In this document: one piece after another, positions 1 to 64,000 of the stretch
Layout: each line of letters opens with the position of its first letter
Numbering within the stretch: position 1 is the first letter of the stretch
NCBI GenBank assembly: GCA_902792085.1
Contig: CADAYE010000003.1
Coordinates: 1-64,000, forward strand
Direction: 5' to 3'
DNA length: 64,000 nucleotides
Source of the DNA: an uncultured bacterium
Lineage (GTDB): Bacteria > Cyanobacteriota > Vampirovibrionia > Gastranaerophilales > Gastranaerophilaceae
Program-made: the position numbers and the translations under genes
The notes under the pieces: generated by a model
Told to the model about the DNA's origin: nothing
Database searches by the model: none
The model's input: only the letters and a program-made list of their open reading frames with translations

Positions 1-38
1 TATCAGGGAGTTTTGAAATTTTTCCCTCAAAACTTAAA

Positions 39-62
39 AAGTTTGAGAATTCTCTCAAACTT
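39..62. repeat. Perfect 10-bp inverted repeat near the left edge
   Basis: The arms AAGTTTGAGA and TCTCAAACTT flank a 4-nt loop. There is no clear T-tract on the plus side and only a mixed T-rich stretch on the minus side. It may be the terminator of a gene beyond the left edge. I see no gene in positions 1-256. Confidence 0.45.
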
Positions 63-256
63 CCGGGGGTACTTTTCTCAATCTCTCTGATAATCTACAT
101 CAAACCTAAAAACAACGGGCAAAAAGGGGTATAAATTTTCAATTACATATTTTCAATTTGTCCAGAGAAGTTATACCAATCATAGCGATTAAACATATCA
201 AAAATCAATTTCAAAAGTGTCCGAAAAACCATATCAACCCCTAAATATAGAAAAAA

Positions 257-328
257 CTCCCCAGGCTGGACTCGAACCAGCAACCCTTCGATTAACAGTC
301 GAATGCTCCGCCATTGAGCTACTGAGGA
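257..328 (-). tRNA. tRNA-Asn (anticodon GTT)
   Basis: Read on the minus strand this folds as a full cloverleaf. The 7-bp acceptor stem TCCTCAG/CTGGGGA has one T-G pair. The anticodon stem TTCGA/TCGAA closes the loop CTGTTAA, giving anticodon GTT (plus-strand 294-296). The T arm carries GGTTCGAGTCC. The discriminator base is G, as is usual for Asn, and the 3' CCA is not encoded. Confidence 0.93.
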
Positions 329-419
329 TTACTCATAACCGATTATATCTCGGCTTGCTTTATTATTATATCTTAAAAAAAAATTCTTGTAAAGTACTTT
401 TTATTTTTTTATCGGCTAA

Positions 420-448
420 TTGAGTAAAATTAACTTATATGCTATAAT
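420..448 (+). promoter_or_regulatory. Sigma70-type promoter of the Bax-inhibitor-like gene
   Basis: A -35 box TTGAGT (420-425) is followed by a 17-nt spacer and a perfect -10 box TATAAT (443-448). This predicts a start near 455 and a leader of about 27 nt that includes the AAAGGAG ribosome-binding site in front of the ATG at 482. Confidence 0.7.
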
Positions 449-481
449 ATCAGCAACAAGAAAGATAAAGGAGATTTTATT

Positions 482-1231
482 ATGCCTAATCCAACATTAA
501 GAGATGAAGTTTTTAATACTATTGACAACCGCTCTGACGGACTTGGAGTAGAAAAAGCCATGACCGAAACAGGAACCCTGCTCAAAACCCTATTCTTAGG
601 CGGTCTGCTTTCAATGAGCGCGTTCTATACCTGGTATCTTGTCGGCGCAGGTTTTGCGGACAAAGCAAATATCCTAATGACTGCCGGTATCATTGGCGGA
701 CTTATCACAGTACTAATTGCTTGTTTTGGTCCAAAAAACAAATACCTTTCTATTACAACATCGATTTATGCATTGTGCGAAGGGCTATTTTTAGGCGGTA
801 TTTCGGCTATTTTTAATAATTATTACCCTGGAATAGTTACGCAAGCTATACTTGGTACAATGTTGACGATTCTTGGGATGTATATCGCATATTCGGTAAA
901 ACTAATTAAAGTAACAGATACACTAAGAAAAACCATTTTTATCGCAACTTTTGCAGTTGCAGGGATTTATGTTCTGCAATGGATTTTAATGTTATTCCAT
1001 GCTTCAATTCCGCAAATATTTTCCAATTCCCCGATAGGAATCGGATTTAGCATAGTAGTTTGCGCTGTTGCAGCATTTAATTTGCTTGTTGATTTTGATT
1101 TTATTGAACAGTTCAGCGGAAGAACTCCAAATTATATGGAATGGTATGGTGCTTTTTCACTTATGGTCACAATCGTGTGGTTGTATTTGGAAATTCTAAA
1201 ACTACTCGCTAAAATAAGCAGTAGAAGATAA
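482..1231 (+). CDS. Bax inhibitor-1/YccA-like integral membrane protein
   Basis: This 249-residue protein starts at an ATG with a strong AAGGAG site. A short soluble N-terminus (about 1-33, starting MPNPTLRDE) precedes about seven hydrophobic segments spread over residues 35-243. The pattern and length fit the bacterial Bax1-I/YccA branch of multi-pass proteins, some of which act as pH-sensitive calcium leak channels. The acidic DFDFIEQF stretch before the last helix is where relatives carry conserved acidic residues. The gene stands alone with its own promoter and a bidirectional terminator shared with the convergent protease gene. The family call is fairly secure; a role in this cell cannot be read from the sequence. 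Confidence 0.8.
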   Translation: MPNPTLRDEVFNTIDNRSDGLGVEKAMTETGTLLKTLFLGGLLSMSAFYTWYLVGAGFADKANILMTAGIIGGLITVLIACFGPKNKYLSITTSIYALCEGLFLGGISAIFNNYYPGIVTQAILGTMLTILGMYIAYSVKLIKVTDTLRKTIFIATFAVAGIYVLQWILMLFHASIPQIFSNSPIGIGFSIVVCAVAAFNLLVDFDFIEQFSGRTPNYMEWYGAFSLMVTIVWLYLEILKLLAKISSRR

Positions 1232-1259
1232 ATAATAATACATTATTATAAGGTAACAC

Positions 1260-1294
1260 AAAGCGCGATTTTCTTTTAAAGAAAATCGCGCTTT
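1260..1294. terminator. Bidirectional Rho-independent terminator
   Basis: The arms are 17 bp (AAAGCGCGATTTTCTTT and its complement) around a single T, ending in T-rich sequence on either strand. It lies between two convergent genes and probably serves both. Confidence 0.85.
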
Positions 1295-1310
1295 ATTAAT
1301 TCCTGACTTA

Positions 1311-3038
1311 CTATTGCATTAACAATTTATCTGCAAGTTCGGTTTCAAGTGTTCCATTCAATGTCTTATTAACTTTTTGCAACTTATCAGCAATTAATTG
1401 CATTTCAGGTGTCCAGACAAAATTATCCTGAACATATTTTTCTGCCTTGTCAAAATCACCATCAATTTGAATTCTGACAATTTCAGAGAGCATTTCTTTT
1501 GCGGTCGGAACAACTTTTTCTATATCAACATGAATTTTACCTTCCGGAGTTATTTCATAAACCCCTCTGTCAAAGAAATATTTATTCTGCATAACGGTTC
1601 TGACTCTGTGTGCCTGCGACATTGTAGGTTTTGATTTTGGAAACATATCAACAACCGCAGTTAAAAGAATCTGGTCGCGCTGCTCTTTTGTATACATACC
1701 AAGTTCTGTGAGCAAGTCAACAAACGCCAAAGCACCCATATCGGCTTTGTTTTCTTCAATAATATTTCTGTATTTCCCTAATTTTTCACTGCCTTCTTTC
1801 GGTCCGAGAGAATGGGCATTTTCATGCCCGATAGTAAACCAGTGGTCTGCTTCATTGTTATAATATTTTTGCTGGTCTTTATCTAAAATTGCATCAAGGC
1901 GCTCCTGAAACTTTTTCATATCACTTACAAAACGGATTTGTCTGTGATAAACATTTCTTCTTCCGCCACCTATAGTTAAAGATAATTTATCTGAATTTGG
2001 CAGGTTTTCTGCAAGAGTAATTCCGCCTCTGTATGCCCCGACATCTCCCGAAGCCATTACCATATCGACATCTACCATTGTTTGTTTTGCATCTTCATCG
2101 GAAGATATTGTTTGTTCATACTCATCATTAAACGGCATATTCTTTGCCAAAACAGGTAAATATTGCTTTATAGCCATCAAAGCATCCGTACCTTCTTTAT
2201 TAATAATACCTACTCTGCCACCGAGAAAATCTTTCGGAACAGGAGAAATACCGTGTTCTTCCAATAATTTTGAAAGTTCTTCGTTTTCTACAATTGTACC
2301 TGTCATTTCGTCTTCGTAATTTTCTCTTGTTATAGTAAATTCAAGCGGAGTGTCCTGCAAAGTTGCCCATTTTTTATCGGCATAAGCATCAAGCATAGGA
2401 TCAGCCGTTCTCAACGCTTTTGCCTGCAATAAAAGATATTCGTTAAAATCTGCATTTGTTGATGTTTTTGATGCAAGTTCAAGTTCATCAGCCATTTTTG
2501 CAAAATCTTCATTAAAATAATCAATATAATCAATGCCTTTTAATTTGTCGCCATCACGAACAACCATTGAGCGTTGATTTAAAATTCTTTTTACTTCCTC
2601 ATCCTCTCCGTTATTTAACATTCTGGTTAAAACAGAATGAAATTCCTCTTTTGATAAATCCTCAGGGTAAACACCTTTGCCAGGTTTTTCATCAACCCCT
2701 TTAGCAAGTCTTATGGGCGTAGTCATTGAGTCAATTGCATTTATACCTTTTTGAGCATCAAATAAAATTTTGGTAAGTTTAGCCTGTTCGTTTCCTTTTT
2801 TAATTTCTTCTTCCAAATATTTTTTAAACGGCAAATTATGTTTGCAATCAATTTGCAGATGTATATTTTCTAATATTGCAGCGGCTTTAACAAGATGCTT
2901 CAATGCTTGTTTATCGCCATCTGTTAATTGTAAATATTCAGGTGCATCTGTCTTTAAGAATTTTTTTGTTACAAGATAATCTTTATGCGTACGCTTTTTC
3001 AATTCATCCATAGACAAATTCATTTCATAATTACTCAT
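1311..3038 (-). CDS. M49 (dipeptidyl-peptidase III)-like zinc metallopeptidase
   Basis: This is a 575-residue protein with a good AAGGAGAG site. It carries HENAH at residues 405-409 followed by EENKAD at about 428-433, the two-part zinc site of gluzincins: two His, a catalytic Glu, and a Glu from the second motif. The EENxAD form recalls the EECRAD motif of DPP III, but here the first motif is the short HExxH rather than the HExxGH of classic M49 enzymes. The GVYPEDLSKEEF stretch near residue 120 also resembles DPP III relatives. No signal peptide is visible, so it is probably cytoplasmic. It may cleave dipeptides or be a divergent member of unknown substrate. Confidence 0.6.
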   Translation of the reverse strand: MSNYEMNLSMDELKKRTHKDYLVTKKFLKTDAPEYLQLTDGDKQALKHLVKAAAILENIHLQIDCKHNLPFKKYLEEEIKKGNEQAKLTKILFDAQKGINAIDSMTTPIRLAKGVDEKPGKGVYPEDLSKEEFHSVLTRMLNNGEDEEVKRILNQRSMVVRDGDKLKGIDYIDYFNEDFAKMADELELASKTSTNADFNEYLLLQAKALRTADPMLDAYADKKWATLQDTPLEFTITRENYEDEMTGTIVENEELSKLLEEHGISPVPKDFLGGRVGIINKEGTDALMAIKQYLPVLAKNMPFNDEYEQTISSDEDAKQTMVDVDMVMASGDVGAYRGGITLAENLPNSDKLSLTIGGGRRNVYHRQIRFVSDMKKFQERLDAILDKDQQKYYNNEADHWFTIGHENAHSLGPKEGSEKLGKYRNIIEENKADMGALAFVDLLTELGMYTKEQRDQILLTAVVDMFPKSKPTMSQAHRVRTVMQNKYFFDRGVYEITPEGKIHVDIEKVVPTAKEMLSEIVRIQIDGDFDKAEKYVQDNFVWTPEMQLIADKLQKVNKTLNGTLETELADKLLMQ

Positions 3039-3116
3039 TTTCTCTCCTTTATTTAACTCTCTTTACGGGTAGATTATAACACATTTTTAAAGGTTCGTAA
3101 ATCTTGGTATGTTGTC

Positions 3117-3548
3117 TTATTTTCGCAAATTTTTAAAAAATTCGTTTATAAGATTATCGCAATCTTGTTCACAAATTCCGCCATAAATATTTGGTTTTGA
3201 CTCGGATAGTTTATCTAAATGCGCTACGCTAAATCCGCCATAATTATTATCATAAGTGCCAAAATAAATATTTTTTATCCTTGACTGTAAAATTGCCCAA
3301 GCACACATTGGGCAGGGCTCTAAAGTTACATATATATCACATTCATCAAGACGCCAATTATTCAATACTTCTGATGCTTTTTTGAGTGCAACAATCTCTG
3401 CATGAGAAGTTATATTGTTGTCATTTTCTTTTGTATTAAATCCGGTTGAAATAACCTCATCACCTTTTACAATAACCGCTCCTACAGGGACATCATTTTG
3501 AACCTGTTTTGCCTGTTCGATTGCAAGTTGCATAAATTTATTATTCAT
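3117..3548 (-). CDS. tadA: tRNA-specific adenosine deaminase TadA
   Basis: This protein of about 143 residues belongs to the cytidine deaminase superfamily. HAE lies at about residues 49-51 and PCPMC holds Cys 79 and 82: His and two Cys bind zinc and the Glu shuttles the proton. In TadA the reaction converts A34 to inosine in tRNA-Arg(ACG). I chose the ATG at 3546-3548, whose ATGAATAA overlaps the histidine kinase stop and which has GGAG just upstream; a TTG four codons earlier is possible. It is the last gene of the regulator-kinase-tadA run and is translationally coupled to the kinase. Guanine or cytosine deaminase relatives are less likely given the length and motif order. Confidence 0.88.
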   Translation of the reverse strand: MNNKFMQLAIEQAKQVQNDVPVGAVIVKGDEVISTGFNTKENDNNITSHAEIVALKKASEVLNNWRLDECDIYVTLEPCPMCAWAILQSRIKNIYFGTYDNNYGGFSVAHLDKLSESKPNIYGGICEQDCDNLINEFFKNLRK

Positions 3549-5229
3549 AATCTCCGACAATATCTAATGTAATTTTGGCAATAAAACCGTACTCATCATT
3601 TGAATAGAGTTCTATTGTACCATTCATTGCCTCAACAAGACCTTTTACAATAAATAGCCCTAAGCCTGAACCTCTTGTTGTTCTTGTCATTTCATCATCA
3701 AGTCTGATAAATTTGTCAAATAATGTATCAAGTTTTTCTTTTGGAATTTTGTCACATTTATTTTTAACAGAAATTACCGCCAGATTATTTACAACTTGTG
3801 CATCCGCAACAATTTGAGATTCCGGATAAGAGTATTTAACCGCATTTTCATACAAATTTACTATAACCTGTTCTAACCTGCCTTTATCGGCAATAACCTT
3901 AGGAAAATCAGGTGCAAGATTCACAACAATTTCATGCCCGTCATGTTTTCTCAAGAGTAATTCTGCCTGTTCAAACACCTGAGATAATTCAACCTCTGTA
4001 TTGACCGTTCTTAATCGCATACCCTCAATATCCGGAATTGTCAAAAGGTCATCAATCAGACGCTTTAGTCTTTCAGATTGTTCTTTTATAATGCGCAGGG
4101 ATTTTTGTTTTGTTTCGTCATCTATAACAATATCATTTCTCATAAGCCTTGAAGTATACCCCTGAATACTTGTAAGCGGAGTTCTAAGTTCGTGAGAAAC
4201 TGTATCTATAAGATTTGAACGAAATTCATTTAATTCTTTTAACTCTTTATTTTTTGCAGTGAGTTCCGTATATGATTTATGAATTTCGGATGCCATTTGA
4301 TTAAATTCATTTACAAGAAACACTATTTCATAAGGAGTGAAAGATGTTTTATAAAGTCTTATCTGATGTTCATAATTACCTTTTGACAGTGCAATAATCG
4401 CCTTAAATAACTGTCTAATATTTATATAAAGATAAAAAATATAAAAACCTATAACAACCATTGTAGAAAGAATTGCGACTAAAACAGACAGTATAATTTT
4501 AATTCGGTTTTCTATAATAGAATTTTTCGCCATTGTTTCTGTTGTCGTAACAATAATAGAATATTTTGGGTCTTTATATTTCAAATAAACAATAGGCTGA
4601 TTTTTTTCCTCACCAAAAATGAACGGTTTATTTTCTTCTACATCATTTATTTCTTCGGGAAGCATTGATATTGTTTCCTTAAACACATCTTCGGTATAGT
4701 TGTGAGAAGCAACAAGATGCTTATTATCAAGTAATATATAAATTTGTCTTGTATCGTTTATCAAAGATTTGAATAAATCAATATTCATATCTTTTGTATC
4801 ATAAGTTACTGCAAGAAAAGAACCGTCTTTAAGTTTTGTACTCATAACAGGTTTATCATTTGTTTTTGAAATTTCGATGATTTTATCAAGTTCTTTTTGC
4901 GTTTTTACAATATCAATTTTTTCACAATGCGGATATTTTTTTGTAAACTCTTTCATAAATTTTCTTTTTTGCAAATCAGAAGGCAAAAATTCAAGAGCAT
5001 CAGCAATTTGATTAAGCGTTCTGCTATTTGAACGAATTAAAAAATCCATTTCATCAGACACCATTGCCGCAACGAGAGATGCCGATTCTCTCAACTGATG
5101 TCTTACAGATTGCTGATTAATATTATTTATAATAAACCCGCTTATTGACATTGGAATAACAACCGCAAAGAAAAATACAATTGCGATTTGTTCAATTATT
5201 TTAAGCCTTTGAAATTTGAATTTTAACAT
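3541..5229 (-). CDS. Membrane-bound sensor histidine kinase
   Basis: About 562 residues from the ATG at 5227-5229 (a TTG at 5241 is the alternative). A first membrane helix near residues 10-30 is followed by an extracytoplasmic sensor region to about 240, a second helix near 245-270, a HAMP-like linker, a HisKA box SHELRTPLTSIQGY with the phosphorylated His near 346, and a HATPase domain with N (NLYENAVKYS) and G (GSGLGLFIVKGL) boxes. It follows the response regulator by 4 bp, so they almost certainly form a cognate pair. The architecture recalls cyanobacterial Hik33/NblS, but I see no clear PAS domain, so orthology is not claimed. Confidence 0.9.
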   Translation of the reverse strand: MLKFKFQRLKIIEQIAIVFFFAVVIPMSISGFIINNINQQSVRHQLRESASLVAAMVSDEMDFLIRSNSRTLNQIADALEFLPSDLQKRKFMKEFTKKYPHCEKIDIVKTQKELDKIIEISKTNDKPVMSTKLKDGSFLAVTYDTKDMNIDLFKSLINDTRQIYILLDNKHLVASHNYTEDVFKETISMLPEEINDVEENKPFIFGEEKNQPIVYLKYKDPKYSIIVTTTETMAKNSIIENRIKIILSVLVAILSTMVVIGFYIFYLYINIRQLFKAIIALSKGNYEHQIRLYKTSFTPYEIVFLVNEFNQMASEIHKSYTELTAKNKELKELNEFRSNLIDTVSHELRTPLTSIQGYTSRLMRNDIVIDDETKQKSLRIIKEQSERLKRLIDDLLTIPDIEGMRLRTVNTEVELSQVFEQAELLLRKHDGHEIVVNLAPDFPKVIADKGRLEQVIVNLYENAVKYSYPESQIVADAQVVNNLAVISVKNKCDKIPKEKLDTLFDKFIRLDDEMTRTTRGSGLGLFIVKGLVEAMNGTIELYSNDEYGFIAKITLDIVGDYE

Positions 5230-5233
5230 ATTT

Positions 5234-5944
5234 TTAACCAAACGGTGTCAATTTGTATCCGACATTTGTTACAGTATGCAAATATTTCGGATTTTTAGCA
5301 TCAGGTTCAATTTTGTTTCGCAAACCGCCGACATGCACCCTCAACATTCTCACATCTTCATTACTGTCATAACCCCAAACTTCGTCTAATAAAGTAGCAA
5401 GTGTAACAGGATTATTAAAATGCTGCATTAAACAATAAAGAATTTCAAATTCTGTAGGAGTTAATTTTACTTTTTTATTAACAATTACAGCCTCCAAAGA
5501 TTCAGGAAATATTTCAATATCACCGCTTCTTAAAACTTCATTTGACAAGGGGGATTCATTTAGCACAACATTATTTCTGCGCAACAATACTCTTATTCTT
5601 AACAGAACTTCCTGCACATCAAAAGGCTTGACCAAATAATCATCCGCGCCACAGTCAAATCCGCTTGTTTTATCTTCAATTGTACCCTTTGCGGTAAGCA
5701 TTAATATAGGAATTGAAAGTTTTGCATTTCTGATATTTTTACAAACATCAAACCCGTTCATTTTAGGCATCATTACATCTAATAAAATTAAATCATAAGT
5801 ATTATCTAATGCCTTATTTAAACCTTCAAGTCCGTCTTTGGCACTGTCAACAAAATATCCGCTTGAACGAATATCAAACTCTAAAAGTTCTCTTATTTCA
5901 TCATCATCATCAACTATAAGTATTCTTTTCTGACTTTCAACCAT
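5234..5944 (-). CDS. OmpR/PhoB-family response regulator
   Basis: This 236-residue protein has an N-terminal receiver domain with the acidic pocket DDDD at 12-15, the phospho-acceptor Asp56 in LLDVMMPK and a KPFD lysine, followed by a C-terminal winged-helix domain (about 135-236) with LTPTEFEILYCL and VRMLRVHVGGLRNKI. It should bind DNA as a dimer once phosphorylated by the adjacent kinase. An AAGGAG site lies 8 nt before the ATG and a promoter candidate about 70 nt upstream. The closest style is RpaA/RpaB or PhoB; the target regulon is unknown. Confidence 0.92.
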   Translation of the reverse strand: MVESQKRILIVDDDDEIRELLEFDIRSSGYFVDSAKDGLEGLNKALDNTYDLILLDVMMPKMNGFDVCKNIRNAKLSIPILMLTAKGTIEDKTSGFDCGADDYLVKPFDVQEVLLRIRVLLRRNNVVLNESPLSNEVLRSGDIEIFPESLEAVIVNKKVKLTPTEFEILYCLMQHFNNPVTLATLLDEVWGYDSNEDVRMLRVHVGGLRNKIEPDAKNPKYLHTVTNVGYKLTPFG

Positions 5945-6012
5945 ATAAATACTCCTTACATAAGGTTATTTTACAAAACGAAATAACATTTTGCAATACT
6001 AAATTAATGGTA

Positions 6013-6042
6013 ATTATATACTATTTTACAGTAGAATGTCAT
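6013..6042 (-). promoter_or_regulatory. Promoter of the two-component operon
   Basis: On the minus strand, ATGACA (plus 6037-6042) and TATAAT (plus 6013-6018) are separated by 18 nt, giving a leader of about 60 nt before the regulator ATG at 5944. The -10 lies inside a 23-bp sequence that recurs exactly at 22327-22349. Confidence 0.5.
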
Positions 6043-6084
6043 TGCTGTACATGTCAAGCAATTAATTACATAAAAAATATTATC

Positions 6085-6107
6085 TGAATATCTCGCTAAG
6101 ATATTCT
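6085..6107 (-). repeat. Dispersed hairpin repeat, copy A
   Basis: On the minus strand this reads AGAATATCT, a 5-nt TAGCG loop, then AGATATTCA. It is one of three copies (others at 36031-36053 and 40649-40671). Like copy C it is preceded by GTGAACA. Confidence 0.65.
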
Positions 6108-6113
6108 TATTAT

Positions 6114-6156
6114 GTTCACTTTTCTTTTTGATTGCGACGCAAAAAGAAAAGTGAAC
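6114..6156. repeat. 16-bp inverted repeat
   Basis: The arms GTTCACTTTTCTTTTT and AAAAAGAAAAGTGAAC are perfect complements around an 11-nt loop. It abuts the hairpin at 6085-6107, so the two form a double-hairpin unit. The other two hairpin copies also have an A/T-rich partner hairpin beside them. Confidence 0.7.
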
Positions 6157-6215
6157 CGAAAAGAGCATACAGGCTCACGCAACTCACAAGTTCGTTGGTT
6201 CGCTTTGTATCCCCT

Positions 6216-6272
6216 TGGGAGAGGGTAGTTTTTCAATGTGAAGTATGAGCATTAGAAAAACGGGTGAGGGTA
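6216..6272. repeat. GGGAGAGGG/GGGTGAGGG-type small repeat
   Basis: GGGAGAGGGT and GGGTGAGGGT bracket about 35 nt. The same two blocks or their complements mark the elements found in tsaD, lysA's leader, rqcH and rsmE. Confidence 0.5.
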
Positions 6273-6607
6273 TATCCTGACATTTATGAAGTGCAGGTCG
6301 CGGTTTGCTTGGTTGCTCGCCATCGACAGCACTACGCATTTTGCTTTTTGTGGCTTTTTCCACAAGTAAAATGGCTTCGGCTTTGGCTCGCAATCCGCTT
6401 TTAGGCCCTTTTGACATAAAAAGTGCCTTTGTTTGGAGTACCTTGCAGAGAAATATTTTATTATGTTCATATCCCGATAATATTTTTATGTAAAATTGTA
6501 TATAATTACTATAAATTTATAGAATTGTAACAAATTTGTTACTTTCTGACAATTAATATTTTCTTTTGATTTAAAATGAATGTATCAATTACTAATTAAG
6601 GTGTGGC

Positions 6608-7594
6608 ATGAAAGTAGATTATATAAATTATCCCGTGTTAACGAATCAGCACAGGCTCAAGTCTGTTCCCGAGAATAGCGGTATGAGTTTGCGCGGGGGA
6701 TTGTGTAATAATAGTAAAAGTGTGAATAGAGGATATTATAGCGGCAGTTCGGTGAGTTTCGGATCTGCCGCTAAACTTTCCTCAAGGATGTTAGAAAGTT
6801 TGCTTGATGCATGTAACAATCACACCACAATCGTTCAAAACCTTGTTGCATTGGTTCTTGCTCTCGGTCCGAGACCTTTAGCGATTATGTCTTTGCCGGG
6901 GAAAAAGAACAAAGAAGATAAGATTTACGCATCAGGACACTCAATGGCATCAGGACTTATAGGTTTTGGCTTTGCCAGCGTAATTATGTATCCGTTAGGG
7001 AAAGCCGCAGAAAAAGTTAAGAAAAACGATGTTCAGTTAGTTCTTGATCGAATTGAAAAAAGCAACGAAGTAAAACTTGTTACAAGACGTCTTAAAGAAT
7101 TAGCGGAAATGAAAGAAATTCCTCCTGAAAAACTTACAGTTGAAAGTATTTTAGATGATACTTCTCATTTGGAACCGGAATTTTTAAAACAATTCGGAGC
7201 ATTTGAAGAAAAAGACGGAAAACTTACAAGACTAACCGCACTTAACCGTGAAATCGATTTTGAACAAGTTTATAAAGATTACAATATTAAAAATCTTGCA
7301 AAAGAAAAAATTAAACAAGGCACCAAATATGTCGGAGAAAAATTCTTTGATAATTTTATTGAATATGACAAAAACGGTAAATTTATAAAACTGAATAAAT
7401 CAGTAGATTTTGATAAAGTTTATAAATGTCTGAATATGGCACCTGATGTTTTGATATTCGGGATATTAAAAGCAATGCTTACTGTTGCACTTATTCCGCC
7501 AATACTAAAACATGTATTCGGAATTGAAAAGAGTAAACCTCAAACTAAAGCACCTCAATCGGAACAGGTTAAAACAGAAGGAGGTAACAAGTAA
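6608..7594 (+). CDS. Lineage-specific membrane protein with N-terminal SFGS tag
   Basis: I do not recognise a named family for this 328-residue protein. It starts at an ATG with an AAGGTG site. The first 55 residues are Asn/Ser/Gly-rich and disordered-looking and end in VSFGS (Phe near 51). Hydrophobic stretches follow at about 70-90 (VALVLALGPRPLAIMSL) and 110-130 and again near 285-305, with a Lys/Glu-rich helical middle. The ALGPRPL motif matches ILPRT and VLPRT in the larger proteins at 58074 and 59811, suggesting one family. It is coupled to the next gene through a TAATG overlap, so the two are probably made together and may form a complex. Confidence 0.75.
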   Translation: MKVDYINYPVLTNQHRLKSVPENSGMSLRGGLCNNSKSVNRGYYSGSSVSFGSAAKLSSRMLESLLDACNNHTTIVQNLVALVLALGPRPLAIMSLPGKKNKEDKIYASGHSMASGLIGFGFASVIMYPLGKAAEKVKKNDVQLVLDRIEKSNEVKLVTRRLKELAEMKEIPPEKLTVESILDDTSHLEPEFLKQFGAFEEKDGKLTRLTALNREIDFEQVYKDYNIKNLAKEKIKQGTKYVGEKFFDNFIEYDKNGKFIKLNKSVDFDKVYKCLNMAPDVLIFGILKAMLTVALIPPILKHVFGIEKSKPQTKAPQSEQVKTEGGNK

Positions 7595-8466
7595 TGATTA
7601 CTTTAAATACCTCCATTTCTAATACAAATTACGGATACCAAAGAAATTCTAATCTGTCATTTAACGGCGCAATGCCTACAAAATCAGCATTTTTAAACCC
7701 GTTTAGAAAAGGTTTTGATAAGTTAACTGACGGAATAGCCAAATATTACTACGGACCGTTGGTTTCTTCTAAAATTACACACTGGCTATCGCACAGAAAT
7801 GATATCGGCAGAATAGTCGACCACATGCAGGCAATCGGTTCTTATGTAATTTCCGGTATGTATATGCTTCAAACCATCAGAAACAAAGATATGGATGAAG
7901 ACAGAAGAAGAACTCTTGCAATAAACCAAGGTTTAACTCTTGTTGCCTCTACTGCCATCGCATATTTAGTAAGCGAAAGATTAGTTGGTCCGTGGAATAA
8001 GCATGTTTCAATGAAATATGCTGCGAACAAAAGAGGTATAAGTGTTGAACAATTAGAAAAAGACCTTAAGGCGCATCAAGAAAAAATCAAAAAAATATAT
8101 ACAGAAAAACATCCTGATGATTTAGAATTAAAGAAATTCAAAAAACCAAACCTGATTCATTATATAGAAAAAGGCTTAAAGAATGAAAATCTTGCAGGAA
8201 AATTAAAAGGTTTGGATGTACTAAAATCACTAATTATCTTTGGTTCGGTTTACAGATTCTTCGGACCTGTTGCGGTTACTCCTGTTGCAACATGGCTTGG
8301 CAACATGCTTACAGGCGCAAACAAAAAAGCCAATGAACAAAAACAAGATGCTAATTCTGAAGTACAAACTACTCAAGAAGTAAAAAATAACAACAATTTG
8401 AAAGATTTTAAACTGTTGCAAAGGCCTGAAATGGCAAAATTTTTAGGTAAAACAGAAGTGGCATAG
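7594..8466 (+). CDS. Lineage-specific membrane protein with N-terminal SFNG tag
   Basis: This is an unrecognised 290-residue protein whose ATG overlaps the previous stop by one base, with GGAGG a few bases upstream (GGAGGTAACAAG). A short Asn/Ser/Tyr-rich leader ends in LSFNG (Phe23). Hydrophobic segments occur near 85-100, 110-130 and 210-235; the region between is a charged helix (about 140-200). The C-terminus is Gln/Asn/Lys-rich. The arrangement mirrors its upstream partner. Length and layout suggest a two-component membrane assembly, but no enzymatic motif is visible. Confidence 0.75.
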   Translation: MITLNTSISNTNYGYQRNSNLSFNGAMPTKSAFLNPFRKGFDKLTDGIAKYYYGPLVSSKITHWLSHRNDIGRIVDHMQAIGSYVISGMYMLQTIRNKDMDEDRRRTLAINQGLTLVASTAIAYLVSERLVGPWNKHVSMKYAANKRGISVEQLEKDLKAHQEKIKKIYTEKHPDDLELKKFKKPNLIHYIEKGLKNENLAGKLKGLDVLKSLIIFGSVYRFFGPVAVTPVATWLGNMLTGANKKANEQKQDANSEVQTTQEVKNNNNLKDFKLLQRPEMAKFLGKTEVA

Positions 8467-8546
8467 TTAAAAATACTTGAATTTTATTTTACTTTGTTAT
8501 ATATTTATCAGGTACAAAAAGTCATTAAAGGTGGTGAAAATATAAA

Positions 8547-8720
8547 ATGGCAGAAGTTAAAGTAGGCGAAAACGAATCAATTGAAAGCGCTTTAAGACGT
8601 TTCAAGAAAAAAATTCAAAAAGCCGGTATTCTTTCAGAAGTAAAAAAACGCGAAAGATATGAAAAACCGAGTGTAAAAAGAAAACACAAATCTGAAGCGG
8701 CTCGCAAAAGAAAAGTGTAA
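8547..8720 (+). CDS. rpsU: Ribosomal protein bS21
   Basis: This 57-codon gene reads [19 protein letters not shown] at its start, then a very basic tail typical of bS21 ([20 protein letters not shown] followed by KPSVKRKHK and AARKRKV). bS21 sits on the 30S platform near the anti-Shine-Dalgarno region and aids initiation. An AAAGGTGG site lies 12 nt upstream and a strong terminator follows within 20 nt, so it is a single-gene unit. Confidence 0.96.
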
Positions 8721-8736
8721 GATTTTTAAATAAACT

Positions 8737-8771
8737 AAAAAGACTGTAAGTATTGTGCTTACAGTCTTTTT
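8737..8771 (+). terminator. Rho-independent terminator of rpsU
   Basis: The 14-bp stem AAAAAGACTGTAAG/CTTACAGTCTTTTT has a 7-nt loop and ends in five T residues. Confidence 0.88.
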
Positions 8772-8918
8772 GCTTGTCTATTAAGAAATGTAACAAAATA
8801 AAAAATATATAGCAATTATATACTTCAAAAATACTTTATATAAATGTAAGAGATAATTACAATAAACACGAGACATAAATTATACACTACCTACTACACA
8901 CTAACCTTCTACACGAGG

Positions 8919-8966
8919 AATTGAAAAAGATTCCAAACTCTTTCTTTAAGAAAGGGTTTTTTTTTG
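8919..8966 (+). ncRNA. Candidate short structured transcript or leader before tsaD
   Basis: Two hairpins follow each other: GGAAT/ATTCC, then CTTTCTT/AAGAAAG ending in a run of nine T residues. The second looks like an intrinsic terminator, yet no gene lies just upstream (rpsU already has its own terminator). It could end a small RNA starting in the AT-rich region around 8830-8900, or be an attenuator, though tsaD has its own -10 box right after it. Confidence 0.3.
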
Positions 8967-8981
8967 CGTTATAATTATTTT

Positions 8982-10076
8982 ATGGAAAAGGAATGTTTAT
9001 TCAGCGGTAAAAAAGTTCATGTCGGAATTGATTCCGGATATGATAATTACATCATGGCAATTGAATCGAGTTGTGATGAAACGGCTTGTGCCATTGTTAA
9101 AAACGGCAGAGAAGTGGTAGCAAATGTTGTTGCTTCACAAATAAAAACCCACGAAAAATTTGGCGGTGTAATCCCTGAAATTGCAGCAAGAGAGCACATG
9201 GATGCCATAAATATCGTCATAGATGAAGCATTTGAGCAATCAGGTTTAACTCCAAAAGATATTACTGCATTTGCCGGAACAGTCGGGCCGGGGCTTGTCG
9301 GGTGCTTACTTGTCGGATTAAATGCGGCAAAAACTCTTGCATTAGTCCATGACAAACCGTTTATCGGAGTAAATCACCTCAATGCACATCTTTGTGCAAA
9401 TTATATTGATACAGATTTGAAACCGCCATTTATGGCACTATTAATCAGCGGTGGGCATACTCAGATTATTGATGTAGAATCTTATTCAAAACAGACAATA
9501 TTAGGCGAAACCATTGATGATGCTGTTGGTGAAGCCTATGACAAAGTTGCAAGACTAATTGGTCTGCCATACCCCGGAGGCCCTAAATTAGATAAACTTG
9601 CACAAATCGGGAATCCAAATGCCTATGAACTGCCTATATCAAGGGTTGACGGGTATAATTTTAGTTTCAGCGGATTAAAAACAGCCGTTTTAAGACTTGT
9701 AAAAAAATTAAAAGAAGAACCCTCACCCGGCTCTGCGAGCCACCCTCTCCCAGAGGGAGAGGGAAAACTAAAACTATCAAGTACGCAAGTGAATGATGTT
9801 TGCGCTAGTTTTCAGGAATGTGTATCCAAAACGCTTGCTAAAAAACTTAAAAAAGCACTTCAAGAAAAAGGTTATAAACAAGTTGTAATTGCAGGCGGAG
9901 TCGCTGCAAACTCTGAAATTCGCCGAAAAATATTTGATTTTGAAAAAGACGGTTACAAAGTATATGCACCGATTATGAAGTACTGTACCGACAATGCTTC
10001 AATGGTTGCATCATGTGCTTATTTCAACACAAATACCTATGATGATGTTGATGTTGAAGTCTTTTCAAGAGCATAA
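8982..10076 (+). CDS. tsaD: tRNA N6-adenosine threonylcarbamoyltransferase TsaD, with an in-frame repeat insertion
   Basis: TsaD transfers threonylcarbamoyl to A37 of ANN-decoding tRNAs together with TsaB and TsaE. The 364-residue frame shows ESSCDETA near 26-33, HxxxH-type metal ligands in VNHLNAH, ISGGHTQ and the C-terminal CTDNASM block. The N-terminus carries about 23 residues beyond the usual start; ATG 9054 (MAIESSCDE) is an alternative. No Shine-Dalgarno precedes ATG 8982, but TATAAT lies 6 nt upstream, which suggests a leaderless mRNA. Bases 9720-9763 are a palindromic small repeat translated in frame as about 15 foreign residues (PSPGSASHPLPEGEG) at about residue 247. Confidence 0.93.
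   Translation: MEKECLFSGKKVHVGIDSGYDNYIMAIESSCDETACAIVKNGREVVANVVASQIKTHEKFGGVIPEIAAREHMDAINIVIDEAFEQSGLTPKDITAFAGTVGPGLVGCLLVGLNAAKTLALVHDKPFIGVNHLNAHLCANYIDTDLKPPFMALLISGGHTQIIDVESYSKQTILGETIDDAVGEAYDKVARLIGLPYPGGPKLDKLAQIGNPNAYELPISRVDGYNFSFSGLKTAVLRLVKKLKEEPSPGSASHPLPEGEGKLKLSSTQVNDVCASFQECVSKTLAKKLKKALQEKGYKQVVIAGGVAANSEIRRKIFDFEKDGYKVYAPIMKYCTDNASMVASCAYFNTNTYDDVDVEVFSRA
9720..9763. repeat. Palindromic small repeat inside tsaD
   Basis: The block starts CCCTCACCC and ends CCCTCTCCC-AGA-GGGAGAGGG, a near-perfect terminal hairpin. Its GC content is far above the surrounding gene and the frame stays open through it. Confidence 0.8.
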
Positions 10077-10130
10077 AGCATTTGACAGCAGGATATCCTT
10101 AATATATCCTAAAGATAAAGGAGTACATTT

Positions 10131-10631
10131 ATGCCAAAAATAGTAAAATTAGGGAATGTTAAATTACCTTGTTTGACTTCTTACGAAGCAGACAGACTTC
10201 CGAATATTTATTTAGGGAAAAACGGAAGAGTAACAACAACAAATGTTCTAAAAAAAGACCCTCGATTAAATCAGTTTTTTAATAATGAAACCATGAGTGC
10301 ATTAGATAATTATGCTGAACACGAAAATTTGCGTATTTTTATAAAACCGCTTGAAAACGACATGTTTAATGATGTTGCGATATCAGTATTTAAAAACCAC
10401 GACCCAAAGGCTTATTTTCCTATGAATGTAGCCAAAACAAAGGAAGAAGTTCCTCAATTTTTTAGAGATTTGTATACCAAAATACAAAATGCAGCACACA
10501 AATCAGCAGAATCAAAACTTGCGCCAAAAAAGACACATTCAAAATGGCAAGATGCAAAAATGTATTTTGAGAATGTTGTTGAAAGATACAATGAAAAAAG
10601 ATTTTCTATTTTAGATAAATTTAATGGTTAA
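10131..10631 (+). CDS. Hypothetical protein, 166 residues
   Basis: I do not recognise this family. The start is supported by AAAGGAG 8 nt before the ATG. The protein looks soluble: a mixed N-terminal half with LPCLTSYEADRLPNIYLGKN, a central NHDPKAYFPMN stretch and a Lys-rich helical C-terminus. There is no signal peptide or membrane helix. It follows tsaD by about 50 bp, which contain a weak hairpin, so cotranscription is possible. Confidence 0.7.
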   Translation: MPKIVKLGNVKLPCLTSYEADRLPNIYLGKNGRVTTTNVLKKDPRLNQFFNNETMSALDNYAEHENLRIFIKPLENDMFNDVAISVFKNHDPKAYFPMNVAKTKEEVPQFFRDLYTKIQNAAHKSAESKLAPKKTHSKWQDAKMYFENVVERYNEKRFSILDKFNG

Positions 10632-10632
10632 T

Positions 10633-10824
10633 TTAGTATGAACCTTTTCTCATTAGTTCAGACAATCTGAGTTCTTGCGCAGGTTGCTTGGTAAATATTG
10701 ATTTACGCTTAATTACAGGAATTGTTGCGGTTTGTTTTTTCTTAAATTCACTTAAACCAACTCTTGTTGTGTCTGTTTCTTTCCCTAAAAATATTGATTG
10801 CAAAAATTCTATAAAATTTCCCAT
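10633..10824 (-). CDS. Hypothetical small basic protein, 63 residues
   Basis: A clear AGGAGA site lies 6 nt before the ATG, which argues that this short frame is real. The protein begins with an amphipathic stretch (MGNFIEFLQSIFLG) and is then Lys/Arg/Thr-rich without recognised motifs. It ends convergently within 2 bp of its neighbour. Confidence 0.6.
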   Translation of the reverse strand: MGNFIEFLQSIFLGKETDTTRVGLSEFKKKQTATIPVIKRKSIFTKQPAQELRLSELMRKGSY

Positions 10825-10950
10825 AGTGTATCTCCTGATATCATTATAATATTTGCCTGTTGTTATACATCATGCATTTAAACGAGAATGACGTAATAAT
10901 TCATTATACTTTGTGTTATATTTGATTAAGAGAATACGGAGCATAAAAAT

Positions 10951-11661
10951 TTGAATAACACTTACTATGAAAATTTAGACCAAAATTTTACCAATGCGTT
11001 GAATTTTTATGAAACAAACTATTCGCACGAACAACTTATTGATATGTTAAAAAATGGCAATATAGTGCAAAAACAGATTTCTGCACTAAAACTTGAATCA
11101 ATAAATTCCGCCGAAGATGCGCAGGTACTGTTATCAAACCTGACGGGACAAGACGGGAAAATCAGAGAAGCAGTATCCTTGCGTTTATCGGAATTTATGG
11201 GAAATGATAATTATATCAAATATTTTGAGCCCTTAAAAAACACCCAAAAATTTCTTGATGCAGTAATTGATATAAATGGGAACATTTGCAGGAATGTTAT
11301 TCAGGCTATATCAAATCTTAAAGAGGATGAGAAATTTTGTAAGAATTTCTGCGAGAAGTTGGCAAATTTAACGCTTGAACTTCTTGATGTTGTAGAAAAA
11401 TTCGATTTTCAGGACGGCAAATATAAAGTAAATAAAGAGGCTTTCAAATTATATTGGTGCCTCGAAACTATTTATGTATTTTGGGACAAAATTGATTTTG
11501 CGTTGTTAAAAGATATTTTACAAAGAGGTTCAAATATAGGCGAATATACAATAAGAGAGAAATGTGCCAAAATTTTAACTCACGATTTTGAGGATAAAGA
11601 TTTGGCTAAAATAAAAGAAAAATTAAAAAACGATTCAAATTATTATGTAAGAAGATTTTAA
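10951..11661 (+). CDS. HEAT-repeat-like hypothetical protein
   Basis: This 236-residue protein is all-helical by eye. Segments such as LIDMLKNGNIVQKQISALKL, LLSNLTGQDGKIREAVSLRL and LKNDSNYYVRRF follow the helix-turn-helix spacing of HEAT/Armadillo repeats, which usually serve as protein-binding scaffolds. The start is TTG, chosen because CGGAG lies 9 nt upstream. No enzymatic motif or membrane segment is visible. Confidence 0.65.
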   Translation: MNNTYYENLDQNFTNALNFYETNYSHEQLIDMLKNGNIVQKQISALKLESINSAEDAQVLLSNLTGQDGKIREAVSLRLSEFMGNDNYIKYFEPLKNTQKFLDAVIDINGNICRNVIQAISNLKEDEKFCKNFCEKLANLTLELLDVVEKFDFQDGKYKVNKEAFKLYWCLETIYVFWDKIDFALLKDILQRGSNIGEYTIREKCAKILTHDFEDKDLAKIKEKLKNDSNYYVRRF

Positions 11662-11696
11662 TATCTTCGTGATAAAATAAAAATATAAATATTAAT

Positions 11697-11753
11697 TGTC
11701 ATTCTGAGGGGTTGTTCATTTATGAGATTCTTCGCCTAAGGCTCAGAATGACA
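11697..11753. repeat. TGTCATTCTGAG inverted-repeat element
   Basis: Perfect 12-bp ends TGTCATTCTGAG and CTCAGAATGACA enclose a 33-nt centre. It lies between two genes and shares its end sequence with the element at 43687-43764. Confidence 0.7.
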
Positions 11754-11794
11754 TAGTGGAAGAATCTCCTATAAATGTAAATAAGGGTATTATT

Positions 11795-13036
11795 ATGGGA
11801 CAAACTTTAGTAGAAAAAATAATTTCACTTCACAGCGACCATCAGGTCAGAGCGGGTGAACTTGTAATTGCAAGGGTTGATGTGTGCGCAGTACAAGACG
11901 GAACAGGGCCATTAACGGTTGAAGAATTTAAAAAACTTGGCAAAGATAAATTGTATAACCCTGAAAGAACAATACTTTTTATTGACCATGCTTCTCCAAG
12001 CCCGAGAAAAGAATTATCAAATATGCACACTACTTTGAGAGATTTTTCGAGAGATTACGGTGCAATATTATCGGAAGTCGGCTCAGGAGTTTGTCACCAA
12101 AGGCTTGTTGAATCATTTGTAAACCCTTGTGAAATCTTGGTCGGCGCGGATTCTCACACGTGTACATCAGGGGCATTAGGCGCATTTGCAACGGGTATGG
12201 GTTCAACAGATATTGCGGTTGCAATGGCATTGGGCAAAACATGGCTGAAAGTTCCGCAAACATTTAAAGTCGTTGTAAACGGCAAGTTCAGAGAAGGAAT
12301 TTGTGCTAAAGATTTGATTTTACACCTTATAGGAATGATAGGTGCTGACGGTGCAACATACAAAGCATTGGAGTTTCATGGCGACACGATTAAAAATATG
12401 GAAATGTCCGAACGCTTTACTATCGCAAATATGGCGGTTGAAGCGGGAGCAAAATGCGGACTATTTGTTGCGGATGAAAAGACAAAAGCATATTTGGAAG
12501 AAAAAGGCAGAGGGGATAAATTCTCAACCCTTGAACCTGATGAAGATGCAATCTATGAAAGAGTTATCGAAATTGATGCATCAACAATTGAACATACCGT
12601 TTCATGCCCGCATACCGTTGATAATACAAAACTTGCAAGAGAACTTAATGATGTTAAAGTTAATCAGGTTTATGTCGGAACATGCACAAACGGCAGAATT
12701 GAGGATATGAGAACAGTTGCCAATATATTAAAAGGTAAAAAAGTTCACGAAGGTGTAAGAATGTTAATTTGTCCTGCCTCAAGAGCGGTTTATAAACAGG
12801 CTTTGAAAGAAGGTTTATTGGAAACCTTTATAGATGCAAACGCAACTATTTTGCCCCCCGGTTGCGGACCTTGTGTCGGGATTCACGCAGGAATACTTGC
12901 AGATGGTGAAGTTTGTCTGACAACCCAAAACAGAAACTTTATCGGCAGATTAGGCAACACAAAAGGTTTTATTTATCTTTCATCTCCTTATGTTGCGGCA
13001 TACAGCGCAATTAACGGTTATATTAGCGATAAATAA
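11795..13036 (+). CDS. leuC: 3-isopropylmalate dehydratase large subunit (LeuC, aconitase family)
   Basis: This 413-residue protein isomerises 2- and 3-isopropylmalate in leucine synthesis using a 4Fe-4S cluster. The three cluster cysteines are visible: Cys297 in GTCTNGR and Cys357/360 in GCGPC. DSHTCTSGALGAFATGMGSTD and the C-terminal QNRNFIGRLGN block are family hallmarks. Length and motif spacing fit the shorter LeuC/HacA subgroup found in archaea and many anaerobes. I chose ATG 11795 (AAGGG 8 nt upstream). The partner leuD is not adjacent and not in this window. Homoaconitase is the main alternative. Confidence 0.88.
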   Translation: MGQTLVEKIISLHSDHQVRAGELVIARVDVCAVQDGTGPLTVEEFKKLGKDKLYNPERTILFIDHASPSPRKELSNMHTTLRDFSRDYGAILSEVGSGVCHQRLVESFVNPCEILVGADSHTCTSGALGAFATGMGSTDIAVAMALGKTWLKVPQTFKVVVNGKFREGICAKDLILHLIGMIGADGATYKALEFHGDTIKNMEMSERFTIANMAVEAGAKCGLFVADEKTKAYLEEKGRGDKFSTLEPDEDAIYERVIEIDASTIEHTVSCPHTVDNTKLARELNDVKVNQVYVGTCTNGRIEDMRTVANILKGKKVHEGVRMLICPASRAVYKQALKEGLLETFIDANATILPPGCGPCVGIHAGILADGEVCLTTQNRNFIGRLGNTKGFIYLSSPYVAAYSAINGYISDK

Positions 13037-13369
13037 TTATTTTCTGTACCAAACCGAAAAATTATTTATTGAATCAAGTGTATCATCATAATTCCCGTTA
13101 AAGTTGATGCATCTATCATCAATAATCAACCATGCAGGATCTTTTACATTGGTAACATCTGATATGAATTTATCAAGATTATTATCAATAATCCATTTTG
13201 ATGCCAATAATTTATTTCGTGTCGTAAAAATTTTGATGATAAATTTGTCTGATAAATTTTGCAAAAATTCATATGCGCCTTGCTTAACAGGTGGAATTAT
13301 ATATTCATCAAATTGCCCGTTATATGTGTTTAGTACCCCATCTAAATCTATTAATAATGTTCTCTTCAT
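13037..13369 (-). CDS. Small HAD-like phosphohydrolase
   Basis: This 110-residue protein starts MKRTLLIDLDGVLNTY, with the HAD motif I nucleophile Asp8 and acid/base Asp10. FTTRN near 49-53 fits motif II, and WLIIDDRCIN near 80-89 fits motif IV. It resembles the 5'-nucleotidase/deoxyribonucleotidase-like minimal HAD proteins; the substrate is unknown. TATAAT lies exactly 6 nt before the ATG with no ribosome-binding site, suggesting a leaderless transcript. It diverges from an XRE regulator across a tandem palindrome, so that regulator may control it. Confidence 0.75.
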   Translation of the reverse strand: MKRTLLIDLDGVLNTYNGQFDEYIIPPVKQGAYEFLQNLSDKFIIKIFTTRNKLLASKWIIDNNLDKFISDVTNVKDPAWLIIDDRCINFNGNYDDTLDSINNFSVWYRK

Positions 13370-13375
13370 AATTTT

Positions 13376-13431
13376 ATTATATCACAAGTCCCACTTGTGG
13401 ACAAGTCCCACTTGTGAAGTCAAAATATAAT
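13376..13431. promoter_or_regulatory. Divergent promoter/operator region with two tandem palindromes
   Basis: TATAAT on the minus strand (plus 13376-13381) serves the HAD gene and TATAAT on the plus strand (13426-13431) faces the XRE gene. Between them CACAAGTCCCACTTGTG (13383-13399) and an almost identical copy (13400-13416) form two abutting 7-bp dyads, a typical layout for an XRE-family operator. Confidence 0.6.
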
Positions 13432-13432
13432 T

Positions 13433-13651
13433 GTGATTGATGCATTTAGAATAAAATTGGGCAATAAAATAAAACAAATTCGCGAAAGTAAAGGTTTATC
13501 TCGCGAAGATGTTGCACTTGCTTCTGATTTTTCAGGCTCTTACATGGGAATGATAGAAAGAGCCGAATATGATTTTAAAATTTCAAAATTATACAAAATT
13601 GCATTGGCAATGAATGTTGATATTAAAGAGTTATTTGATTTTGAGGATTAA
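13433..13651 (+). CDS. XRE-family helix-turn-helix regulator
   Basis: This protein has up to 72 residues, almost entirely one HTH_3 domain: IKQIRESKGLSREDVALAS, then the recognition helix region SGSYMGMIERAEYDF. The start is uncertain. GTG 13433 lies 1 nt past the -10 box, so a transcript would begin further down; the in-frame TTG at 13457 (MGNKIKQIRE) is plausible. It is likely an autoregulator acting on the tandem palindrome just upstream, perhaps also on the divergent HAD gene. Confidence 0.8.
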   Translation: MIDAFRIKLGNKIKQIRESKGLSREDVALASDFSGSYMGMIERAEYDFKISKLYKIALAMNVDIKELFDFED

Positions 13652-13661
13652 AATTTAGCCT

Positions 13662-15377
13662 TTAATGTTGTTTATAAACTTTATCAGAATATAGTTGAAT
13701 ATTTGGGGTATCAATTTCAAATGCGTGAATTCTGCCGGGTCCTAATACAACAGAAACACTTCCGTCATTTACCTGAAACTTACTTTCTTCCCCATATTTT
13801 GGCAGTAAATTTTCAAGTTTTTGAGTTGATTTTAATGTCGGAACCATTACTTTGCATGCAACAGGATGATTTACATCTTTGTTTGCAAGTACAAGAACTG
13901 TTCTTCCCTGTCTGTGACGGGCAAATGCTATAACCTGATCCTGTTTGTCTTTTTCTTTGTTAAGAATAATATAAGAACCTCTGCGCATTATATCGTCATA
14001 TTTATCTCTGAATTTAAAACATTCGGTCATAAATTTGCCTATTTGCGGTTCTTTTCCGCCCGGACGTCTTGAAAGATTAAATATATCAAGTTTTCCCTGA
14101 TGTGCGGTCATTTCGTGGTTATCTGTCATTGTATCAGGGTTATATGTATTTCTGTAAGGATATACATAATAATCTCCCGATTGGAAACCATCTACAATAT
14201 ACGGATTCATCATAGGCAGGGTTGCCTGCAAGCCTGATGTCAGGTTACAATAAACTTCTCCGCCGTGAAACATTGGCGAAACATCATCATGAGTAGCAAA
14301 AGAGCCGATTAAAGATTTACCCGTATCAACTCTGTACGACATATTCAAATTATCAATTACATAGTCGTGTAAATCTTTTGCACTCTGCCATTCGTGGAAG
14401 ATGTGATACTGACCATAGTACGCATCAAAACCTGCGCGCAAAGAATCTTCAGGTCTGTCAAATGGCATATTTGCCTGAGGAGAAGCATCTTCATAAGTAT
14501 AAGTTTCTGCAAGCCATGCAAATTCAGGATCTCTTTTTCTTGAATAAGGAATAAGAATGTCCCAAAATTCAACAGGCTTAGCCCTTGCAACATCGGCTCT
14601 GATACCATCTACTCCCGCATCTATCATCATATCGACAAATTCTCTGTGATATTCAAGAAGTTGAGGATTTAGTGTCCTTTTTCCCTCATCATCCCACGGT
14701 TGAAACATTCTGATATCTTCCCAGCCCTGAGGAGTTTTCGGAATACCGTTTTCTATCGCCATGAGTTCAGGTTTTTCTTTGTACAAGTTATATGATGCAC
14801 AACTTGGCATATCAACCATAACTTTTAGACCTCTTTTGTGACATTCATCAACAAAAGCCTTAAACTGCTCTTTATCCGAACGAGGATCATTTTTATCAAT
14901 CAAGACAGGGTCAATTTTTAACAAATCTTCAGGAGAATAAACAGAACCTGCCGTACCCATTGCATTATCCTTGCCCGGAGGATTTATCGGAAGAATGTGT
15001 AAAGTATTGAAACCCTGTGCTTTAATTTCATCAAGTCTTGAAATTGCGCTCAAGAAAGTACCCGCCTTTTCTGAGCCATCAATGTAACCGTTATCGTTTT
15101 TATCCTCTGCCGTAAATGTCCTTGGCAATATAGCAAGAATTTTTGCACTGTTTGTAGTGAACAATTCCCTTAAATTGTTTTTATAATCAACAGGAGCAGA
15201 TGTTTGAACCTGAGTAACCACAGGGGCATTTATAGCCGCCTGAGCCTCAAGATACTGCGCAATTAAATTTGAAGAATCAGAACTTTTAAACGCAACTGAT
15301 GATACAGGTTTTTTCTTTGCTGCATAAGGAGAATTAACCTTCAATGCTATTAAATTTGTAGAGATATTAGAAATCAT
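13662..15377 (-). CDS. GH13 (alpha-amylase family) glycoside hydrolase with N-terminal AFKSS tag
   Basis: This is a 571-residue TIM-barrel enzyme. GH13 signatures: the barrel entry GFNTLHILPINPPG, region I-like VMVDMPSCASYN, nucleophile Asp262 in GIRADVA, acid/base Glu291 in LAETY, and the transition-state Asp364 in ATHDD. A DKNDNGYIDG stretch near 93-102 looks like a calcium loop. The C-terminal 90 residues form the beta domain. No signal peptide is present; instead the first 33 residues are a disordered leader ending in VAFKSS, the same tag type seen on the lineage's membrane proteins. It overlaps the upstream membrane-protein gene by 1 bp (TAATG). It probably acts on alpha-glucans; exact specificity is unknown. 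Confidence 0.88.
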   Translation of the reverse strand: MISNISTNLIALKVNSPYAAKKKPVSSVAFKSSDSSNLIAQYLEAQAAINAPVVTQVQTSAPVDYKNNLRELFTTNSAKILAILPRTFTAEDKNDNGYIDGSEKAGTFLSAISRLDEIKAQGFNTLHILPINPPGKDNAMGTAGSVYSPEDLLKIDPVLIDKNDPRSDKEQFKAFVDECHKRGLKVMVDMPSCASYNLYKEKPELMAIENGIPKTPQGWEDIRMFQPWDDEGKRTLNPQLLEYHREFVDMMIDAGVDGIRADVARAKPVEFWDILIPYSRKRDPEFAWLAETYTYEDASPQANMPFDRPEDSLRAGFDAYYGQYHIFHEWQSAKDLHDYVIDNLNMSYRVDTGKSLIGSFATHDDVSPMFHGGEVYCNLTSGLQATLPMMNPYIVDGFQSGDYYVYPYRNTYNPDTMTDNHEMTAHQGKLDIFNLSRRPGGKEPQIGKFMTECFKFRDKYDDIMRRGSYIILNKEKDKQDQVIAFARHRQGRTVLVLANKDVNHPVACKVMVPTLKSTQKLENLLPKYGEESKFQVNDGSVSVVLGPGRIHAFEIDTPNIQLYSDKVYKQH

Positions 15378-18013
15378 TACTTATTCTCCTTAACGATTTT
15401 ATCTTTCGGCATTTTTCCCATAAAGAACTGTGATAATATAGTTAAACCTAACAATCCGGCACCAAAACCGCCAAACATTTTCAGCCATGTTTTACCGTTA
15501 AATTTCTGGTTAAACAATTTTGTAAACATATCATCAACAGCACTTCCTAAAAGTTGGAATCTGAATTCAGTTGTAGAATTTGTATTTCCGCCTATAACTT
15601 TATGATTCTTTTTGGTGAAGTATATATCACCGCCCAAATAACTGAATAATTCCTTACGATATTGCTCAAAGTTTTTGAAAAACATTGAATTTTCAACTTT
15701 TTCCTTTGTCTTAGCACTTAATGGGTCAGTATACATAAGACGCATTGCCGAATCGTAGAAAATTCTGTCGTGAGGATTGTCTGCAAGTTTTTCAAACGCC
15801 TGTTTGCCGTAAAACTCATTTACAACTTTACCCATATCAGTTTTAATATCAGAGAACAAAATTCGTCTTTGCTCATCTGTCAGATTATCAGGATTCAACT
15901 CAGGATTTCTGAGGAAGAAGAACTTGACGGCGTAATCTGAAGAATGACCGCCCAATAAAAGTTGTTTTGACATTTCAATCATTTCTTCTTTTATCTGACG
16001 GGTAAATTGAACATGTTTTAGCAGATTGCCTGCGGCATCCGTATATTTATACTCATACATTGAATCAAGGTGTTCTTTATCAGAAACACGCTTAAAGAAA
16101 TCAAGTGTATTTAACAAACGATAGAATGAACTTTTAACACCTCTTACTCTGTCCAGAACGAATGACAACTGAAGGTCTTTTAAAGTATGTGAATCAACAC
16201 CGTTTTTAACATCATAGCCTGTTAATCTTCTTGCAGTATTATACATCTGTTTACTTTTTAATTCGCCTGATGCCTCATCAAAAGTCATATCAATATAAGT
16301 TTTATAAGAATTTTTTTCATTCGGATTATATTTGTCATATTGAGCGAACTTTGTTCTATCTTCAAGGAAACTGAGTTTTTCAATGATTTTATCCATCACC
16401 GCGCTGTATTTTGTATCATCAGCAACGATAGCCTCAAACTTTTCTCTCAACAATTCATTAACAAGTTTTGAGTCCATTCTTGTATTTTTAATTTCTTTAT
16501 CGGTTATATTTAGAGTTTTGAGCATATCGCCGTTTAAAATACTGTTCCAGGTATTAGCAAGATATGTTTCTTGCGCCTGTGCAGATTTCAGATATGCATA
16601 TTTATTAAGAACTCTTTGTCTTGCATGGAAAGTATTTAGAGTTTTATTAACTTTTTTGATTGTCTGAATTGATGAATCTGTCAGGACCGATGACGGAGTT
16701 GCTTTAAAAAATTTGCTTAATACTGACTGACCTTCATTCATAGTCTCAAGCATTTCGCCTACAAGAAATCTTGCTTTTTGGACATTTTTATTCCCCTGAT
16801 TTGCCTGTTCAAAAGCATTTAATTTTTCATCAATTGCATCTTCAAACGCTTTTACAAATGATGAAAATTCCCTTTGTTCTGTAAGTGTTTCGCCGGAGAC
16901 TATTACACTTTTTTTACCATCATCAAGTTTTGCTATTATTTCATCTGCAGTTGGGATAAATTCATTCATTTCGTTTTCGGGAATCCCTTTGAAAACATTT
17001 TTTAATGATTTGCTCATATCTTCAAAAGTTCCTTTTGAAACATTGTAACCCCTTTGCTGCATAATAACATCTTTTAAGTCTTTTGCAATTTCCGATGCAG
17101 TTATTGAATCCATACCTTTTGACAAGTTTTTTGAAATTTGCCCGAATAATTCAGGAGTAATTGTTTTGCCTTTATTTTCTTCAAGTAAAGTTTCTAACGC
17201 TTTGTTCTTTTCAGAAAAATCATATTTTGCGATTTCATTATTAAAGTTACTCAAAAGCGCATTTGCTTTTTTGTTTAATTTTCTGTCCTGATAATTGTGA
17301 ATAGGACCGCTTAAACCTTCACAAATCAGCGCACTCATAATAGGTGTTGCAAAACCGGCAGTTAGCATCCACATGGTATTATTTTGTAATGCTATTTTTC
17401 TCATTTTTTCCTGAATGAAGTCTCTGCGATTTTTCATATCCTTAGGAACTCTTAAACGGTCACCAATTTTATTGATTTCTTCATCAGAATACAAATCCCA
17501 AGGAATAAATTGATGATCCTGAAATACCGGTTTTTTAGTTCCGTAATTGTCACGATACTGTTGTCTTATATCAAAACCGTGAATTAAATAAGCAGGAAGT
17601 TGAAGTGCAAGTTTCGGCCATAAATCCATTGCAGCAAAGAATGAAACCAAACCGACAAATTCCATTGATTTTGCAAGCGGTGCAAATTTTCTTGAGAACA
17701 AATATGTGGCAATAGTCAAACCACCAAGTTTCATACCCAAATCATTAAGTTTACCAAGTTCATTATCGTTTGCTTTTCCTTTTACGGCATGAATCAAAGC
17801 CTTGTTATTATCTTTTATAACTCTGAAAAATTCTGACGGATAATCAAATAAAGTATTTTTGACTAAATGACCGTTACTTGGCAATGGTTTAATAAATGTT
17901 CTGTTTGAAAGTTCTTTTTTAACATCAAAATTCTTTCTGACATTATCGGAATGATACTGCTGAACTGCCTGAGTATTATTTTGCATGTATGATTGGATTA
18001 AATTTGTTCTCAT
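15377..18013 (-). CDS. Large lineage-specific membrane protein, 878 residues
   Basis: I do not recognise a named family. Hydrophobic segments near 95-150 and 215-240 and a final one near 845-870 (FGAGLLGLTILSQFFMG) bracket a long, Lys/Glu-rich, mostly helical middle. The motif FIPWDLYSDEEINKIGDRL (about 168-186) parallels FTRWDLLYGD...LNKIYDKI in the upstream gene, so the two are paralogues fused to different lengths. Both ends of the gene overlap their neighbours by one base, indicating tight coupling with the 343-residue protein and the GH13 enzyme. A scaffold or envelope complex handling glucan is one possibility, inferred from context only. Confidence 0.7.
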   Translation of the reverse strand: MRTNLIQSYMQNNTQAVQQYHSDNVRKNFDVKKELSNRTFIKPLPSNGHLVKNTLFDYPSEFFRVIKDNNKALIHAVKGKANDNELGKLNDLGMKLGGLTIATYLFSRKFAPLAKSMEFVGLVSFFAAMDLWPKLALQLPAYLIHGFDIRQQYRDNYGTKKPVFQDHQFIPWDLYSDEEINKIGDRLRVPKDMKNRRDFIQEKMRKIALQNNTMWMLTAGFATPIMSALICEGLSGPIHNYQDRKLNKKANALLSNFNNEIAKYDFSEKNKALETLLEENKGKTITPELFGQISKNLSKGMDSITASEIAKDLKDVIMQQRGYNVSKGTFEDMSKSLKNVFKGIPENEMNEFIPTADEIIAKLDDGKKSVIVSGETLTEQREFSSFVKAFEDAIDEKLNAFEQANQGNKNVQKARFLVGEMLETMNEGQSVLSKFFKATPSSVLTDSSIQTIKKVNKTLNTFHARQRVLNKYAYLKSAQAQETYLANTWNSILNGDMLKTLNITDKEIKNTRMDSKLVNELLREKFEAIVADDTKYSAVMDKIIEKLSFLEDRTKFAQYDKYNPNEKNSYKTYIDMTFDEASGELKSKQMYNTARRLTGYDVKNGVDSHTLKDLQLSFVLDRVRGVKSSFYRLLNTLDFFKRVSDKEHLDSMYEYKYTDAAGNLLKHVQFTRQIKEEMIEMSKQLLLGGHSSDYAVKFFFLRNPELNPDNLTDEQRRILFSDIKTDMGKVVNEFYGKQAFEKLADNPHDRIFYDSAMRLMYTDPLSAKTKEKVENSMFFKNFEQYRKELFSYLGGDIYFTKKNHKVIGGNTNSTTEFRFQLLGSAVDDMFTKLFNQKFNGKTWLKMFGGFGAGLLGLTILSQFFMGKMPKDKIVKENK

Positions 18014-19044
18014 TATCCGACCACACTTTCTTTATTTTTATCAATAACATCTTTTTCTGACACTTTTGATGGCTTTTTGCTGATGTTGAGAGTATTTAAA
18101 ACTCCGGCAACCGTAGAAAGAACCGCAAGGGCAAGAACACCCTTCCCTGAATATTTTTCCAAAAGATTTTTCGGATTTTTAGGGTTATAAAATTCTTTTA
18201 CACTTTCAACAAAACTTTCACCAAAGACTTTTAGAGAATGATTAAAGTTTTTTGTATCCCAGAATTTGCCTGTTGCAACATTAAAATATGTTTCCCAAGG
18301 TTTTTGAGCGGCAAGACATACCCCTGCTGCTGCCCAAAGATACGAAGATATACTCCTTGCAAGAGTTGATTTTACCAAAACTTCTTTATAAACAGGTTTT
18401 ACTGCCTGATCAGAATCATTAAGATTAGTTCCCAAACCATTGCGTTTGGCAATCTTATCATAAATTTTATTTAATTCTCCTTTTTTATTCGGGTCGCCAT
18501 ATAGCAAATCCCAGCGGGTAAATTCAACACTTTCACCAACCTTATGATATTCATAACTTGTCAGGTCAAAATCATCTTTACTTTCAGGTAACTGATGATT
18601 TACTTTTAAATACGGGAGTTGTGTGTCAATCCCTGTTGCCCATTTTACAGGTAAATTTACAAGTGATTTTGACAAAGATTTTGCCAAAGCGTAGAACACA
18701 ACGCCCAATGCCATTTTATTCCCTATCTTATAGGCAGGGGACTGCGCAAACGGTTCAGAGTGTTTTGCTGCAGAATTGAAGACTGACATCAAAGTCAAAC
18801 TGCCAATGACATAAGGTACGGTACCCATTGTCAAAAATTCGTAAAAATCGGAATTAATACTCCCTTTTAGCCCTCTTGCAGGATAAACGGTAAATGCTTT
18901 GGTAAACTTGTCCATAGCAATTCTTGTACGGGTTGAAAGATTATTTTTTAAAAGCGTATCGCTCTTAGGAAGTTCATTTCCCTGAGAGTCGTTGGCTTTA
19001 AATATTAAATTTTGTTTGTCGAAACTGCCTACCGGTAAAATCAT
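18013..19044 (-). CDS. Lineage-specific membrane protein with N-terminal IFKAN tag
   Basis: This protein has 343 residues from ATG 19044, which has GGAG 6 nt upstream; an upstream start would add 20 residues without a ribosome-binding site. The short leader ends in NLIFKAN (Phe15), a variant of the F-x-G/S tag. Hydrophobic segments lie near 75-95, 110-130, 245-265 and 310-330. The central VEFTRWDLLYGD block is shared with the 878-residue neighbour. It is the first gene of the three-gene operon ending in the GH13 enzyme. Confidence 0.72.
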   Translation of the reverse strand: MILPVGSFDKQNLIFKANDSQGNELPKSDTLLKNNLSTRTRIAMDKFTKAFTVYPARGLKGSINSDFYEFLTMGTVPYVIGSLTLMSVFNSAAKHSEPFAQSPAYKIGNKMALGVVFYALAKSLSKSLVNLPVKWATGIDTQLPYLKVNHQLPESKDDFDLTSYEYHKVGESVEFTRWDLLYGDPNKKGELNKIYDKIAKRNGLGTNLNDSDQAVKPVYKEVLVKSTLARSISSYLWAAAGVCLAAQKPWETYFNVATGKFWDTKNFNHSLKVFGESFVESVKEFYNPKNPKNLLEKYSGKGVLALAVLSTVAGVLNTLNISKKPSKVSEKDVIDKNKESVVG

Positions 19045-19131
19045 GTCAACTCCGCCTACGATATTTAGAATGCATGTCAATATTTTTTTTTGATATATAA
19101 ACAAATTAAATTTACAATTTTTAATATAAAT

Positions 19132-19998
19132 TTATTTAAAAATTGAGAAAAATATTAATGTGAAAATTCCCATCAATACACAGTACCAGCCGAATATGTT
19201 TAGTGAAAATTTTGAAATAAATTTCATAAAATATTTTATACAAAAATATCCGACGATTGCAGAAACAACTGTTCCCAAAATTATTGCTGTCCAATTATAA
19301 GACAATGCTTCTTTTACATCAATTTTGATAAGCGGATAAACCATTGAAGCGCCCAAAATTATCGGGATACTCAAAAGAAAAGAATATCTCGCCGCTGTTT
19401 CTCTGTTTAACCCGGAAAACAAACCCGTTGCAATTGTCCAGCCTGAACGGGAAAATCCCGGAAGAACTGCCAAGCCCTGCGCTAAACCAATTAAAATCGA
19501 TTGTTTTAAATTAGGAGTATCGAATTTTTCAGTTCTTTTTTTAGACAAATATTCGCTGAAAAACAAAACAAAACCTGTTAAGATTAACAACCCTCCGACC
19601 AATGCGGGATGATAAACCAAATGTTCTGCAGCATCATTTATTGGGAGAGCCAAAGCAATAGTTATAACCGTACCGATTATGATATAAATTCCGAGTTTTG
19701 CATTAATTGCAGTATCATTCTGAGTCTGTTTCAAAATCTCTTTATTTTTACATACTTCAATCAAAGCCTTGCATATTTCCCAAATTTCTTTTCTAAAAAA
19801 TATTATTACGGCAACCAAAGTCCCCAAGTGAAGCATTATATCAAGAAAAATTTCTTCATTAGACTGCTGAACTATTTCAATATTTTTTAAAACTTTATAA
19901 AAATTTGATGTAAAAACCAAATGCGCAGAACTTGAAATAGGCAAAAACTCACTCAAGCCCTGAACTATCCCCATTAAAATTGTTTGTAATATCGGCAT
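19132..19998 (-). CDS. uppP: Undecaprenyl-diphosphatase UppP (BacA)
   Basis: This integral membrane enzyme dephosphorylates undecaprenyl diphosphate to recycle the lipid carrier for peptidoglycan and O-antigen. The 288-residue protein shows both signature blocks: GIVQGLSEFLPISSSAHL near the N-terminus and PGFSRSGWTIATGLF in the second half. About eight hydrophobic helices are visible. I chose ATG 19998 (MPILQTIL); a TTG at 20034 inside the queD end would add 12 polar residues atypical for the family. It follows queD by 22 bp. Confidence 0.93.
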   Translation of the reverse strand: MPILQTILMGIVQGLSEFLPISSSAHLVFTSNFYKVLKNIEIVQQSNEEIFLDIMLHLGTLVAVIIFFRKEIWEICKALIEVCKNKEILKQTQNDTAINAKLGIYIIIGTVITIALALPINDAAEHLVYHPALVGGLLILTGFVLFFSEYLSKKRTEKFDTPNLKQSILIGLAQGLAVLPGFSRSGWTIATGLFSGLNRETAARYSFLLSIPIILGASMVYPLIKIDVKEALSYNWTAIILGTVVSAIVGYFCIKYFMKFISKFSLNIFGWYCVLMGIFTLIFFSIFK

Positions 19999-20020
19999 TA
20001 TTATCTTCTCACACTCACTT

Positions 20021-20383
20021 TTATTCTTCCTCAAAATATGAACAACAAGATGTCTGTGTTTCCCACACAGAAACTTTATACAACTGAACTATTTTTTCTT
20101 TCAGTTTTGAATAAATATAAGACGCAATCATTTCACTTGACGGACTTTCACCTTTAAAATCAGGTAATTCATTTATATCTTTGTGATCTAATCCCTCTAA
20201 AACTTCGTTCAGTTCTCTTTTTAAAACTTTGTAATCAATTAAAATATTACTTTTATCTAACGCTTCACCACGAACGAATGCTTCAACCATCCAATTGTGC
20301 CCATGCTGATTTTCGCATGCTCCGTCATAATTCAACAAATGATGTGCTGCAGAAAAAAATGCCTGTGTTTTAATTTCGTACAT
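20021..20383 (-). CDS. queD: 6-carboxy-5,6,7,8-tetrahydropterin synthase QueD
   Basis: This 120-residue member of the PTPS/QueD family acts in queuosine/7-deazaguanine synthesis. Zinc ligands are His14 or 15 and His27/29 (QHGHNW), with Cys23 in GACEN as the catalytic Cys, then LDHKDIN and a late Glu (WET). A strong AAGGAG precedes the ATG. No other queuosine genes are adjacent; kdsC lies 15 bp upstream and uppP follows, so this is a mixed operon. Confidence 0.92.
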   Translation of the reverse strand: MYEIKTQAFFSAAHHLLNYDGACENQHGHNWMVEAFVRGEALDKSNILIDYKVLKRELNEVLEGLDHKDINELPDFKGESPSSEMIASYIYSKLKEKIVQLYKVSVWETQTSCCSYFEEE

Positions 20384-20398
20384 TCTATACTCCTTGTA

Positions 20399-20893
20399 TT
20401 AATCTTCAAACTGTGACTCATAAATCAAATCACACAATTCTCTTACTGCGCCTTTACCTCCGCCTTTTTCGGAAATAAAATCGCAAATATTACGGACTTT
20501 TTTAACTGCATCCGACGGGCAGGCACTAATTCCGACTTTTTCCAATATCGGAATATCAGGTTCATCGTCACCCATATACGACACCTGAGAAAAATCAAGT
20601 TCATATTTTTGCATAATAGCCTCTAATATCGGTAACTTATTTTTTACACCCTGATAAACTTCCGTAAATCTTAAATCTACTGCTCTGCGGTCAACCGTTC
20701 CGTTTCTTCGTCCTGTAATAACAGCCGTCATAAGTCCGTTTTTAATCATTTTTGCAAGACCGTGACCGTCTTTTGCATTAAAAGTTTTATACTCAACTCC
20801 GTTTTCATCATAAGTAATGCTCCCGTCAGTCATTACCCCATCTATATCGAAAACAAGAAGTTTAATCTTTGAAGCCTTTTCTTTTAAATCCAT
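20399..20893 (-). CDS. kdsC: 3-deoxy-D-manno-octulosonate-8-phosphate phosphatase KdsC
   Basis: This 164-residue cap-less HAD phosphatase releases phosphate from KDO-8-P for lipopolysaccharide inner core. Motif I FDIDGVMTDG (Asp16/Asp18), ITGRRN, and GDDEPDIPIL are characteristic of the KdsC/YrbI family, with the Gly-rich GGGKGAVRELCD tail that completes the active site of the tetramer. ATG 20893 is chosen for its GGGGA site; the upstream 28 codons lack one. It indicates an outer membrane with KDO. Confidence 0.9.
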   Translation of the reverse strand: MDLKEKASKIKLLVFDIDGVMTDGSITYDENGVEYKTFNAKDGHGLAKMIKNGLMTAVITGRRNGTVDRRAVDLRFTEVYQGVKNKLPILEAIMQKYELDFSQVSYMGDDEPDIPILEKVGISACPSDAVKKVRNICDFISEKGGGKGAVRELCDLIYESQFED

Positions 20894-21063
20894 TAAATAT
20901 CCCCTAAAAAGTACAAATCTATTATACAATAAATATTTTGTCATTTGTAATAATTTACAAATATTAAATAATCTCATTGAAGTATTTTAGACCAAATTAT
21001 ATTGACACAAAACACTCAAAAACCTATCATAAATAATGAGAATACATATTTTAGGAGAACAAA

Positions 21064-22317
21064 ATGGTAAACGAATGGCCGGAAGCCTACATGCACAACC
21101 CTTGCATTGATAAACCCATTGAACAAATTTGGGATGACATTGACAATTACAGTTTTGAAGATAGATACGAAGAAACCGAAAGACTACACGCAAGTCTTAA
21201 CATGGTTGTTCCGTTTCCTCCCCTAAAATATAAAGGGAAACTTGTTAAGGGGGTATTTTATTCGCAGGCTACAAGAACAATTATGAAAAAATATCCCGAA
21301 CTTAGCGAAATATTTTTTGTAATCGCAAATTCAATGTTCTCATCATACCCGAGAAATCACAAAGCAGATTACTTTTTTACTTGCTATAAAAATGAAGCAA
21401 GAGAAAAATATTTTAAAAATAAATATCCTGAAACAAAGGATATCATCTGCCTGCCTTTGCAGGATGCAGATTTTTTAAACGAATATTACATTGCACCTGT
21501 TCCATATACCCCAAAAACTATTGATGTATTTTGTGTTTCAACACCGTTCCCTGTTAAAAATTTACCGCTGATTGCAGTTGCATTAAAGGAATACGAAAGG
21601 AAATACGGGCGCAGATTAAAAGTTGTTTATGCAATCGGGCAAAGAACAGCCGTAAGGAGAGAAGACGGTTCTTTAGACTATTCAAAACTTCAGGAATACG
21701 GAAGCAAACAACTGCGCTATGTAGATGAAGTATTTGACGGAAAAACAAAAGATTATATAGACTTTTATCCGTATATTGATTACAAAGATTTGTCAAAATA
21801 TTACTCATCAGCAAAATGCTGCGTTTTGGGTTCATTGATTGAAGGGAAAAACAGATTTATCAGTGAATCCCAAAGTTGTGATGTTCCTATTATTGTATTC
21901 AAAGATTTTAACAAATATTCAAGAGGGGATTTTCCGGTATTTTTTGGTAACGCAGGAGAGTATGTTCCGGAATTTACGCCTGAATCATTGGCAGATACAA
22001 TTCATAAGGTTATAACAAACCCACAAAATTACGATCCGAGAAGAAATTATCTTGAACACTACGGAAGGAAAAATTTTGTAAACACAATTATAGATTCAAA
22101 TCCATACTATGCCGAAAATATCCCGAATTATGAAAAGGGTAAAACTCACGACAATTTTTGGGTTGATTTGGCATGTTACGATAATTATCAGGTTTGCTAT
22201 CACGACTTTTTGTATGACAAAAAAGCCAATCTTTCTCATGTTGTCGGGTTGCCAAATATAGAAAGGCTGATAAAATATTATTACCAAAAATTTGGTCTTC
22301 CTTGGAAATATGACTAA
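21064..22317 (+). CDS. Glycosyltransferase, GT4-like
   Basis: This 417-residue soluble protein has a strong AGGAGA site. The C-terminal half carries DLSKYYSSAKCCVLGSLIEG and GKNRFISESQSCDVPIIVF, which match the donor-binding EGKNRxIxEAxxCGxPV pattern of GT4 transferases. The N-terminal half is divergent. It may act on surface polysaccharide, in keeping with the neighbouring KDO and LPS-transport genes; sugar and acceptor are unknown. No membrane helix is evident. Confidence 0.65.
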   Translation: MVNEWPEAYMHNPCIDKPIEQIWDDIDNYSFEDRYEETERLHASLNMVVPFPPLKYKGKLVKGVFYSQATRTIMKKYPELSEIFFVIANSMFSSYPRNHKADYFFTCYKNEAREKYFKNKYPETKDIICLPLQDADFLNEYYIAPVPYTPKTIDVFCVSTPFPVKNLPLIAVALKEYERKYGRRLKVVYAIGQRTAVRREDGSLDYSKLQEYGSKQLRYVDEVFDGKTKDYIDFYPYIDYKDLSKYYSSAKCCVLGSLIEGKNRFISESQSCDVPIIVFKDFNKYSRGDFPVFFGNAGEYVPEFTPESLADTIHKVITNPQNYDPRRNYLEHYGRKNFVNTIIDSNPYYAENIPNYEKGKTHDNFWVDLACYDNYQVCYHDFLYDKKANLSHVVGLPNIERLIKYYYQKFGLPWKYD

Positions 22318-22326
22318 ATATTTTTG

Positions 22327-22349
22327 GGTAATTATATACTATTTTACAG
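22327..22349. repeat. 23-bp exact repeat, second copy
   Basis: This is identical over 23 bases to 6009-6031, where it contains the -10 of the two-component operon. Here it sits between the glycosyltransferase and the LptF/G gene, inside an inverted repeat ATTTTACAG...CTGTAAAAT (22341-22374). Confidence 0.6.
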
Positions 22350-22437
22350 CAATGACAGACATATTTACTGTAAAATTCTCTATGATTAGCATTTTAATTT
22401 AATTGATTAAAATATTTTTTTAGATTAAAATTTAACT

Positions 22438-23574
22438 ATGTTTTCAAGAATTCTGGAATATTTAAAAGAGAAGTATTACCGTACAAAAGTTTTGGACAGA
22501 TACATTCTTAAACAAATTATTATGATGTTTTTGATGGGAGTATTTGTTTTTACGACAATTATTTTTGCGTCGGATACTTTTATTACTCTTATTAAACAGA
22601 TTTCCCAATTTGGGATACCATTCAAAATTGCATTGATTATGATTTTGTTAAATCTTCCTGCGGTTATTGTTATGTCAATTCCTATGGGGGTTTTGTTATC
22701 AACCGTAATGGTTTTGAATAAACTTAGTCTTGCGTCAGAAATCACTGTTATGCGTTCGTGCGGTATAAGTTTAAACCGAATTGCAAAGCCTATTTTTATT
22801 TTTTCAATAATAATGGCACTTTTGACTTTTGCGATAAATGAAAGTGTTGCTCCGATTATGAGAAAAACATCAAAAGACTTGGCATTGTGGTCTTTGGGGC
22901 AAAAACATGTTCCTGACGGAAAAGAAAATTTTGTATTCAAAGAACTTGGTTCGGGGGCGTACTTAAAGCGTCTTTTTTATGTAGGAAAAAGTACGGGCAG
23001 AACATTATATAATGTTACGGTGCTTGATAATTCAAAACCTGAAACCTTACAGGTTCTGCAAGCCAGAGAAGGAAAAACTTCTCCTAAAGGCTGGGTATTT
23101 GATAAGGGCGCAATTTATACAATCGATGTCAACGGACAGGTTTTGAATACAACCTTATTTGATACTTCTACCGTTCAGTTTGGTTTTGATATGTCAAAAG
23201 CCATGGATGAAGATGTCGCAGATGAAATGAATTTTGCAAAATTAACAAGATATCTGAATAAAAAAGGGCTAAGTGATGTAGACAAAAGGGCTTTGACGGT
23301 TCAATTGTATGATAAACTCGCACTTCCGCTTGCGACAATAGTTTTTGTGTTATTAGGTGTTCCACTCGCTATTACACCGCCAAGGGTCAGATATAACAGA
23401 GGATTTTTATTCACTATTTTAATAATATTTTCTTTTTATGTTTTAAGAGCCTTGTCAATTTCGATGGGCGAAGCAGGAACAATTCCCCCGAATCTTGCTG
23501 CTTGGGTACCTGATGCCACTCTTGCATTATTAGGCTGTATTTTGTATTACAGAAAAGTTTATACTATTTCGTAA
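22438..23574 (+). CDS. LptF/LptG-family (YjgP/YjgQ) permease
   Basis: This 378-residue inner-membrane protein is part of the LptB2FG transporter that extracts LPS and feeds it to the LptC-A-D bridge. Hydrophobic helices lie near 25-50, 60-90 and 105-125, then a periplasmic beta-jellyroll region (about 130-270), then three more helices near 280-375. ASEITVMRSCGISLNRI is the family's coupling-helix signature. No ribosome-binding site precedes the ATG, but TAAAAT lies 6 nt upstream. Only one of the F/G pair is here. Confidence 0.88.
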   Translation: MFSRILEYLKEKYYRTKVLDRYILKQIIMMFLMGVFVFTTIIFASDTFITLIKQISQFGIPFKIALIMILLNLPAVIVMSIPMGVLLSTVMVLNKLSLASEITVMRSCGISLNRIAKPIFIFSIIMALLTFAINESVAPIMRKTSKDLALWSLGQKHVPDGKENFVFKELGSGAYLKRLFYVGKSTGRTLYNVTVLDNSKPETLQVLQAREGKTSPKGWVFDKGAIYTIDVNGQVLNTTLFDTSTVQFGFDMSKAMDEDVADEMNFAKLTRYLNKKGLSDVDKRALTVQLYDKLALPLATIVFVLLGVPLAITPPRVRYNRGFLFTILIIFSFYVLRALSISMGEAGTIPPNLAAWVPDATLALLGCILYYRKVYTIS

Positions 23575-23607
23575 TTCGGAATTTTTTAGTAAAAATGCAA
23601 TAAAAAA

Positions 23608-23625
23608 GGAACCTTTTGAGGTTCC
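23608..23625 (+). other. Short RNA hairpin downstream of the LptF/G gene
   Basis: GGAACCT-TTTG-AGGTTCC is a perfect 7-bp stem but is not followed by a T-run, so it is a weak terminator at best. It is followed by a perfect AAGGAGG site (23644-23650) and a two-codon frame ATG TTT TAG (23660-23668). Confidence 0.4.
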
Positions 23626-23740
23626 GTTATTGTAGTAGGGGAAAAGGAGGAAATTTATTATGTTTTAGTTACATGATATTTATCGGTTTACTTTAATTAA
23701 AACTTTAATAAATTTATTCTAATATTTACAATTCGTTACA

Positions 23741-23774
23741 AAAAAGCGGTAACCGTACGAGGTTACCGCTTTTT
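23741..23774. terminator. Bidirectional Rho-independent terminator
   Basis: The perfect 14-bp stem AAAAAGCGGTAACC/GGTTACCGCTTTTT has a 6-nt loop, placed between the convergent LptF/G and pgi genes. Confidence 0.9.
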
Positions 23775-23799
23775 AAATTGTATTAAAAATTATAAATTA

Positions 23800-25098
23800 C
23801 TAAGAAATTCTTCCAGGAACTACTACTCCGCCTTTTAAGTTCTTTTTGTAAAATTCAACATGCGGTTGAAGTACACTATCAAGAACTTCAGGGAATCCGG
23901 AATTGTTCATAATTCGGGTTACAATTTCCTGATAAACAGTTGCAAATGCTCTTAACTGAGTTAATCTGCCTGCGGCTTCAGGAGTTAAACCCATACCTTT
24001 AGTTTCAACTCTTTCAACAAATAATGAACCTGTTACGGAATATGATTTTGTTAAAGCTTCAATGTAACTTTCGGAATTTTCACGACATTCACCCTTATCA
24101 ACCGGAACTGTCAGCGCAAATACGAGTTTATTTGCAGGGTTGAAATGTGCTTCTGCGCTATGATGCATTGCATCAGGAACTTTTGCAACCTGTTTAAGAG
24201 TATCTTTTACTGATTCATTCTGCATCTGTGCATGCCAATAAACAGTATTTTCAAAGATTGCTCCCATATATTGATGAACAGAAGCATCAATACCGTTTGA
24301 TTTTGCATCTGCCCAGAAAATACCTTCTTTTAATGCATCATTCAATTCCAAATCTGCGCTCAATGATTCTTGTGAAACTGTTTGAGCAGAGTTTAACATT
24401 GTCAGCATATCTTCTTTTTTCATACCTGCATAAGCAAGAGTGAAAAGTGCGTGGTCGTCAAATGCGCTGAATCTTCCGCCTACATCATCATGGATAAACA
24501 AATCGCCAATCCAATTATTTTCGATTGATGTTCTGCGCAACTCTGATTTTTCGGAATTAGCATCAGTTACGGCGATAAAGTGTTTATTTGCCAAAACTTT
24601 TGCTTCACTTTCAGATTTGCCCTGAGATTTGTATGCTTCGATTAGTCTGTTTAAAATTCTCAAAAATCCGTCTTTTGTTTCAAAAGTTGAACCTGATTTT
24701 GATGCAATAAGGTAATTTGAACTTGTTACATCTCCGCCTAAACGGTATAAAAATCTTTCCCAACTTGAAGAATCAATATCCGAATAAAATTCGATATCTG
24801 TTCTGTTAATATTCAAACCGTTAATTGATAACATGTGTTCAACTGTGTGTTTTGAACCACCGATACCCATAACGCTCAATGTTTTAGTACCTGTTGCATT
24901 TTTGAGTGCTGATACCATAGAATAGATATCATCAATTCTTTGCGCTTGTTTGGATGGCAAATCTACCCAATTCAAAAATTGCCCCTGTTTATTTGCTCTT
25001 GAAGAAAATTCATTCACAAATTCAGATACTTTTGATGTGTACTTGCTAAAATCTATACCTGAGAAATTAGCCGTTAAACTTGAACTTTTAGTCAACAT
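23800..25098 (-). CDS. pgi: Glucose-6-phosphate isomerase
   Basis: This enzyme interconverts glucose-6-P and fructose-6-P. The 432-residue protein shows VMGIGGSKHTVEHML, the SIS-domain phosphate loop SKSGSTFETKDGFL and DVGGRFSAFDDHALF, matching the family signatures. It is shorter than the 550-residue proteobacterial form and similar to the compact enzymes of Firmicutes and Thermotogae. AAAGGGA precedes the ATG. It is a monocistronic gene with its own terminator. Confidence 0.9.
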   Translation of the reverse strand: MLTKSSSLTANFSGIDFSKYTSKVSEFVNEFSSRANKQGQFLNWVDLPSKQAQRIDDIYSMVSALKNATGTKTLSVMGIGGSKHTVEHMLSINGLNINRTDIEFYSDIDSSSWERFLYRLGGDVTSSNYLIASKSGSTFETKDGFLRILNRLIEAYKSQGKSESEAKVLANKHFIAVTDANSEKSELRRTSIENNWIGDLFIHDDVGGRFSAFDDHALFTLAYAGMKKEDMLTMLNSAQTVSQESLSADLELNDALKEGIFWADAKSNGIDASVHQYMGAIFENTVYWHAQMQNESVKDTLKQVAKVPDAMHHSAEAHFNPANKLVFALTVPVDKGECRENSESYIEALTKSYSVTGSLFVERVETKGMGLTPEAAGRLTQLRAFATVYQEIVTRIMNNSGFPEVLDSVLQPHVEFYKKNLKGGVVVPGRIS

Positions 25099-25214
25099 AT
25101 TTTCCCTTTCTTTTTAACTGTCTCTTTACGAAAATAATTTTAACACAAAAGCATAATTTTTATTACAAATCCTATAAATAACGGATATACTATATTTATA
25201 ATTTTCTTTAAAAT

Positions 25215-25547
25215 ATGAATATGGATTACTATGCGTCATTAGAAAACGAGGATAAAGAACTGAAAGCCGTCGGGTTAGAACTAATGTTTTTAACCCCTGA
25301 AAAATATTCGTCAAAAGACGGTATTACTGCTGTCGAACTGTCTAAACGGGTTAATATTCCTGTTGAAACAGTTAAGAAAAAACTAAGTATTCTCAAAGAT
25401 AAAAATATTGCGATAGTAAAAGGAATAAACCCTAAATATTGGACTTTCGATCAGTATAATTTCCAAAGGCTTCCTGATGATGACGATATATTCCTGCTTT
25501 TATGCAGTTTTGATGATGTGGATTTTGATAAATTTTTCGCTTATTAA
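25215..25547 (+). CDS. Winged-helix-like small putative regulator
   Basis: In this 110-residue protein ITAVELSKRVNIPVETVKKKLSILKDKNIAI has the shape of a helix-turn-helix followed by a wing, as in MarR/ArsR-type folds. The C-terminus is acidic (DDDDIFLLLCSFDDVDFD). No ribosome-binding site is seen; TATAAT ends 12 nt before the ATG, so any leader would be very short. Target and ligand are unknown. Confidence 0.6.
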   Translation: MNMDYYASLENEDKELKAVGLELMFLTPEKYSSKDGITAVELSKRVNIPVETVKKKLSILKDKNIAIVKGINPKYWTFDQYNFQRLPDDDDIFLLLCSFDDVDFDKFFAY

Positions 25548-25614
25548 AACGCAAAAAAGCATATATTTTTAAAAATGAATATGGTAAGATAAATTAAAGA
25601 GAGGACTGAAATTA

Positions 25615-25652
25615 CTACCCTCTCCCTGACTCCCTCACCGAGGGAGGGAAAG
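25615..25652. repeat. CCCTCTCCC/GAGGGAGGG small palindromic element before lysA
   Basis: The element lies between an AGAGAGGA site (25598-25605) and the lysA ATG at 25665. It matches the family seen inside tsaD and rsmE. Confidence 0.6.
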
Positions 25653-25664
25653 CATAAAAAAATA

Positions 25665-26996
25665 ATGACAAATTCGGCAAATCAATCACAAAAACCGCTA
25701 ACAACAAAAATTAATTCGCTCGGCAATATTGAAATAGGCGGATGCGATTTGGTTGAACTTGCAGAAAAATACGGAACTCCGCTTTATGTCATTGACGAAA
25801 ATACTTTAAGAACAATTTGTAAAGACTATAAAAAAGCATTTGAAAAATACCCCAAAACAAATATAATGTACGCATCAAAAGCATTATGCACAAGTGCTGT
25901 CAGTGCAATATTATCACAGGAAGGTTTAGGGTTTGACACGGTTTCGAGCGGTGAAATTTATACTGTATATAAAGCCGGTGCAGATATGAATAAAGTTTTA
26001 TTTAACGGCAACAACAAATCTTTTGATGAACTTAATCTTGCGATAGATTTGGGTGTTGGCAGAATTTCCGTTGATAATTTTTATGAACTTGCGCTTTTAA
26101 ATACAATTGCACAAGGCAAAAATAAAATAGTAAATATTCTATTGAGAATTACTCCCGGAATAGAATGTCACACTCATCAATACATTCAGACAGGACATCT
26201 TGATTCAAAATTCGGATTTGATTTAACCCAGATTGATGAAGCGGTCGAACTGATTCTTAATGAATATACAAATCTGAAATTGCACGGTTTGCATGCACAT
26301 ATAGGTTCTCAAATTTTTGAAACAAGTGTTTATTCTGATGAAATTGATATTTTATGTTCGGAACTTGTAAGGTTAGATGAAAAATTCGGGATACAACTTA
26401 ACGAAATCAATATAGGTGGCGGTTTGGGCGTAAAATACACTAATGAAGATGTTCCGCCGTCAACTTATGAAATCGGAGAAATTGTTGTCAGTGCCTTAGA
26501 TAAAGCAACAAAAAAGTATAATATTGAAGCACCTGCGATATTTTTGGAACCCGGCAGAAGTATAATTTCAATGTGTGGGGTAACTCTTTATACCATAGGA
26601 AGTTCAAAACAAGTTCCCAAAGGCAAAAAATATGTTTCAATAGATGGCGGTATGGCTGATAACCCACGTCCGAGTCTTTATCAGGCAAAATACTTTGCAC
26701 AAACGGCAAACAAAAAAGAAACAGATGAAACAGAAGAAATTACAATCGGTGGTCGTTTTTGCGAATCGGGAGATATTTTGATAGAAAATATTACCTTACC
26801 AAAACTTGATGAAGGTGATATTTTGTGTGTTTATAATACAGGTGCATATAATTATTCAATGGCTTCAAATTATAACAGAGTTGAAAAGCCTGCAATGGTA
26901 CTTGTAAATAACGGTGAATCCGAAGTTATTGTAAAACGCGAAACTTTGGATGATTTGATAAGATGTGATGTAATTCCTGATAGGTTGAGAAAGTAA
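25665..26996 (+). CDS. lysA: Diaminopimelate decarboxylase
   Basis: This PLP fold-III enzyme makes lysine from meso-diaminopimelate. The 443-residue protein has the PLP lysine Lys72 in MYASKAL, HAHIGSQ, the phosphate-binding GGGLG, EPGRSI and CESGD, whose Cys comes from the partner subunit's active site. A small repeat separates the natural-looking AGAGAGGA site from this ATG; the frame stays open through the repeat, so an upstream non-ATG start is conceivable. It starts a three-gene operon with cdaA and yitT (1-2 bp gaps). Confidence 0.92.
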   Translation: MTNSANQSQKPLTTKINSLGNIEIGGCDLVELAEKYGTPLYVIDENTLRTICKDYKKAFEKYPKTNIMYASKALCTSAVSAILSQEGLGFDTVSSGEIYTVYKAGADMNKVLFNGNNKSFDELNLAIDLGVGRISVDNFYELALLNTIAQGKNKIVNILLRITPGIECHTHQYIQTGHLDSKFGFDLTQIDEAVELILNEYTNLKLHGLHAHIGSQIFETSVYSDEIDILCSELVRLDEKFGIQLNEINIGGGLGVKYTNEDVPPSTYEIGEIVVSALDKATKKYNIEAPAIFLEPGRSIISMCGVTLYTIGSSKQVPKGKKYVSIDGGMADNPRPSLYQAKYFAQTANKKETDETEEITIGGRFCESGDILIENITLPKLDEGDILCVYNTGAYNYSMASNYNRVEKPAMVLVNNGESEVIVKRETLDDLIRCDVIPDRLRK

Positions 26997-26997
26997 T

Positions 26998-27900
26998 ATG
27001 GATAGTATTTTAATTGGTCTGCAAAATTTAATAGTTGAATGGCAAACAAACGTTAAAGATGCTTTTGGGTGGAAAAATGTTTTTGAAGTGTTGATAATTG
27101 TATCAATACTTATGCTTATATATCAGAAATTTATTAAAAATTCTCAATCCGAGAAATTTGTAAAAGGTGCCTTTGCACTTGTATTTATCTGGATATTAAG
27201 TGAAATCCTAATTGCCATTGATTTGCAAATTTTGGGTGTATTTTTGCGTTCGGTTGTTTTGTTTGTATCTTTGAGTTTGATTGTTATATTTCAGCCCGAA
27301 CTGAGAAAATTGCTGGGCTATTTAGGGCAGGTAGGATTTATTAACAGATTGTTATCAGGTAAAAAATCCGTGAATGCAAAATCCGTTGATATTATAAAAG
27401 AGGTTGTCGAAGCGGTAAAATATTTATCCAAAACTCACACCGGTGCGCTAATAGTATTTCAAAAAGATTTGAGTAATACTTTCAAAGATGTCGGAACAAT
27501 TCTGAATGCAGATGTTTCAACCGAACTTATTTTGACAATTTTTCATGTTAATACCCCGTTGCATGACGGTGCAATCGTAATCAATGGCGATAAAATAATT
27601 TCAGCCGGAGTTTTGCTTCCTTTGACTGAAGATCCAAAACTCAGTTGGAAATACGGAACACGACACAGAGCCGCAATAGGAATGACCGAAAACACTGATG
27701 CTGCTTGTCTTGTAGTTTCGGAAGAAACAGGTGATGTTTCAATTACAATGGACGGAAGTCTTAAAAAATATGATGATATTCCGTCATTAAAGGCAGATTT
27801 GGAAAATATTCTCGGAATAAAAAAATCTGAAGATATTTCAAATGAACGCAAATTCAGCCTTGAAAAACTGATTACAAAAAACAAAAATACGGATAAATAA
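26998..27900 (+). CDS. cdaA: Diadenylate cyclase CdaA (c-di-AMP synthase)
   Basis: CdaA joins two ATP into c-di-AMP at the membrane, controlling potassium and osmotic balance. The 300-residue protein has three N-terminal hydrophobic helices (about 27-100) and a DAC domain with DGA at 190-192 and RHR at 222-224, the two nucleotide-binding motifs. Its partner CdaR is not adjacent. It is cotranscribed with lysA and a YitT-like protein. Confidence 0.92.
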   Translation: MDSILIGLQNLIVEWQTNVKDAFGWKNVFEVLIIVSILMLIYQKFIKNSQSEKFVKGAFALVFIWILSEILIAIDLQILGVFLRSVVLFVSLSLIVIFQPELRKLLGYLGQVGFINRLLSGKKSVNAKSVDIIKEVVEAVKYLSKTHTGALIVFQKDLSNTFKDVGTILNADVSTELILTIFHVNTPLHDGAIVINGDKIISAGVLLPLTEDPKLSWKYGTRHRAAIGMTENTDAACLVVSEETGDVSITMDGSLKKYDDIPSLKADLENILGIKKSEDISNERKFSLEKLITKNKNTDK

Positions 27901-27901
27901 A

Positions 27902-28750
27902 ATGACTCGTCAGAAAGTAAAAGTTTTAAAGTTAGTAAGAAAATTAATTTTAATAACCTTTGGTGCAATAATCACAGGTTTTGCACTGGGGTCTTTTTTG
28001 TCGCCCAATGATATCATAGATGGCGGTGTAATTGGTGTTTCAATGATTTTGAGTAATGCATTTAAACTTAATTTAGGTTTACTCATTATGATTTTAAACT
28101 TGCCGTTTATTTTGATGGCTTGGAAAAAGATGGGTACAAGATTTGTTATACTTACCGCTTATGCAAACATAGTTCTTGCTTTGGCGACAAACTTTTTTCA
28201 CGATATTCATGCAACAAATGATTTGCTTTTGGCAACGGTGTTTGGCGGCATAATACTTGGGGTTGGGGTTGGAACAATTTTAAAAAGCGAAGCCTCACTT
28301 GACGGAACTGAAATGCTTTCGCTTATTGTCTCTCGTAGGTTCGGGTTTAGTGTCGGAGAATTTATATTATTTATCAATGTATTTATATATGCTGTTGCAG
28401 GTTTGGTTTTTGGCTGGGAAAGCGCAATGTATTCCGTCATGACCTATTTTATAGGGTCAAAAGTCATAGATAGTGTAATGGAAGGATTTAACAGTTCAAA
28501 ATCAGTCAGAGTAATCAGCGACAAATCAGCGCAAATCGGCGAAGCACTTATTGAAAAATTAGATATCAGTGTAACATATCTGCAGGGTATAGGCGGATAT
28601 TCGGGGTTGAATAAAGAACTTATTTACTGTGTAATTTCTCGTATCGAACTGCCAAAAATGCTTGATATAGTAAAAGAAATTGATGAAAGAGCATTTGTTT
28701 CGGTTGTTGATGTCCACGAAGTATATGGCGGAAGTTTCAAAAAACATTAA
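27902..28750 (+). CDS. YitT-family membrane protein
   Basis: This 282-residue protein has five or six hydrophobic helices (about 15-195; FALGSFLSPNDIIDGGVIGV is the family's repeated motif) and a soluble C-terminal domain (about 200-282) of the DUF2179/ACT-like kind, with ITYL-like QGIGGYSGLNKELIYCVISR. Function in the family is poorly defined. Context with CdaA suggests envelope or osmotic physiology. Confidence 0.82.
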   Translation: MTRQKVKVLKLVRKLILITFGAIITGFALGSFLSPNDIIDGGVIGVSMILSNAFKLNLGLLIMILNLPFILMAWKKMGTRFVILTAYANIVLALATNFFHDIHATNDLLLATVFGGIILGVGVGTILKSEASLDGTEMLSLIVSRRFGFSVGEFILFINVFIYAVAGLVFGWESAMYSVMTYFIGSKVIDSVMEGFNSSKSVRVISDKSAQIGEALIEKLDISVTYLQGIGGYSGLNKELIYCVISRIELPKMLDIVKEIDERAFVSVVDVHEVYGGSFKKH

Positions 28751-28756
28751 ATATAA

Positions 28757-28831
28757 AATGCGCCCTACTGCTAATAGGACACATTTTACTAATTTTGTCA
28801 TCTGTATTGGCTTATCTCGTGGGATTAGCCT
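28757..28831 (+). terminator. Two hairpins after the lysA-cdaA-yitT operon
   Basis: An imperfect 13-bp stem (AAAATGCGCCCTA pairing TAGGACACATTTT) is followed by GGCTTATC/GATTAGCC. The first ends in TTTTACTAATTTT and may terminate the operon. Confidence 0.45.
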
Positions 28832-28956
28832 CCCTACTCTTATTGTAAATTATTTTTATAATTTTTCAAGTGGAATTATATATTTTTTTATATAAAATCT
28901 GATTTATAAAATATAAATTATAGACAAATTGAGAATTAATAATATTTCTCGCACTA

Positions 28957-29163
28957 TTATTTTATAAATTTATTTAATTCAACACCAAAAAAATGTGCTA
29001 TTCTTACCATAAGAAAGAACTTCGGATGTTGTTTCCCATTTTCTATAAGACTTACAGTTCTTGGGGATACTTTCAAAATATTCGCAAGTTGTTCCTGCGA
29101 TAAATCTTTACGAATTCTTTCAAGTTTAATTTCTTTACCTAAAAATTTTAAATCATAATCCAT
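28957..29163 (-). CDS. XRE-family helix-turn-helix regulator
   Basis: This 68-residue protein is one HTH_3 domain: LERIRKDLSQEQLANILKVS, then SPRTVSLIENGKQHP. On the minus strand TATAAT lies 7 nt before the ATG with no ribosome-binding site, so the message is probably leaderless. It diverges from a small acidic protein gene across an AT-rich palindrome (29216-29239), which is the likely operator. Confidence 0.85.
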   Translation of the reverse strand: MDYDLKFLGKEIKLERIRKDLSQEQLANILKVSPRTVSLIENGKQHPKFFLMVRIAHFFGVELNKFIK

Positions 29164-29215
29164 AGATAAAATTATACATATTTGACAAAATATCGTCTAT
29201 GTAATAATATTCATG

Positions 29216-29239
29216 AAATATGATATAAATATCATATTT
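29216..29239. promoter_or_regulatory. 11-bp dyad, operator candidate
   Basis: AAATATGATAT and ATATCATATTT flank an AA centre, midway between the divergent XRE gene and the small protein gene at 29302. Confidence 0.5.
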
Positions 29240-29301
29240 GGTAAATATTATATTTATTTATAATAAATTTACATAATTTGTAAAATAGAAATCGAGGTAA
29301 A

Positions 29302-29523
29302 ATGAATAAAGAGCAACATTTAGAATTTGAAAATATTATGACTGAATTTCATAAGACTCACTCACTTATAAAAATCTTACGGTATATTTTAGAATACGAA
29401 GATATTGAAGATATACAAGAATTGGAATTGAATTATTTGATTGAAATTATAGATGAAAATATTAATAAAGTTTATTGGGATTTTGATGATATTGAGCATA
29501 TTATTTTATATGAAAATGAATAA
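29302..29523 (+). CDS. Small acidic hypothetical protein
   Basis: This 73-residue protein has GAGGTAAA directly before the ATG. It is helical and very acidic in its second half (EYEDIEDIQELELNYLIEII). There is no known motif. It pairs divergently with an XRE regulator, the same layout as 61505/61778, where the small protein has a similar length and a similar hydrophobic/acidic helical pattern. Confidence 0.6.
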   Translation: MNKEQHLEFENIMTEFHKTHSLIKILRYILEYEDIEDIQELELNYLIEIIDENINKVYWDFDDIEHIILYENE

Positions 29524-29590
29524 AAAACATTAAATTATAGACAAGTAAATAAAAATATTATATACTTATCTTAGAAAATGAGGAAATAAA

Positions 29591-29938
29591 ATGGCTAAAA
29601 ATAATGATACGGTTCCAATAGAAGTTACTATTTTGACATCTGACCACGATATAAAAGGGGTGGTTCATGTTTCAAAATATACAAATACAAACAGAGAACT
29701 TACCGACCTTTTAAACGACAGAGAAAGAAGATTTTTAGCCGTAACTAATGCTGAAATTTATCCCCGTACGGGTAATCAGTCTCCGAGAAGATATAACTTC
29801 CTTGAAATCCATATGGATTATGTTTTGATGGTTCATCCTACAACTCAGGCAGTATTTAGAGATTCAGGCAAAACACAGGAAGATATTGCAAGATTCAGAG
29901 ATTTGAGAGCAAAATTAAATCAAACAAAACCGTTCTAA
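29591..29938 (+). CDS. Conserved hypothetical protein, 115 residues
   Basis: This is a soluble, beta-rich-looking protein with VPIEVTILTSDHDIKGVVHV, ELTDLLNDRERRFLAVTNAE and EIHMDYVLMVHPTT. The pattern of a short modified-site strand followed by 'LLN...FLxVTNAEI' recalls small Sm-like/DUF domains, but I cannot name it. GAGG lies about 10 nt before the ATG. Confidence 0.65.
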   Translation: MAKNNDTVPIEVTILTSDHDIKGVVHVSKYTNTNRELTDLLNDRERRFLAVTNAEIYPRTGNQSPRRYNFLEIHMDYVLMVHPTTQAVFRDSGKTQEDIARFRDLRAKLNQTKPF

Positions 29939-29941
29939 GTA

Positions 29942-29958
29942 GCAAAAAATATTTTTAC
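29942..29958 (+). promoter_or_regulatory. 17-bp element shared with 39391-39407
   Basis: GCAAAAAATATTTTTAC occurs exactly here and at 39391-39407, in both cases 16 nt before the ATG of a HExxH protein gene. No ribosome-binding site lies in the gap. Confidence 0.5.
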
Positions 29959-29974
29959 GCTTTTTTTTATATAC

Positions 29975-31141
29975 ATGACGAGCGGATATTATTTGATTTC
30001 AAAAGTAGAAAAACTTCCTTATTACAAGTATAAGGGTGATGTTTTACGATTGATAAATCAAACCGCAAGAACAGTTGATGAAGTTGTTGTCGGGCTAAAA
30101 AATCGTCCCGAAATAATAAGGAGAATAACCACTTTTAAAGACTCAAAAGGTAATATTATAGAGCGTGCAATTAATTTTTCCGACAAATCGTACAGAAACA
30201 GAATTTATACAACCCGTTATAATGTTATTGGCGAAGACGAATTTGTAACTTCAGTTCATACAAAAGAATACACCTTGCCAAGGACATTAAAAAAGGCACA
30301 TGAACAATCAGTTCTTGCTCGCTATCCAAGAACTTTGTTTTGGACTCCTGTTAAATTTTTTACAAATCACTTGAGCGAAAATATCCAAACAGGTGACAAA
30401 ATTTTAACACAGGTTAAACAAACAAATCTTATGAAACCTCAAAAAGAAACTCATACATTTGTTGAATTTCCACATATTATCAACGGTAAAATTGAAAATA
30501 AGGGAAAAAAGATTTTAAAATTTTCTGTCAATACATTGAGCGGACATACAATTAATAATAAAAATATTCTTGAAGACGGAACAAAACTTCCTCAAAATGA
30601 TTCATTTTTAGGGATACGAGCATTAGATATAAATGATTCCAAAACGGCCTTTGCTCAAAAATTTTTGAATGAAAGAGGTTTAAAAAATAAAAGAATAACA
30701 ATCAATCCGGAATATTTGCCCGCAGATGACAGAGAAGAACTTGCAAAAGCACTTTTTGATCCAAATGAAGGTTCTATAAATTTTGTAAAAGGGTACAAAT
30801 ACATGTCAAAATCGGAAGTTTGTGCGACTTCACGACACGAAACAGAACATGGCTGGCAATTCTATCTTCATGCAAGAAATACACAAGGCGGAACAACATA
30901 TTGGGAAGAAAAAATGTATGACCTGTTTAAGGATTTGCCAAAATCATTGAAAAAAGAGGCTCAGGAATATACCGATTCAATTCGCTCTTATGTAACAATA
31001 GCCGAGGACAGGGTAAAATATCGCAAAAACCGGATTGAAATAAAAGCTAATGAACAGGGTGAAATAGCAAGAGTTTTATACGATTACGAAAGAGCGGAAA
31101 TCCAAAAAGAATTTCCGCACATTCCAAAAGAACTTTTATAA
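29975..31141 (+). CDS. Putative zinc metallopeptidase-like protein (HETEH)
   Basis: This 388-residue protein belongs to no family I can name. SRHETEHGWQ at residues 286-295 gives a HExxH zinc site (His288, Glu289, His292); RIEIKANEQGE near the C-terminus could supply the third ligand Glu. The N-terminal 200 residues are beta-rich and Lys/Thr-rich. There is no signal peptide. The upstream 17-bp element is shared with another HExxH gene at 39424, so the two may be co-regulated. Confidence 0.6.
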   Translation: MTSGYYLISKVEKLPYYKYKGDVLRLINQTARTVDEVVVGLKNRPEIIRRITTFKDSKGNIIERAINFSDKSYRNRIYTTRYNVIGEDEFVTSVHTKEYTLPRTLKKAHEQSVLARYPRTLFWTPVKFFTNHLSENIQTGDKILTQVKQTNLMKPQKETHTFVEFPHIINGKIENKGKKILKFSVNTLSGHTINNKNILEDGTKLPQNDSFLGIRALDINDSKTAFAQKFLNERGLKNKRITINPEYLPADDREELAKALFDPNEGSINFVKGYKYMSKSEVCATSRHETEHGWQFYLHARNTQGGTTYWEEKMYDLFKDLPKSLKKEAQEYTDSIRSYVTIAEDRVKYRKNRIEIKANEQGEIARVLYDYERAEIQKEFPHIPKELL

Positions 31142-31149
31142 ATTTTTAA

Positions 31150-31623
31150 TTAATCAGCATCAAGATATTCGGTAACAAGTTCGGACATACATTTGCGGTC
31201 ATCAAAAATTTCTTTTTCGTTAAAGTAAATTGCTATTTCTCTTTCCGCACTTTCAACACTGTCAGAACCATGAACGACATTGTATTCCATAACTTGTGCA
31301 AAATCAGCACGGATTGTTCCGACTTCTGCTTTATCAGGGTCAGTTGAACCCATCAAATGTCTTACACCTGCAACGGCATTGTAACCTTCAACAACCATTG
31401 CAACTATCGGACCGCTTTGAATATATCTGATAAGTCTCGGGTAGAAAGGTTTTCCTTCATGTTCTGCGTAATGTGCTTTTGCTTGGGCATCCGTAACCTG
31501 AAGCATTTTTAATGCCGTAACTTTGTATCCTTTTGTTTCAAATCTTTTTACAATATCACCTATAAGTCCTCTTTGTACTCCGTCAGGTTTTATCGCAACA
31601 AATGTTCTCTCCTCTGCCCGCAT
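31150..31623 (-). CDS. ndk: Nucleoside diphosphate kinase
   Basis: This enzyme moves the gamma-phosphate from ATP to other NDPs through a phospho-histidine. The 157-residue protein starts at ATG 31623 with AAGGAGA. TFVAIKPDGVQRGLIG, HYAEHEGKPF and NVVHGSDSVESAERE with catalytic His118 are diagnostic. It is a single-gene unit ending close to the HExxH gene. Confidence 0.96.
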   Translation of the reverse strand: MRAEERTFVAIKPDGVQRGLIGDIVKRFETKGYKVTALKMLQVTDAQAKAHYAEHEGKPFYPRLIRYIQSGPIVAMVVEGYNAVAGVRHLMGSTDPDKAEVGTIRADFAQVMEYNVVHGSDSVESAEREIAIYFNEKEIFDDRKCMSELVTEYLDAD

Positions 31624-31705
31624 AATAAATCTCCTTAAAAATCTCAATACACTTTGAGTGTAGCATAAATTTAATATTTTTACAAATCTATGTTATAATA
31701 TCACT

Positions 31706-32644
31706 ATGAAAAAAATACTCTTATCGTTAATTTTGTCGGCATTAATTTGTTATGCACCTGTCTTTTCAAATGAAATAGAAGATGACTATTTCGATATTGC
31801 AGCAAATTATTGTGTTGTAGGAGATTATAATTCGGCATTAGAATATCTTGAAAAAATACTTCAGATTAATCCGTCAAACCAGCATGCGCTTGATTTGAAA
31901 AAAGGATTAAATCATGTAATTTCAAACGATAAAAAATCATTTATAGATAATGTATCACCGCTTGTAAGACAAGCAATGGAGTATAAGCGCGCCGGAGATG
32001 AAACAGGAGAATGGAACACACTTGTTAAAGCAACTCAGGATGCCAATGCTTATATTGCTTATTATTATCTTGGCAATTTTTATCGTTCAAAAAAAGAATA
32101 CAAAAGTGCTTTGAATGCTTATAGCGCATCATCTTCTGCCAGACCTGATTTCGCACCGGCATATTTGGGAACGGCAATAGTTCTTTATGAAATGGGGCAA
32201 TTTAACAGTGCAATAAATCCGATAGATAAATATTTGTCATTTAATCCGGAAGATGATTTGGCGTATGCAATAAAATCAAGAGCCGAATTTGAACTTGGAA
32301 TGATTTTGCAGGCTCAGGAGGATAACGAAATTGCCATTAAAATAAATGATTGCCCCGAATACCGATTTGACAAAGCAAAAATTTTATTTAAACAGGGTAA
32401 TGCAAAAGAATCCAGAGAACTTTTTAAATCTCTTTTAAATGATATTCAGATTTCAAAAATATATGAATATATGGGCTTGTGTGACCTTGCGCTAAATGAT
32501 TACACTCAGGCGGTAACGGATTTTGACCGTGCAATCCTCTTAACTAATGATGACGAATATCTTGAAATGAAATATAATGAAGCAAAGCAAATGCTGGAAA
32601 GTAAGAATAATGGTTCATCATCACAAACAGAATTACCATACTAA
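31706..32644 (+). CDS. Secreted TPR protein
   Basis: This 312-residue protein has a signal peptide (MKKILLSLILSALICYAPVFS) followed by six or seven tetratricopeptide-like units such as NSALEYLEKILQINPSNQHA, ALNAYSASSSARPDFAPAYL and DYTQAVTDFDRAILLTND. TPR arrays bind proteins or peptides; this one should be in the periplasm. TATAAT lies 6 nt before the ATG without a ribosome-binding site. Its end overlaps the next gene's start. Confidence 0.85.
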   Translation: MKKILLSLILSALICYAPVFSNEIEDDYFDIAANYCVVGDYNSALEYLEKILQINPSNQHALDLKKGLNHVISNDKKSFIDNVSPLVRQAMEYKRAGDETGEWNTLVKATQDANAYIAYYYLGNFYRSKKEYKSALNAYSASSSARPDFAPAYLGTAIVLYEMGQFNSAINPIDKYLSFNPEDDLAYAIKSRAEFELGMILQAQEDNEIAIKINDCPEYRFDKAKILFKQGNAKESRELFKSLLNDIQISKIYEYMGLCDLALNDYTQAVTDFDRAILLTNDDEYLEMKYNEAKQMLESKNNGSSSQTELPY

Positions 32645-33599
32645 ATCGGGCAGTTTTTTGTCAAAAGTAACAAACGCTTTTGCAACAATTGTAATGACTG
32701 TTGCTTTGATGTGGGGTTTGCAGGCATGCAGTAATGTTTCAGCCCTTCGTTTTGTGCAGTTAAGTGATATTCATTTCCATGAAAACGGTTCAAATACAAC
32801 ATTCAAGATGATAGGTGAATCTTCACGCTTGCTTGATGATGCAATAGAACAAATTAACGAACAGAAAGATATTGATTTTGTTATGGTTACGGGAGATTTA
32901 ATAGACAAGCCGCTTGAAAAAGAGTTAAAAGCGGTTTTACCCCACATGCAAAATCTAAATTATCCGTGGTATTTTGCTTTTGGGAATCATGACAGATGTG
33001 TCGGCGGATATTTAGACACAAATTTATTTTTGAAAATGCTCCGAGAAGCAAATCCTGATTTTACTTATGATAATCCTTATTATTCTTTTGTTCCTAAAAA
33101 AGGTTACAGAGTAATAGTTTTAGATGATGCTATTACAAAAGAAATAACTTCACAGGGTTATATAGACGAAAAGCAGTTAAAATGGCTTAAAAGAGAACTT
33201 GACAGAGCCAAAAACGATACAGCATTAATCTTTATGCATATACCGTTAATTGAACCTTTTGCAAGTCCAAATCACAGATTAAGAAACGCATCACAGGTTA
33301 TGGGGCTTATAGAAAGTTATAAAAACCCGATAGGAGTTTTTCAGGGACACTACCACGCAACGAGAGTCGTTCAGCATGAAAATGTTTTGTATGTAAATAC
33401 TCCTGCTTTGGTTTCGTATCCCGATGCTTTCAGAATAATATCCGTTCAGAATTATAAAGACAAAACAGTTTTTGAACTCAAATGGTTTGAAACGAGAGAA
33501 AAAACTATTCAAAAAATGGCAAAACTTCTTGTAATCGCATCTTCAATCTACACGGGCGAAGAAAATGAGCGCAACGGAGTTTATGAGATAAAGAAATAA
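32610..33599 (+). CDS. Calcineurin-like metallophosphoesterase, probable lipoprotein
   Basis: This 329-residue protein shows the five metallophosphoesterase blocks: SDIHFH, GDLID, GNHDR, MHIP and GHYH, binding two metals, as in Icc/CpdA 3',5'-cyclic nucleotide phosphodiesterases. The N-terminus has a hydrophobic stretch ending in GLQAC, compatible with a lipobox, so it is probably anchored facing the periplasm. ATG 32610 is chosen; an earlier ATG at 32577 lies deep in the TPR gene. Substrate unknown. Confidence 0.82.
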   Translation: MVHHHKQNYHTKSGSFLSKVTNAFATIVMTVALMWGLQACSNVSALRFVQLSDIHFHENGSNTTFKMIGESSRLLDDAIEQINEQKDIDFVMVTGDLIDKPLEKELKAVLPHMQNLNYPWYFAFGNHDRCVGGYLDTNLFLKMLREANPDFTYDNPYYSFVPKKGYRVIVLDDAITKEITSQGYIDEKQLKWLKRELDRAKNDTALIFMHIPLIEPFASPNHRLRNASQVMGLIESYKNPIGVFQGHYHATRVVQHENVLYVNTPALVSYPDAFRIISVQNYKDKTVFELKWFETREKTIQKMAKLLVIASSIYTGEENERNGVYEIKK

Positions 33600-33617
33600 A
33601 CATAAAAGGCTGATAGT

Positions 33618-34541
33618 ATGAAAGATTTTAAAGTAAAATTCAGAGGTGTAAGAGGCAGTTTCCCCGTTGCCGATAAGAAATTTTTGCAATACGGCGGAAA
33701 TACCTCCTGTGTGGAAATTAATGCAGGCGGACATGTTATTATACTTGATGCAGGAACAGGTATCGTCAAAGTCGGGGATGAACTTATGGAAAAATATATT
33801 TCCTCCGCACTTGAAGTAAAAGACAGAACCCCTGTCTGTGCATCTGTTTTACTTTCTCACATTCATCAGGACCATATTCTCGGGCTTACATTTTTCAAAC
33901 CAATGCATCTAAAATCTTCTAAAATCAGTATTTTTGGTGATGGGAATGATAGTGATATTTTAAAAGACAACCTTACAAATCTTGTTTTCGGAAAAACTTT
34001 TCCGCTTGATTTAAACGATATTCAATGTGAACTTGATATTCACAATTTAGATGAAGATTATGTAATTTTATTCAAGCCCGATTGTAATGCGCAACTTGTG
34101 AAAAAAGATGAACTGAAACCGCAGGAAAATGATGTTATAGTGAGTTTTTACAAATCATATGTTCATCCGCAAAACGGTGTAATTATATACAAAATAACTT
34201 ATCAGGGTAAATCTGTTGTCTATGCAACCGATAAAGAAAGTTATTTTGGCGGGGATAAAAAATTTGTGCAATTTTCAAAAAATTGCGACCTGTTAATTCA
34301 TGATGCCCAATACACTTCAGAGGATTATCTTAATTCTCATTCCCCCAAGCAGGGATTTGGACATTCAACTTATGATATGGCAATTGAGGCTATGCGTCAG
34401 ACTGGGGCAAAAAATCTTGTATTTTTCCATTATGATCCGTCTTATGATGATTCTAAACTTGATAAAATAAAAGAACTTTATACCTCACAAAATAAAAATG
34501 TTTATATGGCATACGAAGGTCTTGAATTAAATATTGAATAA
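33618..34541 (+). CDS. MBL-fold metal-dependent hydrolase
   Basis: This 307-residue protein contains HIHQDH (His81, His83, Asp85, His86), the binuclear zinc signature, with LDAGTGI near 44-50, later ATDKE and a C-terminal VFFHYDPS block. RGVRGSFPV near the start is typical of the PhnP/cyclic phosphodiesterase branch. AAAGG precedes the ATG. It sits 18 bp after a metallophosphoesterase, so both may act on phosphodiesters. Confidence 0.82.
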   Translation: MKDFKVKFRGVRGSFPVADKKFLQYGGNTSCVEINAGGHVIILDAGTGIVKVGDELMEKYISSALEVKDRTPVCASVLLSHIHQDHILGLTFFKPMHLKSSKISIFGDGNDSDILKDNLTNLVFGKTFPLDLNDIQCELDIHNLDEDYVILFKPDCNAQLVKKDELKPQENDVIVSFYKSYVHPQNGVIIYKITYQGKSVVYATDKESYFGGDKKFVQFSKNCDLLIHDAQYTSEDYLNSHSPKQGFGHSTYDMAIEAMRQTGAKNLVFFHYDPSYDDSKLDKIKELYTSQNKNVYMAYEGLELNIE

Positions 34542-34567
34542 ACAAAATTAATTATTAAAAGGTTAAT

Positions 34568-35137
34568 ATGAAACGGCTGCTCACGATAATTGCAATATTT
34601 ATGATGACACTTCCTGTGTTTGCAAAACCGGGAACTATTGTCACCTACACTATAGATCCTGAAAAAAATGCTTGGGAACATAACAATGTCGGAGTAAATT
34701 ATATGGAAGAAAAATGCTATTATGCCGCAATTCAGGAGTTTAAAATTGCAATAAGTTTAAACCCAAAAGCGCAATCGACAGCGATTTATATGAACAATTT
34801 GGGCAAAGCATATCTTACAATTGGTTACCCCGAACTTGCTTTGGGGTGTTTTGAAGATGCCCTGAAACAATACAGCCTTAATTTTGAATTTTATGATAAC
34901 CTTGCAAAATGCTACGGACAATTGGGACGGACAAGCGAACAACTTGCAAAATATAAAAGCCAAATTGACAAAAATCCTGTAGCAAGGGTAATGGTCGGGC
35001 TTTTGCAGGAACAAAGCGGAAACAAAAAACAAGCGATTACAACTCTTGACGATTTTGTAATGTCAGAACCGGATTTGATTATTACTCCTGCCGTCAAAAA
35101 ACACATTCAGGAATTGGTAAGCGAAATAAATAATTAG
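34568..35137 (+). CDS. Secreted small TPR protein
   Basis: This 189-residue protein has a signal peptide (MKRLLTIIAIFMMTLPVFA) and three or four TPR-like units (YYAAIQEFKIAISLNPKA, ELALGCFEDALKQYSLNFEF). AAAGG precedes the ATG. It is probably a periplasmic adaptor, in one operon with the preceding TPR, phosphoesterase and hydrolase genes. Confidence 0.8.
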   Translation: MKRLLTIIAIFMMTLPVFAKPGTIVTYTIDPEKNAWEHNNVGVNYMEEKCYYAAIQEFKIAISLNPKAQSTAIYMNNLGKAYLTIGYPELALGCFEDALKQYSLNFEFYDNLAKCYGQLGRTSEQLAKYKSQIDKNPVARVMVGLLQEQSGNKKQAITTLDDFVMSEPDLIITPAVKKHIQELVSEINN

Positions 35138-35805
35138 TATCTCAAAGATTTGGAAATCTTTGAGTGAATTGCATTTGCTTTGCTTAAATATTGGGTGAGT
35201 TTATCGTAATTTTGCCCTTTTTCACCGTAAGGAATATTCATATCCATTAGTTCATCAACGCTTTTGCTGATTTTAGATAACTGCTCTAATGAATCACTCA
35301 ATGTTACAACAGAGTTAACTTTTTTTGAAATTTTTGCAAGAATTTTTCTTGATACAAATGACTGAACTTTGTATATTACGGGCATTTTTTCTTTCAAAGT
35401 TTCATTCAGCATTTTTTCTTTATCTCCCAAAACACGACCACCGTAAGCGCGTTGTTTTTCAAGTGTTGATAATTCCTGCAAATATCTTTGGCGTTTTGCT
35501 TTTAGACCTAAGGCTTCGTTTTGGGTGCCGTAATTATCTGCGAGTTTGATTTTTTCGTCTAAATCTTTTATAGATTGTTCTTTTTCTTTTATTCTGTAAT
35601 CAATGCTCAATTCTTGTTCTTCGGTTTCATCAAATTTAGAGTTATTCAATATTGTTGAATCATATCCGTTTAATCTTTTTTGCGAATTTTGAGTGAACGA
35701 AACCTGATTAATATTTTTTGCATTGAACGGATTTACCGGGGAAAATCCGAACTCTCTGGTAAAAATATTGCTGTTAATACTGTTCTTTTGGGTATTGTTA
35801 TCCAT
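35134..35805 (-). CDS. Coiled-coil hypothetical protein with SFTQN leader
   Basis: This 223-residue protein starts at ATG 35805, which has TATAAT exactly 6 nt upstream and no ribosome-binding site. The first 40 residues are Asn/Ser/Phe-rich (NIFTREFGFSPVNPFN, then QVSFTQN with Phe37), another variant of the lineage's tagged leaders. Residues about 60-120 are a coiled coil (IKEKEQSIKDLDEKIKLA); the rest is helical. No enzymatic motif. It overlaps the upstream convergent gene by 4 bp. Confidence 0.65.
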   Translation of the reverse strand: MDNNTQKNSINSNIFTREFGFSPVNPFNAKNINQVSFTQNSQKRLNGYDSTILNNSKFDETEEQELSIDYRIKEKEQSIKDLDEKIKLADNYGTQNEALGLKAKRQRYLQELSTLEKQRAYGGRVLGDKEKMLNETLKEKMPVIYKVQSFVSRKILAKISKKVNSVVTLSDSLEQLSKISKSVDELMDMNIPYGEKGQNYDKLTQYLSKANAIHSKISKSLRY

Positions 35806-36090
35806 ACCTATATTATAAACCCTCAAAAAAAAATTTTTGCCCTTTAAAAGTAGTATATTTACACAATATGTGTTATCTGTAGTTTGTGTTCAGCAAAACT
35901 AACTGTTTTTTTGACAAAACTTGATGTAAAACCGATTGTAGACCTTAAATGTGACTTAGTGTCGCCTCACAATCCGCTTTTGGAGTTCGTTTTTCATTTT
36001 GCTTCAAGAAAATAAAAAATGAGCATTTAAAGAATATCTTAGCAATATATTCTGATAGTATTATTTATGAGAAATAAATAATACTATTAA
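35806..36090. other. Gene-free spacer with hairpins
   Basis: This AT-rich spacer holds dispersed hairpin copy B (36031-36053), an A/T-rich partner hairpin (about 35990-36020) and AGTATTATTTAT/ATAAATAATACT (36056-36085), which could terminate the minus-strand genes to its right. No gene is seen. Confidence 0.5.
36031..36053 (+). repeat. Dispersed hairpin repeat, copy B
   Basis: AGAATATCT, loop TAGCA, then ATATATTCT: one mismatch from the consensus arm of copies A (6085-6107) and C (40649-40671). Confidence 0.55.
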
Positions 36091-36384
36091 CTAAATCATA
36101 GTTCTGTTATACCCGTCTAAACCTTGCAGGAAGTTCATAATTTGTTTTTCTGTCTGCGGTGTTACGCTGTTTTTTGTGTTAATATCTGCTGCTTTTGGAG
36201 TTTGATGTCCGATATTATCAGTTTGAGTATCTTCAAAAGCGATACGATTATTTGCATACATATCCGCTTTGAGTGTCTGACCTCCGTCAACTCCGATATC
36301 ATATCCCGGTAAGTTGCCGTATAAAAGTTCTGCACTCTGTCCGATTTTTGCTCCTAATTGTATTCCGTTTATTGATTCTGCCAT
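36091..36384 (-). CDS. Small hypothetical protein, 97 residues
   Basis: CGGAG lies 8 nt before the ATG, supporting the start. The protein is soluble, Gly/Asn-rich (INGIQLGAKIGQSAELLYGN, then YDIGVDGGQ) with no recognised domain. It follows another small gene by 13 bp and the two are probably cotranscribed. Confidence 0.6.
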   Translation of the reverse strand: MAESINGIQLGAKIGQSAELLYGNLPGYDIGVDGGQTLKADMYANNRIAFEDTQTDNIGHQTPKAADINTKNSVTPQTEKQIMNFLQGLDGYNRTMI

Positions 36385-36397
36385 TTTTTACTCCGAA

Positions 36398-36727
36398 TTA
36401 GCCCATTGTGTAAAGTGAAAAACATCCGCCTGCGGGGTTACCGTCTGAATTATATGGTCGTAAGTTCCCGATGCTTGAATGCGGGTAATATGTTCGTCCT
36501 TTTACATTTATTGCGTTATTGGGGTTTGACATAATTTGAGCATAGCCCTCTGATACATTCATATCAAAACCGACTCCGCCAAATACGGCTTGATGTATAT
36601 TTTTCATTATTGCGCCAAATGTTGCCCCGACTATACCATGCTCAGGATTAAGATTAGTCTGAATATAGCCTCCGCCATCTGCTGCGCTTGTTCTGTTTAT
36701 CGCTTCAACTGCTTTGCTGTGAACCAT
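36398..36727 (-). CDS. Small hypothetical Gly/Asn-rich protein, 109 residues
   Basis: AAGGAT lies 8 nt before the ATG. Composition is rich in Gly, Asn and aromatic residues (ADGGGYIQTNLNPEHGIVG, NPAGGCFSLYTMG). There is no signal peptide. Function unknown; first gene of a two-gene unit. Confidence 0.6.
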   Translation of the reverse strand: MVHSKAVEAINRTSAADGGGYIQTNLNPEHGIVGATFGAIMKNIHQAVFGGVGFDMNVSEGYAQIMSNPNNAINVKGRTYYPHSSIGNLRPYNSDGNPAGGCFSLYTMG

Positions 36728-36827
36728 AATAAAAATCCTTATATGCTCTTCTCTTATATCTATAAAGTATATATTTTATAAATAATTGCCTTTTTTATTA
36801 AATACTTCTTAACATTTCGTTACACAT

Positions 36828-36975
36828 AAGAGTTTGTGAAAAACTTCGTTTTTCTACAAGCTCTTGGGAACGGTTTCGAAACAGGCTGTATGTTATTCCT
36901 CATACAACCTGTTTCTCACACACCGTCGGTCGGATATTGAAAAATCTCAAAAATTTGTCAATTTTTGGATTTTTT
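36828..36975 (+). ncRNA. Candidate structured small RNA upstream of minC
   Basis: Three successive hairpins: AAGAG...CTCTT enclosing GAAAAAC/GTTTTTC (36828-36865); GAAACAGG...CCTGTTTC with an outer ACGG/CCGT pair (36870-36926); and CAAAAATT-TGTC-AATTTTTG with flanking ATC/GAT (36940-36975) ending in a T-run like an intrinsic terminator. The region has no open frame. It could be a small RNA or a repeat relic. The rest of 36728-37068 shows nothing else. Confidence 0.35.
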
Positions 36976-37068
36976 AATATTCTTCATTACAAAACTATAA
37001 ATTTTCTTGAAGATTAATGTTTTTTAGGTTAGTTTTTTATTGTAACCGATTTGTTTAGAAAGGAAGAT

Positions 37069-37914
37069 ATGGAAACGGGGTATATTGATAACGGCTTTAT
37101 TGTGGATTTGACCCATGCCTTAAAAATTTCCGAAATTATTTATGAACTGTCAAGAACTCTTGATATGCCGGAAGCAAAAGAAAAGTATATATGTTTAAAA
37201 CTCGGAGCAATTGATTTAACTGCCGAAGAATTAACAAGCATAAAAACGCTTATAGAACTTATGGAATCTCAACTTGCTTGTATAAGTACGAGTTCTGCAA
37301 AAACACTTGAATCTGCAACGAGTATTGATATAAAAGTTTCAGAATTTACAAATGAAATAAGCGCTCCGTCTTTTAACAATAATAAAGAGGAATCCCCTCA
37401 AAAAGAAGTTGTAGAGGCTTTGGATAATATTTTTGGTGAAGAAAAGCAAAAAGACGCAAATGTAATTAGAGAAATTCGTCACGATGACGAGTTTGAAGAA
37501 CCTGAGCCAAACGAAGATGAAGAAGACCATATAAAAGAATTGAGAGCAGAACCTGAAAAACTGCCGACATTATACATTCGCAGAACAATTCGCTCAGGGC
37601 AGAGCATTTCTTCTGATGGTAATATTGTTATTATCGGAGACGTAAACCCGGGGGCTGAAATTATAGCTAAAGGAGATGTTACCGTTTGGGGAATTTTGGC
37701 AGGTATTGTACATGCCGGTTCTGAAGGCAACGGTTTTGCACGAATCAGGGCGCTAAAACTCAATCCTGTTCAAATCAGAATCGGAGATGTCTTTGCGCGC
37801 AGACCTGATACGGTTAATTTACCGTTTATACAAAAGACGAGTGAATATACGCCGGAAGAAGCATTCACTCACAAGGGAAGTATAATAATTAAAAAAATAC
37901 ATAATGAAAACTAA
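37069..37914 (+). CDS. minC: Septum site-determining protein MinC
   Basis: MinC blocks FtsZ assembly away from midcell, recruited by MinD. The 281-residue protein begins at ATG 37069 after AAAGGAAG. The N-terminal domain (about 1-90) is divergent. An acidic linker (EEPEPNEDEEDH near 150) leads to the right-handed beta-helix MinC_C: RSGQSISSDGNIVIIGDVNPG, AEIIAKGDVTVWGILAG, HAGSEGN and IRIGDVFARRP. First gene of minCDE. Confidence 0.93.
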   Translation: METGYIDNGFIVDLTHALKISEIIYELSRTLDMPEAKEKYICLKLGAIDLTAEELTSIKTLIELMESQLACISTSSAKTLESATSIDIKVSEFTNEISAPSFNNNKEESPQKEVVEALDNIFGEEKQKDANVIREIRHDDEFEEPEPNEDEEDHIKELRAEPEKLPTLYIRRTIRSGQSISSDGNIVIIGDVNPGAEIIAKGDVTVWGILAGIVHAGSEGNGFARIRALKLNPVQIRIGDVFARRPDTVNLPFIQKTSEYTPEEAFTHKGSIIIKKIHNEN

Positions 37915-37924
37915 GGAGATATAA

Positions 37925-38746
37925 ATGACCGGAAGAGTAATAGTAATAACCTCAGGTAAAGGGGGGGTCGGAAAGACTACTACTAATGCAAATATCGGCA
38001 CTGCTCTTGCAAGAGCCGGTAAAAAGGTTGTAATGGTAGATACCGATTTGGGTTTAAGAAATTTGGACCTTTTATTAGGATTGGAAAACAGAATTGTTTA
38101 TACAATTGTTGATGTTGTAGAAGAAAGATGCAAATTAAAACAGGCACTTGTTAAGGATAAGAAAAATCCTAACCTTTGCCTTTTAGCGGCAGCGCAGACA
38201 AGAGATAAATCTGCTGTAACGGAAGAACAGTTAAAAGATATTTGCGATCAGTTGAAAGAAAAGTTTGATTTTGTTCTTGTTGACTGTCCTGCAGGTATTG
38301 AACAGGGCTTTCAAAACGCAGTTGCAGGCGCCTCAGAAGCAATAGTTGTTACTACTCCTGAAATGTCTGCAGTTCGTGATGCCGACAGAATTATCGGACT
38401 TTTGGAAGCAAAGGAAGAAATTAAATCTTATAAACTTTTGATAAACCGTTACAGACCAAATATGGCTGCATCGAAAGATATGATGAGCAAAGATGATGTT
38501 GTTGAAATTCTTTCTGCCGAACTAATCGGAATTATCCCTGAAGACACGGGCATAATTACTTCCACAAATAAAGGTGAACCGATTGTAAATGATGACGATT
38601 CCCTTGCCGGCAGAGCATATCGTAATGTCGCACAAAGAATTATTGGTGAAGATGTCCCGATTATTGATTTTGAAGAGGAAGCAAAACTTTCTAACAAGAT
38701 TAAAAAGTTCTTCTCAAAATTCCTGAATAAAGGAAAGGAGAACTAA
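37925..38746 (+). CDS. minD: Septum site-determining ATPase MinD
   Basis: This 273-residue deviant Walker ATPase contains SGKGGVGKTT with signature Lys12 and Lys17, DTDLGLRNLDLLLGLENR, and FVLVDCPAGIEQGF. The C-terminus (NKIKKFFSKFLNKGKEN) is the amphipathic membrane-targeting helix. MinD binds membranes in the ATP state and recruits MinC; MinE stimulates hydrolysis. AAGGAG precedes the ATG. Confidence 0.97.
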   Translation: MTGRVIVITSGKGGVGKTTTNANIGTALARAGKKVVMVDTDLGLRNLDLLLGLENRIVYTIVDVVEERCKLKQALVKDKKNPNLCLLAAAQTRDKSAVTEEQLKDICDQLKEKFDFVLVDCPAGIEQGFQNAVAGASEAIVVTTPEMSAVRDADRIIGLLEAKEEIKSYKLLINRYRPNMAASKDMMSKDDVVEILSAELIGIIPEDTGIITSTNKGEPIVNDDDSLAGRAYRNVAQRIIGEDVPIIDFEEEAKLSNKIKKFFSKFLNKGKEN

Positions 38747-38747
38747 T

Positions 38748-39350
38748 ATGAGTGATAATATTTTTGCAGAAATTTATAACAGAATATTGAGTTTGTTCGG
38801 TCAAAATGTTAAAGACGAGTCAAAAAATACTGCAGTAAACAGATTAAGACTTGTTTTGATGCAGGACAGAACAAATTTAACACCTGAAATTATGAACAGA
38901 ATGAGAACCGAACTAATTGCAGTTCTTTCAAAATATGTTGAACTTGATAAAGAAGCGTTAGACTTAAATATCGGTCAAGAAGGCGAACAGATGGCATTAA
39001 TGCTTTCAATTCCGGTAATCAGAGCAAAAGACGAAGCAGAAATTGAACAGGCTCTAAAAGAGGAAGAAGAAGCCAAAAAAGCCGAAGCAGAAAAATCTGA
39101 AGAAGATGAAACAGATGTTGAAACTTCTGATGATGACAAAGAAGAAACACAGGAAGATAATTCAGAAGAAAATCAGGACTCTGAAACTTCCGAAGGTACA
39201 GAAAATGATGTAGAAACTTCTGATGCCAAGGAAAATGCAAATTCTGAAGAAGAACCAACATCAAAACCCGAAGAAGCGGAAATTGAATTCGAGAAAAAGC
39301 CTATTCCAAAAATTGAAAAGAATAAAAAAGAGGAAATTTCGGAAGAATAA
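38748..39350 (+). CDS. minE: Cell division topological factor MinE with a long acidic tail
   Basis: Residues 1-95 are a normal MinE: a membrane-binding N-terminus (IFAEIYNRILSLFG), the anti-MinCD helix RLRLVLMQDRTNLTPEIM and the dimer domain ending LMLSIPVIRA. Residues about 100-200 are an unusual Glu/Asp/Ser-rich tail with two ETSD blocks (DVETSDDD, DVETSDAK) and a final basic stretch. Typical MinE ends near residue 90. The tail is in frame with no interruption and is followed by a terminator. Confidence 0.93.
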   Translation: MSDNIFAEIYNRILSLFGQNVKDESKNTAVNRLRLVLMQDRTNLTPEIMNRMRTELIAVLSKYVELDKEALDLNIGQEGEQMALMLSIPVIRAKDEAEIEQALKEEEEAKKAEAEKSEEDETDVETSDDDKEETQEDNSEENQDSETSEGTENDVETSDAKENANSEEEPTSKPEEAEIEFEKKPIPKIEKNKKEEISEE

Positions 39351-39353
39351 ATT

Positions 39354-39386
39354 TAAAAAGGCGGTTTTAAAAACCGTCTTTTTTTT
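39354..39386 (+). terminator. Rho-independent terminator of minCDE
   Basis: AAAAAGGCGGTTTT pairs with AAAACCGTCTTTTT with one G-T pair, then a run of T residues. Confidence 0.85.
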
Positions 39387-39390
39387 ATGC

Positions 39391-39407
39391 GCAAAAAATA
39401 TTTTTAC
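39391..39407 (+). promoter_or_regulatory. 17-bp element shared with 29942-29958
   Basis: This is an exact match of GCAAAAAATATTTTTAC, again ending 16 nt before an ATG. Confidence 0.5.
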
Positions 39408-39423
39408 ATGTTTTTTATCAGGC

Positions 39424-40212
39424 ATGATTAGAACTATCGCAAGTACGGCAAGAATCCCTACAAAAATAATTAAAGATGGCTCTGTTGCAGGTCGTGACTG
39501 TTATTGCGAAAAATTAGAACAGAAATTTTATAATCGTATCGAAAAATATAAACATTCTCAATTTGATTACATAGGCAAAAATTTGCACTTAATTTTGCCA
39601 TATAAACTCATTCAGGTTGAAAAATTACCTCAAAGCGACAATATTTATAACGGCGCAGTTATGCTTGCTAATGAGGTTGAAAGAACTATTCCTGCATATA
39701 TTGTAGGTTATATTGTATCTTTAAAACCCGGAGCAAAGAAAAATCATTTTGGCGGTGTGAGTATGGAAGTTTTGATGCACGAAATTCGTCATTTGTTTCA
39801 TTATTTTACTAATCCAAAAATTCCCAACAGAATTTACAGGGTTTCAAAATTAAGAGAAGGTGAAAATAATTTTGAACAATTTTTTGTAAATAATTTTCAG
39901 TCTCCTGTGCGTCCGTCAATCAGCAAGACTGAAACTGAGAAATTACTAAAAGAAGTAAAAACGCATAATGTAGATATATTGCAGTATTTACGCTACAAAT
40001 TGATTGAAGAAATTGGCGCTTACAATTCAGGAGAAAAATTTTCAGCGCAGTATCGCTCCAAAAAATTTCATAAAACAGAATATGAATACCAACAAAGTCA
40101 GATACAGACATTATTTTTGAGAGAAAAACTTGCTATTGTTACCGATATGCTAAAAAATACGCTAAAAACCGAGCGTGAGAGTTTGAAAGCGCATTGTAAG
40201 GTGAACAATTAG
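39424..40212 (+). CDS. Putative zinc metallopeptidase-like protein (HEIRH)
   Basis: This protein has 262 residues from ATG 39424; the frame extends upstream into minE but has no site there. MEVLMHEIRHLFHYF gives HExxH (His119, Glu120, His123), and LIEEIGAYNSGE (about 200-211) could hold the third ligand. Beyond the zinc site I see no clear similarity to the HETEH protein at 29975, yet they share their upstream 17-bp element. Soluble, no signal peptide. Function unknown. Confidence 0.6.
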   Translation: MIRTIASTARIPTKIIKDGSVAGRDCYCEKLEQKFYNRIEKYKHSQFDYIGKNLHLILPYKLIQVEKLPQSDNIYNGAVMLANEVERTIPAYIVGYIVSLKPGAKKNHFGGVSMEVLMHEIRHLFHYFTNPKIPNRIYRVSKLREGENNFEQFFVNNFQSPVRPSISKTETEKLLKEVKTHNVDILQYLRYKLIEEIGAYNSGEKFSAQYRSKKFHKTEYEYQQSQIQTLFLREKLAIVTDMLKNTLKTERESLKAHCKVNN

Positions 40213-40280
40213 ACTAAAGACCTATATCCATCTGGACAAAGAGAGAGTATGATAGACTTAATCGGAGAGAGAGATTTATA

Positions 40281-40571
40281 ATGGTTAATTCAATTTATTG
40301 TTTGGATGAAGATAAACTCCTAACCGAAAGAGAATTAGAGGTACTTGTTTGTCTTTATAAAGGTTTAACAAACCCCGAAATAGCGGATAAATTATGTATT
40401 ACGGTATCGACCGTAAAAGCGCACATGTCAAAAATTTTGCATAAGACAGGGGCAAAAAGCAGGGTTGATGTTCTGTTAATGCTGACCGGATTATTGAATA
40501 TTCCCAAAGTAGATGTAAAAAATCAGATAAAGTATTTCAATAACAGTAAAACTTTTCCTATGGTAAAGTGA
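40281..40571 (+). CDS. LuxR/GerE-type DNA-binding protein
   Basis: This 96-residue protein is nearly all a LuxR_C helix-turn-helix: LTERELEVLVCLYKGLTNPE, IADKLCITVSTVKAHMSKIL, GAKSRVDVLLML. There is no receiver or sensor domain, so it is a stand-alone effector or the output half of a split regulator. GGAGAG lies about 10 nt upstream. Confidence 0.85.
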   Translation: MVNSIYCLDEDKLLTERELEVLVCLYKGLTNPEIADKLCITVSTVKAHMSKILHKTGAKSRVDVLLMLTGLLNIPKVDVKNQIKYFNNSKTFPMVK

Positions 40572-40648
40572 TAAGTGATATGGCAGAATATGACAATTTG
40601 TAATAATATTTCTTTCAAAGAGAAAAATATTTGTGAGTGAACAATATT

Positions 40649-40671
40649 AGAATATCTTAGTGAGATATTCT
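40649..40671 (+). repeat. Dispersed hairpin repeat, copy C
   Basis: AGAATATCT, loop TAGTG, then AGATATTCT; the perfect stem extends to 13 bp (40645-40675). GTGAACA precedes it, as in copy A. Confidence 0.65.
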
Positions 40672-40719
40672 AATACTATTTTTATTAAACATTTATTCTT
40701 ATTAATATGATGAATATCC

Positions 40720-41769
40720 TTAAAATGTCACATCATAAGTTCTGCCATCTGCAAATTTGAAATTGAAAGTGATTGGTTTCGGATTTTCTTTATACTTCAA
40801 AACCAAAACTCTCATTTGTCCCTGCGGTTTGAGTTCATAATTTTCAGGCAAAGCGTTAGTATATCTTTTTGATTCTTTTGTAATTTTTGCCAATCTTATC
40901 CAGTTTGGAACACTACATAATGCTGAAGTTCCTGCCGTCAGAACAAGTACAGGAGGGAATGTTGCAACTGTATCAAGCAAATCAAGTCTGTCCAAATCAA
41001 CAAATGATTCGGTTGTAACATCTTTCAATCCTGCAAGTCTTTCGCTTGTTGCTGTAACTTTTGCAGTTGAATTGTTTTTATTGGTTACAAGATACTCATG
41101 AGCATGAACATATTTGTTTTCTTTTTCTTTTAAACGGTATTCATTTTGCACCATTGAAACTCTTGCATTATCATCATAATAATTTGTTGAATCAACAAGA
41201 GTCAAATTAATCGGCTCGGTATCCGGAGTATATGGAAATACTGACGTTTTTTTGTTATCTTTTGCCATATGGTTATTTAATTTTGCCATACCTGTTTTTA
41301 AAGGCTTAACCAAATCCGGTGAAATATAAAAGTTGCCTAATTCCTGTTTTCTTGCCAATGTAAAGAAATCAAATTTATATTCTTTCATTGCTGCTTTGTC
41401 TTCTACTTTGTCATATTTATAACCGTAATAAGTTAAAAGTTCAGTCATTTCATTATTTTCAACATTATATTTTTCATTTGACACAACAAAGATATTTGTG
41501 TCTTTATTCGCCGGATATAGTCTGACAAAATATGTGCAGTTTTCATTAGAATAAATATAAGCATTGTTTACATTTTCTAACGGTAAAAATTTGTCGCTGC
41601 CTTTGTATGAATCTATAGTATTTTTAATTTCTGCAGAAAGTTGTCTGATATTGACATCTTTAACCTGATAAGCATAGAAATTCTTAGTCAATTCAGCTGA
41701 TGCAATGCCCGCATTAACTAATATAATAAGTAATGCTAAAAACAATAAATTAAAAATCTTTTTCATCAT
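40720..41769 (-). CDS. Secreted hypothetical protein, about 349 residues
   Basis: GGAGG precedes the tandem ATGATG; either may start. A signal peptide (MKKIFNLLFLALLIILVNAG, then IASA) is followed by an exported domain rich in Asn/Tyr/Lys. A hydrophobic stretch VATFPPVLVLTAGTSAL near 275 may be buried or membrane-bound. I recognise no family. It is probably periplasmic or outer-membrane associated. Confidence 0.7.
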   Translation of the reverse strand: MMKKIFNLLFLALLIILVNAGIASAELTKNFYAYQVKDVNIRQLSAEIKNTIDSYKGSDKFLPLENVNNAYIYSNENCTYFVRLYPANKDTNIFVVSNEKYNVENNEMTELLTYYGYKYDKVEDKAAMKEYKFDFFTLARKQELGNFYISPDLVKPLKTGMAKLNNHMAKDNKKTSVFPYTPDTEPINLTLVDSTNYYDDNARVSMVQNEYRLKEKENKYVHAHEYLVTNKNNSTAKVTATSERLAGLKDVTTESFVDLDRLDLLDTVATFPPVLVLTAGTSALCSVPNWIRLAKITKESKRYTNALPENYELKPQGQMRVLVLKYKENPKPITFNFKFADGRTYDVTF

Positions 41770-41839
41770 TAACCTCCATCTCTCCTTGTTGTTTCCACTC
41801 AATAACAAATGTATATAATTATCATAATTTTTTGCGTAT

Positions 41840-41866
41840 AAAAGCGACCGATAATCGGTCGCTTTT
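41840..41866. terminator. Rho-independent terminator between aspS and the secreted-protein gene
   Basis: The stem AAAAGCGACCGAT/ATCGGTCGCTTTT has a 1-nt loop; the T-run is longer on the plus strand but TTTT is present on the minus strand, where aspS ends. Confidence 0.75.
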
Positions 41867-41880
41867 TTTGTGATATTAAA

Positions 41881-43665
41881 CTATTTATTTTGGGTTTGAA
41901 CTGTACTTTTGATATGTAATTCTCTTAATTGCTGAATTGATGCTTCCCCAGGAGCGCCTGACATCAGACATTTTGCTCCTGCGTTTTTCGGGAATGCAAT
42001 AACATCGCGAATTGAATCGGTTCTTGCAAGGAGTGCAACAAGTCTGTCTAAACCGATAGCCAAACCTGCATGTGGAGGAGTCCCGTATTGCAATGCATTA
42101 ACCATAAATCCAAATTTTTCTTCCGCTTCTTCAGGAGTTAAACCTAACGCTTTGAAGATTTCCTGCTGAACTTCTGATGAATGGATTCTGACTGAACCGC
42201 CGCCAAGTTCTGTTCCGTTATAAACGATATCGTAAGCGATAGATTTTACATTTCCTAAGTCGCCTGATTTTAATTTGTCCATATCTTCAAGATTTGGGGA
42301 TGTAAACGGATGATGCATAGCCATAAATCTTTGTTCTTCATCACTCCATTCAAACATTGGAAAATCAACTACCCAAAGTAATGCGTGTTTTGATTCGTCA
42401 ATAAGGTTAAGCATCTTACCAAAGTGTAATCTTAATCTTCCCATTATGTCATAAACAAGTTTTGGTCTGTCTGCAAGGAAGAAGATTATATCGCCAGCCT
42501 GAGCACCTGCTCTTTCCTGTATAGCCTTGGCCTGTTCGTCTGTGACGAACTTAAGTACAGGAGATTTTGGTGTTCCGTCTTCCTGGTAGATGATATTTGC
42601 AAGTGCTTTTGCGCCAAACGAAACTGCGATTTTTGTAATATCATCAATTTCTTTTCTTGAAAATTTAGCCCCGCCGGGGATTCTTATACCACGAACAATT
42701 CCGCCCTGCTGCAATGTGTTTTTAACAATCTGGAATTCTGACTGCATAATGATATCGCCGATATCAAAAAGTTCAAGTCCGAATCTTGTATCAGGTTTAT
42801 CAGAACCGAATCTGTCCATTGCTTCCTGCCAAGTGATTTGAGTAAACGGAGGTTTAACTTCTACACCTGCGGCTTTAAACGCATCTACAATCAAGCCTTC
42901 AACTACTTTTATAACATCTTTTTGTTCGACAAAAGACATTTCAAGGTCAACCTGAGTAAATTCTGGCTGTCTGTCAGCACGTAAGTCTTCATCTCTGAAG
43001 CATTTTGCAATTTGATAATATCTTTCAATACCGCCGACCATCAAAAGTTGTTTAAAGATTTGCGGTGATTGAGGTAAGGCGAAAAATTTACCTTCCTGAA
43101 CTCTTGATGGTACTAAATAATCTCTTGCGCCTTCCGGAGTAGTTTTAATCAAAATCGGAGTTTCAACTTCCAAAAAGTCTAATTTATTCAAATATCCTCT
43201 GATAGCCTGAACTATGTCGTGGCGCAAAACTAATTTTGAAAGCATTGTTTCGCGTCTTAAATCAAGATATCTGTATTTCAGACGAATATCTTCAGATACA
43301 TTTTCATCGTCCAAAACAAAAGGCAAAACTTTTGATTCAGAAAGAATTTCAACGGATTCAGGATACATTTCAACCTGACCTGTCGGATATTTTTCATTAT
43401 AAGTTTCCGGCGGTCTTTTTGTGATTTTACCGCTTACTTTTATTACATATTCACTTCTTACTTTTCCAAATACTTCATGCACCTGCGGATTGATTTGCGG
43501 ATTTGCAACAAGTTGAAATACACCGCTTCTGTCACGAAGTTCAATAAATAAAATTCCGCCCAAATCACGAACAGTAGCAACCCATCCTGATAAAGTAACG
43601 GTTTTGTCAATATCTTCAAGTCTTAATTTCCCACATTCGTGGTCTTTGTAATTTGTTTCAATCAT
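41881..43665 (-). CDS. aspS: Aspartate-tRNA ligase
   Basis: This 594-residue class II synthetase of the bacterial type has an N-terminal OB fold (GWVATVRDLGGILFIELRDR), motif 1 near 140-180, motif 2 FRDEDLRADRQPEFTQVD, the GAD insertion (about 290-420) and motif 3 GLAIGLDRLVALL. It may be discriminating or non-discriminating for tRNA-Asn; the sequence alone does not settle this. AAGGA precedes the ATG. Confidence 0.96.
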   Translation of the reverse strand: MIETNYKDHECGKLRLEDIDKTVTLSGWVATVRDLGGILFIELRDRSGVFQLVANPQINPQVHEVFGKVRSEYVIKVSGKITKRPPETYNEKYPTGQVEMYPESVEILSESKVLPFVLDDENVSEDIRLKYRYLDLRRETMLSKLVLRHDIVQAIRGYLNKLDFLEVETPILIKTTPEGARDYLVPSRVQEGKFFALPQSPQIFKQLLMVGGIERYYQIAKCFRDEDLRADRQPEFTQVDLEMSFVEQKDVIKVVEGLIVDAFKAAGVEVKPPFTQITWQEAMDRFGSDKPDTRFGLELFDIGDIIMQSEFQIVKNTLQQGGIVRGIRIPGGAKFSRKEIDDITKIAVSFGAKALANIIYQEDGTPKSPVLKFVTDEQAKAIQERAGAQAGDIIFFLADRPKLVYDIMGRLRLHFGKMLNLIDESKHALLWVVDFPMFEWSDEEQRFMAMHHPFTSPNLEDMDKLKSGDLGNVKSIAYDIVYNGTELGGGSVRIHSSEVQQEIFKALGLTPEEAEEKFGFMVNALQYGTPPHAGLAIGLDRLVALLARTDSIRDVIAFPKNAGAKCLMSGAPGEASIQQLRELHIKSTVQTQNK

Positions 43666-43686
43666 CTCTTAAAATTCCTTCTTTTT

Positions 43687-43764
43687 TGTCATCCTGAACT
43701 TGTTTCAGGATCTAATATTCTTATTACTACAATAAACAGATTCTGAAATAAATTCAGAATGACA
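43687..43764. repeat. TGTCATCCTGAA element between aspS and rqcH
   Basis: The ends TGTCATCCTGAA and TTCAGAATGACA are near-complementary and two inner hairpins are present. Its first 26 bases reappear exactly, inverted, at 51579-51604, and its ends resemble 11697-11753. Confidence 0.65.
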
Positions 43765-43829
43765 GTATAATATTATCACAAAAACAAAAAATAATGGACA
43801 ACATTATCTCTTTTTGGTAAATTTTCTTT

Positions 43830-45317
43830 ATGATTTCATTTGACAGTTTGATATTAAAAGCCTTCACAGATGAGAATAAAGAGTTTATAACCGGTGCAAG
43901 AATAAATAAAATTCAGCAGCCGACAAGACGAGAACTTATTTTGTCGTTGCGAAACAGCGGTCAGACAAAACAATTTTATATAAATATTGACCCTAAAATT
44001 TACCATATCTGTTTTATGAATGAAGAAAATTTAAAAAAAAGACTCATTGAAATTCCCCAAAAACCGCCAATGTTTTGTATGCTTTTGCGAAAGTATCTGC
44101 AAAATTCCAAGATTGCAAAAGTTAATCAACTTGAGGGTGAAAGAATTTTAGAGTTGTTTTTTGAAACATACAATGAAATAGGGGACAAAATTTATCTTTG
44201 CCTTGCCATTGAATTAATGGGCAAATATTCGAATATTATTCTTTATAACACCGATACAAATATGATTTTGGGGTGTGCGCATAATGTCGGAGCGGATAAA
44301 AGTCAGGTTAGAGAAGTTTACGGACAAATCCCTTATACTTATCCTCCCGAACATTCATCAAAATATTTTATCGAAGAACGATATGCTTTTTTATTCAATT
44401 ATTTAAGGAAAAAAGCATCATCTCATTGCGAGCAAAGCGAAGCTATCCAGTCGTTTATTTTATATGGAAATATTAATTCCCTCATTGATAATTATTATGC
44501 AACTTTGACAAACAGAGCAAAATTCAAAGCCTTAAAATCAGAATATTTAGCACTCACAAATCAAAAGTTAAAAAAATGTCAAAAATCTTTAAATGAAATG
44601 TATAGTCAGTTAAAACGCAGTGAAAATTACGATAAATACAGACTTTACGGAGATTTACTCATGGCAAATTTGTATAATCTGAAAGATTTTTCTTCCGAAG
44701 CCAAAGTGTTTGATTACGAAAATGAGCAGGGAATAACGATTTCGCTAAAAAATACAAAAACAGTGAAAGAAAATGCAAATGAGTATTACAAAAAATATAG
44801 CAAAGGCAAAACTGCAGGGATAAAGTTGGGCGAACTTATTGAAGAAAACAGGCAGACTAAAGAATATTTTGAAAGCGTTTTATATTCAATTGAGATTGCA
44901 AAAAATATTGAAGAATTGAATGAAATAGAATTAGCCGAATACTCTCCCAATGAGGGTAGCTCGAAGGCTATGTCTTCGGGTGAGGGTATAACATGTATTA
45001 AGAAAGATGACCAAACCCGCATTTATATCGGCAAAAATAATAAACAAAATGATTATATAATATCAAAATTGGCATCTGACGAAGATTTGTGGTTCCACAC
45101 TAAAGATTGCCCCGGTTCTCATGTATTGTTAAAAACTCAAAATCCGACAGATAAACTTATTTTGCAATGTGCAAAACTCGCAAAAGAAAATTCGCAAGGA
45201 AAAAATTCATCAAAAATCGGGGTAATTTATACTAAGCGTAAATATTTACGCAAACCGCCAAAGGCAAATTTAGGTTATGTCACCTACAAAAATGAAAAAG
45301 AAATTGTTGTGGACTGA
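43830..45317 (+). CDS. rqcH: Rqc2/RqcH-like NFACT protein with two in-frame repeat insertions
   Basis: RqcH binds stalled 50S-peptidyl-tRNA complexes and adds alanine tails in ribosome quality control; relatives were once called fibronectin-binding proteins. The 495-residue protein has NFACT-N (about 1-180, IELMGKYSNIILYN), a coiled-coil middle, and NFACT-R with DLWFHTKDCPGSHVLL. Two foreign segments are visible: SHCEQSEAIQ (44424-44450) and YSPNEGSSKAMSSGEG (44941-44989), both from palindromic small repeats and both in linkers. The start has no ribosome-binding site. Confidence 0.88.
   Translation: MISFDSLILKAFTDENKEFITGARINKIQQPTRRELILSLRNSGQTKQFYINIDPKIYHICFMNEENLKKRLIEIPQKPPMFCMLLRKYLQNSKIAKVNQLEGERILELFFETYNEIGDKIYLCLAIELMGKYSNIILYNTDTNMILGCAHNVGADKSQVREVYGQIPYTYPPEHSSKYFIEERYAFLFNYLRKKASSHCEQSEAIQSFILYGNINSLIDNYYATLTNRAKFKALKSEYLALTNQKLKKCQKSLNEMYSQLKRSENYDKYRLYGDLLMANLYNLKDFSSEAKVFDYENEQGITISLKNTKTVKENANEYYKKYSKGKTAGIKLGELIEENRQTKEYFESVLYSIEIAKNIEELNEIELAEYSPNEGSSKAMSSGEGITCIKKDDQTRIYIGKNNKQNDYIISKLASDEDLWFHTKDCPGSHVLLKTQNPTDKLILQCAKLAKENSQGKNSSKIGVIYTKRKYLRKPPKANLGYVTYKNEKEIVVD
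44424..44450. repeat. CATTGCGAGC-type element inside rqcH
   Basis: It is translated as HCEQSEAIQ, a peptide familiar from small dispersed elements in many bacterial genomes. It lies in frame in the linker after NFACT-N. Confidence 0.65.
44941..44989. repeat. GAGGGT-type element inside rqcH
   Basis: CTCCCAATGAGGGT and GGGTGAGGGT bracket the segment, with TCGAAGGC and an imperfectly matching GTCTTCGG inside. It lies in frame in the coiled-coil region. Confidence 0.6.
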
Positions 45318-45347
45318 TTGTGGTATAATATATAAAACGAGGAAATT

Positions 45348-46124
45348 ATGCCGCATTTTTTTATTAAATCAGGACAGGTAAATAATGACAAAATAAGCAT
45401 AAGCGATAAGGAAAACTATTTTCATATTGCCCGTTCTTTGCGTGCAAGAAGAGGTGAAAAGCTTTTGCTTATTGATGAAAATAAAATTCAATACGAAACA
45501 ACTATTCAAAGTATTACCAATAGTGAAATTACGACAAAAATTGATAAATCTTATCCCAGCAAAAGATTTCTTGATTTTGAACTGTATCTTGCCCAAAGTC
45601 CTTTGAGAAGTGATGCCCAAAACCTTTTGATAGAAAAGGCAACAGAACTTGGTGTTAAGGGGGTTTATCCCGTTAAAACCGACAATTGCGCTCTCAACAA
45701 CGAAATGATTGATAAAAAAATTGAAAAATGGCAAAAAATTATGTATGAAAGTTCAAAACAATGTGAAAGGGCTGATATTCCGACATGTTACCCTCGAACA
45801 ACTATAGAAAAAGTTTTAACCGAAAACAATTTTGATAAAGTAATTGTATTTTGCGAAAGAATTGCAACCAAAACAATCAGGGAATCCTTTAATAAAAAAC
45901 CTATTAAAAAAGGGGATAAAGTTCTTGTGATAATCGGACCTGAAGGGGGATTTTCACAAAGAGAATTCGATTGGTTTAACAGCCCCTCACCCCTACCCCC
46001 TCTCCCCAATGTGGCGAGGGAAATTATCGTAGAAATGCTCACATTAGGCGATATGATTTTAAGGGCGGAAACCGCAGCAACAGTTGCACTTGGAAATATT
46101 ATTTATGAATACTCAAATCATTAA
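45348..46124 (+). CDS. rsmE: 16S rRNA m3U1498 methyltransferase RsmE with a small in-frame insertion
   Basis: This 258-residue SPOUT methyltransferase contains LRSDAQNLLIEKATELGV, the IIGPEGGFSQREFDW knot loop and a LGDMILRAETA ending. Between the last two blocks the repeat at 45983-46020 adds about 12-14 residues (SPSPLPPLPNVARE) that family members lack. CGAGGAAAT precedes the ATG and TATAAT lies further up. It overlaps the next gene by 20 bp. Confidence 0.92.
   Translation: MPHFFIKSGQVNNDKISISDKENYFHIARSLRARRGEKLLLIDENKIQYETTIQSITNSEITTKIDKSYPSKRFLDFELYLAQSPLRSDAQNLLIEKATELGVKGVYPVKTDNCALNNEMIDKKIEKWQKIMYESSKQCERADIPTCYPRTTIEKVLTENNFDKVIVFCERIATKTIRESFNKKPIKKGDKVLVIIGPEGGFSQREFDWFNSPSPLPPLPNVAREIIVEMLTLGDMILRAETAATVALGNIIYEYSNH
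45983..46020. repeat. CCCTCACCC/CCCTCTCCCC element inside rsmE
   Basis: It shares the CCCTCACCC start and CCCTCTCCC block with the tsaD element. It is in frame and just before the SAM-binding end of the protein. Confidence 0.7.
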
Positions 46125-47511
46125 AAAACGAATAAAAAACGATAAAATTCTGAATAATCTCGCAAGTTTTTTTGATAATGATATCTGGCTTGTGGGCGGT
46201 GCCGTTCGTGATATTTTGCTTGATAAAGAAATTTTGGACAGGGATTTAATAGTAACAGATTTAGATGCAAAAGATTTTTCTTTTAAAGTTGCGGATTTTT
46301 TAGGCGGAACTTTTATTCCGCTTGATGAAGAAAATAAGATTTACAGAATAGTTTTAGAGGATAAAAAAAATTATCTTGATATAACAAATCCGACAGAAAA
46401 TTCTTTGGAAAAAGACATTTATCGCAGGGATTTGAAAGTAAATGCGGTTGCAGTAAATATTAAAACAGGCGAAATTTTTGACCCGACTGAGGGTTTAAAA
46501 GATTTTGAAAACAAAGTTTTAAACGGTATAAGAGAAGAAAACTTTACTGATGACCCTTTAAGGCTTTTGAGAATTTTTAGATTTCATTCAACTTTGGGGT
46601 TTGAAATTTCTGATGACTTGACAGGTATTGCAAAAAAGCATGCACAACTTATTATTAAACCTGCAAAAGAGCGTATTGAATATGAACTTATGAAACTTTT
46701 TGGCGGTCAATATTCTGATAGTGCGCTTTTAAAAATGGATGAGTGCAACATTTTAGAATTGATTTTTCCTTTTGTGAAGGAATTAAAACAAGTTTCGCCA
46801 AATGCTCATCACCATTTGGATTTGTTTCATCATAGCATTGAAACAGTCAGACAGATTGAACTTTTATACTCTCAAAGTTTGCCTGAAGTAAAAGAACATC
46901 TTAATAAAGTTGATTTCGGAGGATTTTCAAGACTTGCTCATTTAAAGTTGTCTGCTTTTATGCATGATATCGGCAAGTTTTCAACTTGGTTTATTGAGGA
47001 AGATACAGGTCGTCACAGGTTTTACAAACATGATGATGTCGGTTCAAAAATGGCACCTGAAATTCTTCGTCCCCTTGCTTTTTCTAATAAGCAGATAAAG
47101 TACATACAAAAAATGATTAAAAACCACATGTATGCAACAATGGTGGTTTGTTCCCCGGAATTGTCAGACAAAATTATGATGCGTTATGTACGCAAGATGG
47201 AAGATGATGCGATAGATGCTATAATGATAGGCAAAGCAGACAGACTTTCTGCTTTGGGGCCTGAAATAACAGAAGAAATGGTTAATGAAAACCTGACTAT
47301 GCTCGATAAACTTTTGAAATTTTATCTTGACAGTCTTGAAACGCTCAAACCGCTGCCCAAATTGTTAGACGGCAATGAGATTATGGAAATTTTGAATATC
47401 AAACCATCTCCGCAATTAGGCAAAATTTTAAACGAACTGCACGAAGCCCAGTTAAACGGGGATATAACAACAAAAGAACAGGCAGTTGAATTTGTGAAAG
47501 AATTACACTAA
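46105..47511 (+). CDS. tRNA nucleotidyltransferase/poly(A) polymerase family protein with HD domain
   Basis: This 468-residue protein starts at ATG 46105 inside the rsmE end. The class II nucleotidyltransferase head shows WLVGGAVRDILLDKEILDRD (GGAVR and DRD metal ligands), RRDLKVNAVAVN and DPLRLLRIFRF. An HD domain follows with HHLDLFHHSIETV and FMHDIGKF. This suits CCA-adding or CC/A-adding enzymes of cyanobacterial relatives. No CCA is encoded in the tRNAs of this window, consistent with need for such an enzyme. Confidence 0.88.
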   Translation: MNTQIIKKRIKNDKILNNLASFFDNDIWLVGGAVRDILLDKEILDRDLIVTDLDAKDFSFKVADFLGGTFIPLDEENKIYRIVLEDKKNYLDITNPTENSLEKDIYRRDLKVNAVAVNIKTGEIFDPTEGLKDFENKVLNGIREENFTDDPLRLLRIFRFHSTLGFEISDDLTGIAKKHAQLIIKPAKERIEYELMKLFGGQYSDSALLKMDECNILELIFPFVKELKQVSPNAHHHLDLFHHSIETVRQIELLYSQSLPEVKEHLNKVDFGGFSRLAHLKLSAFMHDIGKFSTWFIEEDTGRHRFYKHDDVGSKMAPEILRPLAFSNKQIKYIQKMIKNHMYATMVVCSPELSDKIMMRYVRKMEDDAIDAIMIGKADRLSALGPEITEEMVNENLTMLDKLLKFYLDSLETLKPLPKLLDGNEIMEILNIKPSPQLGKILNELHEAQLNGDITTKEQAVEFVKELH

Positions 47512-48255
47512 GGATAATTTTGTATTAGAAGCGGTTAGTTTTCTTAGTTTTTCCATTCTGCGCATGACAAAATTTGCATTTTTATCTTCCGGCTTGTGTT
47601 CCAAAAACTTGTGATAATACCTCTTTGCCTCTCTTTGTTTGCCGAGTTTGTCAAGGCAATATGCAATATCATAATACCCCTGCGCATAGTTGGGGTTGAT
47701 TTTTAAAACTTGCTTATACAAATCCAGTGCGGAATTATAAAGTTCCATTCTCATTAAAAGAGTTGATTTTCTTAAATAAGCACTCAGATATGTTGGTGAA
47801 TTATCAATAAGTTTTTGGTAAATCATCATTGCCATATCTTGTTCATCACACTGCTCATGCGCAAGCCCAAGATGATATATTGCATCTGCGTTGTCAGGCT
47901 CAAGTTCAATTGCATGAATAAAGCATTTTATTGCTTTGCATGGAATTTCATCTTCAAGATGACATAAACCCAACTCATAAAAAGTTTCAAAATTATCTTT
48001 GTCTAATAATGCGGATTTTTCCAAAGCCGAAATTGCTTTTTGGAGTTTGCCTAAATGTTTGTAGCAAATTCCCAAATTCAGATATGTGTCAGGGTTGTTT
48101 CTGTCTAACAAAATAGAATTCAGATAAAAGCCTATTGCTTCTTTAAAGGAATTTTTTGATTTTAAATTATCCGCTTTACTTTGCAAATCATTTTTTTTGA
48201 TCTGAACTTTGAACGGAACGCCCATATATTCTGTTTTTGAATTACTCTTTTTCAA
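47503..48255 (-). CDS. Cytoplasmic TPR protein
   Basis: This 250-residue protein has five or six tetratricopeptide units, e.g. PDTYLNLGICYKHLGKLQKA, FYELGLCHLEDEIPCKAIKC, YDIAYCLDKLGKQREAKRYY. The start is TTG, supported by AGAGGA 6 nt upstream. There is no signal peptide. The basic N-terminus and coil-rich C-terminus suggest a soluble adaptor; partner unknown. It overlaps the convergent nucleotidyltransferase by 9 bp. Confidence 0.82.
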   Translation of the reverse strand: MKKSNSKTEYMGVPFKVQIKKNDLQSKADNLKSKNSFKEAIGFYLNSILLDRNNPDTYLNLGICYKHLGKLQKAISALEKSALLDKDNFETFYELGLCHLEDEIPCKAIKCFIHAIELEPDNADAIYHLGLAHEQCDEQDMAMMIYQKLIDNSPTYLSAYLRKSTLLMRMELYNSALDLYKQVLKINPNYAQGYYDIAYCLDKLGKQREAKRYYHKFLEHKPEDKNANFVMRRMEKLRKLTASNTKLSLV

Positions 48256-48434
48256 CTTATTTCCTCTGTGTCATTGCTCTTGCAGTGAAATAATCCGGTC
48301 ATTTCCCTCTCTTTCAAAATTAGAACGGATTATATTTTTATTCTAAATATTTTTTCACCAGAGAATAACCACCGTTTGATGTAAAGATTAATCAATCATT
48401 AGATTTATTCGCATATTAATGCTATAAATTTGTT

Positions 48435-49262
48435 ATGAAAAAGTTTGGAATTCTATTAGGGATAGCATGTTTTGTATTTGTATCTTTATTGCCTGTTATG
48501 GCAGAAGATGCGGTGCAATTAAGAGGGGTTGAAAAACCTAAAATTGAATTGCCAAAACAGGATTATAAAAAAACTGATACCCTTTTGATGTCTGATGATG
48601 AAATGCTTAGTCAAATTGTTAAACTTCAGCGTGAAAAGGATATGGAAGATATTGACAATCTTTGGAAAGGTACGGTTTCAAATAATCAGGTTATAGGTTT
48701 TGCTTTAAAAAAACTTGCGACACCTGAAAGCCAACGAAGAATACACTCATCACTTATGGCAAAAACTTTATCTGCGATAATTTCAGGGGCATCAATGGCT
48801 CCAATGCTTTTAGGTCAGAATTATATGATTCAGTCAGGTGCTTACGGAGCAGGTAGAATTGCACAAAATCTTTTGAACAGAAAAAATATTCCTAAAGAAA
48901 TTCCGCTAACAGATACCGAACTTATTGAACTTGCAGGACTTGTCGAAAATCTGCAGGATAAAATTATAAGTGCATATTATAATTACAAAAATTCACTTGA
49001 ACTTTTGAAAGAAATACGCTCAAGGGAAATGCTTTATAATAAAAATTATGCAAAAGCAATGGAAGATGAAGATTTTTTGGAAATAGCAGTTTCATCATCT
49101 CTTTATCAGGATATTCAACTTGATGAAGAAAAATATATCCATCTTTGCAAAAAATATCATTTGGAATTACAGCGTCTTGCAGGTAAAAAAGTTGTAGATA
49201 ATCTTAATTTATATCAGTATAATTACGATTCAACCTTAGTAGGAGGGGGAACAAAGAAATGA
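48435..49262 (+). CDS. Secreted helical protein, first of a paralogous pair
   Basis: This 275-residue protein has a signal peptide (MKKFGILLGIACFVFVSLLP, then VMA). The core has LWKGTVSNNQVIGFALKKLA, a Gly/Ala-rich hydrophobic stretch near 110-145 and a helical block LIELAGLVENLQDKIISAYY. TATAAA lies 6 nt before the ATG with no ribosome-binding site. Each block has a counterpart in the next gene, joined by an ATGA overlap. The helical part recalls TolC-like coils, but I do not claim that family. Confidence 0.72.
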   Translation: MKKFGILLGIACFVFVSLLPVMAEDAVQLRGVEKPKIELPKQDYKKTDTLLMSDDEMLSQIVKLQREKDMEDIDNLWKGTVSNNQVIGFALKKLATPESQRRIHSSLMAKTLSAIISGASMAPMLLGQNYMIQSGAYGAGRIAQNLLNRKNIPKEIPLTDTELIELAGLVENLQDKIISAYYNYKNSLELLKEIRSREMLYNKNYAKAMEDEDFLEIAVSSSLYQDIQLDEEKYIHLCKKYHLELQRLAGKKVVDNLNLYQYNYDSTLVGGGTKK

Positions 49263-50821
49263 AAAATAAATTGTTACTTTTATCGGCTCTTATTTGTTTA
49301 AGCGGTTTTGCTTGTGCAAATGCAAATCTTACATTAACAGATATTACATCACCCCAAAAACCGGCATACAGAGTCGGAATTTCGGAAGTTCCGGAAAATC
49401 CTTATGTCCAATCGGCAGCTAAGGCTGAAACATTAGAGCAAACAATTCAAAAGCAAACCGCTCAAAATAATGATGAATCGAATTATGCAGATTTGAATAT
49501 AAAAAGATTGTCAAAAGAAATTGCCTATGATTTGGAATGTGAGGAACAGGAGATGGTAGGAGATTTATCTCTGCTTTGGCAGGGTGCCGCAATGCAAAGT
49601 GATACCATAAATTTTGCACTCTATAAACTCGCAAATCCTGATGCGGATAAGCCTAATAAAAGTACCGTAAAAAATATGCTAAAAACAATCGCAAGTATGT
49701 CAACTTTAGTAGGTGCGGGTATTTCAAATCCTTTACTTGCTGGAACATCTTTAATCGGTTCAAATGTTTTGGGAATTATGACTCAGGACACTAAAGCACT
49801 TAATTACAAATATTCAAAAGTTAATGATGCGGATATGATTATTCTTATTCGCAAGGTAGAAGATCTTCAGCAGAAAACGGTTGATTTGTATTATGATTAT
49901 ATGAATTCCAAAAAACAACTTGATATGGCAACAAAACTTGCAACAGAACGCAAACAAAGATTTGAACTTGCACAGAAAAACAATGTTTCAAAAGAACTTA
50001 TAGTCATAACTGATGCTTATTTCAGAACTGCAGTCGATAAGCAAAAAACAGCCCGTTCGGAATTTTTATCAAAAAGAGCGGCATTAGAACAGTTTGTCGG
50101 TAATGAAGCGTTTAGTCAATTTGAACAGGAACTTGCATTAAGAGAAGGTTCTCAAAACGGTGAAACAGCACAAACCAAAGAGGATTATGGCAAAACGGTT
50201 GCCAATATTCAAAATTATACTAATAATTTAAGTGATAGCAAAACCGCAAGCCTGTCAGGTATAGGTTACACTGATGCGGATCCGAATCTGTCAAAATTAC
50301 CACCGCTTGAACCAACTCCACTGGCTCAAGAACAAAAAATTGAGCCAGAAATTGAACAACAAACAGAACAATTAGCAAAAGAAGTTGACGAAGCTACTCA
50401 GGAAGTTAATAACAAAAAAGACAAAAAGTCTAAGAAGCTGAAAAAAGAAAAAATTAAAAAGGAAAAAGTAAAGAAAGAAAAGGTTAAAGAGGAAAAGCCA
50501 AAGAAGGTAAAAAGAGACCCTTATGATACAAAGGGATTGATTTTCTTGCACGATAAACAACCTGATGAAAACAATTATACCGATAATACCGCGCAAACTC
50601 AGACAGTATCGAATGAAAAAATAAAAAAAGAGAAAGTGAAAAAAGAAAAGAAAGTTAAAGAAGTTTCACAAAAACTTGAAAAAATGGATAATGCGGAAAT
50701 TGTTGCACCTGAAACACAAAAACCGAAAGGTAAAATGTATCACGGTGTAGAACTTTTACCGCTTGATGAAATAAAAGCACCGGATTTAAAACCAAACGGG
50801 TATTCAATTTTTTACAGATAA
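49259..50821 (+). CDS. Secreted helical protein, second paralogue, with Lys-rich repeat tail
   Basis: This 520-residue protein has a signal peptide (MKNKLLLLSALICLSGFACA). The conserved core (LLWQGAAMQSDTINFALYKL, then LIRKVEDLQQKTVDLYYDYM) matches the upstream gene, followed by a long coil (about 220-290) with ALEQFVGNEAF. Residues about 385-425 and 445-460 are K-[IV]-K-K-E-K repeats around a DPYDTKGLIFLHD block. The basic tail is unusual for an exported protein and might bind peptidoglycan or acidic polymers. Confidence 0.72.
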   Translation: MKNKLLLLSALICLSGFACANANLTLTDITSPQKPAYRVGISEVPENPYVQSAAKAETLEQTIQKQTAQNNDESNYADLNIKRLSKEIAYDLECEEQEMVGDLSLLWQGAAMQSDTINFALYKLANPDADKPNKSTVKNMLKTIASMSTLVGAGISNPLLAGTSLIGSNVLGIMTQDTKALNYKYSKVNDADMIILIRKVEDLQQKTVDLYYDYMNSKKQLDMATKLATERKQRFELAQKNNVSKELIVITDAYFRTAVDKQKTARSEFLSKRAALEQFVGNEAFSQFEQELALREGSQNGETAQTKEDYGKTVANIQNYTNNLSDSKTASLSGIGYTDADPNLSKLPPLEPTPLAQEQKIEPEIEQQTEQLAKEVDEATQEVNNKKDKKSKKLKKEKIKKEKVKKEKVKEEKPKKVKRDPYDTKGLIFLHDKQPDENNYTDNTAQTQTVSNEKIKKEKVKKEKKVKEVSQKLEKMDNAEIVAPETQKPKGKMYHGVELLPLDEIKAPDLKPNGYSIFYR

Positions 50822-50837
50822 AAACAAAATTTTTATT

Positions 50838-51488
50838 ATGCAATTTGTAAATTACGAAATAAAAACAGGCGAAGAAAACATGCAAATTGATTCTGATTTG
50901 CTTGAGTATGCTATCGAAAATAAATTAAAAGAACCCATTTTCAGATTATATGGCTGGAAACCTTCGTGTGTATCATTAGGTAGAAATCAGAATGATGAAT
51001 TTTTGGATAAAGAGTATCTAACAAAATGCGGGATTGATGTTGTCAGGCGTTTGACCGGCGGTCGTGCGCTTTTGCATGACAATGAAATCACATACAGTTA
51101 TATTTGTCCTGTTTCGTATTTAGAGCATGGCGAACATGTAGTATCTTCTTACAAGGAAATTTGTCAGATATTTATTAACAAATTTAAGACTATCGGAATT
51201 GATATTGATTTTGGTACTCAAAAACAGATAAGAACAGGTTTTGATTATTGCATGCTTGTGTCAACCGGGGCAGATTTATGTTTTAACGGTAAAAAACTAA
51301 TCGGTTCTGCCCAGTGCAGAAAACATGGTTATATTCTTCAGCATGGCTCTATACTGTATGATTACGATAAAGAATTATTAGAGAAAATATTTGGAGAAGA
51401 AGTATCAACAGACGAAATTACATGTATAAGGGAGATTAACCAGAGCATAACAAAAGAAGATATAGTGAAACTTTTGAATAAATCTTGA
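50838..51488 (+). CDS. Lipoate-protein ligase/octanoyltransferase-like protein (LplA/LipM fold)
   Basis: This 216-residue BPL_LplA_LipB-type protein contains PSCVSLGRNQ, VVRRLTGGRALLHDNEITYS, the LIGSAQCRKHGYILQHGSI block with the conserved Lys just before, and a C-terminal helix. The Cys in GSAQCR is in the region used by LipM octanoyltransferases. It attaches lipoate or octanoate to carrier domains; which cannot be decided. There is no clear ribosome-binding site, and the gene follows the previous one closely. Confidence 0.82.
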   Translation: MQFVNYEIKTGEENMQIDSDLLEYAIENKLKEPIFRLYGWKPSCVSLGRNQNDEFLDKEYLTKCGIDVVRRLTGGRALLHDNEITYSYICPVSYLEHGEHVVSSYKEICQIFINKFKTIGIDIDFGTQKQIRTGFDYCMLVSTGADLCFNGKKLIGSAQCRKHGYILQHGSILYDYDKELLEKIFGEEVSTDEITCIREINQSITKEDIVKLLNKS

Positions 51489-51835
51489 TTTTTTGGTATG
51501 TTGATGTTAATCTAAACATATATTGAGCAACTTAGCCTCTTTACTTTGTATGATGGGAAAGTTTGCGAGATGGTGAGATCCTGAAACAAGTTCAGGATGA
51601 CATTGGACAAAAGTCGTCACGGGCCTGTGGCACTCTGCCGACGAGGAAGATTGATAATCTTCCGAGGAGAGGAAGGTAGCGCACGCTAACGCTGAGCCCG
51701 TTGAAAACTGAATAACAAAGTCGTCACGGGCCTGTGGCACTCTGCCGACGAGGAAGATTAATAATCTTCCGAGGAGAGGAAGGTAGCGCACGCTAACGCT
51801 GAGCCCGTTGAAAATTGAATAACAAAAGTCGTCAC
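51489..51835. other. Gene-free repeat region before the tRNA
   Basis: It holds a 26-bp inverted copy (51579-51604) of the first part of the element at 43687 and two tandem 107/108-bp units (51613-51827). Short minus-strand frames through the units are repeats of one another and lack ribosome-binding sites. Confidence 0.7.
51613..51827 (+). repeat. Two tandem 107/108-bp repeats abutting a tRNA gene
   Basis: Units 51613-51719 and 51720-51827 differ at only a few positions. Each begins with the same 19 bases as the tRNA locus (GTCGTCACGGGCCTGTGGC, at 51613, 51720 and 51828), contains the perfect hairpin GGAAGATT/AATCTTCC and GGTAGCGCA, and ends near GAGCCCG, which can pair with the CGGGC at the start. 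Confidence 0.85.
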
Positions 51836-51907
51836 GGGCCTGTGGCGCAGCGGTAGCGCAGAGGACTCATAATCCTTTGGTCGTGGGTTCGAATCCCTCC
51901 GGGCCCA
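51836..51907 (+). tRNA. tRNA with anticodon CAT (probably elongator Met; Ile2 possible)
   Basis: The 7-bp acceptor stem GGGCCTG/CGGGCCC has a T-G pair, discriminator A. The anticodon stem GAGGA/TCCTT closes loop CTCATAA with CAT at 51868-51870, and the T arm has GGGTTCGAATCCC. The paired G1-C72 argues against initiator tRNA. A C34 modified to lysidine would make it tRNA-Ile2. CCA is not encoded. It is followed at once by a terminator. Confidence 0.9.
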
Positions 51908-51910
51908 GAT

Positions 51911-51943
51911 AAAAACAGGGTAGATAATATCTACCCTGTTTTT
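51911..51943. terminator. Terminator after the tRNA, shared with the convergent LysM gene
   Basis: AAAAACAGGGTAGAT and ATCTACCCTGTTTTT form a perfect 15-bp stem with an AAT loop; it overlaps the stop of the LysM gene on the other strand. Confidence 0.88.
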
Positions 51944-52901
51944 ATTTATGTTTTCCCTGTTTTTTTCTTGCATTCCGTATAGTTGCCATTGCCGTATTTG
52001 CATAGGCTTCTTTTAATTTAAGAGGAGTTCCGTCTTTTTTATAAACTATTTTGCCACCCTTTTTAACAGGTCGGTTTACTGTATTATAGTTTTGAAATGC
52101 GATGTTTTCATCTCCGTTTGCTTGTTTCAGTTTGTATTTATATACATAGGCTCCGATTTTAAGATTCAGGTCAAAATCTTTTTTTAGGGCAGCGTTCAAA
52201 TTATCAGGAGTTTTATATTTATACAGCATTTCTCCAAAATCACCAAGTTTTAGAGTCGGGTTTGCTTTTTTTGCCGCAAACACTTTTGCAAGGCTTCCAT
52301 GTTGTTTTATTAGTAATGCTAATTTTGAATCATATAATCCTGGTCTTTCGTACATATCTCTTGGTATAATACTTGTAATTCCTGCTGGTCCTTTGCCGTT
52401 GCTTGACATAATCATTTGTTCTGAAAAATGTGATTCGTTTTGAACAATCGCTGCTAGTGAGTCTGGCTTAATTCCAACCAGAAAAGCCACATCAGTAATT
52501 CTAGATGCCATTCGGTCCACATCAATTTTATGTGCATTTTTGTCATTTTGTATAATTATAGAAACAAGTTCTTTCCCTTGTTGTTTTGTCATTTGTTCAT
52601 TTTGAGCAGGAGTTTCTTTTTTTTGTGCAGTGGAAGGTTTTGGAGGCTGGTGAGTTGACTGTGTTTCTCTTGTCGCAGCCGGTTTTTTTTTGTTTGCAGT
52701 TGCAGTTATTTCAATGGTATAACCCTGTATTGGTTCATCATTGTCTAAAGAAGGTACATTAATTTTATCGCCCTTAAAAATCAAATGAGGTTTATCTTTT
52801 AGTTTAGGGTTAAGTTCAATTATTTTTTTTATGCTTGTCTTGTATTGTTTTGCGATACTGCTTAATGTATCACCTTTTCTGATTTGGTATTCTCCGCTCA
52901 T
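51942..52901 (-). CDS. LysM protein with transglycosylase-like domain
   Basis: This protein has 319 residues from ATG 52901, with AGAGG 5 nt upstream. A LysM domain (about 5-50: YQIRKGDTLSSIAKQYKTS) is followed by a Pro/Thr/Gln-rich linker (70-110) and a helical domain with IVQNESHFSEQ (Glu156), GPAGITSI and a final FQNYNTV block, the pattern of soluble lytic transglycosylases. No Sec signal peptide is visible, which is odd for a peptidoglycan enzyme. Confidence 0.72.
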   Translation of the reverse strand: MSGEYQIRKGDTLSSIAKQYKTSIKKIIELNPKLKDKPHLIFKGDKINVPSLDNDEPIQGYTIEITATANKKKPAATRETQSTHQPPKPSTAQKKETPAQNEQMTKQQGKELVSIIIQNDKNAHKIDVDRMASRITDVAFLVGIKPDSLAAIVQNESHFSEQMIMSSNGKGPAGITSIIPRDMYERPGLYDSKLALLIKQHGSLAKVFAAKKANPTLKLGDFGEMLYKYKTPDNLNAALKKDFDLNLKIGAYVYKYKLKQANGDENIAFQNYNTVNRPVKKGGKIVYKKDGTPLKLKEAYANTAMATIRNARKKQGKHK

Positions 52902-53065
52902 CTGCACCTCTCATTAAGTCACATCTTCTTATATATTAAAACTTTTTTTAGTATTCATTTTTTAAAGTCTAATTTTTTGTTACATTTCTTAAAGGCTTTT
53001 TAGCCAAGTCAAGTTAAAAAATATTCAGATAGCAAATTTTTCTTTGTTTACTGTTTGTATATGAT

Positions 53066-53854
53066 ATGAATATTTTACCGGTAAGTGCTTGTTCACAAAA
53101 CAAAAAATATCAACCAAATTTCAAAAGTTGTATAAAAATTTATAATCCCAAAAATGTTACGAGTCTTGATATTTTTGCAAAAGATAAAGTGCGGACATCT
53201 TCTTGTCCGTTCAGATCCGATCAGGATTGGAATGATTTTATGCGTTATATTTTTTGGAATTTTGCAGGAGAAGACAAAGTAAATATTTCATCACTTGCTT
53301 GTGCCGACGGTTCAGAACCTTTGTCTTACGCATTGTATCTGTATGATAAGACACCAAAAAGTTATTATGGTAAATTTTATATAACTGCGAGTGATATAGA
53401 TTCAGAGATGATTAAAGTTGCAAAATCAGGGAGAATAAATTTATCAAATGGTGATTTTAAAAATATTGAAAAATACATCAAAAATCCGCAAAGATATTTT
53501 ACTGATTATGGCAAACCGATTAAAATTACGAATAATGTTGATGAGGAAAGATATTCATATAAAATAGACTCTGAAGTTCATTCGCTAATTAAATTTAAAA
53601 AATCGGATATACTGACAGAAGTCAAAAAAATGAATCCTGATGAATACTATATTTTGAATATAAAAAATGTTTTCCCTTACTTAAAAGAAAATTATATAAA
53701 TGAAGTGCTTGAAACTATGTCAAAAAAGCTGAAATCTGGCAGCATTTTTGTCTATGGGAAATATGATTTGTTAGTTTCGAATTTCAAAAACAGACTGTTT
53801 AATTTGGGCTTTTTTGAACCAAAGCAAGGTGAATGTTTTGTTCAGAAAATATAA
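53066..53854 (+). CDS. CheR-like SAM-dependent methyltransferase with N-terminal NFKS tag
   Basis: This 262-residue protein has a leader of about 20 residues ending in YQPNFKS (Phe19), the same tag style as the GH13 enzyme and the large membrane proteins. Then ISSLACADGSEPLSYALYLY and ITASDIDSEMIKVAKSGRIN match CheR motif I (GCSxGEEPYSxA) and the DID acidic loop. The CheR N-terminal substrate domain is absent. The methyl acceptor is unknown; it may be a protein other than chemoreceptors, since no chemotaxis genes are near. No ribosome-binding site is seen. Confidence 0.72.
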   Translation: MNILPVSACSQNKKYQPNFKSCIKIYNPKNVTSLDIFAKDKVRTSSCPFRSDQDWNDFMRYIFWNFAGEDKVNISSLACADGSEPLSYALYLYDKTPKSYYGKFYITASDIDSEMIKVAKSGRINLSNGDFKNIEKYIKNPQRYFTDYGKPIKITNNVDEERYSYKIDSEVHSLIKFKKSDILTEVKKMNPDEYYILNIKNVFPYLKENYINEVLETMSKKLKSGSIFVYGKYDLLVSNFKNRLFNLGFFEPKQGECFVQKI

Positions 53855-53855
53855 T

Positions 53856-55133
<1,278 letters not shown>

Positions 55134-55225
55134 TTATTAATCAATTAATGATATTCTATCATAAATTTTTGTTTAGAATTGTATATTATTTATTTAATCA
55201 AACCAAATTTTGTATAATATGAGTT

Positions 55226-55717
55226 ATGAAGATATTAGGAATAGATCCCGGAATGGCAATAGTCGGGTATTGCATATTAGAATATGACGGAAAGACTTTA
55301 ACACTACTTCATTCAGGCTCAATACAAACATCAAAAGAAGATAATGAAGGAGCAAGATTAAAAGAAATTTATCAGGATTTAAAAACAGTTATTGATAAAT
55401 ATAAGCCTGATGTTTGTGCGATCGAAAAATTATTTTTCTTCAGAAATCTTACAACAGTAATGCCTGTTGCGCATGCAAGAGGGGTAATTTTGCTTGCTGT
55501 TGAAGATTTTGGGCTCCCTGTTTATGAATACACTCCGATAGAGGTAAAACAAATTTTGACGGGTTACGGTCGTGCAACAAAAAAAGAAGTTGAGCAAATG
55601 GTAAAAATTTCACTCAGCACAGATAATCTCCCCAAACTTGATGATACAGTAGATGCTATTGCTATTGCGATTTGCTATACAAGAAGTAATGCTGTTTTTG
55701 ATAAATATAAAAATTGA
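55226..55717 (+). CDS. ruvC: Holliday junction resolvase RuvC
   Basis: In this 163-residue protein ILGIDPGMAIVGYCILEYDG carries catalytic Asp7; AIEKLFFFRN supplies the Glu and LDDTVDAIAIAICY the last two acidic residues. It cuts junctions with RuvAB. TATAAT lies 7 nt before the ATG and no ribosome-binding site is present, suggesting a leaderless message. Confidence 0.95.
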   Translation: MKILGIDPGMAIVGYCILEYDGKTLTLLHSGSIQTSKEDNEGARLKEIYQDLKTVIDKYKPDVCAIEKLFFFRNLTTVMPVAHARGVILLAVEDFGLPVYEYTPIEVKQILTGYGRATKKEVEQMVKISLSTDNLPKLDDTVDAIAIAICYTRSNAVFDKYKN

Positions 55718-55748
55718 GTTTTTTTGAGATAAATGATAATATATATAT

Positions 55749-56216
55749 ATGAACAAGGTTATTTTAAAGGATTTGGTATTGTATAGTTTACTTATCGGAA
55801 TCGTTTTCGGAGTAATTGCATGTATACCTTATATTTCAGGTTTTGCTCTGTTTGGAATTTTGTTTTTGACTGCACCTGCTGTAATTCTTTTGCTTATTAT
55901 GTCAGGCAGGGCAGATTTGACTACACCCAAAAACAGTATAGTAAGTGGTGCTTTGGCGGGATTTTTTGCCAATATAACTTTTTCCTTTGCATATTCGATA
56001 ATTGTCGCTTTGCTTTATATAACGCTAAAATTCACGACAAATTATTTTCTTACGGCAATGATTATCAATTCACCGATATGGCTTTTAATAGTAATAATTC
56101 TTTTTGTCGGTGTTTTAACGGCTACTACAAACGCTTTTAGCGGTTTTTTGACTTATTACATAATAAATTTAATAAGAGATATTTATGAAAAGAAACATTG
56201 TGGAGAGGATAAATAA
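55749..56216 (+). CDS. Four-helix integral membrane protein of unknown function
   Basis: This 155-residue protein has hydrophobic helices near 8-30, 33-55, 65-95 and 105-145, with short charged ends. I see no family motif. GATAAT lies 8 nt before the ATG and no ribosome-binding site is seen. Its stop abuts the mtnA ATG, so they are coupled. Confidence 0.65.
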   Translation: MNKVILKDLVLYSLLIGIVFGVIACIPYISGFALFGILFLTAPAVILLLIMSGRADLTTPKNSIVSGALAGFFANITFSFAYSIIVALLYITLKFTTNYFLTAMIINSPIWLLIVIILFVGVLTATTNAFSGFLTYYIINLIRDIYEKKHCGEDK

Positions 56217-57272
56217 ATGGCACAATTTGAATCAAAAATCAGAACAATAGAATGGGTGGATGACTGTTCAAGAATGGTTGACCAAACAAAATTCCCGTAC
56301 GAATTTAATTATATTGATATCAAAACGGGTGATGATATGTTTGATGCAATAAAGACAATGATTGTCAGAGGTGCTCCGGCTATTGGTATAGCGGGTGCGC
56401 ATGGGGTTGTTCTTTATGCATTGGAACTTCAAAAGAAAAATTTGTCTTTTGACGAATTTAAAAAAGAGTTATTAAAAAAGTCAGATTATATCGTAACTTC
56501 TCGTCCAACTGCCGTAAATTTATACTGGGCAGTCGAAAAGCAAAAAGATATTATAAAAAATTGTACATCTGATATTGCAACTTTAATAGATGAATTAAAA
56601 ATTAATGGCAAAAAACTTGAACTTGAAGATATTGAAATCAACAAAAAAATCGGGGATTATGGCGCAATGGTTGTTCCCAAAGGTGCTACTATTCTCACTC
56701 ATTGTAACGCAGGGGCACTGGCTACTGTCGGATATGGTACGGCATTAGGGGTTGTACGTAGTGCGTATGCAAATGACCCGACTGTACAGGTATTTGCGGA
56801 TGAAACAAGACCTCGTCAGCAGGGTGCGAGAATTACAACACTTGAACTTGTCATGGATGGTATTCCAGTGACGCTTATTACTGACGGCATGTGTTCATAT
56901 TTTATGAAAAAAGGTATGATTGATATGGTTTGTGTAGGGGCTGACAGAATTGCGGCAAACGGTGATGCTGCAAATAAAATCGGAACTTATACGGTTGCGA
57001 TTGCGGCAAAGTACCATAATATCCCGTTTTATGTCGCTGCACCGCTTTCAACAATTGATACTTCTATTAAAACGGGGGATGAAATTGTTATAGAAGAACG
57101 CAGTCATGATGAGGTTACAACAATAAACGGTAAAAAGATTTGCGCTGAAGGTGTGAATATCATAAATCCGGGCTTTGATGTTACACCGCACGAATTAATT
57201 ACGGGTATTATCACTGAAAAGGGTATTTTAAGACCAGATTACAAAGAATCTATTGCAAAAGCATTTGAATAA
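56217..57272 (+). CDS. mtnA: S-methyl-5-thioribose-1-phosphate isomerase
   Basis: This 351-residue member of the eIF2B-like family opens methylthioribose-1-P in methionine salvage. MIVRGAPAIGIAGAHG, HCNAGALATVGYGTALGVVR (active-site Cys), DETRPRQQGAR and GADRIAANGDAANKIGT (Asp) are diagnostic. GGAGAGG precedes the ATG, inside the end of the previous gene. A related role as ribose-1,5-bisphosphate isomerase is less likely. Confidence 0.93.
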   Translation: MAQFESKIRTIEWVDDCSRMVDQTKFPYEFNYIDIKTGDDMFDAIKTMIVRGAPAIGIAGAHGVVLYALELQKKNLSFDEFKKELLKKSDYIVTSRPTAVNLYWAVEKQKDIIKNCTSDIATLIDELKINGKKLELEDIEINKKIGDYGAMVVPKGATILTHCNAGALATVGYGTALGVVRSAYANDPTVQVFADETRPRQQGARITTLELVMDGIPVTLITDGMCSYFMKKGMIDMVCVGADRIAANGDAANKIGTYTVAIAAKYHNIPFYVAAPLSTIDTSIKTGDEIVIEERSHDEVTTINGKKICAEGVNIINPGFDVTPHELITGIITEKGILRPDYKESIAKAFE

Positions 57273-57283
57273 AGGAGACATTC

Positions 57284-57751
57284 ATGACACAACAAAAAAA
57301 GGGTATGGATAAAATGACAAAAGGCTTTATAATATTTATGACTGCGGCTTTTGTTATATTGTCTGTCGTTGCGGTATTTGGGAATCGTTCTTATGAGTTA
57401 AAAGGATTGGCAAAAACAAGTCAGGCTGCGCAAAGCCAAGGTGCAGGGGCATCAGGTTCTGTTAGCCCTGAATTTCAGCCATATCTGGAAGAAATACACA
57501 AACAAATTTCTGGGAAATGGCAGCCCCCTGCTGTAAATAAGGATTCTGAAGTAGTTTTGAAATTTACTATTCTAAAAAACGGGCATGTTGCTGATGAACA
57601 GGTTTCTCAATCTTCGGGAAGCAAAGAGGTCGATGAGTCTGCTCTTACGGCACTTCGCCGTTCATCTCCGCTTCCGCCTTTACCGTTATCTTTCCCAAGG
57701 GATCAGGTAACAGTGAATTTTAATTTTACGGTTAGAGCAAATCAATATTAA
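57284..57751 (+). CDS. TonB/TolA C-terminal-domain protein
   Basis: This 155-residue protein has a single N-terminal membrane anchor (FIIFMTAAFVILSVVAVFG, about 14-32), then a short Gln/Ala/Gly linker and a TonB_C-like domain (VVLKFTILKNGHVADEQVSQ, SSGSKEVDESALTALRRSSP, VNFNF). It should span the periplasm and contact an outer-membrane partner. AGGAG precedes the ATG and a terminator follows. Confidence 0.82.
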   Translation: MTQQKKGMDKMTKGFIIFMTAAFVILSVVAVFGNRSYELKGLAKTSQAAQSQGAGASGSVSPEFQPYLEEIHKQISGKWQPPAVNKDSEVVLKFTILKNGHVADEQVSQSSGSKEVDESALTALRRSSPLPPLPLSFPRDQVTVNFNFTVRANQY

Positions 57752-57768
57752 AAAAATTGTTTTTGGAT

Positions 57769-57797
57769 AAAAAGACGCAAAATTTTGCGTCTTTTTT
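57769..57797 (+). terminator. Rho-independent terminator
   Basis: AAAAAGACGCAAAA directly abuts its complement TTTTGCGTCTTTTT and ends in T residues. The 276 bases up to 58073 are very AT-rich; I see only a TATAAT (58035-58040) for the next gene. Confidence 0.8.
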
Positions 57798-58073
57798 ATA
57801 TTAATATTGAAATCTTAACAAAATTTTACAATATTTTTTTTGGGTAATTTTTTGCATTTTGAGGTCTTTTTTGTAAAAAGAAGTGTGTATTTTTTACTTT
57901 TTTGATAAAAATTCATTCTAAAAAGTCGTATTTTTATAAAATTATGCAAAAATTCATCTTTACATAAACTTTATATTTGGTCAAATATGCGCAATTTTTA
58001 TTTTGCCGAACTTTTAATTAATATGTACTTTGGTTATAATGAAAAGGCAGTTTGGTAGTAAAACAAGCAATAT

Positions 58074-59810
58074 ATGATAAATAAAGTTGAATTAGGTAGT
58101 GTAAATAGTAAGAATAGACCCCAAAAAGACCAAATTTGTGCGGGTAAAAATATGTCAAATCCGAATTTTACGGGTTTAGGCGATTTGGTTTTGCGTGGGA
58201 TTCAGACTTGCGAAGCAAATCCGATGATAAATGTTTCGGTTTTGGACTTATCTACGGCTATTTTGCCAAGAACTTTTCTTGAAACTTTTATAGGCTCTAA
58301 AAAGAAAGGTGAAAACGGAGAAGAAAAAAAACGCAAACTCAACATTTTTGGAGGTTTTGAGGCATTCAGGCGCGAGGCATCGGGCTTGATTATCAACTGT
58401 TTAATCCCGAGTTTTATTGTAATCGGTGTTGCGAAATTACTGAACAGACCTGTAATGGGCGGGTTTAAAAACTCCGATTTGACAAAATCATGGGCAAACA
58501 GTGAAGCAATTGATAAAATTAGTAAATATTTTACTTCTGCAACAGGAAAAGATACTGAAGAAAAAATCTATAACACCCTCAAAAATATGACTCAGGATTT
58601 GCATGGTGTTGACGGTGATAAGGAAAAAGCCTTCAAAACTGTTCTTGAAAATGATGCTGAATACGAAAGATTATTAAAACAAACTGCAAATGATATTTTG
58701 ACAGGTCATAAACAGGAATATGTTTCAGATAATAAATTTATAAGAGGGTTCAAAAAATTCTTCGGAATCAAATCTTACAAAAATTATACTGATGATTTAT
58801 ATGCTTATATTGTTCAAAAAACAGGTGCTTCAGAAAATATTCGATTTACCGAACAAAAAGGTTATTCTACAAGCAGTCTGAAGCATTTACTCGATTCTTC
58901 AAGTGATATTTTAAGAGGTTCAGTCAAAGAAAATATTACATCAGGGTCAAAAGAATTTTCAAAATATGTTTCAAAGGCTAAAAAACTTGTTAATGCAAAG
59001 AGTGCAATTGGTTTATTAGGTTTAATTATACCTCTTGCAATTTCCGCTCAACCTATAAACCGCTGGATAACCCATAAACTTTCAGGTAAAGCAGGTGCGC
59101 CTATTTATAATGACGATAAAGACAGACATCTGACTCCATCGGAACAGAAAAAACTTACTGCAGAAAAATTCTTTGCTGTACCTTTAATGTGGGCTGTTGC
59201 AGGTTTATCAATGTTATTAGACAGACCAAGTTTAAAAATGTTCCAGTTTAAAAACATCTTCCCGACAATGGATCAGGCAAGAATTATTTCTGCTGCAACT
59301 TTCTCAAGTCGTATTGCTGCATCGGAAGACTCAAACGAATTAAAAGAAAATACAATCCGTGATATAGCAACCTTCTCAAGTTTCTATTTCTTAGGTGATT
59401 ATGCCGCTAAAGCAATAGCAACATTAATTCAGAAGAAAACAGGAATCACTCTTATAAATAAATTAAAAGAAGAAAATCCGAATGCAAATATATTGCAAAA
59501 ATTCTGGCATTGGGCAAAACATACAACAATGAAATCAACTGATGAACTCAGTGCAATTTCTAATGAAGCACTGAGAACAAAAAGTAAGAATTTAAGAGCC
59601 GCATGTCAGGCAGGGAATTTGATATTCTCATTATTATCACTTGGTTTATTTATCCCGTTATATACAAGAACCCAAACTAACAAAAAGCAAAAAGAACTTG
59701 CACAAAAACAGGCTCAAATGCTTGCTGAAGCCAAAGAATTTACGGAAAACCCGTCAAATTCACCGGCTTTTAAGGCTTTTTCGTTAGAAAAAACAACAAA
59801 GGCAGCGTAA
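58074..59810 (+). CDS. Large lineage-specific membrane protein with NPNFTG tag (first of pair)
   Basis: This is an unrecognised 578-residue protein. The disordered leader ends in SNPNFTG (Phe32). The shared family motif AILPRTFLETF (about 59-70) precedes hydrophobic segments near 105-125, 315-335 (IGLLGLIIPLAISAQPINRW), 365-380, 435-450 and 530-550. The charged helical blocks between are Lys/Glu-rich. Its downstream neighbour shares the order of motifs, including QPIN-W and the conserved ARIISAATFSSRI / LKFIYGATIASRF block. TATAAT lies about 34 nt upstream; no ribosome-binding site. Confidence 0.75.
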   Translation: MINKVELGSVNSKNRPQKDQICAGKNMSNPNFTGLGDLVLRGIQTCEANPMINVSVLDLSTAILPRTFLETFIGSKKKGENGEEKKRKLNIFGGFEAFRREASGLIINCLIPSFIVIGVAKLLNRPVMGGFKNSDLTKSWANSEAIDKISKYFTSATGKDTEEKIYNTLKNMTQDLHGVDGDKEKAFKTVLENDAEYERLLKQTANDILTGHKQEYVSDNKFIRGFKKFFGIKSYKNYTDDLYAYIVQKTGASENIRFTEQKGYSTSSLKHLLDSSSDILRGSVKENITSGSKEFSKYVSKAKKLVNAKSAIGLLGLIIPLAISAQPINRWITHKLSGKAGAPIYNDDKDRHLTPSEQKKLTAEKFFAVPLMWAVAGLSMLLDRPSLKMFQFKNIFPTMDQARIISAATFSSRIAASEDSNELKENTIRDIATFSSFYFLGDYAAKAIATLIQKKTGITLINKLKEENPNANILQKFWHWAKHTTMKSTDELSAISNEALRTKSKNLRAACQAGNLIFSLLSLGLFIPLYTRTQTNKKQKELAQKQAQMLAEAKEFTENPSNSPAFKAFSLEKTTKAA

Positions 59811-61508
59811 ATGAAAATAGAAAGCAGTTACAAACAGTTTAATACTCCCCAGCAAAGACAGGCAAAAAATGCCGGTCAGTTTAAGAATTCTCAAAATCCT
59901 AATTTTACAGGTTTTTCTCCTGTTGAACTTTTAAAATTCTTAGACACAAGTCCTGCTTGGGGTGCTAATGCTGTTGACTTTTTCTGTATGGTATTGCCAA
60001 GAACTCTGACTGACTTTAGCAGAGGGCCTGAAGCCGGTATTGAAACCGCTCGCAGAGAAAGTATGGGAACTATTAATGATTCTGCAGTAGGTCTTTACGG
60101 AACATTGGCTGGTCTTGCCCTTGCAATTGGTGTTAATAAGGCATTTGGGTTAGGCAAAGATGACTTAAAAGCCGCATCAATATTTGCTGATTCCGAAACT
60201 ATCGATATGATGGGCAAAATATGGCACGAAGAATTACCTCAAAATACTAATAATCCTACATTTGAGCGTATCAAAAAAGCATTAGGAAATTATGAAGTGT
60301 ATGACGGTAACAAGTGGTCTAAATTTAATGAAAAAGATATTGAAAAAGCCGCTAATATATTTGTCGAAGAACTTGGCAAAGGTGAAAAATTAAGCAAAGA
60401 AGCAAGATATAATATTAACAAAATTTTGACATCATCAAATAATCTTGAAAATAATTTCAGAATTGTGGCAAAAGAAGGTGAAAAGTTACATTCTTCACGT
60501 TATTCAATTGACGGCATCACTGAAAACACCTTCAAATTATCAAAAATATTCTCTAAAGATAAGGTTGCAGAAGCATTTAGAGAAGCATCAGATATCAGTT
60601 CAAACAAATTCTTAAAAGCATTAAAGAAAATGAACATGAAACGCTCTATTTTGGGTGTTCTTATTGCAACTCTTGTCGGATGTTCTGTTCAGCCTATCAA
60701 TATGTGGTTGACAAAACGCAAAACCGGCGGTGACGGATTTGTCGGCGGAGGTAAAAAAGACGATTCATTCGGATTTAAGATGCAAAAGGCTCTTGTTGCA
60801 GGCTTGTTTAGTGCCGGTGTAATCGCTACAATCGGAAATCCGAAAAACTTGTTAAAGAACTTACAATTTAAAGGCTTTACACCTACTATAAATCAGCTGA
60901 AATTCATTTACGGAGCAACTATAGCATCAAGATTCTTATCTGCCCGTAATGAAAATGAATTAAAAGAATCAGCAACCAAAGATGTTTTGGGATTTGTAAA
61001 CTGGCTGATTTTAGGTAATTTTGTGCAGAAACTTGTTGCTCAGGGATTTGATAAGTCGCTGATTAAACAAGAACAAAAAGGTGGTATTTTGAATTGGATT
61101 AGAACTTCTTCACTTAAAACAAGAGATGAAGTTCTGCATGAAGCCTTAGGTGAAAAAGCGTTTAAAGATGGTAAAGCTCTCAAATTTGGTGAGATGATTA
61201 AGGCTTTAGGGGACAATAAGGTCGCTAAAAAGCGTCTCGGTATCCTAACTCTTGCTCAACTTGCAGGATATATTTATTCGGGCGTTGTTTTGGGGGTCGG
61301 TATCCCAAAACTCAATATCTATTTAACAAAACGCAGAATGGAAAAAGAAGCCAAAGCAAATGTTTCAGCACAACAATATAACCCCGCAGAAGTTGATGAT
61401 AAAATGCTTTCTCCGGAAAACAGAGAATTTTTAAATCAAAAAAATTTTACAGGCAAAGATGCTTTTTCAAAGGTTAAAGAATTAAAAAACGCAAAACCGG
61501 CTGCTTAA
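59811..61508 (+). CDS. Large lineage-specific membrane protein with NPNFTG tag (second of pair)
   Basis: This 565-residue paralogue starts on the base after the previous stop. The leader ends in QNPNFTG with Phe at position 32, exactly as in its neighbour. VLPRTLTDFSRG (about 56-67), hydrophobic segments near 85-105 and 280-300 (GVLIATLVGCSVQPINMWLT), 325-345 and 480-500, and RFLSARNENELKESATKDV are aligned with the partner's blocks. Probably a heteromeric membrane complex; no enzymatic motif is visible. Confidence 0.75.
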   Translation: MKIESSYKQFNTPQQRQAKNAGQFKNSQNPNFTGFSPVELLKFLDTSPAWGANAVDFFCMVLPRTLTDFSRGPEAGIETARRESMGTINDSAVGLYGTLAGLALAIGVNKAFGLGKDDLKAASIFADSETIDMMGKIWHEELPQNTNNPTFERIKKALGNYEVYDGNKWSKFNEKDIEKAANIFVEELGKGEKLSKEARYNINKILTSSNNLENNFRIVAKEGEKLHSSRYSIDGITENTFKLSKIFSKDKVAEAFREASDISSNKFLKALKKMNMKRSILGVLIATLVGCSVQPINMWLTKRKTGGDGFVGGGKKDDSFGFKMQKALVAGLFSAGVIATIGNPKNLLKNLQFKGFTPTINQLKFIYGATIASRFLSARNENELKESATKDVLGFVNWLILGNFVQKLVAQGFDKSLIKQEQKGGILNWIRTSSLKTRDEVLHEALGEKAFKDGKALKFGEMIKALGDNKVAKKRLGILTLAQLAGYIYSGVVLGVGIPKLNIYLTKRRMEKEAKANVSAQQYNPAEVDDKMLSPENREFLNQKNFTGKDAFSKVKELKNAKPAA

Positions 61509-61714
61509 TTTTGAATAAATAATTTTTCAATTTCTATATTTAAAATATCTGCAAGTTGAAATAATTTACGCAGACTAATATACTTTTGTCCTCTTTCAAC
61601 TCTGCAAATATATTCTCCTGAAAATCCCAATGCTACGGCTAAATCAATTTGACGTAGTCCTTTATCTTCTCTATATTTTTTTATATTTTCGCCTAAAATT
61701 TTTAACCTTGACAT
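61505..61714 (-). CDS. XRE-family helix-turn-helix regulator
   Basis: This protein has 69 residues from ATG 61714; an upstream start would add an unlikely hydrophobic leader. The HTH_3 domain shows IKKYREDKGLRQIDLAVALG and GEYICRVERGQKYISL. It diverges from a small protein gene across two direct 17-bp repeats beginning ATATGACCTATT, one overlapping this gene's start, a sign of autoregulation. Confidence 0.85.
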   Translation of the reverse strand: MSRLKILGENIKKYREDKGLRQIDLAVALGFSGEYICRVERGQKYISLRKLFQLADILNIEIEKLFIQN

Positions 61715-61762
61715 ATGACCTATTATTCCATATAATAAAAAATGTATATGACCTATTTGTCC
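61713..61762. promoter_or_regulatory. Direct-repeat operator candidate between XRE and small protein genes
   Basis: ATATGACCTATT-N2-TCC occurs at 61713-61729 and 61746-61762, 33 bp apart (about three helical turns) on the same face of DNA. Confidence 0.55.
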
Positions 61763-61777
61763 AGAAAGGAATATTAA

Positions 61778-62017
61778 ATGTTTGAAGATTTTCTTATATT
61801 TGTTAAAAAATCTCAAAATGCTTTGAATTTGTTACTCATTTTTCTATACGAATATATAAATGAAGATTTATCTGCTTATTGCGTAAATTCTGAAAAACAA
61901 AAATTGAACGACTTAATTTCTATTCTTTATGTTATCAATTTAGTATCTGAGGACTTATTAAAAAAACGAAATGAATATTATAAGTTAATGATTTCAACAA
62001 CATATACTAATGGTTAA
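61778..62017 (+). CDS. Small helical hypothetical protein
   Basis: This 79-residue protein has AAAGGA 7 nt upstream. A hydrophobic first half (FLIFVKKSQNALNLLLIFLY) is followed by EYINEDLSAY, and an acidic/Lys helix ends it. It resembles 29302 in size and place beside an XRE gene. Its end overlaps the convergent ABC transporter by 11 bp. Confidence 0.55.
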   Translation: MFEDFLIFVKKSQNALNLLLIFLYEYINEDLSAYCVNSEKQKLNDLISILYVINLVSEDLLKKRNEYYKLMISTTYTNG

Positions 62018-63788
62018 ATTGCATTTCATAAAGTCTTTTGTATTCGCCGTTTGGAATATTCATCAGTTCTTCGTGTGTGCCAAGTTCTGTTAAATTTCCG
62101 TGGTTTATCACTGCTATACGATCCGCATTTTGAATGGTAGTCAATCTGTGCGCTATTACAAATACCGTTCTGTCTTTCATAAGATTTTCTATTGCCTGCT
62201 GAACAATATATTCTGACTGATTGTCAAGGGCAGATGTTGCTTCATCAAGCACCAAAATCGGAGCATTTTTCAAAAATGCTCTTGCTATACCGATTCTTTG
62301 TTTTTGACCGCCTGAAAGTAACATCCCTCTTTCGCCGATTTGGGTATCTAAACCTTTTTCAAGTGAGTTTACAAATTCCTCCAAATAAGACTCTTTTACT
62401 GCCTTTAATACCTGTTCTTCGCTTGCATTAAGGTCCCCGAGTAAAATATTGTCTTTTATTGTACCTTCAAATAAGAAGTTGTCCTGAAAAACAACTGCAA
62501 TATTTTGTCTTAACGAATCAACTTTTATATCATTAACAGAGATTCCGTCAAAAGTTAAATCTCCGTTTTTTACATTATAAAATCTTGGCAATAGGTTTAC
62601 GATTGTCGATTTTCCCCCGCCTGAATTACCGACAAATGCAATAGTTTCCCCTTTTTTGACTTCCAATGATATGCCGTTTAAGACACGCTTTCCCTTAACA
62701 TAAGAAAATTTTATATCCTTAAATTCAATTTTGTCTTTAAAATCAGGAAAATCAATAGCACCCTCTTTATCTTTAATTGCAGGAGTTTTTTCAAGTTTTG
62801 AAACAACTCTTTCCATTGCACAAAGACAAGTTGACATATTTTTTGCGTTATTGCCTAAACCCTTAATCGGAGTATAAAGCATAATTAAAGCAGTTATGAA
62901 TGAAACAAACTGCCCTGCGCTTAGTTGCCCTCTTACAATAAAATAACTACCTAAACCTATAACAAGCGCAATACCGACCGATACTATAATATGCATTAAT
63001 GGTGAAAGCCAGCTGACATGCTGGGTTATCTTCATTCTAAGCCCAAAAACTACATTTATCAATTTTTTAAACTGTGATTCTTTTAATTCATACAAATTAT
63101 AGCCTGATATTACCTTATTACCGGAAAATGCTTCGTTATAGGTAGTTAAAACTTTAGCATTTTCACCCTCAGATTTATTATATATATCTTTTATCGTTGA
63201 TTTTATTTTCATAAGTGGAACCATTGCACAAGACAAAACTATAACCGCAATTATTGCAAGTTGCCAAGAGTTATAGAATAAAACCCCGATCAATGATACG
63301 GATGAAAAAAATCTTGAAATAACTGTTTTAAGGTTCGAAAGCAACCCTGCACAGGATTTTTCAGCATCATTATTATATGCTTTTAAAATTTTTCCGGATG
63401 TTTGTTTTTCAAAAAATCCCGGAGCCTGACGCATAAGTTTTGTATAAAGTGAAATTTTTAAGTCATTAGTAACTTTTCCGCCGACCCAATCGTTCATATA
63501 TGTCGCAAGATAATTTAAGCCACCCTGAAAAGATGTAAACAAAACTATCAAAATAGGCAGATACCAAGTTGATTGCATTTGTTTTTCCATCATTACAATA
63601 TCCATATACGGCTTTAACGATAAAGCAATAACTGCATCTAACGCACCTATCGGAATTGCAAGCCCCAATGCAAGCAAAGCCCTTTTTACATACGGTTTGA
63701 AGTAAGGTAAAATAACCGCTAATGAATGGTAATTTTCATTATCTTTGTATTTTTCATTTATTCTATTCTTTATTATATCAAATAACAT
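62007..63788 (-). CDS. MsbA-like ABC exporter (membrane domain plus ATPase)
   Basis: This protein has 593 residues from ATG 63788. Six membrane helices (about 35-310) are fused to one ATPase with Walker A GNSGGGKST at 387-395, Q-loop VFQDNFLFEG, signature LSGGQKQR, Walker B ILVLDEATSALD and the H-loop AHRLTT. The half-transporter works as a dimer; lipid A-core flipping is the likely role in this LPS-containing cell, but other lipid or drug export is possible. A TTG at 63803 would overlap the upstream gene. Confidence 0.88.
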   Translation of the reverse strand: MLFDIIKNRINEKYKDNENYHSLAVILPYFKPYVKRALLALGLAIPIGALDAVIALSLKPYMDIVMMEKQMQSTWYLPILIVLFTSFQGGLNYLATYMNDWVGGKVTNDLKISLYTKLMRQAPGFFEKQTSGKILKAYNNDAEKSCAGLLSNLKTVISRFFSSVSLIGVLFYNSWQLAIIAVIVLSCAMVPLMKIKSTIKDIYNKSEGENAKVLTTYNEAFSGNKVISGYNLYELKESQFKKLINVVFGLRMKITQHVSWLSPLMHIIVSVGIALVIGLGSYFIVRGQLSAGQFVSFITALIMLYTPIKGLGNNAKNMSTCLCAMERVVSKLEKTPAIKDKEGAIDFPDFKDKIEFKDIKFSYVKGKRVLNGISLEVKKGETIAFVGNSGGGKSTIVNLLPRFYNVKNGDLTFDGISVNDIKVDSLRQNIAVVFQDNFLFEGTIKDNILLGDLNASEEQVLKAVKESYLEEFVNSLEKGLDTQIGERGMLLSGGQKQRIGIARAFLKNAPILVLDEATSALDNQSEYIVQQAIENLMKDRTVFVIAHRLTTIQNADRIAVINHGNLTELGTHEELMNIPNGEYKRLYEMQFNH

Positions 63789-63795
63789 TCCAATT

Positions 63796-64000
63796 TTATC
63801 CAAACTTACTTTTTAAAAACTTTGTGCAAGGTTTTTCTACCAAATTATAGGTTATATACCCTGCAATCAAAATTGCACAAATTATTATTACTATTGTACT
63901 ATAAGGATGAATTTTTACAAACCCGGGGTGAGTTTTCCATAATGCGTTAACTAATATTTTTCCAACGACAGAATGTATAACATAAATTGAATATTGGTAT
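63796..64000 (-). CDS. Acyltransferase family 3, C-terminal end (partial)
   Basis: This minus-strand frame enters from the right edge and stops at 63796-63798. Its 67 residues read YQYSIYVIHSVVGKILVNAL, then a last hydrophobic helix (STIVIIICAILIAGYITYNL) and VEKPCTKFLKSKFG. The final helix followed by YNLVEKPC is the usual end of OafA/YrhL-type membrane acyltransferases, which decorate surface sugars. It lies 7 bp before the ABC exporter start, so both are probably cotranscribed. Confidence 0.7.
   Translation of the reverse strand, partial: YQYSIYVIHSVVGKILVNALWKTHPGFVKIHPYSTIVIIICAILIAGYITYNLVEKPCTKFLKSKFG

Follow-up and report, generated by a model that had tools for sequence, protein, structure and literature searches.

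A conserved hairpin set in copied tRNA gene ends: a candidate small mobile element of tRNA leaders in Gastranaerophilales

Why should a tRNA gene be preceded by two further copies of its own beginning? This question is raised by a locus in the 64,000-nucleotide stretch of DNA analysed here (the window), which comes from an uncultured bacterium of the Gastranaerophilaceae. The 19-mer GTCGTCACGGGCCTGTGGC, made up of eight leader bases and the 11 bases of tRNA nt 1-11, is found exactly at 51613, 51720 and 51828 (expected 0 in the window), with spacings of 107 and 108, and no further site was detected in the window even with two mismatches. TRF reports a single array (2.2 copies, 96% match, score 459). 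An earlier note on this DNA had described two near-identical 107/108-bp units and a tRNA with a shared 19-base start, and this description holds. The array is no assembly artefact, because the same element is present in hundreds of independently assembled genomes.

Anatomy of the units

All features of the locus lie on the forward strand. A promoter-like CTTGATT-17-TAATCT of the tRNA (51484..51513), presumably active, and a terminator-like hairpin (51913..51948), both read from the sequence, enclose unit 1 (51613..51719, 107 bp), unit 2 (51720..51827, 108 bp) and the intact tRNA with anticodon CAT (51836..51907), which is Met according to ARAGORN and possibly Ile2. R1, a covariance model built on the core of the units, matches unit 1 at 51623-51679 (E 3.2e-21) and unit 2 at 51730-51786, both being members of its training set. 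Just 5' of unit 1 lies a separate palindromic repeat, GATCCTGAAACAAGTTCAGGATGACA (51577..51602), which is probably outside the element; it has a second exact copy in the window at 43687-43712 (expected 0) and is also seen within the tails of two Pro units (L089, L091).

Each unit runs from tRNA nt 1-11 (segment X) through a 41-nt core, AA, GGTAGCGCA (Y') and a tail to a boxA-like motif. In unit 1, X (GGGCCTGTGGC, 51621..51631) is identical to tRNA nt 1-11, and the core ACTCTGCCGACGAGGAAGATTGATAATCTTCCGAGGAGAGG (51632..51672; 51739..51779 in unit 2) occupies the slot of tRNA nt 12-16 (GCAGC) as a hairpin, ACTCTGCCGACGAG-hp-CGAGGAGAGG, with a kink-turn-like internal loop. Y' (51675..51683) resumes the D-loop sequence of the tRNA, and the tail CGCTAACGCTGAGCCCG (51684..51700) is antisense to the D-arm of the intact tRNA at 13/15 positions. 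The boxA-like TTGAAAACTGAATA (51701..51714), which we take to resemble the boxA of rRNA leaders, is found between units and tRNA at most loci. The perfect GGAAGATT/AATCTTCC hairpin, GGTAGCGCA and the GAGCCCG end that had been pointed out earlier are all present, and the GCCCG of the unit 1 tail pairs with the unit start (CGGGC/GCCCG), forming an outer start/tail stem in the minimum-energy fold.

In the core, a lower stem (CUCU/AGAG) is followed by a one-base bulge and CC/GG; above these come an internal loop, GAC-GA/GA, in agreement with the kink-turn consensus, and an upper stem in which three pairs vary with changes on both sides (97% of cells paired among 15 units). Class 1 cores, CC-GAC-GA-NC/NC-GA-GG, would fit a kink turn, with NC pairs that covary, and class 2 cores (CTCTGCCGA..GAGAGG) would require a 4-nt bulge to do so. 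The observed classes start with ACTC and end with GAGG, and the terminal inverted repeat is limited to CTCT/AGAG, broken by the asymmetric loop. A second core family, AAGGACTCCRC...GYGGAGG (AAGGACTCC...), fills the same slot in other units. More hairpins with a GACTAAATGTC-type tip and other lower stems were seen at three loci (L119, L123, L108) and are possibly further core families. A hammerhead-like reading of CCGACGAG...CGAGGAG was rejected, as it has no Rfam match and, to our understanding, does not fit the hammerhead consensus.

Given this anatomy, the proposals of the earlier note fare differently. A decayed tRNA copy does not adequately describe the units, as only nt 1-11 and about 17-25 align and the units go uncalled both by ARAGORN and by the Rfam tRNA model. 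A tRNA-derived repeat describes the first 11 bases and GGTAGCGCA, which are tRNA sequence, and fails for the central hairpin, which is not.

Spread of the core and its targets

The exact core pattern occurs in both window copies and once at a tRNA-Leu of the same genome, and is present in 12/40 relatives, all of the same genus. With R1, 19 copies were found in the source genome, and copies were found in 44 of the 46 genomes of the genus and in 255 of the 286 genomes of the order Gastranaerophilales (35/50 genera). Outside this order, a draw of genomes from the phylum gave one weak match only (E 1.8e-4). Named records carrying the core are mostly Candidatus Gastranaerophilales or Melainabacteria, many of them from animal guts. 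A phage origin was rejected, since an exact search for the core in viral contigs (IMG/VR) returned 0 matches. At the gathering threshold, Rfam matches in the window and 12 related loci were to tRNA only, and at relaxed E-values tRNA alone was credible, with nothing credible around the units. No relevant paper came up when the literature was searched for tRNA repeats in Gastranaerophilales or for repeats 5' of tRNA genes. The core is a structured, order-wide sequence family that was not found in Rfam or in the papers searched.

This conservation across the order and at many tRNAs contradicts chance or decay. A neutral tandem duplication of leader and tRNA start, decaying later and with a hairpin by chance, would account for the near-identical tandem copies and for the drift of X at three loci (L035, L041, L067), but it leaves the same core in 255/286 genomes and at many tRNAs unaccounted for, and we regard it as very improbable.

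Within the source genome, where 41 tRNA genes were detected, 16 of the 19 core copies lie directly 5' of ten tRNA genes: Met(CAT), four Leu, three Pro, Ile and Thr. The search for units near other tRNAs that had been proposed earlier thus found them there, and many distant copies were not found. The genome contains eight copies of the apical hairpin GACTAAATGTC, all of them within units. That the core is conserved at many tRNA loci per genus, exchanged between tRNA types and also present in non-tRNA palindromes is further evidence against a decayed tRNA copy.

For 152 of 180 units among all loci fetched, X (the 10 nt before the core) is present again within 400 bp, at an adjacent and uninterrupted target, compared with 3-7 recurrences (about 5) when another unit's X is used as the control. 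The main targets are tRNAs Met, Leu, Pro, Lys(ctt) and Val(gac). Of the 118 units in which the return to tRNA sequence is clear, 105 have a replaced gap of 4-6 nt, mostly GCAGC or GGAATC, that is, tRNA nt 12-16/17. More rarely, a unit adjoins the 3' end of a tRNA on the other strand, and it then opens with that end in reverse complement (Thr, Met, Lys and Arg tRNAs). At one locus (L157) a core is found near an apparent 5S rRNA gene, recognised by eye, on the other strand, with the target GTTCGGGATGGGAACGGGTGG downstream. As a separate observation, two loci (L278, L279) hold partial tRNA(CAT) 3' ends (nt 23-72 and 28-72), in each case with the intact gene at a distance of some 7-8 kb along the contig; these partial ends are possibly attachment-site copies of elements integrated at tRNA(CAT).

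The tail is also related to the target. A Smith-Waterman antisense score of at least 9 against the adjacent tRNA was obtained for 37% of unit tails, vs 9% against other tRNAs and 3% for shuffled tails. The antisense stretch may span the bases displaced by the core, as in L020 (15/15 over GCGGAATCGGTAGAC) and L147 (14/14), and the complement of the replaced gap is clear in 26/118 tails vs 6 in the control. Since such a tail includes bases that are missing from the unit's sense arm, fold-back copying of the interrupted unit cannot have produced it; it comes from an intact tRNA, or stays complementary to one. Leu(tag) tails are without the antisense part.

Movement between loci and empty sites

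Flanks track the tRNA and cores do not. Eleven cores are identical letter for letter across two to six tRNA types, and the likelihood that two cores are identical is only slightly lower between tRNA types (0.028) than within a type (0.043), although the upper stem tolerates variation (162 units yield 76 different cores). Two cores of the source genome interrupt palindromic repeats, GTCATTGCGAACGAAGT[core]ACAATCCAG and GTCATTGCGAGCGATAGT[core]ATAATCCAG, and empty counterparts exist in the same genome, namely GTCATTGCGAACGAAGTGAAGCAATCCAG (five exact copies) and GTCATTGCGAGCGATAGCGAAGCAATCCAG (one). At both palindromes the core replaced 4-6 nt, and comparison of filled with empty palindromes of the source genome revealed no target-site duplication; at tRNAs, a precise excision footprint was not seen. 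The host palindrome family, GTCATTGCGA...AATCCAG, has 46 pattern matches in the source genome, and its outer stem is kept while the inner hairpins vary widely, as if tips were exchanged.

Presence at comparable leaders is also variable. A conserved box, TTGATTTTT, was found at 33/37 leaders of the window tRNA, with or without units. These 33 leaders belong to the window tRNA or a close relative within the genus, with flanking genes that are partly comparable, so that some of them may stand at different chromosomal loci. Ten of them carry no units; the other 23 carry one to four.

Taken together, the sharing of one core by many targets, the palindromes that exist both interrupted and empty, and the patchy presence of units at comparable leaders lead us to lean towards the reading that each unit represents a small (41-45 bp) REP/MITE-like, non-autonomous mobile hairpin inserted in an extra copy of the tRNA 5' end, with tandem amplification within pre-tRNA leaders. 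The empty-site argument at non-tRNA palindromes is based on two insertions, and common cores could in part reflect gene conversion or the convergence of short stems. A Y1/IS200-like transposase was rejected as the driver, as there is no correlation with unit number: PF01797 was detected in 10/22 unit-rich genomes vs 2/13 genomes without R1 matches, and not in one genome (G063) with 18 core copies.

With respect to mechanism, the core prefers the tips of hairpin-forming gene ends and is accompanied by target copies in sense and antisense, which suggests that insertion or template switching may take place at single-stranded hairpins. In the course of replication or repair, the core would be inserted at the tip of a gene end that is single-stranded and forms a hairpin, and template switching would leave the sense and antisense target copies. 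The repeated leader and tRNA start would then allow tandem expansion of units by unequal recombination. The array would be transcribed with the tRNA as its 5' leader and presumably removed by RNase P, and it could be tolerated there because the intact tRNA remains downstream.

The core has the appearance of a small mobile element of tRNA leaders that is so far undescribed, and several known systems resemble it in part. The tandem repeats 3' of the E. coli tyrT gene (rtT), each holding a piece of the tRNA 3' end, are similar in being located at a tRNA gene and in carrying a short piece of that tRNA, whereas the present units lie upstream, carry the tRNA 5' end and a conserved core, and occur at many tRNAs across an order. 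REP elements are likewise small hairpin DNA repeats regarded as mobile (PMC3733652), and the core resembles REP/RAYT elements as an imperfect short palindrome, with bulge and internal loop, in dispersed copies (19). Unlike REP elements, the core has no GTAG or CGTC tag at its end, is not tracked by Y1 transposase genes, and is found almost only at tRNA gene starts with a copy of the target and often an inverted copy too. Some REP or CGTC- and GTAG-tagged palindrome families are reported to be inserted within other palindromes in A. variabilis, T. roseum and H. neapolitanus (PMC3733652). Bacterial MITEs and Rickettsia palindromic elements, the latter reported within tmRNA and RNase P RNA genes, are also short, non-autonomous, structured repeats (PMC2229807); the core differs from them in its size of about 41-45 bp, in replacing 4-7 nt of the target with no target-site duplication, and in coming with tandem copying of the target's own end. 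We consider REP elements in palindromes and Rickettsia palindromic elements to be the closest precedents.

The leader RNA and its constraints

The position of the units points to transcription. All units at the 23 unit-bearing leaders lie between the TTGATTTTT box and the tRNA, and none upstream, so that the units are most likely transcribed as pre-tRNA leader; a pre-tRNA spacer, as proposed earlier, is therefore partly right. More generally, the better promoter match stands 5' of the first unit by more than 1 bit in 86/114 loci, most clearly at Leu(taa) and Leu(tag), while at Leu(gag) and Ile this best match falls between unit and tRNA.

This arrangement raises the alternative that the units act in cis as a leader RNA controlling tRNA synthesis or maturation, in which a protein or ligand bound to the core decides whether the tRNA folds. 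The leader would form a three-way junction of the start/tail stem, the core stem with its kink turn and a third hairpin, and the tail would pair with either the unit start or the real tRNA start. In addition to the 86/114 loci, and to the 23 unit-bearing leaders whose promoter can be recognised, in all of which the units are placed between it and the tRNA, compensatory changes in the core stem argue for this reading. Folding argues in the same direction: the mean fold z of 90 related units is -3.3 vs dinucleotide shuffles (the window unit alone is modestly better than shuffles, z -1.7), and the sense strand folds better than the antisense in 65 of the 90, which hints at selection on the RNA. 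The start/tail stem reaches -8.8 vs -6.5 kcal/mol in swaps between tRNA types, and a diverged leader (G010) keeps the three-way fold (z -2.2) though its start no longer matches the tRNA. A strong bias towards 5' leaders on the sense strand and an internal loop conserved across the order suggest, against the mobile hairpin, that there is further constraint.

Nevertheless, presence is erratic among related species (10/33 comparable leaders empty), cores interrupt non-tRNA palindromes as well and can stand on the opposite strand, the antisense part is missing from Leu(tag) tails, and at Leu(gag) and Ile the promoter is placed after the unit and before the tRNA, all of which count against a leader RNA. 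A minimum free energy test of the start/tail stem did not discriminate. G-U outnumber A-C combinations in this stem (61 vs 34), X being G/T-rich; non-Watson-Crick pairs are few in the core stem (G-U 5 vs A-C 2), and the third hairpin has no excess of G-U over A-C (10 vs 11). Without such an excess and with its almost perfect inverted repeat, the third hairpin looks more like the product of recent copying than of long RNA-level selection. Also, a second diverged leader (G054) is without the three-way fold. The evidence for RNA-level constraint is mixed, and we consider a regulatory leader, the more surprising reading, possible but unlikely. T-box and other kink-turn leader riboswitches, which are structured leader RNAs that regulate mRNAs by binding tRNA, share with the units a structured leader, a kink-turn-like motif and a relationship to tRNA, but here the downstream gene is the tRNA itself and there is no match to an Rfam family.

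It is also conceivable that the units encode stable small RNAs of tRNA-like form, which RNase P would release and which would work in trans, for instance as sponges or as antisense RNAs against the 5' half of the tRNA. Their folded, tRNA-sized form with a boxA-like motif of their own, and promoter-like sequences flanking some Leu(gag) units on both sides, would agree with this, but the sequences of tail and third hairpin are not conserved and no Rfam match exists, which makes such a function improbable. A more general claim, that a clade-wide element builds a decoy at each tRNA it reaches (a copy of the tRNA start and an antisense copy), whether through insertion directed by hairpins or as a leader switch that senses tRNA and has a tail shared by decoy and real tRNA, appears to us rather doubtful.

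If the mobile hairpin is the true explanation, the tRNA leaders of a large group of gut bacteria have been colonised by a hairpin that copies the end of the adjacent tRNA. Such a small element would live in essential genes without breaking them and provide a natural setting in which template switching at DNA hairpins can be studied. If the units are leader RNAs instead, they would represent a tRNA-controlling element with both a mimic and an antisense of its own tRNA. Unit repeats may also break assemblies and confuse tRNA annotation. A bacterial tRNA intron, considered for a core within an otherwise complete tRNA-Met (L197), was rejected, as the full region (L209) shows unit-tRNA recombination at GGTAGCGCAG. 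That region (2360-5200 of L209, from G288:C54) contains a duplication of about 2.7 kb of unit and tRNA, whose second unit has recombined with the tRNA at this sequence, giving a tRNA whose D-arm contains the core and which ARAGORN fails to recognise.
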